A stretch of DNA of 64,000 nucleotides from positions 124,001 through 188,000 of the forward strand of contig JAAVVA010000002.1 in assembly GCA_018449715.1 (NCBI GenBank), in the 5' to 3' direction. The notes beneath the pieces were generated by a model. That model was not told the origin of the DNA. It did not search any database and saw only the letters and a program-made list of their open reading frames with translations. Source of the DNA: Acidobacteriaceae bacterium dw_441. GTDB lineage: Bacteria > Acidobacteriota > Terriglobia > Terriglobales > Acidobacteriaceae. Position 1 is the stretch's first letter, and each line of letters opens with the position of its first letter. The translations under genes and the position numbers were made by a program. This document shows positions 1 through 64,000 of the stretch, piece by piece.

Positions 1-448
1 GGGTGATCCAGTTGAAACAGCGTCCGAAGAACTGCCGGTAGAGCGGCTGGTGAATCGTCTGCCGAGCGCGGTCGAGCCAGCGCGAGCCGATGGCCACGTC
101 CGCACCCTCACGAAGCGAGATGATCAGCCTCTCGGCCTCTTCCATTGGGGCCGAAAGGTCCGCGTCGGTGAACATGACAATCTCACCCGCAGCCTGCAGC
201 AGGCCGTTCCGCACCGAGTATCCCTTGCCGCGGTTTCCGGGGTTCTGCACCAGGTGAAGACGAGGATGCGTCTGCATCCAGCGCTGGACGATCGCCGCGG
301 TGTTGTCGCTGGAGCCGTCGTCGACCACGAGAACCTCCGCATCCCAGCCCCGCTCCGCGACACACGACATCACACGCTCCAACGCATGCTCGATGCGCGC
401 GCCCTCGTTATACGCAGGGATAACAATACTTAACTCAGGATGCGCCAT
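1..448 (-). CDS. GT2 glycosyltransferase, 3' end outside window
   Basis: Reading down from an ATG at 448, the frame stays open to the window edge, so the C-terminal part is missing. The visible 149 residues begin MAHPELSIVIPAYNEGARIE, the classic GT-A start. They continue with VDDGSSDNT (nucleotide binding) and TDADLSAP (the metal-binding DxD region). The TDADLSAP form is typical of the dolichyl-phosphate glucose/mannose synthase (ALG5/GtrB-like) branch of GT2, which moves a sugar from a nucleotide donor onto a polyprenyl phosphate at the cytoplasmic membrane face. Membrane helices that would separate GtrB-like from soluble forms would lie beyond base 1. No good Shine-Dalgarno precedes the ATG. 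The family call is firm; the substrate is unknown. Confidence 0.85.
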   Translation of the reverse strand, partial: MAHPELSIVIPAYNEGARIEHALERVMSCVAERGWDAEVLVVDDGSSDNTAAIVQRWMQTHPRLHLVQNPGNRGKGYSVRNGLLQAAGEIVMFTDADLSAPMEEAERLIISLREGADVAIGSRWLDRARQTIHQPLYRQFFGRCFNWIT

Positions 449-665
449 TCGCGCGATGCCAACCTTCCGGGAGAGATCCTGCAGACTTACAGCGAGAGGT
501 CAGAGGAATACCGCCGTTCATCATACTGCAATTATTTGACGAATGAACAACGATTTACGTTTCATTTTTGCGAGCCGAGCAGCCGGATTCTTCCCGAAGA
601 AGCCTCCGCCGCTCCTGTCAAAAAACTACCTCCCGACAGAAAGCCCCACCAACCCACTTCCCTGC

Positions 666-671
666 TACACT
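666..671 (+). promoter_or_regulatory. -10-like box for leaderless sppA
   Basis: TACACT ends 7 bases before the sppA ATG, and there is no Shine-Dalgarno between them. A -10 hexamer here would place the transcription start at or next to the start codon. No convincing -35 element is visible. Confidence 0.45.
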
Positions 672-678
672 CCACAAC

Positions 679-1728
679 ATGCCGGACGATTTTGCGCAAC
701 TGCCGCCTTCGCCGCCACCGCCCCCTCCGCCGTCGTTCGGAGGCCCCCAGCCTGCCTCCTACACCTACACCGCAGGCCCCTTCCCTCCTCCGCCCATCTA
801 CCGCCCCGCCCCGCGCCCCAGCCGCTCCCCCTGGTTCTACATCGCGACCATCGGCGGAACCTTCGCCGCCGTCTGCCTGGTGCTGACCGGAATGTTCTGG
901 TTCATGATGCGCTCGGTTCAGGACTCGACCGGCTCCTCCAATCTCGGCCTCGGCAAGGACCGCATCGCCGTCATCGACATCTCCGGCGTCATCCTGTCGG
1001 CTGAGACCGTCAACACGCAGCTCCGCAAGTTCGGAGACGACTCCTCCGTCAAGGCCATCATCCTGCACATCAACTCCCCCGGTGGAGGAGCCGCCGCCTC
1101 GCAGGAGATTTACCACGAGGTCCTTCGCGTTCGTAAGGAGAAGCATAAGAAGATCATCGCCTCCGTCGAGAGCGTCGGAGCCTCCGGAGCTTACTACATC
1201 GCCAGCGCCTGCGACCGCATCTACGCCAACGAGGCCTCGGTCGTCGGCTCCATCGGCGTCATCATGGAGTGGATGAACTACGGCGACCTGATGAAGTGGG
1301 CGAAGCTGAAAAACGTCACCATCACCGCGGGCGAGCTGAAGTCCGCCGGTGACCCCAGCCGCGACCTTACCCCGAAGGAGCAGGCCTACTTCCAGTCGCT
1401 GGTCGATAACATGTACACCCAGTTCATCCACGACGTCGCCCAGGGCCGCAAGACCACCGACGACAAGATCAAGCCGCTGGCCACCGGACAAGTCTGGACC
1501 GGGGCGCAGTCCATCCCGCTGGGCCTGATCGACAAGATCGGAGGCTATCGCACCGCGCTCACCGACACCGCCCGCGAGGCCGGAATCTCGGGCGAGCCCA
1601 CTGTCGTTCGACCGTCGAAGAACAAGCGCAGCCTGTTCACCGTGCTCACCGATGACGGAGAAGACCTCTTCCCCAACCCCAGCCAGATGCTCAACCGGGC
1701 TCCGGGCTTTTACTTCATGTGGAAGTAA
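679..1728 (+). CDS. sppA: Signal peptide peptidase SppA (36K type)
   Basis: A 349-residue serine protease of family S49 that degrades cleaved signal peptides in the membrane. A proline-rich cytoplasmic N-terminus (residues 9-50) is followed by one membrane helix (about 52-78) and one peptidase domain. The family motifs are present: INSPGGG at 131-137, the nucleophile Ser169 in VGASGAYY, and the general base Lys221 in GELKSAGDP, which together form the Ser-Lys dyad. The length fits the short single-domain SppA, not the 67-kDa tandem form. I chose the ATG at 679 because the upstream extension of the frame has no homologous character and because a TACACT box sits 7 bases before it. The gene stands alone. 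Confidence 0.9.
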   Translation: MPDDFAQLPPSPPPPPPPSFGGPQPASYTYTAGPFPPPPIYRPAPRPSRSPWFYIATIGGTFAAVCLVLTGMFWFMMRSVQDSTGSSNLGLGKDRIAVIDISGVILSAETVNTQLRKFGDDSSVKAIILHINSPGGGAAASQEIYHEVLRVRKEKHKKIIASVESVGASGAYYIASACDRIYANEASVVGSIGVIMEWMNYGDLMKWAKLKNVTITAGELKSAGDPSRDLTPKEQAYFQSLVDNMYTQFIHDVAQGRKTTDDKIKPLATGQVWTGAQSIPLGLIDKIGGYRTALTDTAREAGISGEPTVVRPSKNKRSLFTVLTDDGEDLFPNPSQMLNRAPGFYFMWK

Positions 1729-1838
1729 GTGGTGACCTGCTGGCCTTTGCCCGTTTTCCGTATCGGTTCTCTCGTCCGGTTCGTATCATTTTCATGACCA
1801 GACCCGGGTTTCTTTTCGGCCCAAACTTGCATCCCATT

Positions 1839-1844
1839 TATAAT
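1839..1844 (+). promoter_or_regulatory. -10 element of the HU gene
   Basis: A perfect TATAAT lies in the 180-base gap between sppA and the HU gene, 65 bases before the HU start. The -35 position, 16-18 bases upstream, is poor. This leaves an untranslated leader of about 60 nucleotides containing the Shine-Dalgarno. Confidence 0.5.
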
Positions 1845-1908
1845 CAAGCCAGTAAGCCGATGTTTCGGATGCAGTTATTTGGCCCTCCCCGATTGAAAGG
1901 ACCCACTC

Positions 1909-2235
1909 ATGACCAAGGCTGATCTTGTCGACAAAGTAACGGCTCTCGGTGACCTCACCCGGCGCGACGGAGAGGTGATCGTCGATACCCTTTTCGAATC
2001 AGTCATCGGCGCTCTCAAATCCGGTGACAAAATTGAGATTCGCGGCTTCGGAAGCTTTCGCACACGGCAACGCAACGCGCGCATCGGACGCAACCCAAAG
2101 ACCGGCGAAAAGGTCGATGTCCCGGCTAAGCGGGTTCCCTTCTTCAAGCCTTCGAAGGAGCTTCGCGACCTAGTCAATCCCGGTGGCAAGAGTTCGGATG
2201 ACAAGGTAGACCCGCATCATCCGCCCGCAATGTAA
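1909..2235 (+). CDS. hupB: HU/IHF-family DNA-binding protein
   Basis: A 108-residue nucleoid protein of the HU/IHF fold, which bends and compacts DNA as a dimer. The N-terminus MTKADLVDKV is the dimerisation helix pair. The beta-arm signature GFGSFRTRQRNARIGRNPKT, including the invariant IGRNP with the intercalating proline, lies at about residues 46-65. It is followed by VPAKRVPFFKPSKEL, typical of HU. An acidic/His tail after residue 95 is not part of the core fold. The start is supported by GAAAGGA 8-14 bases upstream. It is monocistronic, with a hairpin after it. HU and IHF-alpha/beta cannot be separated by eye, so the symbol is tentative. Confidence 0.9.
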   Translation: MTKADLVDKVTALGDLTRRDGEVIVDTLFESVIGALKSGDKIEIRGFGSFRTRQRNARIGRNPKTGEKVDVPAKRVPFFKPSKELRDLVNPGGKSSDDKVDPHHPPAM

Positions 2236-2271
2236 CGCTGTTCGCAGCCTGATGAAATCACAACAGGTTAG

Positions 2272-2299
2272 GGCCTTCTTCGGAAGGCCATCGCCTTCC
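2272..2299 (+). other. Two overlapping, mutually exclusive hairpins
   Basis: Downstream of the HU gene, GGCCTTC (2272-2278) pairs perfectly with GAAGGCC (2283-2289) around a cTTCGg tetraloop. The second arm can instead pair as GGAAGGC (2282-2288) with GCCTTCC (2293-2299) around CATC. Neither is followed by a T-run. They may be a terminator-like or processing structure at the 3' end of the HU mRNA. Confidence 0.5.
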
Positions 2300-2339
2300 C
2301 GCAGCAAAAGATATTCTCTGTACAAACATCTTCTTGCCC

Positions 2340-2345
2340 TATAAT
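2340..2345 (+). promoter_or_regulatory. -10 element before the efflux operon
   Basis: A perfect TATAAT lies 9 bases before the GTG proposed for the first membrane protein gene. This would give a leaderless or nearly leaderless transcript running into czcCBA. The -35 region (about 2317-2322, TCTGTA) is weak. Confidence 0.5.
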
Positions 2346-2354
2346 TGCCCCAGC

Positions 2355-2786
2355 GTGGAGTTGCTTCTCAATTTTTTGTGGCTGACTGTCTCGCTCGCCC
2401 TTATTTTCGTCTGGGCGAGTGCAGTATGGCACGGACACACAAAAAATGCGGTCCGGGCGCTCGTTGCCCTCTCTCTCCTGATCGCTCTCCTGCTTCCCAT
2501 CATCTCCATCACAGACGATCTTTTTGCGCTGGACGATAACTCGCTTGAGTACGAGCAGCACACCGTGCGGCGACCCAACGAGACTCCCCTGCTCCATCTA
2601 ACGCACGATATCGCAATCCCCCTGGATACGATCTTTCTTGCCGTACTTCTGATCCTTGGATTTGCTGTACTCCTGGCACGCCTTTCGCGGTTTCCCCTGC
2701 GTCCCTCCTTTATCAGGAAGGCGATGGAGGGCTTCGTCCGCGCAGCTGGTGTGCGTCCTCCTCCTATGGCTCTTCTCGCAGCCTAG
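2355..2786 (+). CDS. Small three-helix membrane protein upstream of czcCBA
   Basis: From a GTG at 2355 this gives 143 residues (an in-frame TTG at 2334 would add seven but falls on the TATAAT box). There are three hydrophobic stretches: about residues 4-22, 33-52 and 85-105. Between the second and third is an exposed acidic loop (DDLFALDDNSLEYEQH), followed by a basic C-terminus. It ends 80 bases before the efflux outer-membrane gene on the same strand, so co-transcription is plausible. I do not recognise a family. It might be an accessory or sensor subunit of the metal-efflux operon, but only its position supports that. Confidence 0.6.
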   Translation: MELLLNFLWLTVSLALIFVWASAVWHGHTKNAVRALVALSLLIALLLPIISITDDLFALDDNSLEYEQHTVRRPNETPLLHLTHDIAIPLDTIFLAVLLILGFAVLLARLSRFPLRPSFIRKAMEGFVRAAGVRPPPMALLAA

Positions 2787-2866
2787 TTTTATTCTTTTTC
2801 CGGGAATAGCACCTCGCGGCACCGGGAAGTCCTTTATCTCAATTTGATCCGAACCTGAAGGTAGGC

Positions 2867-4138
2867 ATGACACCGAAAGCATTTTATGCACTCGGCGTTG
2901 CACTGGTTTCCGTGGCGTCTCTGACGGCACAGACACCTTCTCCGGCTGCTCCTCCCGCTGCGCCCATGACGCTGCAGCAGGCCGTGGCCCGAGCGCTCGC
3001 CGCGAACCCTAATCTCCAGTCAGCACGCGAGCACGTCTCCGCGGTCGAGGCCAACAAGCTCACCGCCGGACTTCGCCAGAACCCCACCCTGACTCTTTAT
3101 GGACAGGGCATCTCACTCCCCGAGACGCCCAACGCTCCTGCCGGAAACCCGTTCTTCTACTCCGCCAACGTCTCGCGTCTCTTCGAGCGCGGCAACAAAC
3201 GGCAGCTTCGTCTCGATTCCGCCAGCGCCACCGCGGAATCCACGCAGAGCCTCTACCGCGACCAGCAGCGGCAGCTCGCGCTGGCTGTGCGCGACGCCTT
3301 CACCAATATGCTGCTCGCCAAGGAATCGCTCGCGGTCGCGGAAGAGAACCTCGCCGACTATCGCAAGACAGTCGAGCTGAGCCGAGCGCGTCTCGATGCC
3401 GGGGACATCACCCGCACCGACTTCGAGCGCATCGATCTTCAACAGGTGCAGTTCGAATCCGACGCCGACAACGCGCGTTTGAGCCTGCAACAGGCTTCGG
3501 CACAGCTTCAGCTTCTCTTCGGAGCTGACCGGCCCGACCCGTCGCTCGACGTCACCGGCACACTCGCTCCTCCGCCACTTCCGCTCACCATGACCGAAGC
3601 CGAGGAGAAGGCGCTGCAATCGCGGCCCGACTATCTCGCGACTCGTCAGGCGCTCACCGCCTCCGAGGCTGATGCGAAGCTCGCAGTCGCCAACGGCAAG
3701 ACCGACCCCACCCTCGGAGCTGAGTACGATCGCAACGGTATCGACAACTCCTTCGGCCTCAGCCTCGCTGTTCCGCTGCGCATCTTCGACCGCAACCAGG
3801 GCGAAAAAGAGCGCACGCGCTTCGAGGTCGCCTCCAGCCGCGATGCTGTTACTGCCGCCCGCAACCAGGTCGTCTCCGAGGTCGATCAGGCATGGATGAC
3901 CCTCGATACCTCTCGGCGGCTCGCGGACCGATATAACAGCCACTACCTCGACGAGGCCTCGCACGTCCGCGACAACCTGCAGTTCAGCTATCGCAACGGC
4001 AACTCGACGCTGCTCGACTACCTCTCTGCACTTCGCGACTATCGCGCCATCCGTGTCAACGGCCTGACGGCCAATGCACAGGTCTGGCTCGCCATCCATC
4101 AGCTCAGCTTCGCCACCGCAACGGACATTCTCCCATGA
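2867..4138 (+). CDS. czcC: CzcC/TolC-type outer membrane efflux protein
   Basis: A 423-residue outer-membrane factor with a Sec signal peptide ending near TAQ (residue 22). A Pro/Ala stretch precedes MTLQQAVARALAANPNLQSA, the hallmark start of the first OEP repeat. A second repeat begins near MTEAEEKALQSRPDY. Long amphipathic helices and the RLDAGDITRTDF motif match the CzcC/CusC group. In the assembled pump it forms the channel through the outer membrane. The start is supported by GAAGGTAGG just upstream. Its stop overlaps the next start (ATGA), so the genes are translationally coupled. Confidence 0.9.
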   Translation: MTPKAFYALGVALVSVASLTAQTPSPAAPPAAPMTLQQAVARALAANPNLQSAREHVSAVEANKLTAGLRQNPTLTLYGQGISLPETPNAPAGNPFFYSANVSRLFERGNKRQLRLDSASATAESTQSLYRDQQRQLALAVRDAFTNMLLAKESLAVAEENLADYRKTVELSRARLDAGDITRTDFERIDLQQVQFESDADNARLSLQQASAQLQLLFGADRPDPSLDVTGTLAPPPLPLTMTEAEEKALQSRPDYLATRQALTASEADAKLAVANGKTDPTLGAEYDRNGIDNSFGLSLAVPLRIFDRNQGEKERTRFEVASSRDAVTAARNQVVSEVDQAWMTLDTSRRLADRYNSHYLDEASHVRDNLQFSYRNGNSTLLDYLSALRDYRAIRVNGLTANAQVWLAIHQLSFATATDILP

Positions 4139-5238
4139 TGAAGACGACACGCACTGAATCCCTGCTTCTGCTGGCGCTGATCGCTGCGCCGCTCACCGCC
4201 TGCAAGTCCTCGGCTCCCCCCGCCGCAGAGGCCCAGCAACCCGCCGACGCCGGCATCGAGACCACGGTCGCTCACGTGCAGCAGAGCACCGACTCTCTCG
4301 AAGTTCCTGCCCGCATCGAGGCCGACCCCTCGCACGTCGTTCGCATCTTCCCCCCGCTCAGCGGCCGCATGCTCGGCCTGCGTGTGCTGCCGGGGCAGGA
4401 GGTCCGAAAGGGCGACGTCGTCGCTGAGCTTCAGAGCAGCGACATCGCCGCCGCCCGCTCCGACTACGAGAAGGCCAAGATCGAGGCTATGAGAGCCGAC
4501 CGCTCCCTCACACGCGGCAAGCTGCTGTTGCAGCACGAGGTGCTCTCGCAGGCCGACTACTACGAGCTGGAAGCCACCGACCAGTCCGCTCACTCCGAGC
4601 TGGAGCGTTCGCGCCAGCGCATCCGCGAGCTTGGCTTCTCCGAGGACAGCACCGCCGACGAGGTCGCCCTGCGCGCCCCCATCTCCGGCGTCGTGCTCGA
4701 CATCGGCTCAGCCGCAGGCGAGATGCAGCGCTCGCTCGATAACGCCACTCCCATCGCGACCATCGCCAACATCGACTCCGTCTGGATCGTCGGCGACGTC
4801 TTCGAGCGCGACCTTGCCAGCCTGAAGCCGGGCCGCGAGGTGCAGGTGCTCGTGCCCGCGTATCCCAACACGACACTCACCGGCAAGATCTCCAACATCG
4901 GCAACGTCGTCGATCCCGACACCCACACCCTCAAGCTGCGCGTCGTGCTTCCCAACCCGCAGCACACCCTGAAGGCCGATATGTTCGCCACGGTCCGTAT
5001 CCCCGGAGCCCAGCGCAGCGCGGTCATTCTTCCGACGACCGCCGTGCTGCACGAGGGCGAGAAGACCTCGGTCTTCGTCATGAACGCTTCGGGCAAGTAC
5101 GATCAGCGCGTCGTCACCGTGGGCCGCAGCTTCGAGTCCGGCCAGACCAAGACCATCGAGATCCTCACCGGCCTCAGCGACGGCGAGAAGGTCGTCACCG
5201 TCGGCGGAGCGCTGCTCCGTCCCACCTCTGGAGAGTAA
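4135..5238 (+). CDS. czcB: CzcB-type periplasmic adaptor (membrane fusion) lipoprotein
   Basis: A 367-residue RND adaptor. The N-terminus is a lipoprotein signal with lipobox LTAC (Cys23), which would anchor it to the periplasmic face of the inner membrane. Next come the lipoyl half-motif around VFPPLSGR/VRKGDVVAELQS, an alpha-hairpin (about residues 100-165), the second lipoyl half (LRAPISGVVLDI) and a beta-barrel domain with WIVGDVFERDL. The start overlaps the stop of czcC by four bases. A second ATG at 4138 is an equally possible start. It bridges the outer-membrane channel and the RND transporter. Confidence 0.9.
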   Translation: MMKTTRTESLLLLALIAAPLTACKSSAPPAAEAQQPADAGIETTVAHVQQSTDSLEVPARIEADPSHVVRIFPPLSGRMLGLRVLPGQEVRKGDVVAELQSSDIAAARSDYEKAKIEAMRADRSLTRGKLLLQHEVLSQADYYELEATDQSAHSELERSRQRIRELGFSEDSTADEVALRAPISGVVLDIGSAAGEMQRSLDNATPIATIANIDSVWIVGDVFERDLASLKPGREVQVLVPAYPNTTLTGKISNIGNVVDPDTHTLKLRVVLPNPQHTLKADMFATVRIPGAQRSAVILPTTAVLHEGEKTSVFVMNASGKYDQRVVTVGRSFESGQTKTIEILTGLSDGEKVVTVGGALLRPTSGE

Positions 5239-5241
5239 CGC

Positions 5242-8200
5242 GTGCAATCACTGATCCGGCTCTTCATCCGCTATCGCGCCATCATCCTGATCCTCTTCGC
5301 GGTCATGCTCGCCGCAGGAGCCTTCGCTCTCTCGCGCCTCGACATCGAGGCCTACCCCGACCCCTCGCCACCGCTGGTCGAGATCATCACCCAGAACCCC
5401 TCCTGGTCCGCCGAGGAGATGGAGCAGCAGGTCACCGTTCCCGTCGAAACGACCCTCAACGGAACCCCGCACCTCGACCAGGTGCGTTCCATCTCGATCT
5501 TCGGTCTCTCCGACGTGAAGCTCTATTTCACCTTCGACTCCGACTACTTCCGCGATCGTCAGGAGGTGCTCAACCGCCTGCAGACGCTCTCGCTGCCGAC
5601 CGGTTTGCAGCCGCAGCTTTCGCCCTGGTCACCCATCGGTGAGATCTTCCGCTATCAGCTCACCGGCCGCGGCTACACCATCAACGAGCTGAAGGCCACG
5701 CAGGATTGGCTGGTGCGCCGCGAGCTGAAGCAAGTTCCCGGCATCATCGACATCACGACCTTCGGCGGAACCACGCGCCAGTACCAGGTCGAGGCCGATC
5801 CCAACCGCCTGCTTAGCTACGGAGTCTCGCTGCCGCAGGTGCTCACGGCCATCCAGTCGTCGAACGCCAACGCCGGAGGCAACTACCTCCAGCTCGGCAA
5901 CCAGAACATCAACGTCCGCGCCCTTGGGCAGGTCCACACCCCCGACGACATCTCGCACATCGTCGTCGCCGAAAAGAACGGCGCTCCCATCACCGTGGGC
6001 GACCTCGGCACCGTGCGCGAGGGCTTCCAGCCGCGTCTCGGACAGGTGGGCCGCAACAAGGACAACGACGTCGTCCTCGGCATCGTGCTGCTGCAAAAGG
6101 AAGAGAAGTCCCTTCCCGCGCTCAAGGCCCTCAAGGAGAAGATTGCCTTCCTCAACAGCGGCAGCCTTCTTCCTCCGGGCATGCACCTCAGCACGGTCTA
6201 TGACCGCACCAACCTTATCAACCGCACCACCCACACCGTCCGCGAGGTCATCCTCACCGGACTCGTCCTCGTGACGCTGGTGCTTCTCTCCATGCTGGGC
6301 GATCTTCGCATCACCTTTATCGCCGCCGTCACCATTCCCTTCGCCGTGCTCTTCGCGTTCGGAATGATGGTACTCAGCGGACGCTCGGCCAACCTCATCT
6401 CCATCGGTGCGATCGACTTCGGCATCCTGGTCGATTCGTCGATCATCGTGCTCGAAAGCATCTACCGCAAGCTCACGCGCCGCGTGCCCGGCGAAGAGAC
6501 CGGTGACCTGATCGTCGAAGGCGTCACCGATGCGGCCCGTCCGGTGCTCTTCTCGACGGCGATTATCCTCATCGCCTTCATTCCGCTGTTCACCATGCAG
6601 GGCGTTGCAGGACAGATCTTCTCCCCGATGTCCGTCACCTACGGCTTCGCGTTGCTGGGTGCGCTTCTCTTCGCGCTCATCTTCGCGCCGGTGCTGGGCT
6701 ACATGACCGCGCCGACCGAGCAGAAGGTCAGCGACGGCTACACGTGGCTCAGCCGAGGCATGAAGAACGGCTACGAGAAAACGCTGCACCGCGCCCTTCA
6801 CTTCCCCAAGCTGGTCTGGATTGGAGCGGCGGCGTTGCTCGCTGTCGGCGTGCTCTGCTTCATGCTGGTCGGCGGCGAGTTCATGCCTCCGCTTGAAGAA
6901 GGTAACCTGTGGATTCGCGCTACGCTTCCGCAGGACATCTCCTTCGACACGGCTGCGAAGATCGCCGATGGGCTTCGCGCCGAGATCGCCAAGTCGCCCG
7001 AGGTAACCCAGACGGTTTCGCAGATGGGACGCCCCGACGACGGAACCGACGTCTCCACCTTCAATAACGTCGAGGTCTCCGTGGCCCTGAAGCCGCAGGA
7101 AGAGTGGCGTCCGGGACTCACCAAGGCCAGGCTCATCGACGAGATGAATAAGCGCCTCTCGCGTTATCCCGGTATCGAGCTGAACTTCTCGCAGGCCATT
7201 CAGGACAACGTCGAAGAGGCGATGTCCGGCGTGAAGGGCGAGAACTCGCTCAAGCTCTTCGGCGACGACCTCGATACCCTCACCACGCTCTCGGCGAAGA
7301 TCGAGAAGTTGATGGAGACGGTCCCCGGCGTCACTGACGTCGGCGTCTTCAAGGTTGGCGGCCAGCCTTCGCTGGTCATCCAGATCGACCGGGCGCGCGC
7401 CGCACGCTACGGCATCCTCTCCGGCGACATCAACGCCGTCGTGCAGGCTGCCGTCGGCGGAGCGCCCGTCACCCAGGTCATCCAGGGCGACCGTCGCTTC
7501 GACCTCACCGTGCGCTACCCCGAGGCCAACCGCTCCACACCGGAGGCGGTCCGCGCCATCCTCATCCCCACTGCCGACGGAAGCCGCGTTCCGCTGGCCC
7601 AGATCGCCGACGTCTCTATCCGCGAAGGCAGCTTCCAGATCTTCCGCGAGGCGGGACGCCGCTACATCCCCATCAAGTTCTCCGTCCGCGGACGAGACCT
7701 TGCCACCACCATCACCGATCTTCAGGCGCAGTTGAAGAAGAAGATCCCCATGCCCACCGGCTACGACTACACCTGGGCTGGCGAGTTCGACTCGCTCCGC
7801 AAGGAGCAGGCGCGTCTCGCCATCATCATCCCCATCTCGCTGGCCATTATCGTCGTGCTTCTCTACATGCAGTTCGGCACGTGGAAGGACGCGTTCATCG
7901 TGATCGCGACCCTTCCCTTCGCCGCTGTAGGAGGCACGGTGTCGCTCTTCGTCACCCACACCGCGTTCAGTATCTCGGCCGCGGTCGGCTTCACCTCTCT
8001 GATCGGTGTCGCCACGCTGGGAGCCGTCGTCTTCATGTCGGGCGTGCGGCGAGCACAGCGCGAGAGCATCGACGGCACGGGCCTCGAACACGGCTGCGTC
8101 GACGAGATGCGTCCCGTGGTCATGGCCTGCATGGCCGCCGGTCTGGGCCTGCTTCCTGCCGCTACCTCCAACGGCATCGGAGCGCAGGCACAGCAGCCGC

Positions 8201-8319
8201 TGGCCCGCGTCGTTGTAGGAGGCATGATCACTACGGTCATCGCCATCCTCTTCATCATGCCGCTGCTCCTGCGCAAGGCTCCGGAGAACACACTCATCGG
8301 AGGAGCCGAGACGGAGTAG
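5242..8319 (+). CDS. czcA: CzcA-type RND heavy-metal efflux transporter
   Basis: A 1,025-residue inner-membrane RND pump with the usual 12-helix, duplicated layout (helix 1 near residues 10-30, large periplasmic loop, helices 2-6, then the repeat). The proton-relay segment in helix 4 reads DFGILVDSSIIVLES (Asp392 and Asp398), the heavy-metal-efflux (HME) form, not the drug-exporter form. The start is a GTG three bases after the czcB stop. Metal specificity (Co/Zn/Cd, Ni or Cu/Ag) cannot be told from this; the CusA methionine relay was not searched for. A perfect terminator hairpin follows. Confidence 0.9.
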   Translation: MQSLIRLFIRYRAIILILFAVMLAAGAFALSRLDIEAYPDPSPPLVEIITQNPSWSAEEMEQQVTVPVETTLNGTPHLDQVRSISIFGLSDVKLYFTFDSDYFRDRQEVLNRLQTLSLPTGLQPQLSPWSPIGEIFRYQLTGRGYTINELKATQDWLVRRELKQVPGIIDITTFGGTTRQYQVEADPNRLLSYGVSLPQVLTAIQSSNANAGGNYLQLGNQNINVRALGQVHTPDDISHIVVAEKNGAPITVGDLGTVREGFQPRLGQVGRNKDNDVVLGIVLLQKEEKSLPALKALKEKIAFLNSGSLLPPGMHLSTVYDRTNLINRTTHTVREVILTGLVLVTLVLLSMLGDLRITFIAAVTIPFAVLFAFGMMVLSGRSANLISIGAIDFGILVDSSIIVLESIYRKLTRRVPGEETGDLIVEGVTDAARPVLFSTAIILIAFIPLFTMQGVAGQIFSPMSVTYGFALLGALLFALIFAPVLGYMTAPTEQKVSDGYTWLSRGMKNGYEKTLHRALHFPKLVWIGAAALLAVGVLCFMLVGGEFMPPLEEGNLWIRATLPQDISFDTAAKIADGLRAEIAKSPEVTQTVSQMGRPDDGTDVSTFNNVEVSVALKPQEEWRPGLTKARLIDEMNKRLSRYPGIELNFSQAIQDNVEEAMSGVKGENSLKLFGDDLDTLTTLSAKIEKLMETVPGVTDVGVFKVGGQPSLVIQIDRARAARYGILSGDINAVVQAAVGGAPVTQVIQGDRRFDLTVRYPEANRSTPEAVRAILIPTADGSRVPLAQIADVSIREGSFQIFREAGRRYIPIKFSVRGRDLATTITDLQAQLKKKIPMPTGYDYTWAGEFDSLRKEQARLAIIIPISLAIIVVLLYMQFGTWKDAFIVIATLPFAAVGGTVSLFVTHTAFSISAAVGFTSLIGVATLGAVVFMSGVRRAQRESIDGTGLEHGCVDEMRPVVMACMAAGLGLLPAATSNGIGAQAQQPLARVVVGGMITTVIAILFIMPLLLRKAPENTLIGGAETE

Positions 8320-8341
8320 TCCTGACAGGTAACACAAACCG

Positions 8342-8372
8342 CAAAGGCCGAAGCAAAATGCTTCGGCCTTTG
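8342..8372. terminator. Bidirectional terminator hairpin
   Basis: CAAAGGCCGAAGCA (8342-8355) pairs perfectly with TGCTTCGGCCTTTG (8359-8372) around AAA, a 14-bp stem. It lies between convergent genes (czcA and the UDG-like gene) and can serve both. Its core closely resembles the hairpin at 10382-10409. Confidence 0.85.
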
Positions 8373-8407
8373 TGCATTTAAACCACAACCTCTTTAGCGA
8401 ACCTGCG

Positions 8408-9121
8408 TCAAAATTTATCTTCAGACTTCGCCACAATATTACGGATATGATCTGCCTCCGCGGATGCTGTTTTGTGAACGAGACGGTAACGATGATTTGG
8501 AAGACTCGGATGGATAGCTGGGATAAACGTGACTTGTTGACCGTTCAAAACCAGGGTGAAGCGGTCCGTCGCATCGATAGAACTCCACTTCGCAATGTTC
8601 CAGTTCTTCATCGCATCAGGAACGAATCCACTCAAAAACATCGTCGGCCATGTTCCAAGTGAAATCACGTACCTTGGCCTCAAGACATCCAGAGTAAGCC
8701 TTAAAAAATCCCTGCAACGAGAAGTAAACTCAAGATCCTTCGCTCCCGGAGGATCTCCAGCATTGCGAAGATTACCTTTTCGCAAGCAGGGCCACGCATT
8801 TGTGAAGAAACATTCTTCCGGCGCGATCCCCACCTGTTTTATGAGCGTCTCAAGTCCCGACCAGGTCTTTGGACTGTCCCGCATCTCGCTCTCAGGCTTT
8901 TTGAACTCAGCGTCATAGTTCTCTTCGTTATTGAAATCCGATCCCAGGAACAGGACTCGGATCGGCTTCGATGGGCGCCCTGGGTTCCATAATCCATCTC
9001 CTCCGGGGAAAAAAGCGCGACAGGGCATGAATCGTTCTAACTTCACACAGTTTTTAGCGTAAGGCTCAATACTGGCCAAATTCTTTTTCAGTAAGTTGAT
9101 CTGCTCTAATAGCTGTTCCAT
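8408..9121 (-). CDS. Uracil-DNA glycosylase-like superfamily protein
   Basis: A 237-residue protein with the ordered motifs of the UDG superfamily: FLGSDFN (58-64) at the motif-1 position, FFTNAWPC (105-112), RYVISLG (150-156) and IPAIHPSLPN (200-209). The last matches the catalytic HPS loop, with His204. The classical GQDPY water-activating motif is not present; GSDFN stands in its place. A standard repair glycosylase is therefore doubtful, and it may be one of the uncharacterised UDG-fold proteins found in mobile or defence contexts. The coding sequence is visibly AT-richer than its neighbours, which suggests acquisition. The strong GAGGAGG upstream is positioned for a different, out-of-frame ATG at 9128. 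Confidence 0.7.
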   Translation of the reverse strand: MEQLLEQINLLKKNLASIEPYAKNCVKLERFMPCRAFFPGGDGLWNPGRPSKPIRVLFLGSDFNNEENYDAEFKKPESEMRDSPKTWSGLETLIKQVGIAPEECFFTNAWPCLRKGNLRNAGDPPGAKDLEFTSRCRDFLRLTLDVLRPRYVISLGTWPTMFLSGFVPDAMKNWNIAKWSSIDATDRFTLVLNGQQVTFIPAIHPSLPNHRYRLVHKTASAEADHIRNIVAKSEDKF

Positions 9122-9128
9122 AGAGCAT
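9066..9128 (-). other. Possible 20-codon upstream reading frame
   Basis: GAGGAGG stands 7 bases before an ATG at 9128, the ideal spacing. That frame encodes 20 residues and stops at 9066 inside the UDG-like gene, whose own ATG is 7 bases later in another frame. It could be a leader peptide that couples or limits translation, or the spacing to the main start (about 15 bases) could simply be loose. Confidence 0.25.
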
Positions 9129-9145
9129 TAGTATGCCTCCTCATT

Positions 9146-9158
9146 TCTCTTAAAGAGA
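9146..9158. promoter_or_regulatory. 13-base perfect palindrome upstream of the UDG-like gene
   Basis: TCTCTTAAAGAGA is a perfect inverted repeat with a single-base centre. It lies 25 bases upstream of the UDG-like start, in the promoter region of an isolated accessory gene. It is an operator candidate for an unknown regulator. Confidence 0.35.
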
Positions 9159-9298
9159 CGCTTGATTTGCCCTCAGCAAAAAAACGCCTAGTAAGAAAGA
9201 GCAGAAGAAATTCCTAGAAGGATAGGGCGGTATATTTACGGATGCAGCCCACCTCATTGCTTATCAGCCTTTGTGTTTCTCCGCAACCAATCAATCAG

Positions 9299-9904
9299 CT
9301 AAGGATGGCAGCTTGCATCCTTGCTCCCCGGAAAACAGGTCGGCGAGTAAGAGCGCGCAGCGCCTTGCAGTTGTTTGTTCCTCAGCATCTGCATCTGCTG
9401 CTGTTGGAAGGCGCTTCCGGCAGCGCCGCCATTCTGGTGCTGCCTATACGAAGTCAGGGCAACAAACGCCATCAACTCCGCCAGAATAACCTGCTGCTCG
9501 ACCGGGTCCTTCGGAGCCGTGATCTTGACCCGATACTCCTGAACGAAGGACGCCATCTGCTGAGAATTCTTGTTCGCAAAGTAACCGTTGAGATAAGGCA
9601 GATCGCGCACGATGTTTGCCAGCCCCGCCCTGATCCCCTCATCCATGCCCGCGTAGTCGCGGGGAATGGCGCTGCGCATCTGGCGCACGAAGTCAGGCCC
9701 GGGAGCCTGCACATGAAAGATCGACGCGCCGTAAGCGTTGGCCTGCTGAAGCGCCTGCAAGCTCTGATCGCTCAACTGAGGAGTGGCCTGCGCTGCCCCC
9801 GTCCCCGCAGCACAAAAGCCGGATGCTGAACATCCGCACAGCGCCACGATGGCGGCCCCAACGCGGTTACGCAAAAAACGACTGGATATCTTCGAGGATC
9901 GCAT
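9299..9904 (-). CDS. Exported protein of unknown function
   Basis: A 201-residue protein with a basic, hydrophobic N-terminus (residues 1-32) that looks like a Sec signal peptide. Cleavage would be near FCAAG or the following Ala-rich segment. The mature part is helical and Gln/Ala-rich (for example QQQQMQM near residue 168) and ends with a short Cys-containing tail. No catalytic motif is evident. The start is supported by AGGAGGGG 5-12 bases upstream. It is separate from both neighbours and I do not recognise a family. Confidence 0.6.
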   Translation of the reverse strand: MRSSKISSRFLRNRVGAAIVALCGCSASGFCAAGTGAAQATPQLSDQSLQALQQANAYGASIFHVQAPGPDFVRQMRSAIPRDYAGMDEGIRAGLANIVRDLPYLNGYFANKNSQQMASFVQEYRVKITAPKDPVEQQVILAELMAFVALTSYRQHQNGGAAGSAFQQQQMQMLRNKQLQGAARSYSPTCFPGSKDASCHP

Positions 9905-9989
9905 GATGCCCCTCCTGACACGGCAAACTATAGTGAAGCCGTATTAAAAAGAAGAGAATTGCAGTGGGCTTTCTCTGCGACAGAACCTC

Positions 9990-10340
9990 TCAATCAGCCT
10001 TCTCCTGCTTCTTTTGCAGTGCTTCCGCGACCATCTCCGGCGTCGTCAGTTCATCCGGCATCAGCCGTACGCAGAAGGTGTTGATGACCAGCCCCGCACA
10101 CAGGAAGATCAGGCACACGAGGATGCCGGCGAGCAGGGATTCGACCGTGAGGAAGGCGCTCAGGAGGGCCAGCATAATCAGGGGAGCCCATATCAGAAGC
10201 ACGGCAAACAACGCGCCCACCACCTCCTTGCCCACGCGATAACCACAGGAGCGGCAACGAGCTGAAGAGGAAGGCCCCATCACCATCCTTCGCAGAACTC
10301 CGAGACACGAGGGCGATCCGCAATGTGGACACGTGTTCAT
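9990..10340 (-). CDS. Zinc-ribbon protein with two membrane helices
   Basis: From the ATG at 10340 the protein is 116 residues and opens directly with the zinc ribbon CPHCG...CRSCG. An in-frame GTG at 10364 would add eight residues. Two hydrophobic segments follow (ALFAVLLIWAPLIMLALLS and LLAGILVCLIFLCAGLVI), then a short charged C-terminus with repeated Gln/Lys. The topology suggests a small inner-membrane protein with a cytoplasmic metal-binding head. No specific family is recognised. Confidence 0.6.
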   Translation of the reverse strand: MNTCPHCGSPSCLGVLRRMVMGPSSSARCRSCGYRVGKEVVGALFAVLLIWAPLIMLALLSAFLTVESLLAGILVCLIFLCAGLVINTFCVRLMPDELTTPEMVAEALQKKQEKAD

Positions 10341-10381
10341 CGACAGGCTGGCAAAGCTCCCCACAGATACAGGACAAAGCA

Positions 10382-10409
10382 GAAGGCCGAAGCATCTGCC
10401 TCGGCCTTC
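10382..10409 (-). terminator. Terminator hairpin after the sugar dehydrogenase gene
   Basis: GAAGGCCGA (10382-10390) pairs with TCGGCCTTC (10401-10409), and an inner GCA/TGC extends the stem past a mismatch. It lies 25 bases beyond the minus-strand stop at 10434. The stem core GGCCGAAGCA is shared with the hairpin at 8342-8372. Confidence 0.75.
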
Positions 10410-10433
10410 GTGCGTTTGATAAGTTACCCCGCT

Positions 10434-11654
10434 TTACTTCGGCGTCACGCGGTACACCCCGCCGGTCTTCGAGTCCTCGACCATCCACAGCGCGCCATCG
10501 GGAGCAACCTCCACGTCACGGACGCGGAAGCCGATCGACCAGCGCTCCGCAGGCTTGGCCCCGCCCTTGCCGTCGAAGGTGATGCGGTTCAGCGTCATCG
10601 ACCCCATGCCGCTGATCAGCGCATTCCCATTCCACTGCGGGAACATCGCTCCCTTGTAGAACATCAGGTTGCCCGGAGCGATCACCGGCGTCCAGTAGAT
10701 CACCGGCTTGGTCAGGTCCGACCGCGTGTCCGGGCTGGGGATCGGCACATCGTCATAGTTGACCGCATACGAGACCAGGGGCCAGCCATAGTTCTTGCCC
10801 GGCTGGATCAGGTTCAGCTCATCGCCGCCCTTCGGCCCGTGCTCCACCTCCCACAGCCGTCCATCAGGAGCGAAGGCCAGGCCATACGGCGTGCGATGTC
10901 CGCTGGTCCACGTCTCCGCAGGAGTCAGGTTCGGCCCCGGGAAGGTGTACGTCTTCACCACAGGAGCCGTCTTCGCCGCCTCCGTGTTCTGCGGCGGATT
11001 GATCACCGGCACGCTGGCAGCGCCCGTCTTTCCGGCCTTGGGATTGCCCTTCGCGGGCTTGCCATCCAACGTCAGGCGCAGAATCTTGCCCAGCGGCTGG
11101 TTCGGGTCCTGCGCGGGAGTCATACGCTGCCGGTCGCCGACCGAGAGGTACAGATACTTCTTATCCGGGGAGAACGCGACCTGCGCGCCAAACTGTCCGC
11201 CGAGACCCCGCTCGCCGTCGCGCCAGATCACCTTGAGGTTTTCAAGGCTCGCCGTATCCTCACCGAGCTTCAGCTCCGCCTTCGCCAGCGCCAGGCTCGA
11301 ACCACCGTCGCCCGGCTCCGAGTACGTGAGATATACGCTATGGTCCTTCGCGTAGAACGGCGACAGGAAGACGCCCAGCATACCGCCCTGCCCCTTGTAG
11401 AGAACCTCGGGCACGTTCGAAACCTGCGTCTTGGCTCCCTGCTGCGTTACCACCCACAGAGCGCCCACCTTCTCCGTGATCAGCATCTTTCCATCCGGCA
11501 GGAAGGCAATCTTCCAGGGAAGATTGAGAGTCGTCACCTTCGTTACGCTAAAAGGCACACTCGGCTCGGGCTGCTGCGTGCCCGCGTTGATCTGCGCGTT
11601 TACCTGAGTCGCCGACAAGGCCAGAAATAGCCCCGCCATCACAAATCGCTTCAT
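10434..11654 (-). CDS. PQQ-dependent aldose (sorbosone-type) sugar dehydrogenase
   Basis: A 406-residue periplasmic protein of the GSDH (soluble glucose dehydrogenase-like) six-bladed propeller family. It has a Sec signal peptide ending at VNAQ (residue 21). Family motifs are LPWKIAFLPDGKMLITEK, GQGGMLGVFLSP, YSEPGDGG, HRTPYGLAFAPDGRLWEVEHG, GGDELNLIQPGKNYGWP and a C-terminal RDVEVAPDGALWMVEDS. In characterised members PQQ oxidises an aldose and passes electrons to the respiratory chain. No PQQ biosynthesis genes are in the window, and the sugar used is unknown. A 6-bp inverted repeat (CACTAT/ATAGTG, 11707-11722) lies upstream. Confidence 0.85.
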   Translation of the reverse strand: MKRFVMAGLFLALSATQVNAQINAGTQQPEPSVPFSVTKVTTLNLPWKIAFLPDGKMLITEKVGALWVVTQQGAKTQVSNVPEVLYKGQGGMLGVFLSPFYAKDHSVYLTYSEPGDGGSSLALAKAELKLGEDTASLENLKVIWRDGERGLGGQFGAQVAFSPDKKYLYLSVGDRQRMTPAQDPNQPLGKILRLTLDGKPAKGNPKAGKTGAASVPVINPPQNTEAAKTAPVVKTYTFPGPNLTPAETWTSGHRTPYGLAFAPDGRLWEVEHGPKGGDELNLIQPGKNYGWPLVSYAVNYDDVPIPSPDTRSDLTKPVIYWTPVIAPGNLMFYKGAMFPQWNGNALISGMGSMTLNRITFDGKGGAKPAERWSIGFRVRDVEVAPDGALWMVEDSKTGGVYRVTPK

Positions 11655-11754
11655 CTCGTCGTCCCTCGTCGTTAGAGATTGTTCCGGGCCAGCAAACAGT
11701 GTCCAACACTATCCTAATAGTGAACTGGCCGTTCCGGGTAACTCTCCCCTGGTT

Positions 11755-13377
11755 TCAGTGCCCACCCGAGGGCTTTCCGCTCACCTTGAACTTCGGAATC
11801 AGGAATACCAGGGGCATCACCGCAATCGTGAACCACCCGATGGCGCGAAACACGTCCATGAACCCGAGCAGCCGCGTCTGCGCATCCAGCTCCTGATAGT
11901 AGTGAAGATACGCGGCCCTCGCCGCATCCACATGCGAGTATCCCTGGCTCATCAGGTAGTTCGTCGTGCGACGCACCGCGTCCTGTAGCCACGCCCCTGA
12001 CGCCGGAAGATTCGCCGACATCACCGACTGGTGATAGCTCTGCCGCCTCTCACTCAGCGTCGTCGCAAACGAGATTCCGAAACTGCCTCCCCAGTTGCGG
12101 AAGAGGTTCGTCAGGCTCGAAGCGCGGTTGTTCTCATTCGGCTTTAGCTGCGAGTAGGCCACCACGCTCAGCGGCACGAAGAAGAACGCATACCCCAGTC
12201 CCTGGAACACCCTCGCCAACGCGAAGTGTTTGTAATCGCTCTGCAGCGTCAGTCCGCTGTAGTAGATCATCGAAGCCGCCACCGTCGTCAGGCTGAAGAT
12301 CAGCAGGTTTCGGGGAGACACCAGCCCTCTCTGCACCAGCTGCGCTCCCAACGGGGCCAGCAGCGTAATCACGAAGGCTCCCGGCCCCAGCACCAGTCCT
12401 GCATCAATCGCGCGATAGCCATACAGCGATTGCAGAATCTGAGGAATCATCGTCGTCGTCGCAAACAGGCCGAAGCCGAAGGCGAAATAAAACACCGAAG
12501 CCACCGCGAAGCTCGGATACCGTAGCAGCCGCAGCTCGATGATCGGGTCGTCGGTTCCCTTCAGCTCCCAGAAGATCGCAGCGCCAAAGCACGCCAACGC
12601 AATCCCGAACAGCCAGCAGATCAGCGGGCTTCCGAACCAGTCGTCGATCTGCCCGCGGTCCAGCAGAATCTCCAGCGCCGCCGATCCCAGCGCAAGCAGC
12701 CCGATGCCAACGCCGTCGATCCTCAGCGCCCCGCCCTGCCGTGCCTTCTCGCGCTCCTCTTTGAACGACGGAGGGTCGCTCACAAAGCGGTTCGTTAGAT
12801 AAAGCGAAAGCAACCCAATCGGAATATTGATCAGGAAGACCCAGCGCCAGTCGTAGTTATCGGTGATCCACCCACCCAGCACCGGCCCGATCGCCGGGGC
12901 CGTCACAATCGCCACCGTATACAACGCGAAGGCCGAGGCCCGCTTCGCCGGAGGAAACGTGTCCACCAGGATCGCCTGTTCCACCGGAGCCAGCCCGCCG
13001 CCGCCGATGCCCTGCAGCACACGGCTGATCAGCATCACGCCAAGGCTCGGCGCAATGCCGCAGAAGAACGACGTCAGCGTAAACAGCGCCACGCAGGCCA
13101 TGTAGTAGTTCTTGCGGCCGAAGACGCGGCTCAGCCACGCGCTCATCGGCAGCACGACGGCATTGGCAACAAGATACGTCGTCAGAATCCACGTAACCTC
13201 GTCGAAGCTGCGCCCCAGACCTCCCGCAATGTGCGGCAGCGATACGTTCGCAATGGAGGTGTCCAGCAGCTCCATGAACGTCGCCAGCGTCACCGTCAGG
13301 GCAATTACCCACGGATTGACCGGCTTCCGTGTCCCCGAGGCCTTCTGTTGCGGCAATGCCTGAACCGCTGCTCCCAT
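11755..13377 (-). CDS. emrB: EmrB/QacA-type DHA2 multidrug exporter
   Basis: A 540-residue MFS transporter of the 14-helix DHA2 family. The first helix carries LDTSIANVSLPHIAGGLG, the DHA2 signature with its Asp. Motif A is seen as WLSRVFGRKNYY, and motif C as APAIGPVLGGWITDNYDWRWVF. Helices then continue to the cytoplasmic C-terminus. The start has AAGGGA 5 bases upstream. It lies downstream of and in line with a TetR gene, with an operator in the 115-base gap, so it is probably repressed by that TetR. No EmrA adaptor is adjacent. The substrate is unknown. Confidence 0.9.
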   Translation of the reverse strand: MGAAVQALPQQKASGTRKPVNPWVIALTVTLATFMELLDTSIANVSLPHIAGGLGRSFDEVTWILTTYLVANAVVLPMSAWLSRVFGRKNYYMACVALFTLTSFFCGIAPSLGVMLISRVLQGIGGGGLAPVEQAILVDTFPPAKRASAFALYTVAIVTAPAIGPVLGGWITDNYDWRWVFLINIPIGLLSLYLTNRFVSDPPSFKEEREKARQGGALRIDGVGIGLLALGSAALEILLDRGQIDDWFGSPLICWLFGIALACFGAAIFWELKGTDDPIIELRLLRYPSFAVASVFYFAFGFGLFATTTMIPQILQSLYGYRAIDAGLVLGPGAFVITLLAPLGAQLVQRGLVSPRNLLIFSLTTVAASMIYYSGLTLQSDYKHFALARVFQGLGYAFFFVPLSVVAYSQLKPNENNRASSLTNLFRNWGGSFGISFATTLSERRQSYHQSVMSANLPASGAWLQDAVRRTTNYLMSQGYSHVDAARAAYLHYYQELDAQTRLLGFMDVFRAIGWFTIAVMPLVFLIPKFKVSGKPSGGH

Positions 13378-13398
13378 CGTTCCCTTGCCTTTTTATAA

Positions 13399-13421
13399 TT
13401 TGAGACTAAACAGTCTCTTTT
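13399..13421. promoter_or_regulatory. TetR operator in front of emrB
   Basis: TTTGAGACT-AAAC-AGTCTCTTTT contains a perfect GAGACT/AGTCTC inverted repeat. It overlaps the AT-rich promoter just upstream of emrB. A second site of the same design lies before the tetR gene (14116-14138). Confidence 0.7.
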
Positions 13422-13492
13422 AGACAAAGATTACGATGTCCCCGCGAAGGCCTCCGATTCCATATATTTTCAGCGCTCAGATTCCACAGGCT

Positions 13493-14092
13493 TTACGAGA
13501 CGGAAGACCCAGCCCGCACCCGCAGCTCAAGATAGGTGTCCAGATGCTCCATCGCATCCTTCAAGGCCTGATCGTTCTTCTCGATGCGGCTCACCAGCAT
13601 CCCTCCTTCAAGGCCCGAGACGATCAGTCGAGCCACCTGCTCGACGTCCACATCCGCCTGCACTGTCCCGGCAGCAATCCCATCGGCCAGAATCTTCCGC
13701 AGCATCTTCTGCCAATCGCGAAGCGCATTCCGCACCCGCTCCCGCAGAATCGGATTCCCATTGTCCGAATCCACCCCGGTATTCAGGATCGGACATCCCC
13801 CCGGAATCCCCGACCGGAAGACGAACCCCGCGATGTAGTGCTTCAGCCGGTCCACGTGGTTGGGAATCTCCTCCAGCCCCTGCCGCCGCAACGCCGAGGT
13901 CACCTTCCAGGCATAGTCGAAGGCCTCGGCGGCGATCTCTTCCTTGCTGTCGAAGTGCCGGTAGATGCCGCCCTTCTCCAGCCCCGTGGCCGCCATAATG
14001 TCCTTGAGGACACACCCCTCGTATCCCCTCTGATTGAACAGGGGCGCAGCCGCCGCAATAATCCTCTGTCGAGTCTCTTCTCCCTTATTCAT
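13493..14092 (-). CDS. TetR/AcrR-family transcriptional repressor
   Basis: A 199-residue regulator. The N-terminal helix-turn-helix is clear: TRQRIIAAAAPLFNQRGYEG followed by the recognition region VLKDIMAATGLEKGGIYRHF (about residues 28-47). The C-terminal ligand domain contains a Cys in GGCPILNTGVDSD, a segment common in the TetR_C_11/YcdC-like branch. The start has GAGAGGA at a good distance. Matching operators stand before this gene and before emrB, so it most likely represses itself and the exporter until a toxic ligand binds. Confidence 0.88.
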   Translation of the reverse strand: MNKGEETRQRIIAAAAPLFNQRGYEGCVLKDIMAATGLEKGGIYRHFDSKEEIAAEAFDYAWKVTSALRRQGLEEIPNHVDRLKHYIAGFVFRSGIPGGCPILNTGVDSDNGNPILRERVRNALRDWQKMLRKILADGIAAGTVQADVDVEQVARLIVSGLEGGMLVSRIEKNDQALKDAMEHLDTYLELRVRAGSSVS

Positions 14093-14115
14093 GCACGTTC
14101 CTCTCGAACAAGCCC

Positions 14116-14138
14116 AACAAAGACCCTACGGTCTCAAA
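14116..14138. promoter_or_regulatory. TetR operator in front of tetR
   Basis: Read on the minus strand, TTTGAGACC-GTAG-GGTCTTTGTT matches the emrB operator in arms, spacer length and T-rich flanks. The AGACC/GGTCT arms are perfect. It lies 24 bases upstream of the tetR start, which suggests autoregulation. Confidence 0.65.
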
Positions 14139-14148
14139 TCCATAAAAT

Positions 14149-14997
14149 TTAGACGCCGGCCCCCTCTGCGGAGATTCCGATTACGTTCAGCATCCTTCCC
14201 GTCCGTCCCTCTTCCATCCTGTGCGAGAAGTACCTCCGCCCCCCATCCTCCTCCAATTTGCATCCTGTGCATTCTCCGATCAGGCTAATTGCGTTTGGAG
14301 CAACTCCCGCGACCAAAAGCTGCCTCCGGTTCGCCTCCCACAGGTCGATCCTCAATTGAGCGGAGCCATCCTCTCCCAGCACCTTGCTCAGCAATTCTTC
14401 ACCGTAGGAAAACTCGGTGGAAAACTTCTCACGAACCTCCTCGCCCACTGTGTAGCAGCACGCCCCGATGCTCGGCCCCACCGCCGCCAGCAGATCCTCA
14501 GGCCGCGAGCCATACTCCTTCCTCATCGCCGCCACTCCCTGCTCCACGATCCTCGCTGCGGTCCCGCGCCACCCCGCATGGAACGCCCCTACCGCTCGCC
14601 GCACCGGATCGACCAGCAGCACCGGAACACAATCGGCAGTCCCTGCTGCCAGCAGCACGCCGGGAGCATCCGTCACCAGCCCGTCTCCCTCGAGCACAGC
14701 CTTGCCATCGTGCGTCTCCAGCCTCCTCGCCCGAGCCTCTTCTCCCGCAACAGGCCAGATGCGGTTTCCGTGTACCTGCCGGATGGTCACCAGCTTCATA
14801 GCAGGCCCGCCAGCCTTCTCCACCAGAAACCTCCTGTTTTCAGCGACATTGGCGGGATCGTCCTCTTTCGTCCATCCCACATTCAGCGACCGCCCCCCAT
14901 AAACCGTCGAAACTCCGCCCCGCCGCACACTGAAACCATGCCGCAGCCATTGCAACTTTCGCCACCCCGGCACATCTACAACAAAGGCTTCTGCCAT
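14149..14997 (-). CDS. pgeF: Peptidoglycan editing factor PgeF (laccase-domain, YfiH family)
   Basis: A 282-residue protein of the DUF152/Cu-oxidase_4 family, long annotated as polyphenol oxidase. The E. coli member removes mis-incorporated L-Ser from muropeptide precursors. The metal-site residues are all seen: His76 in QVHG, Cys123 in ADCVPVLL and His140 in FHAGWRG. The signature GPSIGACCYTVGEEV follows. It lies 56 bases upstream of tetR on the same strand, so partial read-through is possible. The -10-like TAGAAT (15007-15012) lies nine bases before the ATG with no Shine-Dalgarno. Confidence 0.9.
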   Translation of the reverse strand: MAEAFVVDVPGWRKLQWLRHGFSVRRGGVSTVYGGRSLNVGWTKEDDPANVAENRRFLVEKAGGPAMKLVTIRQVHGNRIWPVAGEEARARRLETHDGKAVLEGDGLVTDAPGVLLAAGTADCVPVLLVDPVRRAVGAFHAGWRGTAARIVEQGVAAMRKEYGSRPEDLLAAVGPSIGACCYTVGEEVREKFSTEFSYGEELLSKVLGEDGSAQLRIDLWEANRRQLLVAGVAPNAISLIGECTGCKLEEDGGRRYFSHRMEEGRTGRMLNVIGISAEGAGV

Positions 14998-15158
14998 AAT
15001 GGATTCATTCTAAAGTCGACGGCGGGTTGACTTTTCCCGGCCCAGACCGTCTTCTTACAGGGACGTCTCCGGACCCTCCCCGAAAAGATAACTGCCTTGT
15101 TCTTCAATAATTATTTGCTTCTACGGTCGGGCGCCTGTAAGATACCGCGATTGTAGAC

Positions 15159-16886
15159 ATGAGAGCGAACGTGCCCACGCCCACCACTGCTGCCACACAA
15201 CTTCTCCGCACTCGAATTGGCAAAATCTGCGTCGCCATTATCGGCTCCACCGCCGCCGAAATGATTGAAAAGGCGAATGCTGTCGTCAAGGAGAATCCCT
15301 TTCTCGAGTTCCGGCTCGACTACCTTGAAAAGCCCCTCGCGGCCCTTCCCAGGCTGAAGCAGTTCTTCGCCGACAACACCGCCGCCACCGGCATCGCCAC
15401 CTGTCGACGCGAACCGAACGGAGGCAAGTTCAAGGGAACGCTCGCCGCCGAGCTTGAGGTTCTCTCGAAGGCCGCCGGGGCAGGATTTCACCTCGTCGAT
15501 CTCGAGATCGAGTCCGCCGAGGCCCTCAAAAAAGGCGAGCTTCAGAAACTCCGCGATACCGGAATCGCCCTCATCATCAGCCACCACGATTTCAACGCGA
15601 CCAAGGACCTCGACAAGGTCTACGACCGCATCGCTCCCTTCCAGCCGGACTTCTACAAGATCGTCCCCACGGCCAAGTCGCTCAGCGACAACCTCACGCT
15701 CATGAACTTCATGGAGCGCCGCCACGAGACATCGAGCATCATCGGCATCTGCATGGGCGAGCCCGGAATCATCTCCCGCGTGCTCGGCCTCCGCGCCGGT
15801 TCGGTCTTCACCTTCGCCGCTGCCACCCAGGGCGAGGAGACAGGCCCCGGCCAGATCGCCGCCCGCACCCTGCTCGAAACCTACCGGGTGGACCAGGTCG
15901 ATGCCGCCACCAAGGTCTACGGCGTCGCGGGCAATCCGGTCCGCAGCTCGCTTTCGCCCATCATGCTGAACACGGCCTTCCGCCGCGAGACGGTCAACGC
16001 CGTCTACCTCGCGCTCCAGACGACCAAGGTCAGCGACCTGATCAAGCTGGTCAACGAGATCCCCATCCAGGGCCTCAGCGTCACCATGCCGCACAAGCAG
16101 GAGATCATGCAGTACCTTGAGCGCACCGACCCGCTCTCGGCCAAGATCGGCGCCTGCAACACGGTCCTGCGCGCGCAGGACGGCAAGCTCTATGGCTTCA
16201 ACACCGACGTCGCCGGGATCGTCGGACCGCTCGAAAAGCGCATGTCGCTTCGCGGAGCCAAGGCGCTCGTCCTCGGAGCCGGAGGAGCCGCCCGCGCCGC
16301 AGTCTTCGGCCTGCGCGACAAGGGAGCAGATGTCTTCATCCTCAACCGCACCGCCGAGACTGCACAGAAGCTCGCGAAGCAGGCTGGCGCGAAGACGATC
16401 AAGAAGGAAGCCGTCGCCAAGACGCCCTTCGACGTCATCATCAACGCCACCTCCATCGGCATGGCCGGGCAAAAGGGAACGCACCTTCTCGACAAGGAGC
16501 TGAACACGAAGCTGGTCTTCGACCTGGTCTACAACCCGCTCGAAACCCCGCTCATCCGTCTTGCCCGCCAGCAGAACATCCCCATCATCACCGGCGTCGA
16601 GATGTTCGTGCAGCAGGGAGCCCGCCAGTTCGAGATCTGGACCGGCAAGCCCGCCCCCGAGGAGGAGATGCTCCGCGTGGTCATCCACGCCCTTCGCCAG
16701 AAGGCCGAGGCTGAAGCCGCGGCAACCTCCGAAGAAGCTGCTCCCACGACGAAGGCCACCTCTGTCCCCAAGGCCGTTCCGGTCGCCAGGACTGAAACAA
16801 AAACCAAGGCAGAACCAAAGGCCAAGGCTGAGACGAAGTCAAAGCCTGAGGTCAAGGCTCCCGCAAAACGCAAGAAGGCCTCCTAA
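15159..16886 (+). CDS. aroDE: Bifunctional 3-dehydroquinate dehydratase / shikimate dehydrogenase with basic tail
   Basis: A 575-residue fusion catalysing two consecutive steps of the shikimate pathway. Residues 20-245 form a type I dehydroquinase, with the catalytic His143 in ISHHDF and the Schiff-base Lys167 in DFYK. Residues 253-510 form shikimate dehydrogenase, with NPVRSSLSP (substrate serines), Lys313 in TMPHK, Asp350 in NTD and the NADP loop GAGGAA (373-378). Both sets of catalytic residues are present, so both activities are expected. The last 60 residues are a Lys/Ala/Glu/Pro-rich, histone-H1-like tail not found in ordinary AroD or AroE. The gene is monocistronic, without a clear Shine-Dalgarno. 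Confidence 0.92.
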   Translation: MRANVPTPTTAATQLLRTRIGKICVAIIGSTAAEMIEKANAVVKENPFLEFRLDYLEKPLAALPRLKQFFADNTAATGIATCRREPNGGKFKGTLAAELEVLSKAAGAGFHLVDLEIESAEALKKGELQKLRDTGIALIISHHDFNATKDLDKVYDRIAPFQPDFYKIVPTAKSLSDNLTLMNFMERRHETSSIIGICMGEPGIISRVLGLRAGSVFTFAAATQGEETGPGQIAARTLLETYRVDQVDAATKVYGVAGNPVRSSLSPIMLNTAFRRETVNAVYLALQTTKVSDLIKLVNEIPIQGLSVTMPHKQEIMQYLERTDPLSAKIGACNTVLRAQDGKLYGFNTDVAGIVGPLEKRMSLRGAKALVLGAGGAARAAVFGLRDKGADVFILNRTAETAQKLAKQAGAKTIKKEAVAKTPFDVIINATSIGMAGQKGTHLLDKELNTKLVFDLVYNPLETPLIRLARQQNIPIITGVEMFVQQGARQFEIWTGKPAPEEEMLRVVIHALRQKAEAEAAATSEEAAPTTKATSVPKAVPVARTETKTKAEPKAKAETKSKPEVKAPAKRKKAS

Positions 16887-16950
16887 TCTCCATCAATTCC
16901 TCCCGGTAAAGTTGCCGGGAGGACAATCCCTCTCATCAAAACCTGAGCTT

Positions 16951-16982
16951 AAGAAAAAAGAGCCACCCCAAGACGGGATGGC
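16951..16982 (-). terminator. Rho-independent terminator of the atp operon
   Basis: On the minus strand GCCATCCC pairs with GGGGTGGC (one G-T) around GTCTT, followed directly by TCTTTTTTCTT. It lies 22 bases beyond the atpC stop. Confidence 0.88.
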
Positions 16983-17004
16983 TTATCGTTTGAACAGGAA
17001 AAAT

Positions 17005-17442
17005 CTAGTGGCTGGCGGTGGCAGCTCCTGCTGAGGCGAGCTTCTCCTCCGCCTCGCGGGTCAGCGCATTGGCTTCGTCGTACTTCGAGCCATCGTCACC
17101 GGCCTCGTGGCGAATCTTGTCCGCCTCGGCCAGCTCTGCGCGGGCAGCCTCGACGTTGATCTCATCAGGACGGAGAGCGTTCTCCGCGAGAATCGTGATG
17201 CGTTCCGGAAGAACCTCGACGAATCCCCACGCCACAAAGAACTTCTGATTGCCGGACTCTCCGCCGTGCAGTCGTACCTCGCCCGCTCCCAGCTCCGAGA
17301 GCAGGGGCGCGTGGCCGTAGAGAGCCTCAAGGTAGCCGGATATCGACGGCAGCTCGACCGCCTCTGCAGTCGTGTCCACCAGAACGCGATCCGAGGTGAC
17401 CAGGCGGACAGCAAGGAGACCGGATTGGTTTGTATCTGCCAT
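17005..17442 (-). CDS. atpC: ATP synthase F1 epsilon subunit
   Basis: A 145-residue central-stalk subunit that couples rotation to the F1 head and inhibits ATP hydrolysis. The N-terminal beta-sandwich has RLVTSDRVLVDTTAEAVELP and GYLEALYGHAPLLSELGAGE, the classic signature. The C-terminal helical hairpin (about residues 90-135) is present. It is the last gene of the operon. The 103-base gap after atpD carries two strong hairpins, one ending 12 bases before this start, so its translation may be damped relative to atpD. Confidence 0.92.
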   Translation of the reverse strand: MADTNQSGLLAVRLVTSDRVLVDTTAEAVELPSISGYLEALYGHAPLLSELGAGEVRLHGGESGNQKFFVAWGFVEVLPERITILAENALRPDEINVEAARAELAEADKIRHEAGDDGSKYDEANALTREAEEKLASAGAATASH

Positions 17443-17454
17443 TCGTTTCTCAGT

Positions 17455-17536
17455 GTCTCCGGCGATCGGAGACGATTCGATCTAAATTTTTGAAGCAACT
17501 TAGCGGCTGTCCGGCCGAAACAACGACCGGACAGCC
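17455..17536 (-). promoter_or_regulatory. Tandem hairpins in the atpD-atpC spacer
   Basis: Two perfect stems lie between atpD and atpC: GGCTGTCCGG/CCGGACAGCC (17505-17514 with 17527-17536) and GTCTCCG/CGGAGAC (17455-17461 with 17467-17473). Neither is followed by a T-run. The second holds the only GGAG near the atpC start within its stem, so it could restrain epsilon translation. The first may stabilise or trim the upstream mRNA. Confidence 0.6.
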
Positions 17537-17545
17537 CGTGTACTT

Positions 17546-20093
<2,548 letters not shown>

Positions 20094-20095
20094 GT

Positions 20096-21640
<1,545 letters not shown>

Positions 21641-21688
21641 CTACTCGCTAATCTTTTCGTAAATCTCGTGTCTTCCGTACTCTGCGCG

Positions 21689-22228
21689 CTAGGCACTGGC
21701 CAGGCGCTGCTTCAACTGCTCCAACTGGGCACGAATGGAACCGTCATACACCGTCGATCCAATTCGAACCACCGCGCCCCCCAGAAGCGTTGGGTCTTCG
21801 CGGTACGTCGCACGAACACGACCACCGGCAAGCCGGGAGACCTGGGCCTCCAGAGCGTTCCGGTCTTCCTCGGTCAAAGCACGCGCACTGACGACCTCGG
21901 CCTCGGAAAGCCCGGCCTTGTCGTCGGCAACCGTATGATACTCGTCGAGAATGACTCCCAGGTCGCCAAGACGGTCGTGCTCCATGATGACCGCGACGAA
22001 GTTCCGGACCTGAGGGTACATTCCAATTTTTCCTGCAATCGCGTCCAGCACCTTCAGTTTCTGGTCACGAGCGATCGCCGGGTCCATCAGGACCTCGCGA
22101 AGCTCACGGCTTCCCTGGAAGGTTCCGCAGAAATCGCGAAGCTGCTGCTGCGCGGCCTCCGCATCCAGATTCTGGCTGGCAACAACAGAGGCAAAGGCAT
22201 GGGCGTAACGAAGCGCGACAACCGACAT
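21689..22228 (-). CDS. atpH: ATP synthase F1 delta subunit
   Basis: A 179-residue peripheral-stalk subunit that links the b/b' dimer to the crown of F1. It has the N-terminal six-helix bundle opening VALRYAHAFASVV and the C-terminal signature DPTLLGGAVVRIGSTVYDGS (OSCP/delta). Its start overlaps the last base of the atpF stop codon, so translation is coupled. Confidence 0.94.
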   Translation of the reverse strand: MSVVALRYAHAFASVVASQNLDAEAAQQQLRDFCGTFQGSRELREVLMDPAIARDQKLKVLDAIAGKIGMYPQVRNFVAVIMEHDRLGDLGVILDEYHTVADDKAGLSEAEVVSARALTEEDRNALEAQVSRLAGGRVRATYREDPTLLGGAVVRIGSTVYDGSIRAQLEQLKQRLASA

Positions 22229-22956
22229 TAGTTCTGCCCTCCCTCAGCCTTACCGCCAAGGCGGCGAGCAAATTCCTGCACCAGCAGGCGATCCGTCTCC
22301 GCGCTAACGACCAGCTTCTTGGCCGCCTGGTCGATTGCGAGGTCCGCGGCGAACTTCTGAATCTCGCGGCGAGCCTGCGCGGTCGCCGCAGAAATCTCCT
22401 GCTCGGCCGCGGTAAGAATCTTCTGCTTCTCTTCTTCCACCGAGGCCTTCATGCGCTGCTCTTCGAGGACAGCGTCCTTTTCAGCCTGCGTGCGCATCGC
22501 GGCAATCTGCTCATCCAGCTTGGACAGGCGAGCCTCAACACTACTCAGGCGGGTGCTGGCTTCGGCGCTGGCCTTCTGAGCCTCAACCAGGTGCTTCTGC
22601 AGAGACTCGTTGCGCGCCTTGAAGGTCTTCGGAAGAGCCTTCAGCGCGAATCCGCCGACAAGAAGCGCAAGCACAACAAAATTGGCAATCGTGAAGGCGT
22701 CCGCGGCCTGATCGACGTTGAGGCCGAGCTTCGCGCCCATAGCCTTCACTATCGCGGAGTGCCGATAGACGTCGTTCTCGTCGCCCTCTTCCTTCTTTTC
22801 CTGCTCAGCGGGCTGAGCGGACGATGCGGAGCCTTCGCTCTGCGCGGCCGGAGCCTGCTCGACGGCATGAAGACGCGGGGCAACAGGTCCAGCCAGCAGG
22901 AATGCAAGCGCCAGTCCAGGCAGCAGTGCCTTCAAAATATTTTTAGAGATCTTCAT
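22228..22956 (-). CDS. atpF: ATP synthase Fo b subunit with a signal-peptide-like N-terminus
   Basis: From the ATG at 22956 (GGAGG seven bases upstream) the protein has 242 residues, well above the usual 160 or so. Residues 1-30 look like a Sec signal peptide (a basic start, then ALLPGLALAFLLAG...). An acidic Glu/Gln/Ser linker of about 35 residues follows. The true b-type membrane helix (FTIANFVVLALLVGGFAL) starts near residue 89. The rest is the long dimerising helix reaching delta. The extra segment would lie outside the membrane. The start overlaps the atpF' stop by four bases (ATGA). Confidence 0.88.
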   Translation of the reverse strand: MKISKNILKALLPGLALAFLLAGPVAPRLHAVEQAPAAQSEGSASSAQPAEQEKKEEGDENDVYRHSAIVKAMGAKLGLNVDQAADAFTIANFVVLALLVGGFALKALPKTFKARNESLQKHLVEAQKASAEASTRLSSVEARLSKLDEQIAAMRTQAEKDAVLEEQRMKASVEEEKQKILTAAEQEISAATAQARREIQKFAADLAIDQAAKKLVVSAETDRLLVQEFARRLGGKAEGGQN

Positions 22957-23420
22957 CGTGCCACCTCCGTCGCGGCGATCCCGGACGGAAGAACCGCAGA
23001 GAGAACACGCGAGCTGAGTTCTTCGCTGACGCCTTCGATCTGGGCCATCGCCGAGGAGACGCTCTGCTCGATTCCCTGCTTCGCCGAAGCGACGCGGTCC
23101 TGAGCAGCCTGACGGGCCTGGCCAAGAACAGCCTCGCGCTCGTCGGCCCACTGCTTCAACCTGCGCTCGCGAGCCGCAAACAGCTCTGCCTTCGCCTTGC
23201 GAAGCTTCTCTTCGTAGACGTCCGTTTCCGCTTCAGCGGCGGCAATCGCACTCTTCGCCTGCTCTACGGCACCTGCGGTGCGGGCATGACGCTCGGCCAG
23301 AACGCGCTCCAGAGGGCGGCGAACCAGCAGACCGTATGCAATAACCAAGAGGATGAAGAGGATCATGGTCGGCACAGCGCCGAGCACAAGTCCACCGAGT
23401 TGATTGAGTATCTGATCCAT
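22953..23420 (-). CDS. atpF': ATP synthase Fo b' subunit
   Basis: A 155-residue b-type stalk subunit. One membrane helix (AVPTMILFILLVIAYGLLV, residues 15-33) is followed by a continuous charged coiled coil (residues 35-140). Paired, adjacent b' and b genes imply a heterodimeric peripheral stalk, as in photosynthetic bacteria and several other phyla. This is the first gene of the operon, with a leader of about 110 nucleotides and only a weak Shine-Dalgarno. The a and c subunit genes are not upstream. Confidence 0.88.
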   Translation of the reverse strand: MDQILNQLGGLVLGAVPTMILFILLVIAYGLLVRRPLERVLAERHARTAGAVEQAKSAIAAAEAETDVYEEKLRKAKAELFAARERRLKQWADEREAVLGQARQAAQDRVASAKQGIEQSVSSAMAQIEGVSEELSSRVLSAVLPSGIAATEVAR

Positions 23421-23537
23421 GTAGGGGTTCGGCAGCGACCGCTCCGACTTTCTTCTTACATCAGCCGTTCAGGCAAGCATAATTTCTATTCGAAGCGATC
23501 CAGGCTGGGGCCTGCTTTGAAGATTGCGGTACACCTA

Positions 23538-23569
23538 GTTTTAGCAAAGCGTTTGACGGAGTGTCAAAC
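23538..23569 (-). promoter_or_regulatory. Promoter of the atp operon with overlapping palindrome
   Basis: Read on the minus strand: a perfect TTGACA (23562-23567), an 18-base spacer, then TAAAAC (23538-23543). A perfect inverted repeat GTTTGAC-N5-GTCAAAC (23551-23569) covers the -35 box and is an operator candidate. Confidence 0.7.
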
Positions 23570-23645
23570 AAAGGAATGGCGATAACCGAACAGATGGGCG
23601 TTCATCGCCCTTCTCCCCGGCCCCGCAACTTTCCCTTAACTTTCT

Positions 23646-23758
23646 TTGACTTTCCCTATAAAACCCGTAGAATCTTAAGCACCACCCGGACCCTTCTCTG
23701 GGTCACATAGGTCGCGTGATCGGGGACACCACCTCCGCTCCCCATCAGGCGGCCTATG
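23646..23758 (+). ncRNA. Candidate small structured RNA with its own promoter
   Basis: TTGACT (23646-23651), a 16-base spacer and TAGAAT (23668-23673) predict transcription from about 23680. The transcript would contain hairpin 1, GACCC-TTCTCT-GGGTC (23689-23704). Hairpin 2 is a long imperfect stem from CATAGG (23706) to CCTATG (23758) with inner pairs CGC/GCG, TGAT/ATCA and GGGG/CCCC. No open frame of note is present. The sequence lacks the SRP-RNA GGAAGG/GCAGCC core and I cannot assign it to a known family. On the other strand the long stem could serve as the 3' end of hflX, so an RNA gene is not proven. Confidence 0.4.
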
Positions 23759-23762
23759 CTAG

Positions 23763-25220
23763 TTAAAGCTGCGAAGCCACCTTCTCCGCCCCATGCAGGT
23801 AGAACCTCCGGAAGCGATTCAACAGCGACGCCGGTCCCTTCGCCGTCAGGTACACCAGGTTTCCCTCGAACCTCTTCTCCGTGAGCCGCGCCCCCGCTTC
23901 AAGCGCCGCGATCACCGCCCCTTCCGACTGCGGCAGACGAAACTCCCGCTCGATCACCGGGTCGAGGATTAATTGTTCGTCAATCGCTCGCAGAAGATCC
24001 TCAAGCCCTTCTCCCCTCAGCCCAGAGACAAGCACCCTGTCCTGTCGCGCCAACCCTTCGCGCTCTATCGGGCTCAGCAGGTCGACCTTGTTCATCACCT
24101 CGAGCACCGGCTTGCCCGCAACCTCCAGCTCGCCCAGAACTTTTTCGACCTCGGCCTTCTGCTCGTCCAGCATCGGGCTCGACGCGTCGCGCACGTGCAG
24201 CAGCAGCTCCGCACGCTCCACCTCTTCCAGCGTCGCTCGGAAGCTCGTCACCAGTGTGTGAGGCAGATTGCGGATGAACCCGACCGTGTCCGACAGCAGA
24301 ACCCTGCGCCGCGAAGGCAGTTGCAGCTGCTTCAGCTTCGGGTCGAGCGTGGCGAACATCCGCGACGACTCCAGAACCCCGGCCTCGGTCAGCGCGTTGA
24401 ACAGCGTGCTCTTGCCCGCGTTCGTGTATCCCACCAGCGCGACCACCGGGACCGGAACCGCCTCCCTGCGCTGCCGCTGCTGGCGGCGAATCCTCCGCAC
24501 CGCCTCAAGCTGCTCTTTCACATGATCGATCCGCAGGTTGATCTTTCTTCGGTCCGTCTCGAGCTGCGTCTCGCCCGGACCTCTCGTTCCGATGCCGCCA
24601 CCCAACTGGCTCATCGCCTTGCCGCGTCCCGCCAACCTTGGAAGCTGATACTCCAGCTGCGCCAGTTCCACCTGAAGCTGGCCCTCGCGGGTCCGCGCAT
24701 GACGCGCAAAGATGTCGAGGATTAGCTGTGTCCGGTCAATTACCCTTGTATCCAGCTTTCGCTCGAGATTTCTCATCTGCGAGGGCGTCAGCTCATGGTC
24801 GAAGAGCACAATGTCAGCCCCGGTCGAAGCCACCACCCCGGCGATCTCGTCCAGCTTTCCCTGTCCCACCAAGGTCGCAGGATCGGGCCTGCTTCTGCGC
24901 TGCACCAGCGTCGCAACGATCTCTGCCCCGGCGCTTCGGGCCAGCTCCTCGAACTCGGCGAGTGAGGCGTCGAAGTCCAGCTCCAAACCTTCCGAACCCG
25001 CCACATCCTCGGATTCCTCGGAGGAGTCCGACGCAAGAATCGCCGCGGCCTTGCGAGCCTGACTCGCCGCCGTTGTCAGCTTCCTGCGCGTAGAGGTGAA
25101 CTCCACCGCGACCAGAACAGCGCGTTCTGCACGATCGCGGGAGAAGACAGATTTGTCCTCTGCCGTGGAGGCGCGCTGCGCCTCCACGAGAGACTTTCGT
25201 GCCGTTTTCGAGGTCTTCAC
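23763..25220 (-). CDS. hflX: Ribosome-associated GTPase HflX
   Basis: A 485-residue GTPase that splits stalled ribosomes. The N-terminal HflX domain has [13 protein letters not shown] and [14 protein letters not shown] (about residues 115-155). The glycine-rich linker [15 protein letters not shown] follows. The G domain has G1 [15 protein letters not shown]3 DTVGFI and G4 NKVD. The first 70 residues are a charged extension longer than in E. coli. It lies 72 bases after hfq on the same strand; the hfq-hflX pairing is conserved in many bacteria. Confidence 0.93.
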
Positions 25221-25292
25221 CGCAGCGATCTGAGCACCTTCACCAAGTTCATCATGAGAAGCTTCACAGGACCGCCCGCCGTAGCAAACACG

Positions 25293-25598
25293 TTAGCGGC
25301 TGGTAGCTCCTGCAATCTCGGCAGCAGGCGCGGCAGCCTGGGCTGGAGCAGAAGCACGCAGCTCCCTGCCCTCTCCATGAGGGGCTCCCATGCGACCGCT
25401 CACCACCGTCGAGATGGCGTGCTTGAAGATCAGTTGTTCCTGGCTGTTGTTCTCGAGCAGGACGGAGTACTTGTCGAAAGAACGAATCTTGCCCGTCAGC
25501 TTCACGCCACTCACCAGATAAATTGTGATCGGGCTCTTGTCCTTGCGGACAGTGTTGAGAAACGTGTCCTGAATATTCTGTGCCGGCTTTGGTTCCAT
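25293..25598 (-). CDS. hfq: RNA chaperone Hfq
   Basis: A 101-residue Sm-like protein that forms a hexamer and pairs small RNAs with mRNAs. Sm1 is seen as [19 protein letters not shown] and [14 protein letters not shown]. Sm2 reads [11 protein letters not shown], where Phe replaces the usual Tyr of YKHAIS. The C-terminus is a 30-residue Ala/Pro-rich disordered tail. The ATG at 25598 is chosen because AAGGAGA stands 9 bases upstream; the longer open frame above it has no matching sequence. Confidence 0.92.
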
Positions 25599-25617
25599 GG
25601 TGCCGATCTCCTTAGTC

Positions 25618-25646
25618 TTTATAAATTTCCAAACGATCCCGCCAAA
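25618..25646 (-). promoter_or_regulatory. Promoter of hfq-hflX
   Basis: On the minus strand TTTGGC (25641-25646), a 17-base spacer and TATAAA (25618-25623) precede the hfq Shine-Dalgarno. The -10 is good and the -35 weak. The rest of the gap to the divergent aminotransferase gene shows nothing else. Confidence 0.45.
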
Positions 25647-25880
25647 CTTCATGTACTTCAGGCGACGTTCCGGGCAGATGCCCTGCTGAGTCTGAAGCCA
25701 AGAGGTTCCACGATACGAGCATCCACCGTATTTTTCAACCTGCAGCACGTTGCAGGAGAAGTGGTTTCGCCCATATAGCAGTTAGACGCACGCAAACGCC
25801 GATAGGACTCCGAACTGGGCTTACCGAGTAAATTCAGCAACCGTTTAGCGTCCGCCGCCGCCGCGATTTACCATAATGGA

Positions 25881-27041
25881 GTGTCTTCTCAACCCGTTCC
25901 CATGCTCGATTTCTCCCGGCAGTACGCCGGGATTCGCGAAGAGGTCCTGACCGCCATCGAGCAGGTCTGCGACTCCCAGAGGTTCGTTCTCGGCCCCGCG
26001 GTCGAGTCCTTTGAGGCCGCCGCCGCCCAGGCCTGCGGAACCCCCTACGGCATCGGCTGCGCCAGCGGAACCGACGCTCTCTGGCTGGCCCTAGTCGCTG
26101 CCGGGATCGGCCCAGGAGACGCCGTTATCACCACTCCTTTCAGCTTCTTCGCCACCGTCAGCGCCATCCTGCGCGCAGGGGCACAGCCCCTGCTGGCCGA
26201 CATCGCCCCGGCCACTTACAACCTCTCCGCCGCCGCCGTGGAGCAGGTCATCCGCGACCACGCGGCCTCCGGCAGCACCACAAAGATCAAGGCCATTCTC
26301 CCCGTCCATCTCTACGGCCAGTGCGTCAACTGGGACGCCTTCCGCGAGCTCCAGCGCCGCCACAACCTCCTGCTGATCGAAGACGCGGCGCAGGCCTTCG
26401 GGGCGGCCTGGAGCGGGACCCCCGCCGGGGCTCTCGGTGACCTTGCGGCCTTCAGCTTCTATCCCACCAAGAACCTCAGCGCCTTCGGAGACGCCGGGCT
26501 CGTCACGACCACCTGCCCCGAGTTCACCGAGCGCGCCCGCATGTTGCGCGCCCACGGAATGCGCCGCCGCTACTACCACGACGAGATCGGCTGGAACTCG
26601 CGCCTCGACTCCATCCAGGCTGCTGTGCTCGAGGTCAAGCTCCGCTATCTGCCTCGCTGGAACGAGCAGCGCCGCGAGATCGCCCGCCGCTACGACGAGT
26701 TGCTGACCGCAACCGGCCTCACCTCCGACAGCTCCGCCCCCGGAATCGTGCTCCCCATCACCGACCCGCGAGCGACGCACGTCTTCCACCAGTACGTTAT
26801 CCGCGCCCCGCGCCGTGACGAGCTGCGTCAGTACCTCACCGAGCGCTCCATCGGAAGCGAGATCTACTATCCCGTCCCGCTTCACCTTCAGACCAGCCTC
26901 GCGAGCCTCGGCTACAACAAGGGAGACTTCCCCCTGAGCGAACAGGCTGCCGAAGAGGTTCTGGCCCTGCCCATCTTCCCCGAGCTGCGCGAGGACGAGC
27001 AGCAGACCGTCGTCGAGGCCATCCGCTCCTTCTACGCCTGA
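25881..27041 (+). CDS. DegT/DnrJ/EryC1-family sugar aminotransferase
   Basis: A 386-residue PLP enzyme of the family that aminates keto-sugars for LPS, capsule or antibiotic sugars. It has GCASGTDALWLAL (phosphate-binding loop), EDAAQAFGA (Asp168, pyridine nitrogen) and the Schiff-base Lys197 in FSFYPTKNLSAFGDAG. The C-terminal substrate loop includes HVFHQYVIRAP and IGSEIYYPVPLHLQ, typical of the family. The frame opens at a GTG (25881); an ATG at 25902 (MLDFSRQY) is the alternative. It stands alone, so the sugar is unknown. Confidence 0.88.
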   Translation: MSSQPVPMLDFSRQYAGIREEVLTAIEQVCDSQRFVLGPAVESFEAAAAQACGTPYGIGCASGTDALWLALVAAGIGPGDAVITTPFSFFATVSAILRAGAQPLLADIAPATYNLSAAAVEQVIRDHAASGSTTKIKAILPVHLYGQCVNWDAFRELQRRHNLLLIEDAAQAFGAAWSGTPAGALGDLAAFSFYPTKNLSAFGDAGLVTTTCPEFTERARMLRAHGMRRRYYHDEIGWNSRLDSIQAAVLEVKLRYLPRWNEQRREIARRYDELLTATGLTSDSSAPGIVLPITDPRATHVFHQYVIRAPRRDELRQYLTERSIGSEIYYPVPLHLQTSLASLGYNKGDFPLSEQAAEEVLALPIFPELREDEQQTVVEAIRSFYA

Positions 27042-27146
27042 AAGACCTGGGTACCCATTCATGACTTGGCTTCATCGCAGGATGAGTGGGGTTCCTGAGC
27101 AACAATTCATGAAGAAATTTATTGCCGGGACGAGCAGGAAACGCCT

Positions 27147-28361
27147 TTAGTGTTTCCGACGGGCTTGAGCGCCCTTCTTCTTCTCGGGCGGGGGCTCCGG
27201 ATGAGCATCCTCAGTCGGAGGAGCGGCAGGATCAACGATCCGGCGCACAATATTTCCCTCAAGACGATACGTCTTCAGGTTGGTCTTCCCCGGCCTGATC
27301 TCCCCCGTCACCGGGTCAGGAACGACCGTCCCCGCATCGGCGGCCAGCACCCGGTAGCTGAACGTCGGAGCCTCAACCATTCCGGTCGGCATCTTCGAGT
27401 ACGGGTCCCTGGCCGTGCCAGTCTTCACCGGCAAATAGCCCTCGATGTTGCGCTCCCGGAAGCCCGTCTCGTAGCGGTGCTTCTTTACGTTCCAGATGAA
27501 CAGCCTCACCTGGTTGAAGTCGTACGGCAGCCCCGCCTTGTATGGGCTGAGCACTGTCACGTAGAAGGGAATATTCTTCTCGTCCTGCGGAGCCTCGGGA
27601 TCGTTCACCGTGGTCAGCACATACGCTCCCACGATCCTCTGGCCCTCGGAGTACCGAGCGACCGAGTCCGGAACGTCCACGTCCATCATGCGGCTGTACA
27701 GCCAACCCGTCTCACCCTTCGAGTCGCGGACCAGCCACCAGTCCTCCATCGCCGGAGGTTCAGGCACTACAGGAGCCGCTGGAGTCGTAGCCTTCATCCC
27801 CGCAGCGGCAGCGGGGGGCGGAGGGGGTACCGCAGCCTTCTGCCCCGGAGGCAGTGGCTTCTCCACGCTCGCTCTCCGCAGCAGCTTCAGCTTCTCGCCT
27901 TCGAGCAGCCGGAACAGCCGGTCCGTATCTCTGCCCGGCTTGGTGTGAAGATAAACATCGTCGCGGACTACGCCGTTCGCAACGACGGGGTCTTTCTCGT
28001 GGCCCTGCCGCAGCGTATCGAACTGGTCGAAGATCTCCTGGGCCGCGACTGCCTTCTCGTCGATCCAGCCCTGCTCGCCCTGCGGAGTCTGCACCCGCAT
28101 GAACCGGCGACCCCGCTCGAGCACCTGCAGCTTCTCGCCGTTCGCCACGGTCGCCGTACGGTTCGAGACAGCAGCCACACGGTCGCGCAGGTAGGTCTGC
28201 TTCGCCGTCACGTAAACATACTGAGCCTTCGGCTTCGGGCTCAGCCGCGAGCAGCCCGCCAGGGAAAACAAAAGGCACCCACTCAGGATTACTCCCCGAG
28301 AGGAGACGCACAACCACTTACCGATCTGTCTGGACGAGGAAACGATGGTTTCTGGCTCCAC
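27147..28361 (-). CDS. SH3-domain lipoprotein
   Basis: About 404 residues from a GTG at 28361. The N-terminus contains a lipobox (SLAGC, Cys37), so it should be a lipoprotein. Two bacterial SH3-like segments follow: YVYVTAKQTYLRDRVAAVSN (from about residue 48) with GEKLQVLERGRRFMRVQT and GEQGWI, then DVYLHTKPGRDTDRLFRL to about residue 210 with GETGWLYSRMMDVD. A Pro/Ala linker separates parts of the second. The C-terminal half is a distinct, mostly beta region with no motif I recognise, and the tail is Lys/Arg-rich. A cell-wall-binding or scaffold role is likely but unproven. Confidence 0.75.
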   Translation of the reverse strand: MEPETIVSSSRQIGKWLCVSSRGVILSGCLLFSLAGCSRLSPKPKAQYVYVTAKQTYLRDRVAAVSNRTATVANGEKLQVLERGRRFMRVQTPQGEQGWIDEKAVAAQEIFDQFDTLRQGHEKDPVVANGVVRDDVYLHTKPGRDTDRLFRLLEGEKLKLLRRASVEKPLPPGQKAAVPPPPPAAAAGMKATTPAAPVVPEPPAMEDWWLVRDSKGETGWLYSRMMDVDVPDSVARYSEGQRIVGAYVLTTVNDPEAPQDEKNIPFYVTVLSPYKAGLPYDFNQVRLFIWNVKKHRYETGFRERNIEGYLPVKTGTARDPYSKMPTGMVEAPTFSYRVLAADAGTVVPDPVTGEIRPGKTNLKTYRLEGNIVRRIVDPAAPPTEDAHPEPPPEKKKGAQARRKH

Positions 28362-28454
28362 AGCTTTTGCCGAACGCTACTTTCATTTTAGCGATAAGCA
28401 ACCGTGAACCTTCGCCACACGCGAGCTGCGCTGTTATCCGTCCGTATACCTCGC

Positions 28455-29603
28455 TCAGTGCGTTGCAGCCACAGCGATTACACCCGCCGGGCTCGTCGCG
28501 GTATCCGTCGTGATGCTCTTGATCAGGTTGATCTGCCCGAGCGCCGTCGTGTCGAAGCTGAACATCCCAAGGTCAGGGCTTCCTCCCTCGGACCCGGCAA
28601 ACAGGTACAGCCCGCTCGAATCCACGGCCAGCGAGCCGACCAGCGAACCGCTGCTGAAGGGTGAGTTCGCCAACGCCGTCAGTCCCGCATCGGTTCCTAT
28701 GGTGTAGCCGGAGATCGTGCCATCCGTGCGATTGGCGGCATAAAGATACTTCCCGCTTGTATCCATCGTGAGCGAGTACGGCTGGCCCCCTGCAGCGAAC
28801 GGCGAACCGGAGATCGAGTTCAACACCCCATTCGCCCCAACCGTATAGACAGCAATACCACCGTTGTTGCCGCTGCGGGCGATATACAGATGCGCGGTCG
28901 TGCTGTCGACCGCGAGTGCGTTGTCGTTCGTCTGGACCGAACCCACGGAAAGATGCTGCACCTGGGCCACAGCTCCCGAGGTCGTGTTGAGTGTGAACAC
29001 GACCTCGCCCCCCATACCCAACGCGGCAAAGACGTAGTTGCCCGTCGGAGCGACCTTCACCATCTTCGGCGTCGCCGTCTCGCCGTCGCCCAGCGTGTAG
29101 ACAGGATTATCCTGCAGGGAAAGCGCCCCCGAGGTCGAGTCGATCTTGTACTCATCCAGCATGTTCTGGAACTGATCCAGCCCGAACAGCCACTGGCCAT
29201 CCGGAGAGATATCCAGCGACGCCACGCTGGCGACCGCACCGTTATTCTTCGCGGTCAGGGTTCCATCCGAGTTGATCGCATACACACTGATCGAAGACGT
29301 CCCCGCGATATAAAGAAAGTTGTTGTTCGGCGACACCGCCAGCGCGACCGGAATAAACCCCAGAGCCATCGGAAAGCCCGAGATCTGGGTCAGGGTTCCG
29401 TCGCCAACCGTATAGGCCGAAAGAGAGCTGGCTCCCTGGTTGGCAACATAGACGCGGGCCGTGCCGGTGCTTCCTCCACCACCATCGTCTCCTCCACCGC
29501 CACTGCTATTGTCAGGAGGAACGAAAAATCCGCCGCACCCTGTCAACACTGCCAGAACTACCAGCGGCCACACGCCCCGCAGCCAGCGCCTTCCCTGCCT
29601 CAT
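28455..29603 (-). CDS. Beta-propeller (YVTN/lactonase-like) lipoprotein
   Basis: 382 residues from the ATG at 29603, which has GAGAGG upstream. The lipobox is VLTGC (Cys23), followed by a Gly/Ser/Asp linker. The rest is a repeated propeller with blades marked by VYVANQGASSLSAY, LYIAGTSSISVYAI, LYIARSGNNGGIAVY, LYAANRTDGTISGY and LFAGSEGG. This resembles the 6-phosphogluconolactonase-like/YVTN propellers abundant in acidobacteria. Catalytic residues of true lactonases are not assured, and a binding or structural role is as likely. It is divergent from the M28 peptidase gene. Confidence 0.8.
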   Translation of the reverse strand: MRQGRRWLRGVWPLVVLAVLTGCGGFFVPPDNSSGGGGDDGGGGSTGTARVYVANQGASSLSAYTVGDGTLTQISGFPMALGFIPVALAVSPNNNFLYIAGTSSISVYAINSDGTLTAKNNGAVASVASLDISPDGQWLFGLDQFQNMLDEYKIDSTSGALSLQDNPVYTLGDGETATPKMVKVAPTGNYVFAALGMGGEVVFTLNTTSGAVAQVQHLSVGSVQTNDNALAVDSTTAHLYIARSGNNGGIAVYTVGANGVLNSISGSPFAAGGQPYSLTMDTSGKYLYAANRTDGTISGYTIGTDAGLTALANSPFSSGSLVGSLAVDSSGLYLFAGSEGGSPDLGMFSFDTTALGQINLIKSITTDTATSPAGVIAVAATH

Positions 29604-29654
29604 TCTCGAACCTCTCCGCTTCCCTTCGGGACCGCCGCCTTCCACCATACCTTC

Positions 29655-29660
29655 TATAAT
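29655..29660 (+). promoter_or_regulatory. -10 element for leaderless M28 peptidase gene
   Basis: A perfect TATAAT ends 7 bases before the ATG at 29668 with no Shine-Dalgarno between. It is one of the clearest leaderless-transcript candidates in the window. Confidence 0.55.
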
Positions 29661-29667
29661 CGCCGCC

Positions 29668-30732
29668 ATGCCAGCTAACATCCGACCGCACCTTCGCTCT
29701 ACTGCCGCACTGCTGCTTCTGCTTCTCATTTCGGGACAAAAGGACGTACTTTCTTTCGACTCCGCCGCGGCGAAAACGACACCCGCCTCAACCACACTTG
29801 AGCGGGAGGTTCGTTCCGACATGAACTTCCTGGCCAGCGACGAGCTTCACGGACGCGGCTCGGCCACCCGCGACGAGCACATCGCCGCCCTCTTCGCCGC
29901 CGCCCAATTCCAGTCCCTCGGGCTTGAGCCCGGAGGAGATAACGGAGGCTTCGTCCAGAAGGCCGCGCTCCCGAACCCTCTGCCCGACCGCCTGCGGCAG
30001 CGCCTCTCGCAGTTCGAGGACACGCCCCGCACCGAGACCTGGAACGCTGTCGCCGTCCTGCGAGGAAGCACGCGCCCCGACGAGGTCATCCTGCTGACCG
30101 CGCACCTCGACCACCTCGGCGTCGCAGCCCCCGGCACAAGCGGAGATACGATTTACAACGGAGCCGATGACGACGCCTCGGGAACCACCGCCGTCCTCAC
30201 GTTCGCGCACCTGCTCTCCAGAGGGCCGCGACCGAAGCGCACCATCGTCTTCGCGCTCTTCGGCTCGGAAGAGATCGGAGGCTACGGCAACCGCGCCTTC
30301 CTCGACCATCCTCCCGTCCCTCTCTCGGAGATCATCGCCAACCTCGAGTTCGAGATGATCGGTCGTCCTGACTCCGCCGTGCCAGCCGGAACCCTGTGGC
30401 TCACCGGCTTCACCCGTTCGAACCTCGGCCCCGAGCTGGCGAAGCACGGAGCGCACCTGGTCAACGATCCCCACCCGAAGGAGCTGTTCTTTCAGCGCTC
30501 CGACAACTACGCTCTTGCCCGCCAGGGCATCATCGCCCACACGGTTTCGAGCTTCGGTCTGCACCACGACTACCATCAGCCTTCCGACGAGGTCGGCACC
30601 ATCGACTTCAAGCACATGACCAAAGCCATCGCCTCGATGACCGCCCCCATCCGCTGGCTCTCTGACTCCGGCTTCAAGCCGCAGTGGAACCCAGGGAGCA
30701 ATCCGAAAACCTCCTCACCGGAAGCGAAGTAA
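29668..30732 (+). CDS. M28-family zinc aminopeptidase, exported
   Basis: 354 residues with a Sec-type signal (hydrophobic residues about 13-22). The M28 zinc site is complete in order: His in LLTAHLDHLG, the bridging Asp in NGADDDASG, the catalytic Glu-Glu in FGSEEIGGYG, an acidic ligand in LEFEMIGRPD and the last His in HHDYHQPSDE. It probably releases N-terminal amino acids from peptides in the periplasm. The ATG at 29668 was chosen for the signal peptide and the TATAAT in front. A strong terminator follows. A related M28 gene begins at 63336. Confidence 0.9.
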   Translation: MPANIRPHLRSTAALLLLLLISGQKDVLSFDSAAAKTTPASTTLEREVRSDMNFLASDELHGRGSATRDEHIAALFAAAQFQSLGLEPGGDNGGFVQKAALPNPLPDRLRQRLSQFEDTPRTETWNAVAVLRGSTRPDEVILLTAHLDHLGVAAPGTSGDTIYNGADDDASGTTAVLTFAHLLSRGPRPKRTIVFALFGSEEIGGYGNRAFLDHPPVPLSEIIANLEFEMIGRPDSAVPAGTLWLTGFTRSNLGPELAKHGAHLVNDPHPKELFFQRSDNYALARQGIIAHTVSSFGLHHDYHQPSDEVGTIDFKHMTKAIASMTAPIRWLSDSGFKPQWNPGSNPKTSSPEAK

Positions 30733-30748
30733 TCGCAGGCAAAGCAAA

Positions 30749-30781
30749 GGCGCGGGACGAATCCCGCGCCTCTTTTCTTTT
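30749..30781. terminator. Rho-independent terminator
   Basis: GGCGCGGGA (30749-30757) pairs perfectly with TCCCGCGCC (30762-30770) around CGAA, followed by TCTTTTCTTTT. It ends the M28 peptidase transcript. The convergent ahpD gene stops at 30799, so it may also serve that side. Confidence 0.9.
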
Positions 30782-30798
30782 CGCTTACGATCTCTCGA

Positions 30799-31356
30799 TT
30801 AGGCGACGACCGGAACCGGGGTCGGAGCAGCCTTCTCGGAATCGATCACCACACCAATTGCGTGAATGATTGAGGTCACGCGAATGGCCGCGGCGATCAG
30901 TTCCTCGGTCGCACCCTTCTCGCGGAGCACGTGCTCGTGCGAATCGACGCACTTGTCGCAGGCGTTGACCGCGCTCACCACCAGGCACCACAGCTCAAAG
31001 TCCACCGCCTCGACGCCATGACCGCGCAGGGCGTTCATGCGCAGCTTCGCGGGAAGGGTCGCATACTTCTCGTTCTTGGTCAGGTGATGAAAGCGATAGT
31101 AGATGTTGTTCATCCCCATGATGGTCGCGGCAGCCTTTACGGCCTCGATCACCTGCGGGGTCAGTCCGGCGGCCTCGGCCTCGGCGATTGAAGCGGCGGT
31201 CAGCTCGGCGTTGCGGGTCGCAATCGCGGCGGCCACAATCGTTCCCCAGAGCTGCTGCGTGGTCAGCTCGGAGTTCTGCCGGACCAGCGAAGAATAGTTC
31301 AGCTTCATGTCCTTCGCATACGCGGGCAGTCCGCCAATAATCTCTTCCATCGTCAT
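30799..31356 (-). CDS. ahpD: Alkyl hydroperoxidase AhpD
   Basis: A 185-residue all-helical protein of the carboxymuconolactone-decarboxylase/AhpD family. The active-site pair is Cys133 and Cys136 in NACDKCVDSHEHVL, with the proton-relay His140. In mycobacteria AhpD reduces AhpC through lipoylated partners, and the adjacent ahpC supports the same role here. It follows ahpC by about 80 bases on the same strand and is probably co-transcribed. Confidence 0.92.
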   Translation of the reverse strand: MTMEEIIGGLPAYAKDMKLNYSSLVRQNSELTTQQLWGTIVAAAIATRNAELTAASIAEAEAAGLTPQVIEAVKAAATIMGMNNIYYRFHHLTKNEKYATLPAKLRMNALRGHGVEAVDFELWCLVVSAVNACDKCVDSHEHVLREKGATEELIAAAIRVTSIIHAIGVVIDSEKAAPTPVPVVA

Positions 31357-31437
31357 CGTGTTATCCCTCTCTTCTTTTCAGCAAAACGGGCGCGAACTGC
31401 CGTGTGCAGCCGCGCCCGCAGTTATCAGAAACAGCAG

Positions 31438-31977
31438 TTAGCTCAGCGTCTGCTCGCCCTTCTGCCAGTTGCAGGGGCAAAGCTCGTCGGTCTGCAGGGC
31501 GTCGAGCACACGCAGAACCTCCTGCGGATTGCGACCTACCGAGAGATCCGTCACGTAGATGAAGCGGATGATGTTCTCCGGGTCGACCAGGAAGGTCGCA
31601 CGCTGCGCCACACCGGCCTTCTCGTCGAGAATGCCGAGCTGGCCGCACAGGTCGCGCTTGATGTCCGACAGCATGGGGAAGGGCAGGTCCTTCAGGTCGG
31701 CGTGGTGCGTGCGCCATGCCGCGTGAACGAACTCGTTGTCGGTGCTTCCGCCGAGGATCTGGCAGTCGCGGTCCGCGAACTCGCTGTTCAGCTTGCCGAA
31801 CGCGGCGATCTCGGTCGGGCAGACAAAGGTGAAGTCCTTGGGCCAGAAGAAGTACAGCTTCCACTTGCCGGCGTAGGTATCGCCCGTGATGGTCTTGAAG
31901 GCCTTCGCCTCGTCCTTCTCGATGGAAACGGTGGCGGTCAGCTCAAACTCAGGGAACTTCTCTCCAATTTGCAGCAT
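31438..31977 (-). CDS. ahpC: Peroxiredoxin AhpC
   Basis: A 179-residue 2-Cys peroxiredoxin reducing H2O2 and organic peroxides. The peroxidatic motif FVCPTEI has Cys53 with Thr50. The C-terminus has DELCPCNWQKGE with two cysteines, 167 and 169, resembling the mycobacterial AhpC arrangement served by AhpD. The start has GAGGAGT upstream. It leads the ahpC-ahpD unit, with the divergent-looking region to perR holding its promoter. Confidence 0.93.
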   Translation of the reverse strand: MLQIGEKFPEFELTATVSIEKDEAKAFKTITGDTYAGKWKLYFFWPKDFTFVCPTEIAAFGKLNSEFADRDCQILGGSTDNEFVHAAWRTHHADLKDLPFPMLSDIKRDLCGQLGILDEKAGVAQRATFLVDPENIIRFIYVTDLSVGRNPQEVLRVLDALQTDELCPCNWQKGEQTLS

Positions 31978-32056
31978 TACGGTAACTCCTCAGGGGTTAT
32001 GGTTAGAAACTTTCGCAGTTCACGACATCGAAAAATCGCGATCAGGCCGCGTAATT

Positions 32057-32074
32057 CGATTTTAGCAGAAATCG
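32057..32074 (-). promoter_or_regulatory. ahpC promoter region with inverted repeat
   Basis: On the minus strand TAAAAT (32059-32064) is a -10 candidate 82 bases before ahpC. It sits inside a perfect inverted repeat CGATTT-N6-AAATCG (32057-32074). Just upstream is a 30-base A/T-rich tract. This is the place to look for a PerR site, though no classic PerR box is apparent. Confidence 0.4.
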
Positions 32075-32207
32075 CTCACAAGCAAATACATAAATACAAT
32101 AAAATCAATAACTTACACGAAGACAGCCCACCGCTATCCGGGGTCTTCCGGAGCGCTTCTGCCGCTTCTGCATGTCATGGGCTCCGTCCCGCGGAGCCAG
32201 TTGAACG

Positions 32208-32636
32208 TCAGGCCTGCTGGCACTTCTCGCAGAGGCCAATCACATCGACGGAGTACCGTTCCACCAGGAAGCCACCGGGGAGTTTGTTCCGTGACGGAGC
32301 AAGCCCCAGTTCCTCTTCCCCGATGTCGGTAATCGCTTTGCACCTGGAGCACACCATGTGGTGATGCGCCTCGCTGTTCATCTCCACACGAACCGAGCCA
32401 TGATGCATGCTCATCTTGCGGAAGATACCGCTCTCAACAAACAGGTGAATGTTCTTGTAGACAGTAGCCAGAGAGATGGCCGGAACCTTCTTTTTGACCT
32501 TCGCATAGACCTCTTCCGGAGAGGGATGCCCTTCCATGCCATGCATCACCTCATACAGAACCTGCCTCTGATGCGTCACGGCAATTCCATGTTCTGCGCA
32601 AAGTTTCCGAAAACTGGTTGTGGTGGTCTGCTGCAC
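32208..32636 (-). CDS. perR: Fur-family peroxide regulator, PerR-like
   Basis: 142 residues from a GTG. The winged helix spans about residues 15-80. The structural zinc site is Cys96/Cys99 with Cys136/Cys139. Aligned with Bacillus PerR, the regulatory metal ligands are His37, Glu85, His91, His93 and Asp104. Asp104 is the PerR-type residue, where Fur has Glu, but position 85 is Glu instead of Asp. It stands directly upstream of ahpC-ahpD, which supports peroxide sensing. TAGACT seven bases before the GTG, with no Shine-Dalgarno, suggests a leaderless mRNA. Confidence 0.88.
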   Translation of the reverse strand: MQQTTTTSFRKLCAEHGIAVTHQRQVLYEVMHGMEGHPSPEEVYAKVKKKVPAISLATVYKNIHLFVESGIFRKMSMHHGSVRVEMNSEAHHHMVCSRCKAITDIGEEELGLAPSRNKLPGGFLVERYSVDVIGLCEKCQQA

Positions 32637-32643
32637 AGGTTTA

Positions 32644-32674
32644 AGTCTACTCCTAAAAGATGATAAAAGTTATC
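32644..32674 (-). promoter_or_regulatory. perR promoter with palindrome
   Basis: On the minus strand a TAGACT -10 box (32644-32649) ends seven bases before the GTG. A perfect 13-base palindrome GATAAAAGTTATC (32662-32674) covers the -35 position. It is AT-rich and Fur/PerR-like, so autoregulation is plausible. Confidence 0.5.
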
Positions 32675-32881
32675 CTTCAATAAAACAATTGATGCACAGC
32701 ACGCTTCCTGCGTCTGCGTTCTGCGAGAGGTCGTGAACCCTTTCGTTCACTCAAACTCCCCTTCTTTTCACTCCAACATCAAAGCTACGTTTTTTCAATG
32801 TTTTCCGTAAGGCCATCGCCTGCGGTTGCTCGCGCTGCTATCCTTAGCAACGGGAAATCAACAGGAGTGAACACTAGAAAG

Positions 32882-33643
32882 ATGATCGATCTCAAGGGAA
32901 AAGTCGCCGTTGTCTTCGGACTTGCCAACAAGCGCAGCATCGCCTGGGCCATCGCCCAGAGGCTCTCCGAAGCGGGCGCCACGCTCGCCATCTGCTACCA
33001 GAATGAGCGCCTGCAGCGCGACGCCGACGAGCTGGCTGCCGAGCTTCCCTCCGCGAAGACCTTCCGCTGCGACGTCTCGCTGGACTCCGACATCGACGCC
33101 GTCTTCTCGCAGCTCGCCGCCACCTACGGCAAGCTCGACATCCTCGTCCACTCCATCGGCTTCGCCCCCAACATCAAGAACGCCGTGCTCGACACCGCCC
33201 GCGACGACTTCCGCGTGGCATTCGATATCAGCGCCTACTCGCTGATCGCGCTGGCCCGCGGCGCGGCCCCGCTGATGACAGAGGGCGGATCGATCCTTAC
33301 GCTGACCTATTACGGCTCCGACAAGGTCTTCCCCAACTACAACATCATGGGACCGGCCAAGGCTGCTCTTGAGTCCACGGTGCGTTACCTCGCTGCCGAG
33401 CTGGGAAGCAAAAAAATTCGCGTCAACGCCATCTCCGCCGGCCCCATCAAGACACTGGCCGCGCGCGGCATCGGCGACTTCACCAAGATTCTCACCGCCG
33501 TCGAAGAGCGCGGCCCGCTGCACCGCAACGTCGAGACGGTCGAGGTTGGCAACACCGCCCTCTTCCTCGCAAGCGACCTGGCCAGCGGCATCACCGGCGA
33601 GATCACCTTCGTCGACTGCGGCTACAACATTACAGGGCTCTGA
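32882..33643 (+). CDS. fabI: Enoyl-ACP reductase FabI
   Basis: A 253-residue short-chain-fold enzyme for the last step of each fatty-acid elongation cycle. It begins LKGKVAVVFGLANKRSIAWA, the FabI form of the NAD-binding turn. The catalytic pair is Tyr153 and Lys160 in YNIMGPAKA (Tyr-x6-Lys, diagnostic of FabI against ordinary SDRs). AGPIKTLAARGI is the substrate-loop motif. The ATG at 32882 is chosen as the natural protein start; an in-frame GTG at 32867 would add five residues. The 5' region contains a small hairpin around AAGGCCATCGCCT (32809-32821). Confidence 0.93.
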   Translation: MIDLKGKVAVVFGLANKRSIAWAIAQRLSEAGATLAICYQNERLQRDADELAAELPSAKTFRCDVSLDSDIDAVFSQLAATYGKLDILVHSIGFAPNIKNAVLDTARDDFRVAFDISAYSLIALARGAAPLMTEGGSILTLTYYGSDKVFPNYNIMGPAKAALESTVRYLAAELGSKKIRVNAISAGPIKTLAARGIGDFTKILTAVEERGPLHRNVETVEVGNTALFLASDLASGITGEITFVDCGYNITGL

Positions 33644-33672
33644 TCGACCATCTCTCCACCTGGAGGCAAGCC

Positions 33673-34182
33673 ATGAAGATCTCCGAACTTCTTTTGCAGG
33701 ACTTCGACTTTGAGATCTCGAACACGCGCCGCACGCTGGAGCGTGTTCCCGAGGGGCAGAACGACTGGGTTCCCCACCCGAAGTCGATGCCCCTCGGCAA
33801 GCTGGCCATGCACTGCGCCACGCTTCCGCTCTTCGGCTCGTACATTATGCTCGACGACGGCATGGACATGGCCAACTCCAAACGGCCTCACGTGCCAATG
33901 GTCTTCACCACACGAGAGGCTTGTCTACAGCAGCTCGATGCGAGCGCAAAGGCCTGCCGTGACGCCATCGCAGCCTCCTCCGACGAGGCTCTCTCCGCGC
34001 CGTGGAGATTCAGCTACGGCGAGCAGATCATCTCTAACGACCCGCGCACCCTCACCTTCCGCAAGATGTGCTTCAACCATCTCATCCATCACACCACGCA
34101 GCTTGGCGTTTATCTGCGGCTGAATGATCTTCCCGTCCCCGCGCTCTACGGGCCTTCTGCCGACGAGCAGTGGGGATCGTAG
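33673..34182 (+). CDS. DinB-superfamily (YfiT-like) four-helix protein
   Basis: 169 residues of the DinB/YfiT metal-binding bundle. It has KISELLLQDFDFEISNTRRTLERVPEG-type helices, a conserved His in GKLAMHCA and the helix-4 motif CFNHLIHHTTQLGVYLR with two His that complete a 3-His metal site. Members often act as thiol-dependent transferases, including bacillithiol transferases. With bshC in the same window, a bacillithiol-S-transferase role is possible but unproven. It lies 29 bases after fabI with GGAGG before its start, so it is probably co-transcribed. The gene ends 6 bases short of the convergent uup stop. Confidence 0.8.
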   Translation: MKISELLLQDFDFEISNTRRTLERVPEGQNDWVPHPKSMPLGKLAMHCATLPLFGSYIMLDDGMDMANSKRPHVPMVFTTREACLQQLDASAKACRDAIAASSDEALSAPWRFSYGEQIISNDPRTLTFRKMCFNHLIHHTTQLGVYLRLNDLPVPALYGPSADEQWGS

Positions 34183-34188
34183 CCCGGT

Positions 34189-36006
34189 TCAGCCAGCCTT
34201 CTCCGTCAGCTCGGCCCAACGGGCGTACAGCGTATCAAGCTCGTCCTGCGCTGTTTCCATCTCCGCAAGAGCCTCGGTCAGCTTCGCCGCATCGACCGCC
34301 ACGCTGGGATCTTCGACGCGAGTCCTTGCGGCTTCGAGACGAGCATCCGCAACCTCGACCTTCTGCTCAATCCCCGCAAACTCGCGGGCCTCAAGGTAGG
34401 AGAGTTTCTTCTTCCCTGGAGCACTCGGCGCGTTTGCCGCAGGAGCGGAAGCCTCTGCCTTCGCGGGCTGCTCTTCCTCTCTCGACCCCGCCTGCTGGCC
34501 GAGATACCACTGCTCCCACTGCGGATAATCGGCAAAGACCGCCGAGCTGGCCTTGCCGTCCAGCCCCAGTACCGTCGTCGAGACGCGGTCGAGCATGTAG
34601 CGATCATGCGTCACCAGCACCAGCGCGCCGGTGTATTCGAGCAGGCTCTCCTCCAGCACCTCAAGCGTCGTAATGTCGAGATCGTTCGTGGGCTCGTCCA
34701 GCAGCAGAAGGTCCGCGGGCTCCAGCATCAGCCGCGCAATCAGCACTCGCGCACGCTCGCCACCGCTCAGGCGGTCCACCGGCTGGTTCAGCTGCTCCGA
34801 GGTGAACATGAACTTCTGCGCGTAGCTGGCGACATGCACCACGCGCCCCTGGTAGATCACCGAGTCCGAATCCGGCGCGAGCGCACGCCGCAGCGTCACT
34901 CCCTGCGGAAGCTCGCGCATCTGGCTGAAGTAGACGATGCGCAGCGACGCGGCCTTGTTGGCCGTTCCGGCGGTCGGCGCAAGCTCTCCGGTCAGCAAAC
35001 GAAGGATCGTCGTCTTGCCGCTTCCGTTCGGTCCCACCAGACCAACGCGCATACCGTTGGCGATCAAGAAGCTGAGATGTTCGACGATCTTTTTGTCGCC
35101 CAGCTCGAGGGTCACATCGTTCAACTCGACCAGCCGCTTCGTCTGCCTGTCCGTTGCTTCGAAGCCAATCGCCGCCGTCGAGCTTTGCCCACGCGAGGAG
35201 ACTTCCTTCAACTGGCCGATCAACTGGTTCGCGGTGTCGATGCGGGCTTTGGCCTTGGTCGCACGCGCCTTCGGTCCGCGCCGCAGCCATTCGACCTCCG
35301 TGCGGACACGGTTGCGCAGCGACTCCTCCAGCCGCGTCTGCGACTCAAGATACGCCTGCCTCGCCTCGATGAACTTCGAGTAGCTTCCCTGCACCCGCAG
35401 CAACCCATCCACATAGACGCGGTTCAGCTCCACGATCTCCGTCGATACGTTTTCGAGGAAGTAGCGGTCATGCGTAATGATGACCGAGGCGAAGTCGCCC
35501 TCGTTCAACATCCCTTCAAGCCAGGCGATTCCCGCGAGATCAAGATGGTTCGTCGGCTCGTCAAGCAGCAACACATCGGGCGCGGAGACAATCGCCTCGG
35601 CAATCGCCAGCCGCTTGCGCCAGCCGCCGCTCAGCGTCGCGGCCACGACCGAAAGATCGGACAGCCCAATCCTTCCGCTGGTCTCGCGCAGCTTGCCCTC
35701 GCGCTCGCCCTCCGCAACGTGGCCCTGAACCAGCGCGGTCTCAAGCACCTCACGCACCGACTTGCCGGGAGCAAAGGTGGACTCCTGACGCACATAGCCG
35801 ATGCGGGCCTTGCGGCGGACCGCGACATCGCCCGCGTCCGCATCCTCCTCACCGGCAAGAATTTTGAGCAGGGTGCTCTTTCCGGCGCCGTTCGGGCCGA
35901 TCAGGCCGATGCGGTCTCCCTCGGAGACGGTGAAGGCGATATCGCGAAACAAAGGTGCTGCGCCGAAGCTCTTCGAGAGTCCTTGCGCGTTGAGAATCGG
36001 TGGCAT
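34189..36006 (-). CDS. uup: ABC-F ATPase, Uup-like
   Basis: A 605-residue soluble protein with two ABC domains and no membrane part. Domain 1 has Walker A GPNGAGKST, signature LSGGWRKRL and LLLDEPTNHLD. Domain 2 has GPNGSGKTT, LSGGERARV and LLLDEPTNDLD. A charged, Ala-rich segment and a C-terminal coiled coil (about residues 530-603) give the Uup layout. ABC-F proteins act on the ribosome; Uup is also linked to DNA integrity. TAAACT six bases before the ATG, without a Shine-Dalgarno, suggests leaderless expression. Confidence 0.9.
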   Translation of the reverse strand: MPPILNAQGLSKSFGAAPLFRDIAFTVSEGDRIGLIGPNGAGKSTLLKILAGEEDADAGDVAVRRKARIGYVRQESTFAPGKSVREVLETALVQGHVAEGEREGKLRETSGRIGLSDLSVVAATLSGGWRKRLAIAEAIVSAPDVLLLDEPTNHLDLAGIAWLEGMLNEGDFASVIITHDRYFLENVSTEIVELNRVYVDGLLRVQGSYSKFIEARQAYLESQTRLEESLRNRVRTEVEWLRRGPKARATKAKARIDTANQLIGQLKEVSSRGQSSTAAIGFEATDRQTKRLVELNDVTLELGDKKIVEHLSFLIANGMRVGLVGPNGSGKTTILRLLTGELAPTAGTANKAASLRIVYFSQMRELPQGVTLRRALAPDSDSVIYQGRVVHVASYAQKFMFTSEQLNQPVDRLSGGERARVLIARLMLEPADLLLLDEPTNDLDITTLEVLEESLLEYTGALVLVTHDRYMLDRVSTTVLGLDGKASSAVFADYPQWEQWYLGQQAGSREEEQPAKAEASAPAANAPSAPGKKKLSYLEAREFAGIEQKVEVADARLEAARTRVEDPSVAVDAAKLTEALAEMETAQDELDTLYARWAELTEKAG

Positions 36007-36085
36007 GACTTCAGTTTAAACCGCGCAAAGAGTCTGCGCGGCCCATCTGCTCCGAAAAGACTATCTGGGGTCGCTAATCGAGATC

Positions 36086-36394
36086 CTAGTCGAGATCGAA
36101 GTCGCGCAACGGGCGGTCACTCAGCGGAGTCTCTTTCGCCTTCTTCACCGCCTCGGCAAACTTCTTCGCCAGAACGTCGTCCTTGTTCTTCTGGGCCTCG
36201 ACCGACTGCTGAAAGAGCGAATCGCGCCGTGCATCGGCCTCGCGCAGCGCACGGGCAGCCTCGCCAAAGTCCTCGAAGGTCTTCTTCTTCGGCGTCGACT
36301 TGTGCGAGATGACCGAACGCGTCACAGGGTCGATCTTCAGCATTCCCCCGCAATCGGGGCACATCACTTCAAACGGCTGATCGCTCAGGCCCAT
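36086..36394 (-). CDS. Small charged protein with one CxxC
   Basis: 102 residues. It starts GLSDQPFEVMCPDCGGMLKIDP, a half zinc-knuckle with a single CPDC. A Lys-rich stretch follows (KSTPKKKTFEDF), and then a long amphipathic helix (about residues 42-90) full of Ala, Arg, Glu and Lys. A dimer could share one metal between two CxxC motifs. I do not recognise a function. It lies between bshC and uup on the same strand. Confidence 0.6.
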   Translation of the reverse strand: MGLSDQPFEVMCPDCGGMLKIDPVTRSVISHKSTPKKKTFEDFGEAARALREADARRDSLFQQSVEAQKNKDDVLAKKFAEAVKKAKETPLSDRPLRDFDLD

Positions 36395-36457
36395 GGCAAA
36401 CTCCCTCAGTGCGTCATTTTAATGCGCTTCGCGGAAGAACCGGAAATCAACGCGAAA

Positions 36458-36483
36458 AATGCGGCCCTCACCGGAGCCGCATT
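36458..36483 (-). terminator. Terminator of bshC
   Basis: On the minus strand AATGCGGC pairs perfectly with GCCGCATT around a 10-base loop, followed by TTTTCGCG. It starts 26 bases after the bshC stop. The small gene at 36086-36394 begins downstream of it. Confidence 0.75.
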
Positions 36484-36508
36484 GCAGTTGTTTGTTGAAA
36501 CGAGAGAC

Positions 36509-38161
36509 TTATAACCGGACAACCACGTGTCCCGGACACTGGTTGTTCGCCACCTGCACGATGCGCTCGATCAGCCCATCGCCGTAACGCGCCAGGAACC
36601 ACACGCCCGCCAGAAGTCGCTCCTGCGGATGCGCGTCGGGAAAAACGTGCAGCGTAATCGCCGCAGCGTGCTTGCCCAGCGAAGCCTCTTTCTGCAACTC
36701 GTAGGTCGCGGCCATGCGGCGCAAGCGGTTCATCTGGTAACGCATCTTCGAGCCCGAGGTCTCCGCCGCTGTTCCCAGCGAAGCGTCAATGCCGCGAAGA
36801 TACTCGGTGAGCGCATCCAGCTCTGTTTCCAATGTATTACCCACCGCCGCCAGCTTGCGCTTCAGGGCAATCGGCATCGCGCGCGCTCCAAGACGCTGCG
36901 CCAGCTCGTCTGGGGTCGTCATCGCATCCGGAAGCTGAACCTCGTCCTTCTCCATCACGGTGGCGATGGCCGGTTCGATCAGCGTCGCGCTCAGGCGCGG
37001 CAACACCGCCGTAAGCCGTCCCAGAATCTCGCGGTAGATCACCTCGCTCTGCGCGAAGTACGCAATCTCCGCAGGGCCGCCGATGTAGGCAGCCGTCGGC
37101 AGCACCGTATCCTGAAACACCGGGCGCAACAGGGCGTTCGGGCTAAGCCGCTCCGGAGTCTTCTCAAGAATCTCCAGCAGCTGCGCGGTCGAATAGCTCG
37201 CGGAGCCCGCCTTCCACTCCGTCTCACCGCTTGCCGGATCGCTCACACGCTTCAGAGCGATACGCTCCCCCGTCTTCTCATCCAGCAGAAACAGCAGCGA
37301 CGAAGACTCCGCGACCATCACCTGCGCGTGATAGTCGTGCGCCTTCAGCTCCTCGGTCCGGGCCAGCAAACGGTCGTGCAACGCATCGGCGTTCTCGATG
37401 GCATAACGCAGCGTCGAGGCTCCCATGGCGTGAAACTCGCGGCTCGCGGCATCGACGAGAATCAGCCCATGCCCGGCAAAGATGCGTGCGATCAGTTTTC
37501 CGAAGGCCGAGGCCAGCGTCGCGCCTTCCGCGAGATACGCCTCACGAATCCAATCGGCAATAGGGGCGAACTCCAGCAGCTCCGTCGCTCGCTCCACCGC
37601 CTCCTCCAGCAGAGGAGCCGTCGCCGAATCCAGCGAAACTCCGCCCACCGGCACCGGATGTGGAACCTTCAACCCCGCCTTCAAAATTTCAACGTCCGTC
37701 TTGGTCAGCAGCGCCGCCTGGTCCACCTCGGCGAGATCGTGGTCCTCGGTCGCCATCCAGAAGATCGGAACGTGCTCGACTCCCGTGATGCGCGTGGCCT
37801 CACGAGCCCGCGAAACCGCAGTGGCGGCCTTCAGCAACGTCAGCAGCGGTCCTCCGAAGAGCACAACCTGCTGCCCCGTCACTACCGCACGCGCTCCGTT
37901 GCGCAGCTTTTCGATGCTGGCGATCACGTCTTCCGACGCTCCAAAGCCCCTGTTCTGCCGCAGAAGCTCCTCGGCCAGGCGACTGCGGTCTTCCTGCGGA
38001 AGCGAGGCCTTCATCCAGCCATTGGCAAAGGGGCCGCCAGAGTCACCCGAGCCGTACCACGGGCGCACCGGCGAATCGGCATTCTCCCCCATTGCAAGAT
38101 AGTCGCGATACAGCCGCGATACATGGGGCAACACCGTAATCGGGTAACACTCAACGCTCAT
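36509..38161 (-). CDS. bshC: Putative cysteine ligase BshC (bacillithiol synthesis)
   Basis: 550 residues from the ATG at 38161 (a TTG at 38188 would add nine). The BshC family adds cysteine to GlcN-malate in the last step of bacillithiol synthesis. Matching features are the N-terminal region with ALAMGEN-like LRRDY, the Rossmann-type core with RAVVTGQQVVLFGGPLLTLLKAATAV (HIGH-like region nearby), VPIFWMATEDHDLAEVDQAALL, and a long C-terminal coiled coil. Length fits. bshA and bshB are not in the window. A terminator follows. Confidence 0.88.
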   Translation of the reverse strand: MSVECYPITVLPHVSRLYRDYLAMGENADSPVRPWYGSGDSGGPFANGWMKASLPQEDRSRLAEELLRQNRGFGASEDVIASIEKLRNGARAVVTGQQVVLFGGPLLTLLKAATAVSRAREATRITGVEHVPIFWMATEDHDLAEVDQAALLTKTDVEILKAGLKVPHPVPVGGVSLDSATAPLLEEAVERATELLEFAPIADWIREAYLAEGATLASAFGKLIARIFAGHGLILVDAASREFHAMGASTLRYAIENADALHDRLLARTEELKAHDYHAQVMVAESSSLLFLLDEKTGERIALKRVSDPASGETEWKAGSASYSTAQLLEILEKTPERLSPNALLRPVFQDTVLPTAAYIGGPAEIAYFAQSEVIYREILGRLTAVLPRLSATLIEPAIATVMEKDEVQLPDAMTTPDELAQRLGARAMPIALKRKLAAVGNTLETELDALTEYLRGIDASLGTAAETSGSKMRYQMNRLRRMAATYELQKEASLGKHAAAITLHVFPDAHPQERLLAGVWFLARYGDGLIERIVQVANNQCPGHVVVRL

Positions 38162-38242
38162 CTTCCGGCCTTCGTCCTCGAGTCTCAAATCCCACCGCAG
38201 ACCCGATCCGATCCGCGAGCAGTGCTTTTTCCGTTCAACCTA

Positions 38243-38279
38243 CTGATGTCTTTTTGCTTCAAACGTTCTGATGTCTTTT
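38243..38279. repeat. Direct repeat CTGATGTCTTTT, two full copies
   Basis: Identical 12-mers at 38243-38254 and 38268-38279 (25-base period), with a partial third CTGATG at 38285-38290. They lie in the 218-base gap between the divergent bshC and NUDIX genes. They could be tandem regulator sites for either gene. Confidence 0.5.
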
Positions 38280-38379
38280 ATTATCTGATGCGACCGGGAA
38301 ACCTGACGGTCTCTTTATTTATCGCATTTCGTTAGATGAGCATCAAACATCTCCCGATGCAGGATGATACCGTAGCGAT

Positions 38380-39051
38380 ATGGCTGCGACGAAAAAGAAC
38401 GCTACAAAAAGGGTGAAATCGGCTCCTGCGAAGGCGGTTAAAACGGCCTCCTCCACAAAGACGAAACCGGCGGCGGCGAAGTCTCCCCGCACGGGCGCGA
38501 AGACGAAGGTACTCTCCTCGAAGGTCGTCTTCAAGGGCAAGGTCTTTACGGTCCACCGCGACGAGGTCATTGAGCCGGGCGGCAGCAGGAACACCCGCGA
38601 GATCATCCATCACAACGGTTCGGTCGTCATCCTCGCCGTCGATGAGTCGAAGAACCCGAAAGATCCCGACGTCATCCTCGAACGCCAGTACCGCCACGCT
38701 GCCGGACAGTTCCTGCTGGAGCTTCCCGCGGGCCGCATCGAGCCGGGCGAGGCCCCCCTCGCCGCCGCAAAGCGCGAGATGATCGAGGAGACCGGCTACC
38801 GCGCCAAACGCTGGTCGCTGCTGACGAAGTACTTCGCCAGCCCCGGCTTCCTCGGCGAGTGGATGCAGATCTATCTCGCCCGCGAGATCCGCGAGGGCAT
38901 CGCGCAGCCCGAGGCCGATGAGTTCATCGACGTCATCCGGATGCCTCTCTCCGAGGCGCTCGCGCTCGCGTCCGCCAACAAAATCCACGACGGCAAGACG
39001 CTGATCGGCCTCATGCTTTTCGATCGCCTGCTTCGCGAAGGCCGCCTGTAG
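38380..39051 (+). CDS. NUDIX hydrolase (ADP-ribose pyrophosphatase-like) with basic N-terminal tail
   Basis: 223 residues. The NUDIX box is perfect: Gly118, Glu124, then REMIEETGY at 132-140 (GX5EX7REUXEEXGU). The upstream LERQYRHAAGQFLLELPAGRIE is the typical ADP-ribose pyrophosphatase (NudF-like) run-in. Residues 1-46 are an unusual Lys/Ala/Ser/Thr-rich tail without hydrophobic residues, resembling histone H1 or a nucleic-acid-binding tail. The likely reaction is hydrolysis of ADP-ribose or a nucleoside diphosphate sugar. A strong terminator follows. A weak TACCGT box lies six bases before the ATG. Confidence 0.88.
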   Translation: MAATKKNATKRVKSAPAKAVKTASSTKTKPAAAKSPRTGAKTKVLSSKVVFKGKVFTVHRDEVIEPGGSRNTREIIHHNGSVVILAVDESKNPKDPDVILERQYRHAAGQFLLELPAGRIEPGEAPLAAAKREMIEETGYRAKRWSLLTKYFASPGFLGEWMQIYLAREIREGIAQPEADEFIDVIRMPLSEALALASANKIHDGKTLIGLMLFDRLLREGRL

Positions 39052-39085
39052 CTGCTCTTAGCCGAACACCTGTTGTTTGGCCATG

Positions 39086-39118
39086 GCCGGGATGCTTCCA
39101 TGATGGAAGAATCCCGGC
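39086..39118 (+). terminator. Rho-independent terminator after the NUDIX gene
   Basis: GCCGGGAT-G-CTTCCA pairs with TGGAAG-A-ATCCCGGC (39086-39118), a 14-bp stem with one internal mismatch and loop TGA. It is followed by ATTTCTTTTG. Confidence 0.85.
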
Positions 39119-39320
39119 ATTTCTTTTGCAGGATGCCACCCCATCTCTCGGAGCAATGCGCTAACCCCTTACTTCTGAGGAACAAAGAGTTACACGGACC
39201 CCTCACACTTTTTTCAGAAAACCCCATTCCGACCTTTTGCGTCACAGTTTGAGAGTTTCCTTCTTGTCTTTGAGGGCAGGACAGAAGACTCGAATTGATC
39301 GCACAGCAAGGAGCAGGGTC
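39119..39320 (+). other. Long non-coding leader region before the cold-shock gene
   Basis: 200 bases between the terminator and the csp start, with no protein-like frame. It holds T-rich tracts and a GAGGGCAGG-AGCAGGG purine segment near the start. Cold-shock genes often have long thermosensitive leaders, so this may be a 5' untranslated region. I cannot place a convincing promoter or a unique fold by eye. Confidence 0.35.
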
Positions 39321-39542
39321 TTGGCACAGTACAAAGGCACCGTGAAATGGTTCAACAATGCAAAGGGATATGGCTTCCTCGGCCGTGATGGCGGAGCCGA
39401 TGTCTTCGTTCACTACACCTCGATCCAGCGGGACGGCTACAAGAGCCTCAAAGAAGGCGATGAGGTAGAGTTCGACATCATCCAGGGAGCTAAGGGACCG
39501 CAGGCCGATCAGGTCTTTCGTCTCAAGGAACTCTCAAATTAA
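39321..39542 (+). CDS. Cold-shock protein (CspA family)
   Basis: 73 residues from a TTG start with AAGGAG 7 bases upstream; the longer open frame above it is not homologous. The protein starts [23 protein letters not shown]1 is KGYGFL and RNP2 is VFVHY. It binds single-stranded nucleic acid and melts RNA structure. Length is normal for a CspA-type single-domain protein. Confidence 0.93.
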
Positions 39543-39702
39543 ATAAAAACTCCCCGCTACAAAATTTTCGTTTCCCAGGTCTTGTTGTTCTTTCTTCGTT
39601 ATCGTGTGCGGCCGCCGCGATGCGAGTTTGAGTTCTCTGCCCCGACGCCAAATGATTCATACTGGCTCAGGAGCCGGATTAATCGGCTCCGGGTCAATCT
39701 TC

Positions 39703-41448
39703 ATGGATAACATCTCGATCGCACGTCTGCTGGATGAGACCGCCGCTCTGCTTGAGATCGACGCGGCTGATCCTTTCCGCATCCGCTCCTACCGCCGCGC
39801 CGCAGAGGCCGTCGAGCAGCAGACCACGCAGCTCTCTGCCCTGATCGACGATCCCAAACAGCTTCTTGCCATCTCCGGCATCGGCAAGGGCATGGCGTCG
39901 AACATCGTCGATATCGTCCAGACCGGAACGACTCCCCTCCGCGAAGAGCTTCTGCAGAAGTACCGCCCCACCATGCTTGAGCTGCTGCATCTTCCCGGCA
40001 TGGGCCCAAAGACCGTCGCGCTCATCTGGTCTGCGCTGCAGGTTTCAGACATCGACGCGCTCGAAGAGGCCGCTAAAGCGGGTCACCTGAATACGCTTCC
40101 CCGCCTCGGCGAAAAGTTCACCGCCAAGCTGCTCAAGGGCATCGAGGACTACCGCAAGAACAACAGCCGCTTCCGCATCGACCATGCCCGCGAGCAAGCC
40201 GACCGCATCGCCGCACTCATCCGTGAGTTCCCCGGCATCGAGGAGATCACCCCCGCTGGCTCGCTCCGCCGTGGCCGCGAGACCGTCGGCGACCTCGACC
40301 TTCTCGTCACCGGCCCCGCCTGCGAGCCCGACGTCGTAGCCGCTGCGGTCGAGCACGTCGCGACGCTTCCGCTGATCGACAAGCTGCTCGCACGCGGACA
40401 GAACAAGGTCAGCTTCACTCTGCGGAACAATCTTCAGGTCGATGTGCGCCTTCTTCCCCGAGCCAGCTATGGAGCCGCCCTGCAATACTTCACCGGCTCC
40501 AAGATGCACAACGTCGCTCTGCGCCAGCGGGCTATCAAGCGCGGCATGACGCTCAACGAGTACGCCCTCGTCCGCGTCGAGGACAACTCCATCGTCGCCG
40601 CCGCAACCGAGGAGCTGATCTACCGCGCCCTTGACCTCGACTACATTCCGCCCGAGCTTCGCGAGAACTCCGGCGAGCTCGAAGCTGCGGCCAGCCACAC
40701 CCTGCCCGACCTCATCACCCTCGCCGATCTCCACGGCGACCTGCACATGCACACCGATGAGACCGACGGCTCCAACACCATCCGCGAGATGGCCGAGGCC
40801 GCTCTCGCCCGTGGACTCAGCTACATCGCCATCACCGACCACTCGAAAAATCTCGCCATGACCAACGGCATGGACGACCTCCGAGCCCTCGCACATATCA
40901 AGCGCATCCGCGAGATTGACGCCGAGATGCAGGGCCGCATCCGTGTTCTCTCAGGCATCGAGGTCGATATTCTGGCCGAAGGAGAACTCGACCTCTCCGA
41001 CGAAACGCTCGCCCAGATGGACATCGTCATCGCCAGCATCCACAGCCGCTTCGACCAGCCCGCCCAGCAGATCACCGACCGCATCCTGCGGGCCATCGAG
41101 AACCCGCACGTCCGCATCCTCGGGCACCCCACCGGCCGTCTTCTCCTCAAGCGCGAGCCTTACGCCGTCCAGCTCGACCCCGTTCTCAAGCGCGCCGCCG
41201 AGCTTGGCGTCGCCGTCGAGCACAACGCCAACCCTGCCCGCGCCGACCTCAACGACCTCCACCTGCGACTGGCAAAACAGCACGGCTGCAAGATCGTTGT
41301 AAATACCGACGCCCACTCCACCGCCGAGCTGGACATGGTCCGTTATGGAATCACGCAGCTTCGCCGCGCCTGGCTGACCGCACCCGACGTGCTCAACACC
41401 CGACCAACCGCCGAGGCCCTTCTGGCCGATTTACGGCCAAAACCATAG
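39703..41448 (+). CDS. polX: DNA polymerase/3'-5' exonuclease PolX
   Basis: 581 residues from the ATG at 39703. The N-terminal half is the family X polymerase: an 8-kDa helix-hairpin-helix region (ISGIGKGMASNIVDI, LPGMGPKTVALIW), then the nucleotidyl-transferase GSLRRGRETVGDLDLLV with two catalytic Asp. The C-terminal half is a PHP domain, starting GDLHMHTDETDGSNTI with further metal ligands in ITDHSKN, GIEVDIL and NTDAHS, giving 3'-5' exonuclease activity. It acts in gap-filling base-excision repair. The residues expected for both activities are present. Confidence 0.94.
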   Translation: MDNISIARLLDETAALLEIDAADPFRIRSYRRAAEAVEQQTTQLSALIDDPKQLLAISGIGKGMASNIVDIVQTGTTPLREELLQKYRPTMLELLHLPGMGPKTVALIWSALQVSDIDALEEAAKAGHLNTLPRLGEKFTAKLLKGIEDYRKNNSRFRIDHAREQADRIAALIREFPGIEEITPAGSLRRGRETVGDLDLLVTGPACEPDVVAAAVEHVATLPLIDKLLARGQNKVSFTLRNNLQVDVRLLPRASYGAALQYFTGSKMHNVALRQRAIKRGMTLNEYALVRVEDNSIVAAATEELIYRALDLDYIPPELRENSGELEAAASHTLPDLITLADLHGDLHMHTDETDGSNTIREMAEAALARGLSYIAITDHSKNLAMTNGMDDLRALAHIKRIREIDAEMQGRIRVLSGIEVDILAEGELDLSDETLAQMDIVIASIHSRFDQPAQQITDRILRAIENPHVRILGHPTGRLLLKREPYAVQLDPVLKRAAELGVAVEHNANPARADLNDLHLRLAKQHGCKIVVNTDAHSTAELDMVRYGITQLRRAWLTAPDVLNTRPTAEALLADLRPKP

Positions 41449-41524
41449 CCGCTCCAGGTATCGAAGCAAGGCAAATAGCGGGCGATAGCCGAATCGACCG
41501 CCGAATACCGGCTCACAAACGCGT

Positions 41525-41530
41525 TATCCT
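41525..41530 (+). promoter_or_regulatory. -10-like box for leaderless ctaB
   Basis: TATCCT ends six bases before the GTG start at 41537, and no Shine-Dalgarno is present. Confidence 0.35.
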
Positions 41531-41536
41531 TATACC

Positions 41537-42505
41537 GTGGCACAATCCGCAACAACCCCGGCGACACTCACTGCGCAAAAGGCCGCAGCCTCGCCCGGTT
41601 TGCTCGCCGATTACGCGACCCTCTTCAAGATCCGCGTCTCGGTCATGGTCGTCATTACGGCGGCGGCAGGCTTTTACCTCGGCTCCCTGGCCAGCGGAAT
41701 CAGCCCCTTCCACACCGGCCTGATCGAAGCGATGGCCGGAATCGCCATCGTCACGTGCGGCTCCAGCGTTTTGAATCAGGCACTTGAGCGCCGCACCGAC
41801 GCCCTGATGCGACGCACCTCCAACCGCCCGATGGCCGCCGGAAGAATCTCCCTCGTGCATGGGCTTCTACTGGGCTTCGCCGCCATCTTCTTCGGCTCGC
41901 TCTACCTCGCGCACGTCACCAACCTGCTCACCGGAACCCTGACGCTACTCACCGCCGTCGGCTACGTCGGAATCTACACCCCGCTCAAGCGCATTACCGT
42001 CGTCAACACCTTCATCGGAGCCTTTCCCGGCGCGCTTCCCCCGCTCATCGGCTGGACCGCCGCCCGCGGCATCATCGAGTGGCCTGCTGTCGCTCTCTTC
42101 GCCATCCTCTTCGTATGGCAGTTCCCGCACTTCATGGCCATCGGCTGGATGCACCGCGACGACTACGCCTCCGCCGGAATCCGCCTGACCCCCACGCAGC
42201 CCGACCACGATTACGCCGCCCGTTCCACCGTCATTCAGTCGCTTTTCTACGCGGTGCTCATGGTCCCGGTCAGCATGTGGCCCACCTGGCTCGGCGTCAC
42301 GGGATACGCCTACGAGGTCGTCGCCCTCATCCTCTCGCTGGGTTATCTCTGGTACACCCTCCGCTTTGCGCGCATCACGCGCAATCCCACGGCTCCGGAG
42401 TCCCGAGTCTACGCCCGCGACCTGCTGAAGGCCTCTATCATCTATCTCCCCCTGCTCATGGCTGCACTTATGCTCGACGCCAAAGGACGCCTGTTGCTCT
42501 TCTGA
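41537..42505 (+). CDS. ctaB: Protoheme IX farnesyltransferase
   Basis: A 322-residue UbiA-family prenyltransferase that makes heme O for terminal oxidases. The first aspartate-rich motif lies in ERRTDALMRRTSNRPMAAGR, the CtaB/CyoE signature. The second conserved stretch is IGWMHRDDYASAGIRL. About nine membrane helices are seen. The start is a GTG at 41537. It precedes a DUF420-like gene by one base, a partnership common in cytochrome-oxidase assembly clusters. No oxidase subunits are in the window. Confidence 0.92.
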   Translation: MAQSATTPATLTAQKAAASPGLLADYATLFKIRVSVMVVITAAAGFYLGSLASGISPFHTGLIEAMAGIAIVTCGSSVLNQALERRTDALMRRTSNRPMAAGRISLVHGLLLGFAAIFFGSLYLAHVTNLLTGTLTLLTAVGYVGIYTPLKRITVVNTFIGAFPGALPPLIGWTAARGIIEWPAVALFAILFVWQFPHFMAIGWMHRDDYASAGIRLTPTQPDHDYAARSTVIQSLFYAVLMVPVSMWPTWLGVTGYAYEVVALILSLGYLWYTLRFARITRNPTAPESRVYARDLLKASIIYLPLLMAALMLDAKGRLLLF

Positions 42506-42506
42506 C

Positions 42507-43058
42507 ATGTCTATGACCGAATCGCAAGCCAATCTTCGTACCCCGCCTTCGATCATCGCCAGCATCATCGCGGTAAGCGCCGTCGCCAGCGCCTTCATCT
42601 GCTGGCTGGTCTACTTCCACGCTCCCATCGACGTCGCTGGAACCCAGCTCCGCTCGCTCCCGCTGGTCAACGCCATTCTGAATGCGCTTTCGACCATCGC
42701 GCTTGTCGTAGGCTACCGCTATATCCGCGCCCGCCAGATTCCGGCACATCGCGCGGCGATGTTCGCGGCCTTCTTCTTCTCGTCAATCTTTCTCGTCTCG
42801 TATCTCACGAACTTCGCCCTCCACGGCGAGACACACTTCAACCGCCTGAGCCCCTGGTGGCCCTTCTATTGGAAGCTCCTGCTTTCGCACGTTCTTCTTT
42901 CGATCATTGCTCTGCCGATGATCCTGATCACCTTCTTCCTGTCGCTGACCGGACGTTTTCCCGGACACAAGAAGCTTGCGCGCTACACCTATCCCATCTG
43001 GCTCTACGTCTCGATCACCGGCGTCGTCGTTTACTGGATGCAGTCGGCGATCCACTAA
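42507..43058 (+). CDS. DUF420 membrane protein (heme/oxidase associated)
   Basis: 183 residues with about five hydrophobic helices (residues 14-34, 49-68, 80-100, 118-140 and 156-176). It contains histidines in HRAAMFAAFFFSSIFLVSY and FALHGETHF typical of DUF420 (YozB) proteins, which sit beside cytochrome oxidase assembly genes. The start codon is one base after the ctaB stop. The exact biochemical role is not established for the family. Confidence 0.82.
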   Translation: MSMTESQANLRTPPSIIASIIAVSAVASAFICWLVYFHAPIDVAGTQLRSLPLVNAILNALSTIALVVGYRYIRARQIPAHRAAMFAAFFFSSIFLVSYLTNFALHGETHFNRLSPWWPFYWKLLLSHVLLSIIALPMILITFFLSLTGRFPGHKKLARYTYPIWLYVSITGVVVYWMQSAIH

Positions 43059-43122
43059 CCCAGGGCCTCCGGGCCCTGCCACACACAGCAGGACTCGCCT
43101 GCGGCAATTTTCAGGACTCTGA

Positions 43123-43383
43123 TTGACGAACATGCGGTTCCCTGCCTATCTGCAACCCGATACACGCACCCTTCTCCGCACCGGACTCTGGATCTTCGGA
43201 ACCGGCGTAGCCTGTGTCCTGGCGATTCATCTCTTCCTTGGAGGCATTGGCCGCCAGGGGCCGCACACCAACGGCGGATGGCTGGCTCTGATGATTGCGA
43301 TGGGCTGCCTCCCCACCGGCTCGCTCACCATGCTGCTCGCCATCCTGAAGGTAATCGGCGACTTCCGCCGCCGCAACAACTGA
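43123..43383 (+). CDS. Small two-helix membrane protein
   Basis: 86 residues from a TTG at 43123, which has AGGA at 6-base spacing; an ATG at 43132 would drop three residues. Helices lie at about residues 21-40 (LWIFGTGVACVLAIHLFL) and 55-77 (LALMIAMGCLPTGSLTMLL), joined by a Gly-rich loop. It ends 30 bases from the convergent receptor gene. No family is recognised; its place after ctaB and DUF420 suggests membrane respiratory assembly, by position only. Confidence 0.6.
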   Translation: MTNMRFPAYLQPDTRTLLRTGLWIFGTGVACVLAIHLFLGGIGRQGPHTNGGWLALMIAMGCLPTGSLTMLLAILKVIGDFRRRNN

Positions 43384-43412
43384 GCCTCCACCTGCACCTC
43401 GGGCCAACAACC

Positions 43413-46400
43413 CTAGAACTGCACCGAAAGCGCGAACTGGATCTCACGCGGCGTACCCGAGCCGATCGGGCTTACCGGCGTGGTCGTGTTCACCGTCTGC
43501 TGAATGCTTCCGAAGCCCTGAACTCCAAAGGTGGACTGCGGTAGTCCATACTGCGGGTGGTTGAAGAGGTTGAAAAACTCCGAGCGAAACTCCAACCGAG
43601 CAGTGTCTTTCAATGGAATGCGTTTCACCACACCGAGATCCATCTGCCACGCACCGGGGCCACGAAGCAGGTTTCGCGGAGCATTGCCGAAGGTTCCATT
43701 CACAGGCATCGCAAACGCAGCAGGATTGATCCACTGTCTGATTCCCCTGCCGCCAGGCGGCGTCAAAGAAACTCCCGGCACCAGGTCGGGTCGCTGACTT
43801 GTAGTGTTGCCGTCCGGAACACTTGATGAGGAGCGGTTGACCAGCACGTTGACCGGAAAGCCGGTCCGCGCCGCCACAACAGAGTTCAACTCCCATCCCC
43901 CGACAAGGCCGCCAACAACTCCACGCTGGTTAAGATATTCCTTGCCCGGACCAAACGGCAGATCGTACACCGCGTTGGCGTTCAGCACGTGACGCGCATC
44001 CCAGATGCCGCCGGCGCGCTCACAGGCCGGGCAGGCCACGTTCTGCGCCACCAGCGAATCGCCGTCGCCGCTGCCGTTGGAGCCATTGTCGATCTCGTGC
44101 GACAACATATAGTTCGCCGAGAATAGAAGCCCACGAGAAAACGACCGCTTCACGGCTACGGCAACTCCTTCATAGCTGCTCGAGTCCTTGTTGCCTCGCC
44201 AGCTCACCATACCGAAGTTCGGATACGGGCGCGTCTTCGTCACCGGGTTCAGGACGTTGACTTCGGAGAGCGTCAACAGGTGAAGGCCACTGCTGCCCAC
44301 ATAGGAGACCGTACCGACGAAGTCTCCGGGAAACTCCTGCTGCACCGACACGCCCCACTGTTCCACATAAGTGTCTTTGCGCATACGATCGTCGTTGCGC
44401 GGCGAGACGATGCCCTGTGTATTCGAGAGAAACGGCGTGATCGGATAGCTAAGGTTGGGGATGGTGCTGTTGGAGAGCGAGTACGCGAAGACCTCGTTGC
44501 TGATCGGGAGATTCTGATCATCGAGCTGACCATCCTCGTGGTAGATACCGAAACCGCCACGGACGATGGTCTTGTTCCTCCTGTTCGGCGACCACGCGAA
44601 GGCGATGCGCGGGTCGATATCACCGTAGTTGGGCTGGCCGAAGCTCGAGCCAACACCGCAGAATCCTTGCGCTCCGCAGGTAGCAAAGTCAAACGGATGA
44701 GCACGCCCCAGCACCTCGTGAAAGATGTTGAAGAAGCTGTAGCGCACGCCCAGGTTCAGGTTGAAGTTCGGCGTCCAATGGAACTCATCCTGGATATAAC
44801 CGTAATACTGCGTCTTGCGCAGTCCGTTGACGGGCAGCGTTCCATTCAGGGTAGCGGTGCTTACCTGGTTCGCCTGGAAGGCAGCGAGAGAGGAGAAAGC
44901 AACTGTTCCTGCCTCCGTGTTGCCCTGGTTCAGTTGAACCCTGCGAATCTCTACTCCAGCCTTCACCACGTGGCGGCCCGTAGTCCAGGTAAGATTGTCG
45001 ATCTCCGAAAAGCTGTTGCCTGCGCCGATGGCGATACGATTGTTATTCAGCGTGGTGAATCCCGAGACCGAAACCGCATAGGGAACGCCGGTATGGTTCA
45101 GGTCGAGGGTATTGGCAGTGCTGCGATTGAAACCGAACTTGAACTCGTTCACCAGGCTCGAATTGAAGACATGCATCAGCTCGAGCGCGCCATTGACCGG
45201 CGTGGACGCAAGCTGCTGTTTATCCTGCAAATACTGATTCGAGTTCCCCGCCAGCGGCTGGGTATTGACCGCGCGATCATAATTGAAACGCATGTACGCC
45301 GTGGTCTTCTGGGAAAACTGCTGATCGAGCCGCAGCATCGCAGAGTTCTCATTGACCACCTGCGTTCCCTCGCTCACGAAGTTGTCTACATTCGGATTGC
45401 CGGTTGACGATGTGCCCAACGGATACGCGTTCACGATCGCAGCAAGTGACGGCGACTGCTGAAGGACTGCAGCGCGGAAGGTACTGCTTGGTACGAGCCC
45501 GGTCAGCGGAAATCCCCAGTGCTGACGATAGCCTTCATAGGCAAGAAAGAAGAACGTCTTGTCTCGCACGATGGGTCCGCCAACCGACCCGCCAAACTGA
45601 TTCAGCCGAAACGGCGGCTTCGCCTCGACCGGTGCAGGCTGCCTGGCGTCGAGAGCATCGTTGCGAAGATATTCAAACAACTTCCCATGAAACCGATTCG
45701 TCCCCGAAGGCGAGGTCACGGCCAGTTGCGGTCCGCCCGTCCCTCCCCCCTCGGCAGTCGCCAGCATCGAGTCGATCCGAAACTCCTGGATCGTGTCCAG
45801 CGGAATCGAGAGCCGCACGTAGGGCTGCTGCGCCTGGTTGATGACGTTGGTCGCGTCGATGCCGTCATAGGTAAAGTTATCGTCGTCGCGACCACGGCCT
45901 GCAAAGCGAATCGAGCGTTGGTTGCTGCCGCCCGTATCGACAGCGCCTGGCACGAGCGACGTCAATGTTGCCCAGTTGCGACCGTTCAGTGGAAGCTCTT
46001 CCGCCTGCTTCTTCTGAATGCGGCCGCCCAATGCAGCAGTGCCGGTATCCATCTGTTCGGAGCTTGCCGAAACCTCCACGCGCTGTTCCCCACCTGCGAC
46101 GTGCAGCGTTACGTTCAGCGTGCGCGTCCTGCCAATTACTTCTTCCACGTTGGCGTACGTCATCCTTCCAAAGCCAACGTGTTCGAACGTAATCGTATAG
46201 ACTCCCACGGGAAGTTCGGGAAAGCTATAGCGTCCGTTTGATTTTGAGTAGGTTTCGCGCTTGAGATCGGACAAACTCTGAGTCAGGGTAACGTGAGTCC
46301 GCGGGAGCACACGTCCCTGGGAATCGCTAACCGTGCCATTGAGTCCGGCTCGGTCCACCTGCGCATACGCAACGATTCCAGCAAATAAATAAAGAATGCC

Positions 46401-46433
46401 AACTTCAAGCGAAATACAAACTCTTCGACGCAT
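43413..46433 (-). CDS. Oar-like TonB-dependent receptor (intact)
   Basis: 1,006 residues from the ATG at 46433 (GAAGGGA upstream). After a signal peptide ending AYAQ comes a carboxypeptidase-regulatory-like domain (about residues 30-110: LNGTVSDSQGRVLPRTHVTL, GRYSFPELPVGVYTITFEH). A plug follows with ELPLNGRNWATLTSLVPGAVDT, then a long beta-barrel ending in ALSVQF with a terminal Phe. This is the acidobacterial Oar-like group, thought to import or display large substrates. It is the last of six co-directional genes including four predicted phosphoesterases or hydrolases. The substrate is unknown. Confidence 0.9.
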   Translation of the reverse strand: MRRRVCISLEVGILYLFAGIVAYAQVDRAGLNGTVSDSQGRVLPRTHVTLTQSLSDLKRETYSKSNGRYSFPELPVGVYTITFEHVGFGRMTYANVEEVIGRTRTLNVTLHVAGGEQRVEVSASSEQMDTGTAALGGRIQKKQAEELPLNGRNWATLTSLVPGAVDTGGSNQRSIRFAGRGRDDDNFTYDGIDATNVINQAQQPYVRLSIPLDTIQEFRIDSMLATAEGGGTGGPQLAVTSPSGTNRFHGKLFEYLRNDALDARQPAPVEAKPPFRLNQFGGSVGGPIVRDKTFFFLAYEGYRQHWGFPLTGLVPSSTFRAAVLQQSPSLAAIVNAYPLGTSSTGNPNVDNFVSEGTQVVNENSAMLRLDQQFSQKTTAYMRFNYDRAVNTQPLAGNSNQYLQDKQQLASTPVNGALELMHVFNSSLVNEFKFGFNRSTANTLDLNHTGVPYAVSVSGFTTLNNNRIAIGAGNSFSEIDNLTWTTGRHVVKAGVEIRRVQLNQGNTEAGTVAFSSLAAFQANQVSTATLNGTLPVNGLRKTQYYGYIQDEFHWTPNFNLNLGVRYSFFNIFHEVLGRAHPFDFATCGAQGFCGVGSSFGQPNYGDIDPRIAFAWSPNRRNKTIVRGGFGIYHEDGQLDDQNLPISNEVFAYSLSNSTIPNLSYPITPFLSNTQGIVSPRNDDRMRKDTYVEQWGVSVQQEFPGDFVGTVSYVGSSGLHLLTLSEVNVLNPVTKTRPYPNFGMVSWRGNKDSSSYEGVAVAVKRSFSRGLLFSANYMLSHEIDNGSNGSGDGDSLVAQNVACPACERAGGIWDARHVLNANAVYDLPFGPGKEYLNQRGVVGGLVGGWELNSVVAARTGFPVNVLVNRSSSSVPDGNTTSQRPDLVPGVSLTPPGGRGIRQWINPAAFAMPVNGTFGNAPRNLLRGPGAWQMDLGVVKRIPLKDTARLEFRSEFFNLFNHPQYGLPQSTFGVQGFGSIQQTVNTTTPVSPIGSGTPREIQFALSVQF

Positions 46434-46644
46434 AATTCCCTTCTCCACCCAACTCCTCGCGAACACACATCTGCTGACAGCTCTTACCTTTGTCGATATT
46501 GCCAAGCACAAACACATCTTCATGCCCGCTCTATCAAAGGATTATGAAGAGATATCGATCCCACTTTGTTTGGTTCTGAAAAACGCAGTTAGCGTACTTG
46601 TCACACACATAGACAATCCCAGTTCTCTAGTAAAGCGATCCACT

Positions 46645-46668
46645 TGGACGGCAACCTTCTGCCGTCCA
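46645..46668 (-). other. Intercistronic hairpin
   Basis: TGGACGGCA (46645-46653) pairs perfectly with TGCCGTCCA (46660-46668). It lies 36 bases after the stop of the YncE/phosphoesterase gene and has no T-run. The rest of the 270-base gap to the receptor gene shows no other feature. Confidence 0.6.
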
Positions 46669-46703
46669 GGTCGAAGAAATGGACCTGAGCTCTTTACCTC
46701 GGT

Positions 46704-49256
46704 TTAGTCATTGTCTTTGGAGATCATGTCACCTGCGTCAATGAGTGGCCGGAAGCGATGCACAGGCGGAGGCATAGGGGAGTCGGCGCCTTTTATGCTC
46801 TTCCAGATAATCTCGTTGAGTGCATGCATCGGCGCACGATCTATATCGGAGAAGTCCATCCTGCTGCTCTCCTCCGATCCATAGTCGCCCTTCTTGTTCT
46901 TCGCATTGACATCGATCTCCGGTTGGATCGCGTTGAATGCCGTCACCTTTGCCTCGGTCCCAAAGGATGCGTACATGGGCATGGCGGCAGCATCGTACTG
47001 GCTCATCGGTGGCAGGCCCAGCAGCAACTCCATCGAACGCACCATCGAGCTGGTCGAGTACAGCGTGCTGTCCACGACGCCGCGTTTCACGTAGGGGCTC
47101 AAGACCAACCCCACCGTTCGTCGCGCATCCACATGGTCCGATCCGTCCTGTCCGTCATCTTCGATGATGAAGATGGCGGTATTGGGCCAGTAGCGGCTAT
47201 GGCTGACGGCATCCACGAGCTGGCCGATGGCGAAGTCGTTGTTGGCGACCATGGCCTGCGGCGTGAAAGCTCCGGGAGCGGTGCCGCGAGTATGGTCCTC
47301 AGGCATGCTCATGACGATGAAGTTGGGCAGGCGCTTGTCTGCATTCGGGCTGTCGTAGTTGGCCTCGTACTGCTTGAACTCCTGCAGGAATACCGCCGTG
47401 CGGTCGGTGTCGCGCGGGCCGATGTAGTGAGGCGAGACGTGACCGTAGAGGCCTTCCGCTCCGGGGGCGGCATCGAGTGTGGTGCCAGTGCTTGCGCGGG
47501 AGGCGTATTCACCATAAGAACGATAGGTGAGGCCTTTGCGCTGAGCGAGATCCCAGAGATGACCGGCGGAGGGGATGTAGGCGCGGGTGCGAGCGGCGTC
47601 GCTGCGGCCGGCGTATGTCGGTGGCCAGTACCGCTCATTGAAATCCGTCGCATAGGCCGAGTTCGACCAGGAGTGCCCGTCGACGCTGACTTCGCCATCG
47701 CAATACAGGTTGTCCAGAATCACATACTGCCGTGCTAACGCGTGTTGGTTCGGAGTGATCTCTTCGCCGAAGATCGCGAGGCGTGGATCGCCGTTGGCTT
47801 GCTTGAAATCCCCGAACTCCTGATCGTAGGTACGATTCTCCTTGATGATGTAGATCACATGCTCGATCGGGGTATGCACACCGACCTCACGGGGAAGGAT
47901 CGTTGGCTCTTTGGGCGGACGAGCCTCCGACAACAACGAGTCGTTATAAGGAGTGTTTTCGATGACCTGATGCGTCCACTTCGGAAGATTCTGTCTCAGA
48001 TTTGCCACGGGAAGCACTTCGACACTGCTCTTCTGAATCGTCTTGATGGTTTCGTCCCCATTCCACTTCGAGGCCAGGGGGCTTCCAACGCTTTTCAGGT
48101 CAGGATGACCTTCTTCTCCCTTACTGTTTCCGATGAACAGCGTGTTGTTGTTTTCCGCCAGAGCTAACGCAGACGGATACCACCCCGTCGGAATGAAACC
48201 GATCACCGCGCTGTGACCTCGCACTGCAATCCGAATGACAGCGATGGAATTGTTATCGGCGTTCGCGACGTACAGTAGCTTGTGTTTGTCGTCGATCTCA
48301 ATCGCATCCGGAGTCGAGCCCTCAGGCGCAAGCGGAGTCAACGTCGTTGCGAGCCGCTCCACGACTTCGAGCTTTGCGGTGTCGATCACGTAGATCGTAT
48401 TGTCATTCGAACACGCGACGAACAGGCGGCCATCGGATGCCAGCTTCATGTCGTTTGGATTCATTCCGACATGCAGCGTGCGTATGACTTTGTTGGTTTC
48501 CGTATCGATTACGCTTACGCTTTCGCTTGCCCAGTTCGACACAAACAGCCGGCGATGATCGCTGCTCAGCACCGTTGCATAGGGGTTGATCTCGACAGGA
48601 ATCCTGGTGACGATCTGACGCGTCTTCGCGTCGAAGACCACAACATTACTCGGCCCAAGCCCTGTGCCGCGATTCGCGGCGTAGATAAGGTGCTTGCCGG
48701 GCAATGGCACGACTCCCGACCACCAGACCTTCTTAGGATCAATTGTTTCTTCGAGTCCTCCGGTTGGCTTTTCGCTCAACCGTCCATCCTTGTAGGAGAA
48801 CTCATAGATGGGAGCCATGCTTCCCGCTATGTTCTTGGCGCCTGTGGCATTGCCTCCGGAGACATAAAGCGTGTGGCCATCCGGAGACCACGCGAGTCCC
48901 AGCCAGGTCGTCTTGAGCGGAATCTCCTGTATCAGCTTGCGAGTCTTGACATCGATCACATCGATGCCGTGCGGCTGATACCCGGAATGAGTCACGACAA
49001 CGACCTTCCCATCCGGCGACACAACGGCATTCAACACCATGTCACCGATGGTCGCGATTGGCTTTCCAGCCGGAGTAATCCTCCATCCATTTGGAAGGTC
49101 GAAGCCATCAGGGATGTATTTTGGAGTTTGCTGGGTGGCTTCTCCAATTGCGCGAACGGGTGTCTGCGCTTCATGACTCGAAGAGCTCTGGGCTTGCATC
49201 TTGCCGAAGAAACTTGTGAGCAACAGCAAAGCGACAGTAGTGCGATTCAGATACAT
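46704..49256 (-). CDS. YncE-type beta-propeller fused to a phosphoesterase domain
   Basis: 850 residues from the ATG at 49256, with a signal peptide ending at KMQAQ. Residues about 45-390 form a YVTN propeller (VVTHSGYQPHGIDVIDVKTRK, LFVSNWASESVSVIDTETNK, LYVANADNNSIAVIRI). From about residue 455 a PF04185-type phosphoesterase domain begins at HVIYIIKENRTYDQEFGDF. It ends with the metal-binding region IFIIEDDGQDGSDHVDARR. The family contains phospholipases C and acid phosphatases. The protein should be exported, and phosphodiester or phosphomonoester hydrolysis is likely. The same fold occurs in the gene at 50629. Confidence 0.88.
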   Translation of the reverse strand: MYLNRTTVALLLLTSFFGKMQAQSSSSHEAQTPVRAIGEATQQTPKYIPDGFDLPNGWRITPAGKPIATIGDMVLNAVVSPDGKVVVVTHSGYQPHGIDVIDVKTRKLIQEIPLKTTWLGLAWSPDGHTLYVSGGNATGAKNIAGSMAPIYEFSYKDGRLSEKPTGGLEETIDPKKVWWSGVVPLPGKHLIYAANRGTGLGPSNVVVFDAKTRQIVTRIPVEINPYATVLSSDHRRLFVSNWASESVSVIDTETNKVIRTLHVGMNPNDMKLASDGRLFVACSNDNTIYVIDTAKLEVVERLATTLTPLAPEGSTPDAIEIDDKHKLLYVANADNNSIAVIRIAVRGHSAVIGFIPTGWYPSALALAENNNTLFIGNSKGEEGHPDLKSVGSPLASKWNGDETIKTIQKSSVEVLPVANLRQNLPKWTHQVIENTPYNDSLLSEARPPKEPTILPREVGVHTPIEHVIYIIKENRTYDQEFGDFKQANGDPRLAIFGEEITPNQHALARQYVILDNLYCDGEVSVDGHSWSNSAYATDFNERYWPPTYAGRSDAARTRAYIPSAGHLWDLAQRKGLTYRSYGEYASRASTGTTLDAAPGAEGLYGHVSPHYIGPRDTDRTAVFLQEFKQYEANYDSPNADKRLPNFIVMSMPEDHTRGTAPGAFTPQAMVANNDFAIGQLVDAVSHSRYWPNTAIFIIEDDGQDGSDHVDARRTVGLVLSPYVKRGVVDSTLYSTSSMVRSMELLLGLPPMSQYDAAAMPMYASFGTEAKVTAFNAIQPEIDVNAKNKKGDYGSEESSRMDFSDIDRAPMHALNEIIWKSIKGADSPMPPPVHRFRPLIDAGDMISKDND

Positions 49257-49324
49257 ATTTCCCTTTCTTTTCCTCACGACCACGGCAAACTGAGATCCAG
49301 TCAGCAGGCGATTTGGATATTCGA

Positions 49325-49357
49325 ACGGCCATCACAGATGGAAATAGTGATGCCCGT
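49325..49357 (-). other. Intercistronic hairpin
   Basis: ACGG-c-CATCAC pairs with GTGATG-c-CCGT around 11 bases, a 10-bp stem with one mismatch. It lies between the PI-PLC-like and YncE/phosphoesterase genes, without a T-run. Confidence 0.5.
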
Positions 49358-49375
49358 CCGAATACCCCAATGGGC

Positions 49376-50569
49376 TTATCGTTTTGCGACCGATGAGTCG
49401 ATAAGGCTGTCGACGCAACCCTGCGGAGCCGTTACCGGATTGCATCTTGCGACCAGACTGTTGGGAAAGCCGACAAAAAATCCGGTCCACTTAGCGGGTT
49501 CGGCAGGAGGATAATCCGTACTCAACATCTGGGCACCGCTGGAGAGCGCTGCATCGGCGTGCGCGTGGTCGTTAGCGCGCGCTTCGACGGTGCCGTCATC
49601 GGTGCGAGTCCGAATCAGATATCCCTGAAGCGCCAGAGCATCAATCTTGGCTTTGTCTGGATCGTTCTGCTCCATAAATGCCGCGTCGGGCGCGCCAGCC
49701 ACTGAGTTGGTGAAGATGACGCGGCCACGCAGAGCAGGGTGTCCTTCGGTATAGACCGGCGTAACCGGCCTTTGATCCATCAGGAAGACCACCTTGTTGC
49801 GAGCTTCCGCCAGCGTGGGCCAGCCGCCTTTCTTTCCCCCAACCGATTTGCCGGTTGCCTGAACAGCCTCCGGCAGCGTGTCGTAACTTCCACGAACCTG
49901 ATCGGGCGTAATCATCTCTTTCTCGGAGAAGACGGAACGAATCTCCGCGTCGAGCGCGTCGAAGGTCGCAGAGGTAAAAGGCTCAGGACCAAGGGGAGCA
50001 GCTTCAGCGCCAGCAGCGGGTGTTGTGGGAGCACGCCTGCCCTGCTTGGTCTCCACGAGAATGAAGATCGGCAGATGACCGGGGTGCTGTTGCGACCAGT
50101 TGCGGACGATCGTGAGGCAACCGATAAACGTATGGCAGGAGCTGCGTTGATCGACGTTCATCCCGTGCATGACTTTGAATCCCGGCTTGTCCATCTCGTG
50201 ATTTGGGTCGAAGTCCGGATCGGCAGGCAGCCCCGCAGCGGCGACCTTGTCAACGATCGTCGGGTGTGAGTAGCGACCGCCTTTGGAATCGGCGTAGACG
50301 TCGATTTCAAGCTGGCGAACGCCGCCTGAGAGCTGATCGGGAAGCGGCGGATGCGCATACTCAAGAGCCCGCATCCCCCTTGGACTCGCTTGTTCAACCA
50401 CCTTGACCTCGCTCGGTGCAAGGCCCGTGTGATAGCTGTTGTGGGTTCCGATAACCTGAACCTGGTTGATATGAACGACCTGATCCTGCCTGGCAGCAGT
50501 GGTTTGTTGCGCTACGACATTCGTCGAGAGCAGGTATGCAAATGGCAAGAGAGTAAAGAGTCTTCGCAT
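49376..50569 (-). CDS. Ca-dependent phosphoinositide-specific phospholipase C-like enzyme
   Basis: 397 residues from the ATG at 50569 (GAGGATC upstream), with a signal peptide ending VVAQ. The PI-PLC X-box-like motifs are present: QVIGTHNSYH (first catalytic His43), QLEIDVYAD (metal ligands near 88-93) and FKVMHGM (second His135). VFLMDQRP and the C-terminal AHADAALSSGAQMLSTDYP match the Ca-dependent PLC-C1 family. It would cleave a glycerophosphodiester bond, releasing an inositol phosphate or related head group. Three other predicted hydrolases are next to it. Confidence 0.87.
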   Translation of the reverse strand: MRRLFTLLPFAYLLSTNVVAQQTTAARQDQVVHINQVQVIGTHNSYHTGLAPSEVKVVEQASPRGMRALEYAHPPLPDQLSGGVRQLEIDVYADSKGGRYSHPTIVDKVAAAGLPADPDFDPNHEMDKPGFKVMHGMNVDQRSSCHTFIGCLTIVRNWSQQHPGHLPIFILVETKQGRRAPTTPAAGAEAAPLGPEPFTSATFDALDAEIRSVFSEKEMITPDQVRGSYDTLPEAVQATGKSVGGKKGGWPTLAEARNKVVFLMDQRPVTPVYTEGHPALRGRVIFTNSVAGAPDAAFMEQNDPDKAKIDALALQGYLIRTRTDDGTVEARANDHAHADAALSSGAQMLSTDYPPAEPAKWTGFFVGFPNSLVARCNPVTAPQGCVDSLIDSSVAKR

Positions 50570-50628
50570 CTTAATGATCCTCAATGTTTGATTTCCTGTG
50601 TTCATGCAGCAACCTTCCTGCGGTGTTT

Positions 50629-52083
50629 TTATATGCGTTTGCGAGAACCCTTCTCCTGCCGTGGCTGCACCTGTTCTTCCCCGGGGAACGTAGGGGCTGG
50701 CAGATTGGCGATCTCATACTGTGCGAGTCTGTAGTCTCCCGTTGTGTCAGGCAATACTGCTGCTTTCTCGTTCGCCTCGTGAAAGCGGAAGGCCGAGGTG
50801 AGGTCACCAAACGTGCGCCTTCTCCAGTCACTGATGTTGGGCTCTCGAATGCCAGTGAACTTCTCCAGAAACTGAAGCACGGACGTGTGATCGAAGGACT
50901 GGCTGCACACATAGCCTCCGGTTGTCCACGGAGAGATCAGAATGCATGGAACGCGAAACCCTGCGCCGATAGGAAGCCCCTCGATGAACTCATGAGGCGT
51001 CCCTTCGGGAGGAACGGGAGGCGGCACGTGGTCGAAGATCCCATCGTTTTCGTCGTAGTTGAGAATAAAGACTGTCTTGGCCCAAACGTCAGGATTCGCC
51101 GCAATCGCATCGAGCTTACTTGCAATGAACGCCGCTCCATCTGCAGGCGTGTAATCAGGATGCTCTGATTCGCGAGCCGTGGGAAAAAGCCAAGAGACTG
51201 CGGGCAGCTTGTCGTGCATGGCATCGTATTCAAACTGTCCAGGCGCGGAGATTAGCAGCCCCTTGGTGTGGAGGGGTGATCCTACGGGAGCTTCGATGAA
51301 GTTCCGAAAGCTCTGCAGCCGGTTATAAATATGACCGGCCTGATGAGAGTAAGCCTTCCATGAGATCCCTGCGGCTTCCAGGCGTTCGGCATAGGTCGTC
51401 CAGGTAAAGCCCTGCTCCGGCCAGATGTTATGGGTCATGGGTCCGCCATGAATGCCGTCGGGATCTACCGTTCCTGTCAACCAGTACATGCGGTTTGGCC
51501 CCGTCGGCCCCATCATCGAACAGTGGTAGGAGTCACAGAGCGTAAACGCATCCGCCAGGGCAAAATGGAATGGGATGTCGTCTCGCTTGTAGTAGCTCAT
51601 CGTGTAGGGGCCCTGCTCCCCGTCCGCCTTGCGATGAGCCGGTACCCAGTTGTCCATCCGTCCGCCATTCCAGGATTCGTGCTGTACTGCCCACCCGTGG
51701 TTGGTTGAAGGGATCTTCTGGGCACTGCTCGCCTTCGTGTCGAGATGAAACGGCAACAGATAACCGAGAGGATTCTGGGGATCCGGCTGATGGAAGACGG
51801 ACCGTCCACTGGAGAGTGTCATGGCATGAGGATCATCAAATCCCTTCACGCCAGCCAGTGTCCCGAAGTAATGATCAAAGGAGCGATTCTCCTGCATCAG
51901 CATGACTACGTGCTTGATGTCACGCATAGAACCCTGACGTGGTCGTCCTTGTGCAAGAACACGTCTCAGGTTCGGAGGCATTAACGTCTCTGCGGCAACA
52001 GCAGCGGCAACGCCGCCCGCGGTTCGCAGAAGACGGCGACGCGTAAAGCGCTGCGCTGATGCAGCTGGGTATTGATTTTCCAT
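50629..52083 (-). CDS. TAT-exported phospholipase C (PF04185 family)
   Basis: 484 residues. The N-terminus has a twin-arginine signal, RRRLLRTAGG (residues 15-24). The phosphoesterase domain starts DIKHVVMLMQENRSFDHYFGT (catalytic ENRSFD) and has YHCSMMGPTGPNRMYWLTG and NYDENDGIFDHVPPP, which are bacterial phosphatidylcholine-type PLC motifs. It should hydrolyse phospholipid or a related phosphodiester outside the cytoplasm. It lacks the extra C-terminal domains of Pseudomonas PlcH. It follows the PHP-hydrolase gene and precedes the PI-PLC-like gene by 59 bases. Confidence 0.9.
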   Translation of the reverse strand: MENQYPAASAQRFTRRRLLRTAGGVAAAVAAETLMPPNLRRVLAQGRPRQGSMRDIKHVVMLMQENRSFDHYFGTLAGVKGFDDPHAMTLSSGRSVFHQPDPQNPLGYLLPFHLDTKASSAQKIPSTNHGWAVQHESWNGGRMDNWVPAHRKADGEQGPYTMSYYKRDDIPFHFALADAFTLCDSYHCSMMGPTGPNRMYWLTGTVDPDGIHGGPMTHNIWPEQGFTWTTYAERLEAAGISWKAYSHQAGHIYNRLQSFRNFIEAPVGSPLHTKGLLISAPGQFEYDAMHDKLPAVSWLFPTARESEHPDYTPADGAAFIASKLDAIAANPDVWAKTVFILNYDENDGIFDHVPPPVPPEGTPHEFIEGLPIGAGFRVPCILISPWTTGGYVCSQSFDHTSVLQFLEKFTGIREPNISDWRRRTFGDLTSAFRFHEANEKAAVLPDTTGDYRLAQYEIANLPAPTFPGEEQVQPRQEKGSRKRI

Positions 52084-52123
52084 TTCGTTCTCCAGATCAC
52101 GAACAGTTCGTTACCTTGAATCA

Positions 52124-52153
52124 GGTAGCCCCGTGGTTTGGAACGAGGCTACC
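52124..52153 (-). other. Intercistronic hairpin
   Basis: GGTAGCC (52124-52130) pairs perfectly with GGCTACC (52147-52153) in the spacer between the PHP-hydrolase gene and the phospholipase gene. There is no T-run. Confidence 0.5.
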
Positions 52154-52172
52154 GATGACATCGAAGCGATCT

Positions 52173-53372
52173 TTAAAAGTTGGGATTGAAGTTGAAGTAG
52201 ATGGGGTTCGACAGACCGACCATATTGCCGCTCAGCGCCATCGACTCCGGAACCTGCGGATAGGCCGTGGAAGGACCCTCCACCGTGACGCGGTAGTAGC
52301 TTCGGACAAGAGTTTGCGGGGTGTCGGTGAACTCCACCATCGTGGTCTTGCCGCCGGTAGCTTGGAAGGTGCCGAATTTATTGCCGTCTTTGACAACGTT
52401 GACGGTGTAGGTCGCGCCTGCAACGGTGTTTCCGGTGAGTTGGACGCGGAACTTGACCGGCTTGCCGGTGGACTTGGCGTTATCGCCCATCATCATGTCC
52501 ATCTTGCCATCCTGATCGAGGTCGGCATAGAACTCGACGCGCGGAGCATACGGATTTGCGCTCACCGAAACGCGGCCACCAGTGAGCGTATCGACAACGG
52601 CCTGCTTCGTGCGGGCAGGCGCGAAGACCCAGGTGGTCGGAGTGCCGATGTAGTTGTATTTCGCCTGGGCGCTGTTCTTCGTTGCCTGCTCGGGCGTATC
52701 TGGTAATCCATGATGCGCGTCGCTTCCGCCTCTGCCGGTCAGCTTGCGTCCTGAGGAGAGCATGTCGTCCCAGATCATGATGGCGTTGGCGTTCTTGGGC
52801 CACATCGCGGAGTTCCACACCTCGATCGAGTCGACCATATCGTAGGAGTATCCGAAGTGGTCTTTGCCGCTGGGATGGTTCGCCGACAAGTGAACTCCAA
52901 GCTCCTTCTTCACCGCGCCGACGACCACATCGCGCTGGTCGCGAACGTCGTAGAGGCGCTGATGGTCGTAAGGCTTGGCCGAAAATACATTGCCGTGTCC
53001 GCGAGTCGTCGTCCACTCCGCGCCGTAGAGAAGCAGGAGCGAGTCGGACTTGAACTCGGGATCGGACCAGGTGTTGTGCTCTGTATCGCCAAGCACATGG
53101 TTATCGTGGTCGGTAATGCAGATATAGTCCATCCCGACAGACTGGGAGTAAGAGATGATCTTTGCAACGGAGTTATTGCTGGACTCCTTGCTATGCCTGG
53201 AGTGAACGTGAAGATCACCCTTCATCCATACGCCATCGCTCAAGCTAGCGATAGCCGGCAGCGGACCAAGCTCAGTGGATGCCCACGGATTGCTGTGGGT
53301 CGACTGCCCAAACAAGGAGCTGCAAACCGCCATGACCAGACCGGCGGCGAAAACATGTGCGCGCATATTCAA
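52173..53372 (-). CDS. CehA/McbA-family PHP-domain metallohydrolase
   Basis: 399 residues with a signal peptide ending LFGQ. The PHP metal site is seen as GDLHVHSRHSKES (52-64) and ITDHDNHV (86-93), with later ligands in YGAEWTT, LSANHPSG and GGSDAHHG. This architecture matches the CehA/McbA group, whose members hydrolyse phosphodiesters or carbamate esters. The C-terminal 110 residues form a beta domain ending NPIYFNFNPNF. The family is firm; the substrate is not. It is the first intact gene after the interrupted receptor. Confidence 0.85.
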   Translation of the reverse strand: MNMRAHVFAAGLVMAVCSSLFGQSTHSNPWASTELGPLPAIASLSDGVWMKGDLHVHSRHSKESSNNSVAKIISYSQSVGMDYICITDHDNHVLGDTEHNTWSDPEFKSDSLLLLYGAEWTTTRGHGNVFSAKPYDHQRLYDVRDQRDVVVGAVKKELGVHLSANHPSGKDHFGYSYDMVDSIEVWNSAMWPKNANAIMIWDDMLSSGRKLTGRGGSDAHHGLPDTPEQATKNSAQAKYNYIGTPTTWVFAPARTKQAVVDTLTGGRVSVSANPYAPRVEFYADLDQDGKMDMMMGDNAKSTGKPVKFRVQLTGNTVAGATYTVNVVKDGNKFGTFQATGGKTTMVEFTDTPQTLVRSYYRVTVEGPSTAYPQVPESMALSGNMVGLSNPIYFNFNPNF

Positions 53373-53423
53373 TACCTTTCAAGAGCTACAAAATCAGGGT
53401 GTGTCCGTCTATGCGAAGTAGTG

Positions 53424-53459
53424 CCCGCATGCCAGAGATGAATCTCTCTGGCATGCGGG
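53424..53459 (-). other. Strong intercistronic hairpin after the interrupted receptor gene
   Basis: A 15-bp perfect stem, CCCGCATGCCAGAGA (53424-53438) with TCTCTGGCATGCGGG (53445-53459), around TGAATC. It lies 25 bases beyond the receptor stop and has no T-run. It is a likely mRNA-processing or 3'-stabilising structure. Confidence 0.7.
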
Positions 53460-53483
53460 AGTTAGTTGTTTGCAGCGAAGTTC

Positions 53484-56400
53484 TTAGAAGTTGAACTTCA
53501 CTCCAAACTCCATCGTGCGGTTTTCCGAAACGACGGAAGAGATCCTTCCAAGAGTGGAAGTATTGGTGACCGAAGCTCCAGGAGCGCCGAAGTTAGGATG
53601 GTTGAAGGTGTTGAAGGCTTCGGCACGAAGCTGAAGCCTGTACTCTCTCCAGATGGTCGTGTTCTTGGTCAGGTTCATGTCCCAGTTCTGGTAACCGGGC
53701 CCCCGCAGCATGTTGTATGCGGAGGTTCCATAGGTGAAGTTCGGAGGCGCAGTAAAGGCGGCTGGATTGAACCACTGGTCCTTCGTTTTGTGGGACGGGT
53801 AAAGAGGGACTCCCGGTACAACATTCGCGCGTCCGCTTACGAGGCCGACAGGATTACCCGGAGCGGTGTAGCTGACGGAGAATGGCGTTCCCTCCTGGAA
53901 TGCGGTGATTCCAGAGATCTGCCAACCACTCACGATCCTGTTGACGAATGCATTGGCAGTCCCGAGCAACAGGTGCCCCTGGCCAATAGGCAACCCATAG
54001 GAGTAGCTAACCCGGAACGTAATGGGAGCGATATTGCCAATATTTCCGTAAGAGTCGCCGATATTTGCAGGGTCCTCGAACGTCTCCAGTCCCAGCATCC
54101 TTTCCCACTGGAACTCAGCGTTGACCATGAACCCATTGCTGTAGCGCTTATGGACTCCGGCCTGCAGAGAGTTCATCGTGGTGTGATACATCGGCTCAAA
54201 TACGTAGCTGATTGTGGAGAAGGGTTGGACAGGACGGCGAGATTGAACAACACCCGGAGCCGGAGGAGGAAGGTTGATATCCCGGCTCGCAGAGCCGCCA
54301 GAGTTGTTCAGGTGGATATTGCGCTGACCGACATAACCGACATGGATGTCCAGACCCTTCGAGAACTGGTGTTCCACAGCCAGGTTGTACTGTTCGGTAT
54401 AGGGAGCGACCGTGGAGTGCTGCGCAGTGACAGAGGGGTTGGCCGCGAAGGCTCCCGTGCTCGAAAACGGCGCATACATGGTGAAGGCAGGAACCGTGCC
54501 GCTCGGTTGCGAGAAGCTTTGCGAGCTCGTGAAGGGATAGCCCGAAGAAGAGCCCTGCTCAATATACTGCGAGGGAATCATGTTGAAGAAGAGGCCAAAC
54601 GCACCGCGTACCACGGTGTTCGGCAGCATCTGATAGGAAAAGCCGAAACGTGGAGCGATGTTCGTCTTCGCCAGTCCCAGATAGCTGAAGACATTCGACG
54701 GCAAGCCGACCGAGGACGCCAGCACCGTGTTCGGAATGAAAGCAGGGATAACCGAGGTGGGGTAGGTCTTGGCGAAGATGACGACCTTCTTCACCTCGGG
54801 AACATAGAGAGAGTTTTGACCGTAGGGATTCTCTTGAAACACCTGCAGGTCATAACGAATACCGGCATTGATCGTCAGCTTGGGTATCGGCTTGAAGTCA
54901 TCCTGAACATACATGCCGTACTGGCTTGAGAAGTTCCTGGTGACAGTGTTCGCTGGGAGCGAGTTCCCCGTCGAAGCAGGATATCCCAGCAGGAAGTCCG
55001 CATAGGCGTTGCCTGTATAGCGGCCATTGAACGAAAAGCTTCCCGTGTTTGAACCAGCATTATCGTTTCTATCGAAGAGGAAGGAGAACCCTGCCTTGAT
55101 GGTGTGTCTCGCCAGAACCTTCGTCACCGAGGTATTAATCTGTTCGTCCTGCTCGAGTCCCTTCGACCCGCCTTCGCCCGGCGATGCAATGTTGGTAATG
55201 GAGATTCCCGGAGAGCCCGGGATCAACTCTGTACCAAGCCCGGGGATGATCGAGGACCAATCGGTCTTATTGTTCTGCGGGATGCGATAGATCGGCAGAT
55301 GGAAGTAGGAGGCAGACGTATCCCAGATCAGGGTTGGAGAGAAGGTGTGGGTCCAGCCAACGATGAAATTGGTATTGTGTTCTCCATCCTGGGACATGCC
55401 TCCGGACAAGCTCGAAGTGCCTACGTCAGGATTTGGACCGTAGTTGCCCTTCATGAACGTTCCACGGATCTGATTCTTTTCGTTGATCCTGTGATCGAGG
55501 CGAAGCGAGAAGCGAGTAGCGTTATCCGTAAACGGTACAAGCTCCACCGTATTGACGCCGATCCCAGGCTTGGTGGGCATCGGGTAGAGCATCTTCTGCA
55601 GTTGGAGATCCACCGTATTGAGCATGCTTTGCGGAATCACGTTTCCGGCGAAGGCCTGTCCTGTCAGCGGATTGATGATCGGATCGCTGATCTCGGAGAA
55701 ATTACCTTGCCGCTCCAGCACGGTTGGCTGCTGACTGCTAACCGTGGCAGCCTGCGTCAGCTTGTACCCTTCATACGCAAAGAAGAAGAAGGAACGATCC
55801 TTACCGTTATAGATTTTTGGAATATAGATGGGACCGTTAACATTCCCGCCATACTCATTGCGCTGGTACGCCGGACGCGGTTGCCCGCCGGCGAAGTAGC
55901 TCTTTGCAGCGGTGCCCTTGCTCCGGTTGAACTCCAGAAGCTCTCCGTGCAATTGATTTCCACCGCTCTTGCTGGCGACGATCACCTGGGCCGCCTGGGC
56001 GAACTCAGCAGAACCACCCGAGGTAATCATCTTGAACTCGGAGATTGCATCGAGCGGAGGTACCTCGCCCTGGCCGCGTTGCAAGCTGATCTGCATGTTG
56101 GTAACGCCGTCCAGCGTGAAGCCGACACCGCCGTAGGAGTTGCGCTGCGCCCCGCCAATCGAGAAGGTCACGCCTCTGTTAGGAATCGTGTCCTGCGCCG
56201 TAGCGGAGATCGCCTACACTCCGGGGATAAGCTGCAACAGACCGATGATGCTCAAATGGCTATTCAGCGGCGTGTTCTGCAGCGTCTGACTGTCGATCAC
56301 CAGGCCTACGGCAGAGTTCTCCGTTTGCAGCACAGGACTGTCGGAGTTGACCGTAATAGTCTGCTGCTCCGAGCCAATCTCGAGCTTGGCATGAATCTGT

Positions 56401-56792
56401 ACGACCTGATCGATCGCAAGCACGATGTTGTTTTGCTGAAAGGTTTTGAAACCGGCTTTGTCGATCGTGATCGTGTAGCTTCCAGGGTGCAGCTGCGGAA
56501 CACTGTAGGAGCCGCGATCGGAGGAGGTCACAGTGCGAACTTCGTTCGTATCCAGCTGACGGATCGAAATGGTTGCTCCGGCCAGAGAAGCTCCACTGGC
56601 ATCGGTCACATCACCAGTGATCGATCCCGTAATTCCCTGTCCGAATGCTGCTGTTGCCGACACCAGGGCAAATATTCCCCACAAACAGGCAAAAAGAGAA
56701 AAGCTCCTCCTTGCTCTCTTCGTTAAAAATTTCCCTGACGGATTTAATTGCGGTGACCTATCCCGTTTCAAATTGAGAAACCAATGCTCCAT
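53484..56792 (-). pseudogene. Oar-like TonB-dependent receptor with in-frame amber stop
   Basis: The full frame (about 1,100 codons) has a good Shine-Dalgarno (AGAGAGGAAA), a signal peptide ending AFGQ and a carboxypeptidase-regulatory domain (GITGSITGDVTDASGASL). The plug then reaches LLQLIPGV, and codon 193 is TAG (56214-56216). Reading continues in the same frame with AISATAQDTIPNRG and a complete plug and barrel ending EFGVKFNF. No base is gained or lost. The stop lies in the conserved plug loop. It is either an authentic inactivating mutation (one change from CAG or similar), a sequencing error or a read-through site. An ATG or GTG near 56171 could not give an exported protein. Confidence 0.8.
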
Positions 56793-57396
56793 GACTTTCC
56801 TCTCTCCGTTTTGTCAACGTAGGCCTGATCTGCCTAAAAGTGCATAAGTATGCCGCGAGTATGTCGGTCGCTCCAATACTCCGCAAGGTGTGCTCAAGTG
56901 CATAGATTTCTCACCCCTCATGGGAGGGCGTCTAAGGCCTTGCAATCAGAGATTTCATGCGGGAAAGGTCAACGACCCTACACGGACCTCCGATGGAGGT
57001 GTGGGATTCAGTGGACACTTCATTCATCGCGAAGACTGAGCCTGACTTCGTGAAAGGTCCTTCACGTCGACTCAAGGAGCGCTCATCGCGCTGAGGGGAT
57101 GCGTTGGCTTCCTGATGGAGTACAGCCCGCACCTATAGAGCGACAGCTCATCCTATATATAGATACAGACCGTATTGGAGGACAGGCGAGCCTGTTCGCT
57201 CGATGGATTCACCGAGCTGTAATCTTTCAGCGTTCGCGGCCAAAATCCCCAGTGGCCAACGCGAATCGGTACGTTCATTCACTGCCGCAATCCGGTATCT
57301 CACACTCGTGTAGAGCGACCAAAGTCGATTGATTGACGATGCATTCATATAAAAGCCGTACATTCATCGAAGTAGTCAGAACTCGAAAGACGTATC
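56793..57396. promoter_or_regulatory. 600-base divergent regulatory region
   Basis: No protein-like frame. It separates the receptor and hydrolase genes from the winged-helix regulator. It holds perfect inverted repeats ACCTCC-GAT-GGAGGT (56986-57000), GCATA-AG-TATGC (56842-56853) and TAGGC-N7-GCCTA (56820-56836). There is also a TATATATA tract near 57155 and a TATAAA -10 candidate (57348-57353) with a weak -35 for the regulator gene. Any of these could bind the regulator. Confidence 0.5.
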
Positions 57397-58842
57397 ATGC
57401 GTGTCTTGGAATCACCCTCAAAGACTCCCGCGGAATACGCTCAAGCCCCAAGCCACGCAAACGTTCTTGGTGTAATCAACGCAGACGATCCTCGCCTGCA
57501 GCTTACCCAACGTATAGCCGCAAGTGGGAGCCTCGGGCGATCGCGGCTGTTGGTCCGTTTTCTGCAGTACGTCGTAGAAAGGCATGTCAGCAATCGCTCT
57601 GACGAGATCACCGAACAGCAGATCGGTGTCCATGTCTTTGGCCGACCGGGAGACTACGATCCGGGCGAAGATAATATTGTTCGAAGCTACGCCCGTACCC
57701 TTCGCGATCGCATTCAGAAATATTTTGAAACAGAGGGACTCGAGGAGGAGTTACTCCTCGAAATTCCACGCGGAGGATATGAACCGTTTTTTACTTCGAG
57801 ATCGAAGGCTCTCGAAGCGGTTCTGGACGGAGTTATCGCATCCTCCGAGCCCAACCTGCTCGTTGTATCCGAAGATTCGGAAGAACCGAATGTACAGGAA
57901 ACCCCGGTTCCCGCAGGCTCGACAGCCTCTGGCAGAGGGAATTTCCTAAACGGCCTGGAAAAGTTCTTCAACTTTAAGCAACTGCTTACACTTGGCATCG
58001 GTGGGATCTTCGGAATCGGCTTAACGCTCCTGATCCTGCGAGGAAATCTCCTGCTGTCTCCTGACCAGGAAGCCACACGTGTTCTATGGCGCCAGCTCTT
58101 CAACAAAGATCGAGACACGTTCGTTGTGCCTTCCGACAATGGGCTCGTCATCCTGCAGGGACTGATCCCGAGTCCTCTGCCTCTGAACTCCTATGTCGAT
58201 GGAAGCTATCGAGCAAAGATTCAATCGGATGACTCCTGGGGAGTAAAGAGACTTTTGATACTTGCCTCGAAACGCTACACCAATGTGACCGACCTGGATT
58301 TCGTTGCGCATTTGGCACAGTTCAACGACGTGGTGCCAGAGCACATGATGATTCGCTTTGCTCGCGATCTCCGCATGGACGACCTACGGTCCAGCAATGC
58401 AATCCTGCTCGGCTCCATCCAATCGAATCCGTGGGTTCAGCTCTTCCAACCTCAAATGCACTTTCGTTTTCGTTTCGACAGGAATATCGATAAGGAACTC
58501 GTCATTACGAACGAGTCTCCCAGGCCAGGAGAAGCCCCGCTCTACACCCACCTTGGCGACCAACATACGTATGGGGTCATCGCATACTTGCCGAATCTCA
58601 ATGCAACAGATCATGTTCTGATTGTTGCTGGCGTCAATATGGCCGGAACGCAGGCGGCGGGAGCAGTGCTGCTGAATCCCAGCCTCATCGCGCCAACTCT
58701 TGAGCGCGCTCGAACCTCACACGGCGATCTTCAGCAATTTGAGCTCCTGATCGAATCCGATAACGTCGCGACCAATGCTTCGATCCCCCACATTGTCGCA
58801 GAGCGTATTGGGCCAGTCTCCCAAAGTAGCGAAGGGCGTTAA
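57397..58842 (+). CDS. Membrane-anchored winged-helix regulator
   Basis: 481 residues. Residues about 45-131 form the winged-helix-type domain seen in many acidobacterial regulators: RLLVRFLQYVVERHV, ITEQQIGVHVFGR, DPGEDNIVRSYARTLRDRIQKYF and LEIPRGGYEPFF. A linker of about 65 residues precedes one membrane helix (196-216). The 260-residue C-terminal part would be outside the cytoplasm and has no motif I recognise. The topology resembles ToxR/CadC one-component regulators. It is divergent from the receptor and phosphoesterase cluster and is its likely regulator. Confidence 0.75.
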   Translation: MRVLESPSKTPAEYAQAPSHANVLGVINADDPRLQLTQRIAASGSLGRSRLLVRFLQYVVERHVSNRSDEITEQQIGVHVFGRPGDYDPGEDNIVRSYARTLRDRIQKYFETEGLEEELLLEIPRGGYEPFFTSRSKALEAVLDGVIASSEPNLLVVSEDSEEPNVQETPVPAGSTASGRGNFLNGLEKFFNFKQLLTLGIGGIFGIGLTLLILRGNLLLSPDQEATRVLWRQLFNKDRDTFVVPSDNGLVILQGLIPSPLPLNSYVDGSYRAKIQSDDSWGVKRLLILASKRYTNVTDLDFVAHLAQFNDVVPEHMMIRFARDLRMDDLRSSNAILLGSIQSNPWVQLFQPQMHFRFRFDRNIDKELVITNESPRPGEAPLYTHLGDQHTYGVIAYLPNLNATDHVLIVAGVNMAGTQAAGAVLLNPSLIAPTLERARTSHGDLQQFELLIESDNVATNASIPHIVAERIGPVSQSSEGR

Positions 58843-59008
58843 CTCAACGGACGGCCCCTAAATCGCGTACAGGTTCGTGTGGTCCCCAGCTTCCACTGGC
58901 TGCTCAGTTATACTCTTCTAACGATCTGATAAAGGGGAGTCAGCCGATTACGCAAGCCGGCAACAGTCGTCTTCCACAAATCGCAGTCAGCGCTATTGTG
59001 GACAAGTA

Positions 59009-59040
59009 AATTGCCCCTCTTGACAAATTTAATTGCCCCT
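59009..59040. repeat. Direct repeat AATTGCCCCT before ssb
   Basis: Identical 10-mers at 59009-59018 and 59031-59040 (22-base period, about two helical turns). A perfect TTGACA (59020-59025) lies between them, and the ssb start is at 59058. They may be regulator sites; no clear -10 follows. Confidence 0.4.
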
Positions 59041-59057
59041 GAACACGGAGTATTCGC

Positions 59058-59534
59058 ATGGCAAAAGGCGTAAATAAGGTATTTCTTCTCGGCAACGTGG
59101 GTAAAGACCCCGAGATCCGGGCCACCCCGGGCGGCGTCACCGTCGCAACCTTCTCCCTGGCGACGGCCGAGCGCGCAAAGGATTCAAGCGGCAACTGGGC
59201 CGACAAGACCGAGTGGCACAATCTGGTCGCCTTCAACCGCACCGCCGAGATCGTTCGCGACTACGTGAAGAAGGGGACCCAGATCTTCGTCGAGGGCCGC
59301 ATCCAGACCCGTTCGTGGGACGACAAGACCTCGGGCGAAAAGAAGTATCGTACCGAGATTCTGGTCAACGACCTGAGCCTGCTCGGCGGAGGCGGTGGTG
59401 GTGGACGCAGTGAAGGCGCAGCATCGGGCGGAGGCTATTCGCGCTCGAACACTGCCAGCTTCGATCAGCGCACCCCGGCCTCGCAAACCGACTATGCCGA
59501 CCAGGGCATCACGGACGACGACATTCCCTTCTAA
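59058..59534 (+). CDS. ssb: Single-stranded DNA-binding protein
   Basis: A 158-residue SSB. The OB-fold domain covers residues 1-110 (MAKGVNKVFLLGNVGKDPEI, TEWHNLVAFNRTAEI, GTQIFVEGRIQTRSW). A Gly/Ser-rich linker (about 112-135) leads to the acidic tail DDDIPF, the site that recruits replication and repair partners. The start has CGGAG upstream. It is followed by two zinc-ribbon genes on the same strand. Confidence 0.95.
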   Translation: MAKGVNKVFLLGNVGKDPEIRATPGGVTVATFSLATAERAKDSSGNWADKTEWHNLVAFNRTAEIVRDYVKKGTQIFVEGRIQTRSWDDKTSGEKKYRTEILVNDLSLLGGGGGGGRSEGAASGGGYSRSNTASFDQRTPASQTDYADQGITDDDIPF

Positions 59535-59553
59535 AGGATAAGGAACGCTTCCA

Positions 59554-60234
59554 ATGGAATGTGCTGTCTGCGCCACTCCATTAGCAAGGCATCTTCGTTT
59601 CTGCACGAACTGCGGGGCGGCAGCGCCGCCGGAGATACCATGCGCGGCCTGCGGACTTCCGATGGACCGGCAGAAGAGCTTTTGCTCACACTGCGGTTCC
59701 AGACAACCTGAATCTTCCATAACCGGGGGAGCCACGGCTACAACAGCCGCTGTTCCCCCGGCTGCTTCTGAGCCCACGAAGCGCTCCCCCCTCTTCGAAG
59801 AACCTCAGCTGACCGCCTCCATCCCCACCACCGACGGCATCCGGATGCCCGGAACCGCCCGTCGCACCGTCTGGCTGGTGGCAGCCGCCTTCCTTCTGCT
59901 CTACGGCGCCTATCTTGCGCAGGGATGGTACCGGGCGCGACTGGTACAGCGCGCGACCAATCCGCTGGCGGAGGCGGTCTCGGCGCAGGTCGTCGCCGAG
60001 CAGGTTCGGCTGGAGCTGTCACGCGACCCCGTCACGGGAAAAGAACCGGTGCATATCGTTGCGGAAGGCGCCGGACTCCTGCTCGAAGGGCAGTGCTCCA
60101 GCAAGGCCGCGCGGGCGCTGGTTCGTCAGTATGCCGAAAAAACTGTTGCTGGACGCTTACGCCTGATCGACAATTTGACCGTCGTCTCCCCGCTCCTTTC
60201 TGGACATCACAAACTCCGCACGAGTACGAGGTAA
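59554..60234 (+). CDS. Double zinc-ribbon membrane protein
   Basis: 226 residues. Two zinc ribbons open the protein: Cys3/6/17/20 and Cys30/33/44/47. A linker with Ala/Pro follows, then one membrane helix (about 108-125). The C-terminal 90 residues (EAVSAQVVAEQVRLELSRDP onward) resemble a small exported alpha/beta domain. It starts 19 bases after ssb and ends four bases before the LemA gene, so co-transcription is likely. The function is unknown. Confidence 0.7.
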   Translation: MECAVCATPLARHLRFCTNCGAAAPPEIPCAACGLPMDRQKSFCSHCGSRQPESSITGGATATTAAVPPAASEPTKRSPLFEEPQLTASIPTTDGIRMPGTARRTVWLVAAAFLLLYGAYLAQGWYRARLVQRATNPLAEAVSAQVVAEQVRLELSRDPVTGKEPVHIVAEGAGLLLEGQCSSKAARALVRQYAEKTVAGRLRLIDNLTVVSPLLSGHHKLRTSTR

Positions 60235-60238
60235 GCCG

Positions 60239-61009
60239 ATGTATCTGATCCTGCTTCTATTGGCTGTTATCGCTTTTTTTGTACTGCGTTCCTACAATTC
60301 CATGCGGCACCACATGGAAAATCTCAAGGAGAGCCTCTCCAACATTTCCGTCGTCACCAGCAAAAAGGTCAGTCTGATCAATCAGTTGATCGACATCGTG
60401 AAGAACTACGCGGAGTCGGAGAAGTTCGTGATGCTGAAGGTCTCTTCCGACACGGTGCAGGGAGTCCAGCAGGCCACCTCTCTCTCAGGAACCGTGATCG
60501 CCGACATCGGCAGAACAGCGCAGCGTTTTCCGGAGCTGAAGTCGAACCAGCAGTACAACATGCTGATGGACGCGTTGCAGAGGACCGAGCAGGAAGTTCA
60601 GAACGCCCGCACCGCCTACAACCACAACGCCAAGGTCTACAACACGGCACGCACTTCAATCCCGACGGTCTTCTATGCCTCCCCTCTCGGCTTTGGTGAG
60701 GCGCAGTACCTCAGCATCAGCACCACCGAAGACCCCGAGATGCGCGTTCAGAAGTCGATGATCTCTGACGACTCCGAGCGTCTGAACGAGCTTCTGGGGA
60801 AGGCAGGGCGCAAGGCGATGGACTCCGCGAAGGCGCTCACGGAGCAGGGCAAGGCGCTTGCGGAAAAAGGTGTGACCGCCGTGCAGCAGAAGACCCAGAC
60901 CGTTCAGGAAGGACTGGTCTGCCCGTCCTGCGGCTCGTCCGCGGCCACAGCAACAACCTTCTGCGGAGACTGCGGAGCGCGCCTCGCTCCGGCAGTCCAG
61001 TCGAACTGA
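60239..61009 (+). CDS. LemA-family protein with C-terminal zinc ribbon
   Basis: 256 residues. A membrane helix (residues 2-18) is followed by the LemA four-helix domain, with YNSMRHHMENLKESLSNI and the characteristic LKSNQQYNMLMDALQRTEQ and ARTAYNHNAKVYNT. The C-terminus carries a zinc ribbon CPSCG...CGDCGARL, not usual for LemA. LemA proteins are widespread membrane-associated helical bundles of uncertain role. It is coupled to the double zinc-ribbon gene before it. Confidence 0.85.
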   Translation: MYLILLLLAVIAFFVLRSYNSMRHHMENLKESLSNISVVTSKKVSLINQLIDIVKNYAESEKFVMLKVSSDTVQGVQQATSLSGTVIADIGRTAQRFPELKSNQQYNMLMDALQRTEQEVQNARTAYNHNAKVYNTARTSIPTVFYASPLGFGEAQYLSISTTEDPEMRVQKSMISDDSERLNELLGKAGRKAMDSAKALTEQGKALAEKGVTAVQQKTQTVQEGLVCPSCGSSAATATTFCGDCGARLAPAVQSN

Positions 61010-61012
61010 TCC

Positions 61013-61855
61013 TTAGAACACAAGCCTCGCGCTGGCTGCGAACGCGTGGTTATACGTATGGAAGCTGGTCGCAGCTGTCTGAAACCCCACGCCGAGCGTA
61101 ATCCCCAGACGGCTCTGCGTCTCGGTGGGGCGAATCGGAATCCTCCCCACCATCAGCCCCGGAGCCAGAAACACCTGCGTCTTTCCATCGCGCGTGCCTC
61201 CGAGGTAGCTGGTCGAGTTGATCTCCAGCTGCGGATAATAGAACTTCCCGACCCTGTACTGCGCGACCGAATTCCAGTGAATCGTCCTGCCGCTGGTCGC
61301 TGTCCCCGAGGTCGGCAGTCCTCCCCCGAGCGAGGTCATCAGGTCCAGCCTGCCGAATCCCTTCCCCGCCAGCAGCGTCGGGGTCAGCACCGAGCTGGGC
61401 GTGCCGTTCTTGTGACTTCCCGTCGGGATATTCCACGAGAGCGCTGCGCTCACCACATAGTTGCCCTTCTTCTCCGGACGCGACAGGAAGCGGTACTTGC
61501 CCAGCAGGGTCATGTCGCCAATGCCGTCCCGTTCGCCGTCGCCGCGCTGCATATAGCCGGGAACGAAGATGTCCACCTGCGTCCTGGCAAAGGGGATCAG
61601 GTTGAAGCCCTTGCCTCCCCCCATGTTCCAGTTGCTCGCTCCGGTCGCGGTCTTCTGCCGGATGAAGTCGGCACGGTAGACCTGCGCCAGCATCGGGAAC
61701 GGAGAGAACATGGGGACCGCCCACTTGGGCTGTTCGGCCTGCGTCTTCGTCGCGCGGGCGCTCCAGTCGGAGGCGAAGTTTCTGAGGAAGGTGCCCTGCG
61801 CTTCGGCCACGGTGTTTAGGGCCAGCAGGAGCAGCGGAATGAAAACTCTGTGCAA
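61013..61855 (-). CDS. Outer-membrane beta-barrel protein, transporter-like
   Basis: 280 residues with a signal peptide ending AEAQ (residue 20). The mature part is an alternating beta pattern (DMTLLGKYRFLSRPEKKGNY, VVSAALSWNIPTGS, DLMTSLGGGLPTSG, SRLGITLGVGFQTA) ending ASARLVF with a terminal Phe. It resembles the MetA-pathway phenol-degradation/OmpW-like outer-membrane barrels. It is convergent with the LemA gene (3-base gap). The substrate is unknown. Confidence 0.7.
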   Translation of the reverse strand: MHRVFIPLLLLALNTVAEAQGTFLRNFASDWSARATKTQAEQPKWAVPMFSPFPMLAQVYRADFIRQKTATGASNWNMGGGKGFNLIPFARTQVDIFVPGYMQRGDGERDGIGDMTLLGKYRFLSRPEKKGNYVVSAALSWNIPTGSHKNGTPSSVLTPTLLAGKGFGRLDLMTSLGGGLPTSGTATSGRTIHWNSVAQYRVGKFYYPQLEINSTSYLGGTRDGKTQVFLAPGLMVGRIPIRPTETQSRLGITLGVGFQTAATSFHTYNHAFAASARLVF

Positions 61856-62018
61856 ACAATGACTCCTTCTATCCCGTTGCGTATTTCGATCAGAAAAGAA
61901 GAGAAACCACCGGAGTCATAGCCCAGGCTGATAATCAACTGATTCTATCCTGCGGCTTCAGCAGGAGAAAACCCTCCGGCCTTTACTTCGAAGAAACCTG
62001 CGCAGGCCGCCAACCAGC

Positions 62019-62024
62019 TACACT
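62019..62024 (+). promoter_or_regulatory. -10-like box for leaderless cyaY
   Basis: TACACT ends six bases before the ATG at 62031. There is no Shine-Dalgarno. Confidence 0.45.
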
Positions 62025-62030
62025 ATCTTC

Positions 62031-62381
62031 ATGATCGACGAAACAACCTTCCGGCGCGAATCCGACAGCGCTCTCGAATCCCTGAAGCAGTCCCTCATCC
62101 GCGCCGAAGAGCAGAGCGACGCCGAAGAGATTCCCTTCGAGACCGAGGAGAAGAACGGCGTCCTCAACGTCCTCTTCGAGCACGACGGCAGCAAGTTCGT
62201 CTTCACCCCGAACACCCCCGTCCGCCAGATATGGATCTCGGCCCTGACCACCAGCTTCAAGCTCGACTGGTCTGAAGAGAGCCACTCCTTTGTGCTTTCG
62301 AAGACCGGTGAAGACCTCCAAAACCTCACCCAGAGGCTTCTGCAGGAACACCTCGGCGATTCCTCCATCACGCTCTCGTAG
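62031..62381 (+). CDS. cyaY: Frataxin/CyaY-family iron protein
   Basis: 116 residues with the frataxin fold pattern. The N-terminal acidic helix is TFRRESDSALESLKQSL. The sheet has NGVLNVLFEHDGSKFVFTPN, and TPVRQIWISALTTSFKLDW is the family signature (conserved Gln, Trp). CyaY binds Fe and modulates Fe-S cluster assembly on IscS. The acidic first helix, the putative iron surface, is preserved. It stands alone, without isc genes nearby. Confidence 0.85.
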   Translation: MIDETTFRRESDSALESLKQSLIRAEEQSDAEEIPFETEEKNGVLNVLFEHDGSKFVFTPNTPVRQIWISALTTSFKLDWSEESHSFVLSKTGEDLQNLTQRLLQEHLGDSSITLS

Positions 62382-62447
62382 CTCACCGCGACAATCTCCT
62401 GCCCGAAAAGGCTGAATGAATCCGCGGGATGTGTCACAATCCCACTA

Positions 62448-63308
62448 TTGAGCCCTGAACAGGAAACATCGCCGGGATTTGCCCCCACCGACTCTCCCAA
62501 GGAGACTGCCGCGTCTTCGCCTGCGCATCAGACGCTGTCGGTGGCCATCATCACCCTCAACGAAGAGATCAACCTGGCCCGCACCCTGGCCAGCGTAAAG
62601 TTCGCCGACGAGGTCATCGTCGTCGACTCCGGCTCGACCGACCGCACCCTCGAAATCGCCCATGCCGCCGGGGCCAAGGTCGTATCCGAGTCTTGGCAGG
62701 GATTCGCCCGCCAGAAAAACTTTGCCATCGAAAAGTGCTCCGGGACATGGATTCTCTCACTCGACGCCGACGAAGAACTCTCCGAAGAGCTGCAGCATGA
62801 GATTCTCATCCTGCTGCGCGGCAAGCCGCAAGCCGACGCCTACATGATCCGTCGCCGCAATCTCTTCCTCGAACGTTGGATACGCTTCGGCGGCTACTAC
62901 CCCGACCCCAAGCTGCGCCTCTTCCGCCGCTACTCCGCGAACTTCGCCCCGCCGGCGCGCTTCACCGAGCGGCCCGTTCACGAGACCATCGCCTTCGACG
63001 GCATCCTCGAAACGCTCAACCACGACCTCATCCACCACGCCTACCCCACCATCGAAAGCTACCTCGAGCACATGGACCGCTACAGCACGCTCGGGGCGCA
63101 GATCATCGTCGATAAGGGCAAAACCAGCCGCTCGTGGTGGGCCTTCTACTACAACATCGTCATCATCCCCTTCTTCACCTTCCTGTGGAACTACGTCTTC
63201 CGGCTCGGCTTTCTCGACGGCCGTGAGGGTCTTCTGCTGCACATGTACCACTCAACGTACACGAGCTGGAAGTACGCGAAGGCCTGGCAAACAACCCGCA
63301 TCCGATAA
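62448..63308 (+). CDS. GT2 glycosyltransferase, LPS-core (WaaE/KdtX-like)
   Basis: 286 residues, with TTG at 62448 as the start, as no ATG precedes the conserved region. It has SVAIITLNEEINLARTLAS, VIVVDSGSTDRTLEIA, GFARQKNFAIEKC and LSLDADEELSEEL (DxD motif), followed by YMIRRRNLFLERWIRFGGYYPD. This matches the beta-1,4-glucosyltransferase (WaaE/LgtF-like) branch that adds glucose to LPS core heptose. A C-terminal hydrophobic segment may associate with the membrane. CACAAT lies seven bases before the TTG. Confidence 0.85.
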   Translation: MSPEQETSPGFAPTDSPKETAASSPAHQTLSVAIITLNEEINLARTLASVKFADEVIVVDSGSTDRTLEIAHAAGAKVVSESWQGFARQKNFAIEKCSGTWILSLDADEELSEELQHEILILLRGKPQADAYMIRRRNLFLERWIRFGGYYPDPKLRLFRRYSANFAPPARFTERPVHETIAFDGILETLNHDLIHHAYPTIESYLEHMDRYSTLGAQIIVDKGKTSRSWWAFYYNIVIIPFFTFLWNYVFRLGFLDGREGLLLHMYHSTYTSWKYAKAWQTTRIR

Positions 63309-63335
63309 GAAAAGGCGCATGTTACAAATGGACGC

Positions 63336-64000
63336 ATGCTCCTGCGCCCAGCTCTCTGCCTTCTACTTGCCACCTCGCTTGCAGCTCCACTCTCGGCCCA
63401 ATCCAGCGCCCAGTCCAGCGACTCGATCCGTACCGACGATCTCAAGGCCGACATCTACTTCCTCGCCTCGGACGACCTCGCCGGACGCAACTCCGGCAGC
63501 CTCGAAGACCACATCGCAACCGACTACATCGCCTCGGAGTTCCTCCGGCTCGGCCTGAAGCCGATGGGCGATAACGGCACCTTCTTCCAGGGCATGAACA
63601 TCCTCACCGGCCGCGTCGATCCCGAGCACACCACCCTGACCGCAACCGTCAACGGCTCCGACCACAGCTACGCCTTCGGCCAGGACCTCCAGCTCGCCCG
63701 CCAGAGCATCCGCAACACGAAGGCCTGCGGCGACGTCGTCTTCGCGGGATACGGCATCAGCGCGCCCGAGTTCGGCTACGACGATCTCACCGGACTCGAC
63801 CTCAAGGGCAAGGTCGCGCTCGTCTTCCTCCGCGAACCGCAGGCCAACGACCCCAACTCGAAGCTCATGGGAACGCTCGACACCTACCACGCCTTCAACT
63901 GGCAGAAGATCGAGGAGCTTCGCAAGCGCGGAGCCGCAGGCATCCTCATCGTGCAGGACCGCGTGCCGCGCCCCGTCAAGCCCATCCCTCCAACCTCGCC
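63336..64000 (+). CDS. M28-family peptidase, 5' part only
   Basis: The frame opens at 63336 and runs past the window end, giving 221 residues. The signal peptide is LLRPALCLLLATSLAAPLSAQ. The conserved N-terminal region is DLKADIYFLASDDLAGRNSGS, close to the opening of the M28 gene at 29668. A protease-associated (PA)-type insert follows (VVFAGYGISAPEFGYDDLTG, GKVALVFLREP, AAGILIVQDR), not seen in the earlier M28 protein. The zinc site lies beyond the window. Confidence 0.85.
   Translation, partial: MLLRPALCLLLATSLAAPLSAQSSAQSSDSIRTDDLKADIYFLASDDLAGRNSGSLEDHIATDYIASEFLRLGLKPMGDNGTFFQGMNILTGRVDPEHTTLTATVNGSDHSYAFGQDLQLARQSIRNTKACGDVVFAGYGISAPEFGYDDLTGLDLKGKVALVFLREPQANDPNSKLMGTLDTYHAFNWQKIEELRKRGAAGILIVQDRVPRPVKPIPPTS

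Follow-up and report, generated by a model that had tools for sequence, protein, structure and literature searches.

Two similar dyads lie about the tetR gene of this locus, one ahead of tetR itself and one ahead of the neighbouring efflux gene. Which regulator reads them, and does its reach end at the locus? We addressed both questions in the window, the whole 64,000-nucleotide stretch of DNA analysed, which comes from a soil acidobacterium, and in related genomes.

The tetR–emrB locus and its two dyads

The locus reads pgeF, tetR, 'emrB', all on the minus strand. The tetR gene (13,493–14,092) encodes a 199-aa TetR-family repressor with TetR_N and TetR_C_13 domains, both above the Pfam gathering score (PF00440, 51.1 bits against a cut-off of 24; PF16925, 92.7 bits against 27), a recognition helix reading KGGIYRHF and Cys100 inside a GGCP motif. 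Its closest solved chain by sequence is 3qbm (E 4e-51), and it fell below the cut-offs of the AcuR model (NF051457, 60.2 vs 247) and the model for ScbR-type autoregulator receptors (NF041196, 90.9 vs 150). Directly downstream on the same strand, 'emrB' (11,755–13,377) encodes a 540-aa DHA2-family MFS efflux permease (TIGR00711, 403.8 bits, cut-off 230.2); since it missed the cut-off for EmrB proper (NF000391, 329.2 vs 925 bits), we regard the product as a DHA2 pump and not as EmrB proper. On the other side, pgeF (peptidoglycan editing factor/laccase domain; 14,149–14,997, minus strand; TIGR00726, 167.5 bits, cut-off 141.15) also stands upstream of tetR in four relatives (L044–L047). Beyond it, positions 15,159–16,886 carry a fused 3-dehydroquinate dehydratase/shikimate dehydrogenase gene (aroD-aroE) whose product has a Lys/Ala/Pro-rich C-terminal tail. 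At the opposite end, the intergenic stretch separating emrB from the sugar-dehydrogenase-like gene downstream (11,655–11,754) holds a further perfect dyad, CACTAT-CCTA-ATAGTG, with no T-run in the direction of the genes; it is possibly the operator of another regulator.

The sequence-only reading had placed a matching pair of sites before the exporter and the regulator, and both lie where it put them. The exact pattern TTTGAGACY-N4-RGTCT occurs twice in the 64 kb, at 13,399–13,416 on the plus strand and 14,138–14,121 on the minus strand, against 0.0009 expected with independent bases and a mean of 0.0067 in 300 first-order Markov simulations. A chance resemblance in A/T-rich promoter DNA might be argued from the looser pattern, since 1.10 sites of this type are expected per window at up to two mismatches and four were found, a number reached in 3 of 100 shuffles. 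However, none of the 300 simulations held two or more exact matches and the dyad is conserved in relatives, which leaves chance with next to no probability.

Sites 1 and 2 both represent the same 16-bp dyad, GAGACYGNNCRGTCTC, in diverged form. The core of putative operator 1, GAGACTAAACAGTCTC (13,402–13,417, no strand assigned), is a perfect 6+6 dyad with a spacer of 4; it lies within the 115-bp gap ahead of emrB (start 13,377, minus strand), its centre about 32 bp ahead of the start codon, and has its counterpart on the emrB side of tandem relatives. The core of putative operator 2, GAGACCGTAGGGTCTT (14,120–14,135, minus strand), lies in the 56 bp that separate the tetR start (14,092, minus strand) from the stop of pgeF, which bounds it; its centre is about 35 bp ahead of the start codon, and both tandem and divergent relatives have a counterpart ahead of tetR. 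A 28-mer weight matrix was built exclusively from other genomes (82 distinct sites, in each region the one closest to the consensus, with at least 10/14); among all window positions it ranked site 1 first (30.2 bits) and site 2 second (16.9 bits), while with the 16-bp core matrix alone site 2 ranks third, behind position 38,298. The window's two copies are among the less perfect copies of the dyad: operator 2 scores 12/14, and operator 1 is without the inner G..C found in most relatives (G at 79%). The consensus first proposed thus agrees with both sites but is too short, the predicted operator spanning 16 bp and including the inner G..C that had been omitted. The T-rich flanks noted earlier are indeed common to both window sites, but in relatives they amount to a mere A/T preference (0.54–0.58 bit at the two nearest positions, less than 0.3 further out). 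A search of the minus strand around the two sites revealed no sigma-70-like promoter.

Site 1 also has the look of a hairpin, since TTTT comes after GAGACTAAACAGTCTC on the plus strand, and might be read as an intrinsic terminator or processing hairpin instead of an operator. The same genome offers a terminator-like example at C6:110121, where a perfect GAGACT...AGTCTC between convergent frames forms part of a longer, G/C-rich hairpin with T's after it. At site 1, however, no T-run follows the dyad in the gene direction (minus strand), a terminator scan of 13,300–14,300 came back empty, and in relatives the dyad is conserved between divergent genes, upstream of both, a setting in which a terminator would not be expected. 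We therefore rejected this reading as highly improbable.

Conservation of the dyad among relatives

Two overlapping sets of loci were compared: a genus-level set of 61 genomes, 22 with a TetR match, giving 26 loci counting the window, and a named set of the best 80 of 310 TetR relatives from one scan of species genomes. An exact-dyad search that used no motif, run over 76 non-redundant tetR upstream regions, returned GACCG-N2-CGGTC in 28, AGACC-N4-GGTCT in 24 and GAGAC-N6-GTCTC in 23, and these three top dyads are overlapping cores of one 16-mer. In 20 control sets the top dyad occurred in one to three regions, and in 20 shuffled sets in one or two. The family consensus is GAGACCGNNCGGTCTC; the best match to it reached at least 11/14 in 66 of the 76 regions, compared with 9 of 760 random segments of the same loci. 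A score of at least 10 was reached by 63 of the 760 random segments, and 10 is the minimum admitted in some loci. Arms that read GAGACC/GGTCTC are BsaI sites, a point that matters for cloning.

At genus level, the 22 emrB-linked loci comprised 14 divergent ones with one shared site and eight tandem ones with a site before each gene. All 22 scored at least 10/14 before tetR (20 scored at least 11), and all eight tandem loci scored 11–14 of 14 before emrB. The four loci that had no emrB in the roughly 9 kb examined lacked a good site, none scoring above 10. In the named set, the dyad scored at least 11/14 before tetR in 39/39 divergent tetR/emrB loci, including one (L117) with emrB 2.9 kb away. 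The 12 named tandem loci all scored at least 10 at both genes, and ten of them at least 11 at both; one, L169, is from Gemmatimonadota and has an EmrB relative only 33% identical. Among the remaining 29 named loci, with emrB in neither order, 27 were classed as having none, some of them with contig ends close by, and two (L144, L162) had emrB in another orientation. In a locus represented by two sources (L048/L095), tetR and emrB lie 1.5 kb apart with the dyad before both.

Most emrB-linked loci are therefore divergent with one shared operator-like site, and the window's clade is tandem with a site for each gene. In a midpoint-rooted TetR tree of 80 rows (the window and 79 of the 80 named loci; L162, whose match starts at residue 24, was left out), the tandem rows from Acidobacteriota, 12 with the window, group in a single clade whose support, 94/91, falls slightly short of the tool's star threshold. 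Because these rows form one clade, the two-operator layout most likely had a single origin, having arisen once from the common divergent layout or having given rise to it.

Association with one TetR subfamily

The dyad follows the recognition helix of the adjacent TetR. With the helix KGG[ILV]YRHF, a site of at least 11 stands before tetR in 68/71 loci, and with other helices in 0/8 (79 loci scored); the three exceptions are L092 (10), L112 (9) and L165 (10). The eight other-helix loci form a single clade (support 100/98), so the contrast between helix and operator counts as one evolutionary event. This sister clade (L124, L127, L140, L142, L150, L151, L157, L163) has the helix K[GS][ST]xYGHF, and its loci carry neither the dyad nor emrB.

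The site before tetR extends to Chloroflexota (L160, L161 and L168 at 11; L166 at 13), Bacillota (L167 at 12; L165 only 10) and Gemmatimonadota (L169 at 11). In L160, L161 and L165–L169 much the same site is kept, mostly beside different target genes. The next genes, named by eye, look thioesterase-like in L160, L161 and L168, DinB-like in L165 and DJ-1-like in L167.

Half-sites such as GACCG are common to several TetR proteins (PMC7022988, PMC9210681), so the two sites could in principle serve a regulator other than the adjacent TetR. That the dyad tracks this TetR subfamily across phyla and through changing neighbours, whereas the sister clade, whose recognition helix differs, lacks it, makes such a regulator very improbable. 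The two dyads are instead, with high confidence, predicted to be operators of the TetR_C_13-type repressor encoded between them. The earlier proposal of TetR operators before both genes is upheld as a prediction by the dyad in 39/39 divergent loci, its presence at both genes in tandem loci and its absence beside the other-helix clade. This is a well-supported predicted operator, spanning four phyla, for a TetR subfamily without a described one in the literature searched. Together with the accompanying helix signature, it allows targets to be predicted in soil phyla that have been little studied.

Candidate further sites in the genome

A genome scan for additional sites had been suggested by the sequence-only reading. 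With the refined pattern at up to two mismatches, the genome held 54 places compared with 65 for the reversed control, a count that lends no support to a broad regulon. The weight matrix points to one candidate in the window, at 38,298–38,313. In a profile search of the same genome (profile from 69 sites of other genomes; 150 of 1072 candidates scored), the matches with E 10 or less were three: site 1 on both strands and C4:162299, or window position 38,299. This candidate was the second-ranked place, with E 8.5, and operator 2 was absent from the matches at that threshold among the 150 of 1072 candidates scored. The same search in six other genomes put the tetR/emrB sites at the top, together with some further places, five of which were looked at.

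Several other places were set aside. Three exact matches to the short pattern, at C1:1496091, C4:245716 and C9:292113, received matrix scores of -2.0, 1.3 and -15.6 bits; they fall in reading frames or, in the case of C9:292113, in hairpin-like DNA. A site at 55,253 (14.6 bits) falls inside a long reading frame and was taken as chance. The sugar-dehydrogenase-like gene downstream of emrB (named by eye) was rejected as a regulon member, with an upstream site in KBS 146 only (10.7 bits) that was not kept in six other copies scored, the window's included. The other place with one mismatch, GAGACCGAACTGTCTC at G000:C9:251423 (15.6 bits), lies inside what was identified by eye as 23S rRNA, and is a decoy for genome-wide operator scans.

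The candidate third site, GAAACCTGACGGTCTC (38,298–38,313, no strand assigned; 13.2 bits), lies between the divergent genes bshC (TIGR03998; bacillithiol synthesis) and a NUDIX gene. If the same TetR also controls this pair, efflux would be joined to bacillithiol synthesis, as in thiol or electrophile stress, and the module would not be self-contained. Besides the rank of the site in the profile search, its alignment speaks for this reading: the aligned sites of TAA 166 (18.4 bits) and E. modestus (18.8 bits) outscore the window's, and core identity exceeds that of the columns beside it between the window and TAA 166 (12/16 vs 15/38) and between the window and E. modestus (15/16 vs 24/38). Cys100, invariant in 24 aligned TetR sequences (window included; 26 loci in the set), is consistent with a thiol or electrophile link. 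Between TAA 166 and E. modestus, however, the core stands at 11/16 vs 19/37, a weak difference, and the sites of these two genomes were not among the profile-search matches listed. Moreover, in the 36 genomes compared upstream of bshC, with truncated and more distant loci left out, only three reached at least 13 bits, the window included; the other 33 fell below, the next best at 7.6 (L184), and the site is lost in the close relative KBS 146. Six of 374,476 background positions score at least 13.1 bits, and about one chance match per 64 kb is therefore expected. Control of bshC/NUDIX by this TetR is thus possible but doubtful. The description of the module as self-contained is probably right yet not safe, given this weaker candidate aligned in two close relatives.

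If the bshC site is real, efflux is tied to the supply of a low-molecular-weight thiol. We offer, a shade more tentatively still, a wider scenario. In four phyla (Acidobacteriota, Chloroflexota, Bacillota and Gemmatimonadota) one TetR_C_13 subfamily would retain its operator as neighbouring targets swap, and in a young Edaphobacter branch the bshC/NUDIX promoter would have come under its control. A single repressor, with Cys100 as its possible sensor, would then couple drug efflux and bacillithiol synthesis.

Proposed regulation

Returning to the locus itself, the best reading is repression of both tetR and the DHA2/EmrB-type pump gene by the TetR_C_13-type protein. From the dyads, where they lie, how well they are conserved and which TetR subfamily they go with, we infer the following cycle. 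Without inducer, a TetR dimer, or a pair of dimers, would sit on GAGACYGNNCRGTCTC just ahead of tetR and the efflux gene and block promoters presumed to lie there. A toxic compound, the presumed type of inducer, would bind the C-terminal domain or react with the conserved Cys100, and the repressor would leave. The pump would then be made, and tetR would also rise through loss of autoregulation and reset the switch. The usual mechanism of the family is a dimer that blocks promoters sterically until a ligand releases it (PMC3511530, PMC9342713), and the latter paper describes cysteine-based release for NemR and DitR (PMC9342713). By analogy, Cys100 is possibly the sensor of the window TetR. In tandem loci, emrB could be read through from the tetR promoter as well.

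Comparison with known systems

Chain 3vpr, which we take to be the PfmR/TTHB023 protein, is a sequence relative of the window TetR (E 9e-13). QacA is a pump of the DHA2 type, and its repressor QacR differs from the window TetR in its C-terminal domain.

Searches of the literature on Acidobacteriota/Granulicella TetR, on TetR/EmrB operators and on the operator letters gave no paper on this module among the matches listed, in coverage that mostly excludes subscription journals. PfmR/TTHB023 of Thermus thermophilus, a TetR-family protein, binds the operator CTGACCGATCGGTCAG with a KD of about 2 nM (PMC7022988); this operator shares its 12-bp centre, GACCGATCGGTC, with the family consensus here, but has outer bases CT/AG instead of GA/TC, and the protein is distant and acts at fatty-acid gene promoters, unlike the efflux gene here. 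The SbtR/TTHA0167 operator, TGACYrnnyRGTCA (PMC7022988), has the GACY-NNNN-RGTC frame of both window sites, with the flank T/A in place of GA/TC and with other targets. QacR of the QacR/qacA system of Staphylococcus aureus, with the IR1 operator CTTATAGACCGATCGATCGGTCTATAAG (PMC9210681), is, like the repressor proposed here, a TetR-family repressor of a multidrug pump with AGACCG/CGGTCT half-sites; unlike in GAGACYGNNCRGTCTC, these half-sites are further apart and each operator takes a pair of dimers. The divergent TetR/tetA paradigm and its 200-bp rule (PMC3511530) fit 37/39 divergent relatives, which have less than 200 bp between starts and a shared site, whereas the window is tandem with two sites.

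Both window sites fit GACY-N4-RGTC, and the family consensus GAGACCGNNCGGTCTC fits the class of PfmR-, SbtR- and QacR-like operators. By this resemblance of its core to published operators, the predicted operator is of a known TetR type. The pair of dyads is real and well conserved, and the efflux switch proposed from it is ordinary in kind.

Follow-up and report, generated by a model that had tools for sequence, protein, structure and literature searches.

The window examined in this study is a stretch of 64,000 nucleotides from Acidobacteriaceae bacterium dw_441 (GCA_018449715.1, JAAVVA010000002.1:124001-188000). It displayed six co-directional genes and a divergent one (57397-58842), flanked by DUF420 (42507-43058) on one side and ssb (59058-59534) on the other. 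All seven lay where originally predicted, and Pfam and NCBIfam searches agreed with the predicted families of the six co-directional ones. Features are listed below in window coordinates.

43413-46523, minus strand: R2, second Oar-like TonB-dependent receptor, 1036 aa (PF25183 and PF13620)
46704-49283, minus strand: PROP, exported fusion of a YVTN/YncE-like beta-propeller and a PF04185 phosphoesterase, 859 aa
49376-50605, minus strand: PIPLC, exported, putatively Ca2+-dependent PI-PLC-like enzyme, 409 aa (PF16670)
50629-52083, minus strand: PLC, PC-PLC-like phosphoesterase, predicted to be Tat-exported, catalytic core only, 484 aa (PF04185, TIGR03396-like)
52173-53372, minus strand: PHP, exported CehA/McbA-type PHP metallohydrolase, 399 aa (NF038032)
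53424-53459, minus strand: stem-loop of 15 bp in the R1-PHP intergenic region (folding z-score)
53484-56792, minus strand: R1, first Oar-like TonB-dependent receptor, interrupted (PF25183 and PF13620)
56214-56216, minus strand: in-frame TAG at codon 193 of R1 (alignment to relatives)
57397-58842, plus strand: WHREG, predicted divergent membrane-anchored DNA-binding-type regulator, 481 aa (AlphaFold model)
43375-59045, no strand: stretch inserted relative to same-genus genomes (homology to the empty site, GC content)

This block (43.4-58.8 kb) is a discrete insertion of about 15 kb between DUF420 and ssb. Of 11 same-genus loci retrieved with the nearby ubiA gene as anchor, nine contained both flanking genes, and the gap between these measured 284-504 bp in six loci and 1.7-2.8 kb in three, versus 16.0 kb in the window. 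Homology to the empty site stopped at about 43372 and restarted at about 59046, so that practically the whole interval first singled out corresponds to inserted DNA. Its GC content (0.52-0.58) was lower than that of the flanks (about 0.58-0.64). Neither a tRNA nor a long flanking repeat was found at the inserted block, and no mobility gene was seen among its annotated genes. The block also displayed no CAZyme, its enzymes being phosphodiesterases as judged from sequence, and no ECF sigma factor.

PIPLC scored 422 bits on PF16670 (cut-off 29.9). Its residues H55, N56, E100, D102, H147 and E185 were invariant across 25 homologs and, by analogy with known PI-PLCs, would be of the catalytic or Ca2+-ligand type. 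Structures 3h4w and 5fyo (Streptomyces antibioticus PI-PLC1 and a Pseudomonas PI-PLC) were detectable sequence relatives, with profile similarity over part of the chain only. Likewise, PHP scored 138.1 bits on the CehA/McbA family NF038032 (cut-off 80), and its metal-ligand-type residues H55, H57, D88, H89, E119, H166, D218 and H220 were invariant in 32 homologs. PHP-type structure 3e38 was a relative by profile; a PDB fold search with the PHP model yielded weak matches to beta-sandwich domains only. By analogy, these conserved residues support catalysis by both enzymes. The phospholipase C initially proposed at 50629-52083 stood as far as PF04185 (385 bits), a TIGR03396-like sequence and a Tat motif are concerned. 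It did not stand as a typical PC-PLC, since its TIGR03396 score (552.9 bits) lay under the equivalog cut-off (580.25) and the protein covered profile positions 2-495 of 688, the C-terminal part being missing (no PF05506 match in a Pfam search). The hydrolases were classed as exported on visual inspection of their N-terminal sequences, without a predictor.

The AlphaFold model of WHREG displayed an N-terminal winged-helix-like helical domain, a long single helix (191-216) and a C-terminal alpha/beta domain. This modelled layout would fit CadC/ToxR-type regulators and agrees with the membrane-anchored winged-helix regulator that had been predicted, but Pfam, NCBIfam and PDB provided no significant match to back the family. 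Between R1 and PHP, the intergenic region had a folding z-score of -5.2, and a strong hairpin occurred at the equivalent position in L034 (-4.2) and L160 (-5.4), with a weaker one in L036 (-2.2). Such a position, kept in four loci, fits a single transcript from which receptor and enzymes may be unequally expressed. A sigma-70 promoter scan gave fewer hits than expected by chance and was uninformative.

Gene-order comparison revealed R1 orthologs at about 19 loci (counting the window) from several genera of the family. PHP occurred in 18 of them and WHREG beside R1 in 17; PI-PLC was found in eight, PLC in four, PROP in five and a GH92 alpha-mannosidase, absent from the window, in six. Since R1, WHREG and PHP were near-constant whereas the other enzymes varied, these three genes form a chassis and the remaining hydrolases are swappable cassettes. 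Locus L034 was organized as WHREG/R1/PHP/PIPLC, to which L036 and L037 added GH92; L231, L246 and L247 displayed WHREG/R1/PLC/PIPLC/GH92, and L233, L239 and L240 WHREG/R1/PROP/PHP. WHREG/R1/PHP alone was the arrangement of L234, L237, L238 and L242, which together with L243 had PHP as sole hydrolase. Among the loci seen, PLC, PIPLC and PROP occurred together only in the window.

PLC orthologs (81-84% identical) were placed between R1 and PIPLC in L231, L246 and L247, and PROP orthologs (84-86%) belonged to R1 loci L139, L233, L239 and L240. In trees, the PLC and PROP copies of the window grouped with chassis-linked ones (row L223, labelled 'other' in the PLC/PROP tree, is the same locus as L233). 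Both genes were first held to be additions private to dw_441, since four relatives lacked both, until a wider search linked them to the chassis elsewhere. PROP and PLC were also found away from R1. Synteny in relatives, which had been set as a test beforehand, was thus observed in other genera for R1, WHREG, PHP, PLC, PI-PLC and PROP, all linked to the R1/PHP chassis. The exception was R2, whose orthologs (56-74%) lay near a different propeller-phosphoesterase (28-34% identical to PROP) in eight loci and never with the R1 chassis in any of them. R2 is therefore the weakest member of the block, the only one of seven genes without synteny support, and its inclusion in the unit is not supported.

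The association was further evaluated around 40 PI-PLC loci. An Oar-like gene lay within two genes of PI-PLC in 29 of them (about 2.5 expected), and 11 had a GH92 gene no more than eight genes away (about 0.9 expected). These expectations rest on counts of about 65 Oar-like genes (dw_441) and 3-12 GH92 genes per genome, and on an assumed total of about 4,200 genes; gene calls came from a crude ORF picker. Naive probabilities were tiny, but these 40 loci are related. Seven changes of the GH92 state and five of the Oar state were counted on a tree, indicating that the association was made or lost repeatedly. About 11 of the 40 loci showed no Oar nearby. As a discrete insertion whose gene set recurs in other genera, the block is more than a chance assembly.

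Neighbouring genes provided clues to the substrate. On contig C7, dw_441 has a paralogous locus (L052) where PI-PLC and receptor lie beside a LacI regulator and a myo-inositol oxygenase (MIOX) gene, the only one in this genome. MIOX and LacI also adjoined PI-PLC/receptor in L040, L050 and L051, and most of these loci, including L052, displayed a sugar permease. Distant PHP homologs often adjoined Oar-like receptors, and MIOX in L200 and L212. L064 encodes a fusion of GH92 and PI-PLC (1127 aa); GH38 and an Oar-like receptor lie ahead of it, and a partial PLC comes after it. Together, the MIOX neighbours and this fusion with its GH38 indicate inositol, often mannosylated inositol lipids, and the idea of head-group release gains support from them. 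PF00149 genes were encountered beside Oar-PI-PLC in L043, L050 and L071. Outside the block, dw_441 has a 73% GH92a relative, beside its closest WHREG paralog (L165). Full-text literature searches yielded no account of PI-PLC together with GH92 and a TonB or PUL setting.

Taken from sequence and gene context, the block is probably a TonB-coupled foraging locus for phosphodiester-linked membrane-lipid head groups, inositol phospholipids being a principal target. One argument is the constant R1-WHREG-PHP chassis with its interchangeable hydrolases, nearly all of which are phosphodiesterases or GH92, together with the fact that the PLC and PROP of the window are closest to chassis-linked copies. 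The frequent vicinity of PI-PLC to Oar and GH92 genes, the GH92-PI-PLC fusion, the MIOX, LacI and permease genes beside Oar-PI-PLC (C7 locus and relatives) and the MIOX genes beside PHP homologs point the same way, as does PF00149 beside Oar-PI-PLC, since this is the enzyme pair of a phosphate-induced system discussed below. Other observations count against foraging. The window has no GH92, MIOX or product transporter, and no SusD family match among its seven genes (Pfam and NCBIfam); Oar-like receptors are very common in this genome, and about 11 of the 40 PI-PLC loci had none nearby. Since R1 loci with PHP alone exist, the chassis can do without a phospholipase. Finally, CehA and McbA are carbamate hydrolases acting on carbamate pesticides (PMC8292978), so the PHP step may not act on phosphate esters; the chassis PHP shares family NF038032 and the PHP-type metal-ligand residues with them.

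From these data we infer a substrate, an order of steps, localisations and a mode of regulation. WHREG would sense a periplasmic signal and control the co-directional genes from R1 to PROP. The exported PI-PLC, PC-PLC-like enzyme and propeller-phosphoesterase would cut lipids or GPI-type conjugates and so set free head-group phosphates or small glyco-phosphoesters, and an Oar-like receptor would bring the fragment through the outer membrane with TonB energy. PHP, the constant enzyme, may then trim the phosphate ester, for instance inositol phosphate or its cyclic form, to phosphate and an alcohol such as myo-inositol. In dw_441, inositol could enter metabolism via the MIOX encoded beside the second PI-PLC/receptor pair.

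The strongest competing explanation is that the benefit is phosphorus and not carbon: the locus would be an acidobacterial counterpart of the Flavobacterium phosphate utilisation systems, switched on at phosphate depletion, and the head group would be incidental. It was originally stated that no named system with this exact set was known. A similar one does exist: PUSI of Flavobacterium johnsoniae combines a TonB receptor with PF16670 and PF00149, and phosphate depletion induces it strongly (PMC8115612). PUSI further includes SusC/SusD-type PusCD and an ECF sigma factor (PMC8115612; Table 1 of that paper seems to have swapped names and Pfam numbers between Fjoh_4172 and Fjoh_4173). PUSI and the block both have a TonB-dependent receptor gene clustered with an exported PF16670 PI-PLC-type phosphodiesterase, following a PUL-like logic. 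Yet, the window has no SusD and displays receptors of the Oar-like kind, a predicted single-protein regulator anchored in the membrane instead of the ECF sigma factor and, in place of PF00149, which is absent from the block, CehA/McbA PHP, PC-PLC-like and propeller-phosphoesterase enzymes. PUSI is the closest known system; without SusD, PF00149 and an ECF sigma factor, the block is not a PUSI but would follow the same principle. The PF00149 neighbours of L043, L050 and L071 speak for a role in phosphorus supply, as does the fact that most cassette genes would release phosphate-bearing products. On the other hand, a Pho-box scan with the E. coli consensus, a weak test, revealed no excess near the locus; the MIOX, LacI and sugar permease genes that accompany the paralogs speak for carbon use, and GH92, GH38 and GH31 neighbours for glycan use. 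We give the phosphorus explanation a fair, though less than even, chance. It overlaps with head-group foraging, and confidence in one is not taken from the other.

Both of the predicted Oar-like receptors matched PF25183 and PF13620, but only one is intact. R2 displayed the CarboxypepD_reg N-domain and PF25183 barrel typical of Oar-like receptors, which R1 combined only when its TAG was read through (the 3' part matched PF25183 at 658 bits and the 5' part PF13620). This TAG cuts the R1 frame into 192 aa and 895 aa. Codon 193 is CAG in the closest relative, L034, and encodes Gln in all five aligned relatives; recoding of the TAG was set aside because relatives have Gln and there was no other sign of it. 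The L034 ortholog is intact and 88% identical to R1, those at many other loci being 55-59% identical. Of the codon differences between R1 and L034, 341 were synonymous and 135 non-synonymous. This implies that selection maintained the frame until recently, and that the stop either arose recently or stems from a mistake in assembly. With R1 interrupted, any activity of the locus in dw_441 probably relies on R2 or some other receptor. It might instead be decaying and non-functional in this particular strain. Besides the nonsense codon, a PI-PLC remnant with a TAG on another contig (C8) of this genome and a frame-shifted PI-PLC in L231 are in favour of decay. Every other gene of the block, R2 included, is nevertheless intact, and the substitution pattern of R1 argues against long-standing loss; we regard decay as conceivable, with roughly one chance in three.

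Two further explanations fared worse. The block could be a loose pile of exported enzymes on a mobile island, in which abundant Oar-like receptors adjoin hydrolases without any shared function. The many Oar-like genes of dw_441, the unlinked R2, the copies of PROP and PLC found apart from R1 and the insertion itself would agree with this. It is nonetheless improbable, since a single R1 ortholog group (55-59%) turns up across several genera together with recurring ortholog groups of PHP, PLC, PI-PLC and PROP, variously combined, and since adjacency was far above background. It is just as improbable that the Oar-like receptor exports the hydrolases and that the locus attacks or lyses membranes of fungal, actinobacterial or other prey instead of importing: Myxococcus xanthus Oar, a CarboxypepD_reg-containing Oar-type TonB-dependent transporter likened here by name only, is required for secretion of the protease PopC (PMC6434023), and the enzymes have export signals and a family with membrane-lytic members, but the paralogous loci include genes to break down and transport the product (MIOX, permease), in agreement with import and feeding, and toxin or secretion genes were not linked.

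Head-group foraging, for its part, relates the block to SusCD PULs, with which it shares the grouping of receptor, regulator and exported hydrolases and, in relatives, swappable enzymes including GH92; it differs from them by phosphodiesterases instead of CAZymes and by having no SusD-like gene. A more specific proposal, which we regard as tentative and rather unlikely to hold in full, is that Acidobacteriaceae possess distinct modular lipid-head-group loci, with an Oar receptor/regulator/CehA-McbA-PHP chassis and exchangeable phospholipase and mannosidase cassettes. These would target mannosylated inositol phospholipids (GPI anchors or mannosyl inositol phosphoceramides of fungi, phosphatidylinositol mannosides of actinobacteria) and feed inositol to MIOX, PHP being a new inositol-phosphate or cyclic-phosphate esterase.

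The lipids of dead fungi and bacteria store much of the carbon and phosphorus available in soil, where Acidobacteria are among the most abundant bacteria. Their genomes encode dozens of Oar-like receptors. The recurring receptor-regulator-phosphodiesterase chassis gives a concrete candidate cargo for one group of these receptors and suggests that the CehA/McbA family may have a role other than pesticide hydrolysis. It would also extend the PUS idea from Bacteroidetes to Acidobacteria.

The chassis, that is the recurring set of an Oar-like TonB-dependent receptor gene (R1), a predicted membrane-anchored regulator gene (WHREG) and a CehA/McbA-type metallohydrolase gene (PHP), carries a stem-loop in the window (53424-53459), with a perfectly paired 15-bp stem, in the gap separating R1 from PHP. 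A similar hairpin, carrying a compensatory change, occupied this interval in the related locus L034, and strong hairpins of different sequence were found at the equivalent position in L036 and L160. In three loci (L229:7772, L230:10719 and L232:10779) the chassis PHP gene was directly adjoined by a second, longer CehA/McbA-type gene (ca. 490 aa), thus forming a tandem of two same-family enzymes.

More distant CehA/McbA-family genes in L188, L200, L205, L207, L208 and L212 adjoined a sugar-permease gene of the type seen in myo-inositol oxygenase (MIOX) clusters, and MIOX itself in two of these six. A sugar-permease gene also occurs at a second PI-PLC locus of the source genome (G000:C7:204579-213000; L052, L217), together with an Oar-like receptor, the sole MIOX of the genome, a metallo-beta-lactamase-fold gene and LacI.

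A full GH92 alpha-mannosidase and a full PF16670 PI-PLC formed a single protein in genome G064 (L064:7160-10543); genes for GH38 and an Oar-like receptor come before it, and a partial PLC comes after. On a contig labelled as a Rhodanobacteraceae MAG (L041), the Oar/PI-PLC/GH92 combination is one typical of acidobacteria, reflecting either misbinning or transfer. Remnant or frame-shifted PI-PLC genes in the source genome (G000:C8:137284-137412) and a relative (L231:13289-14469) suggest that PI-PLC was lost repeatedly. The closest WHREG paralog in G000 (51-55%) lay on contig C1 (L165:5860-18503), alongside Oar-like receptors and a GH92a relative (73%), an arrangement that would fit retention of the module's mannosidase portion at a separate site.
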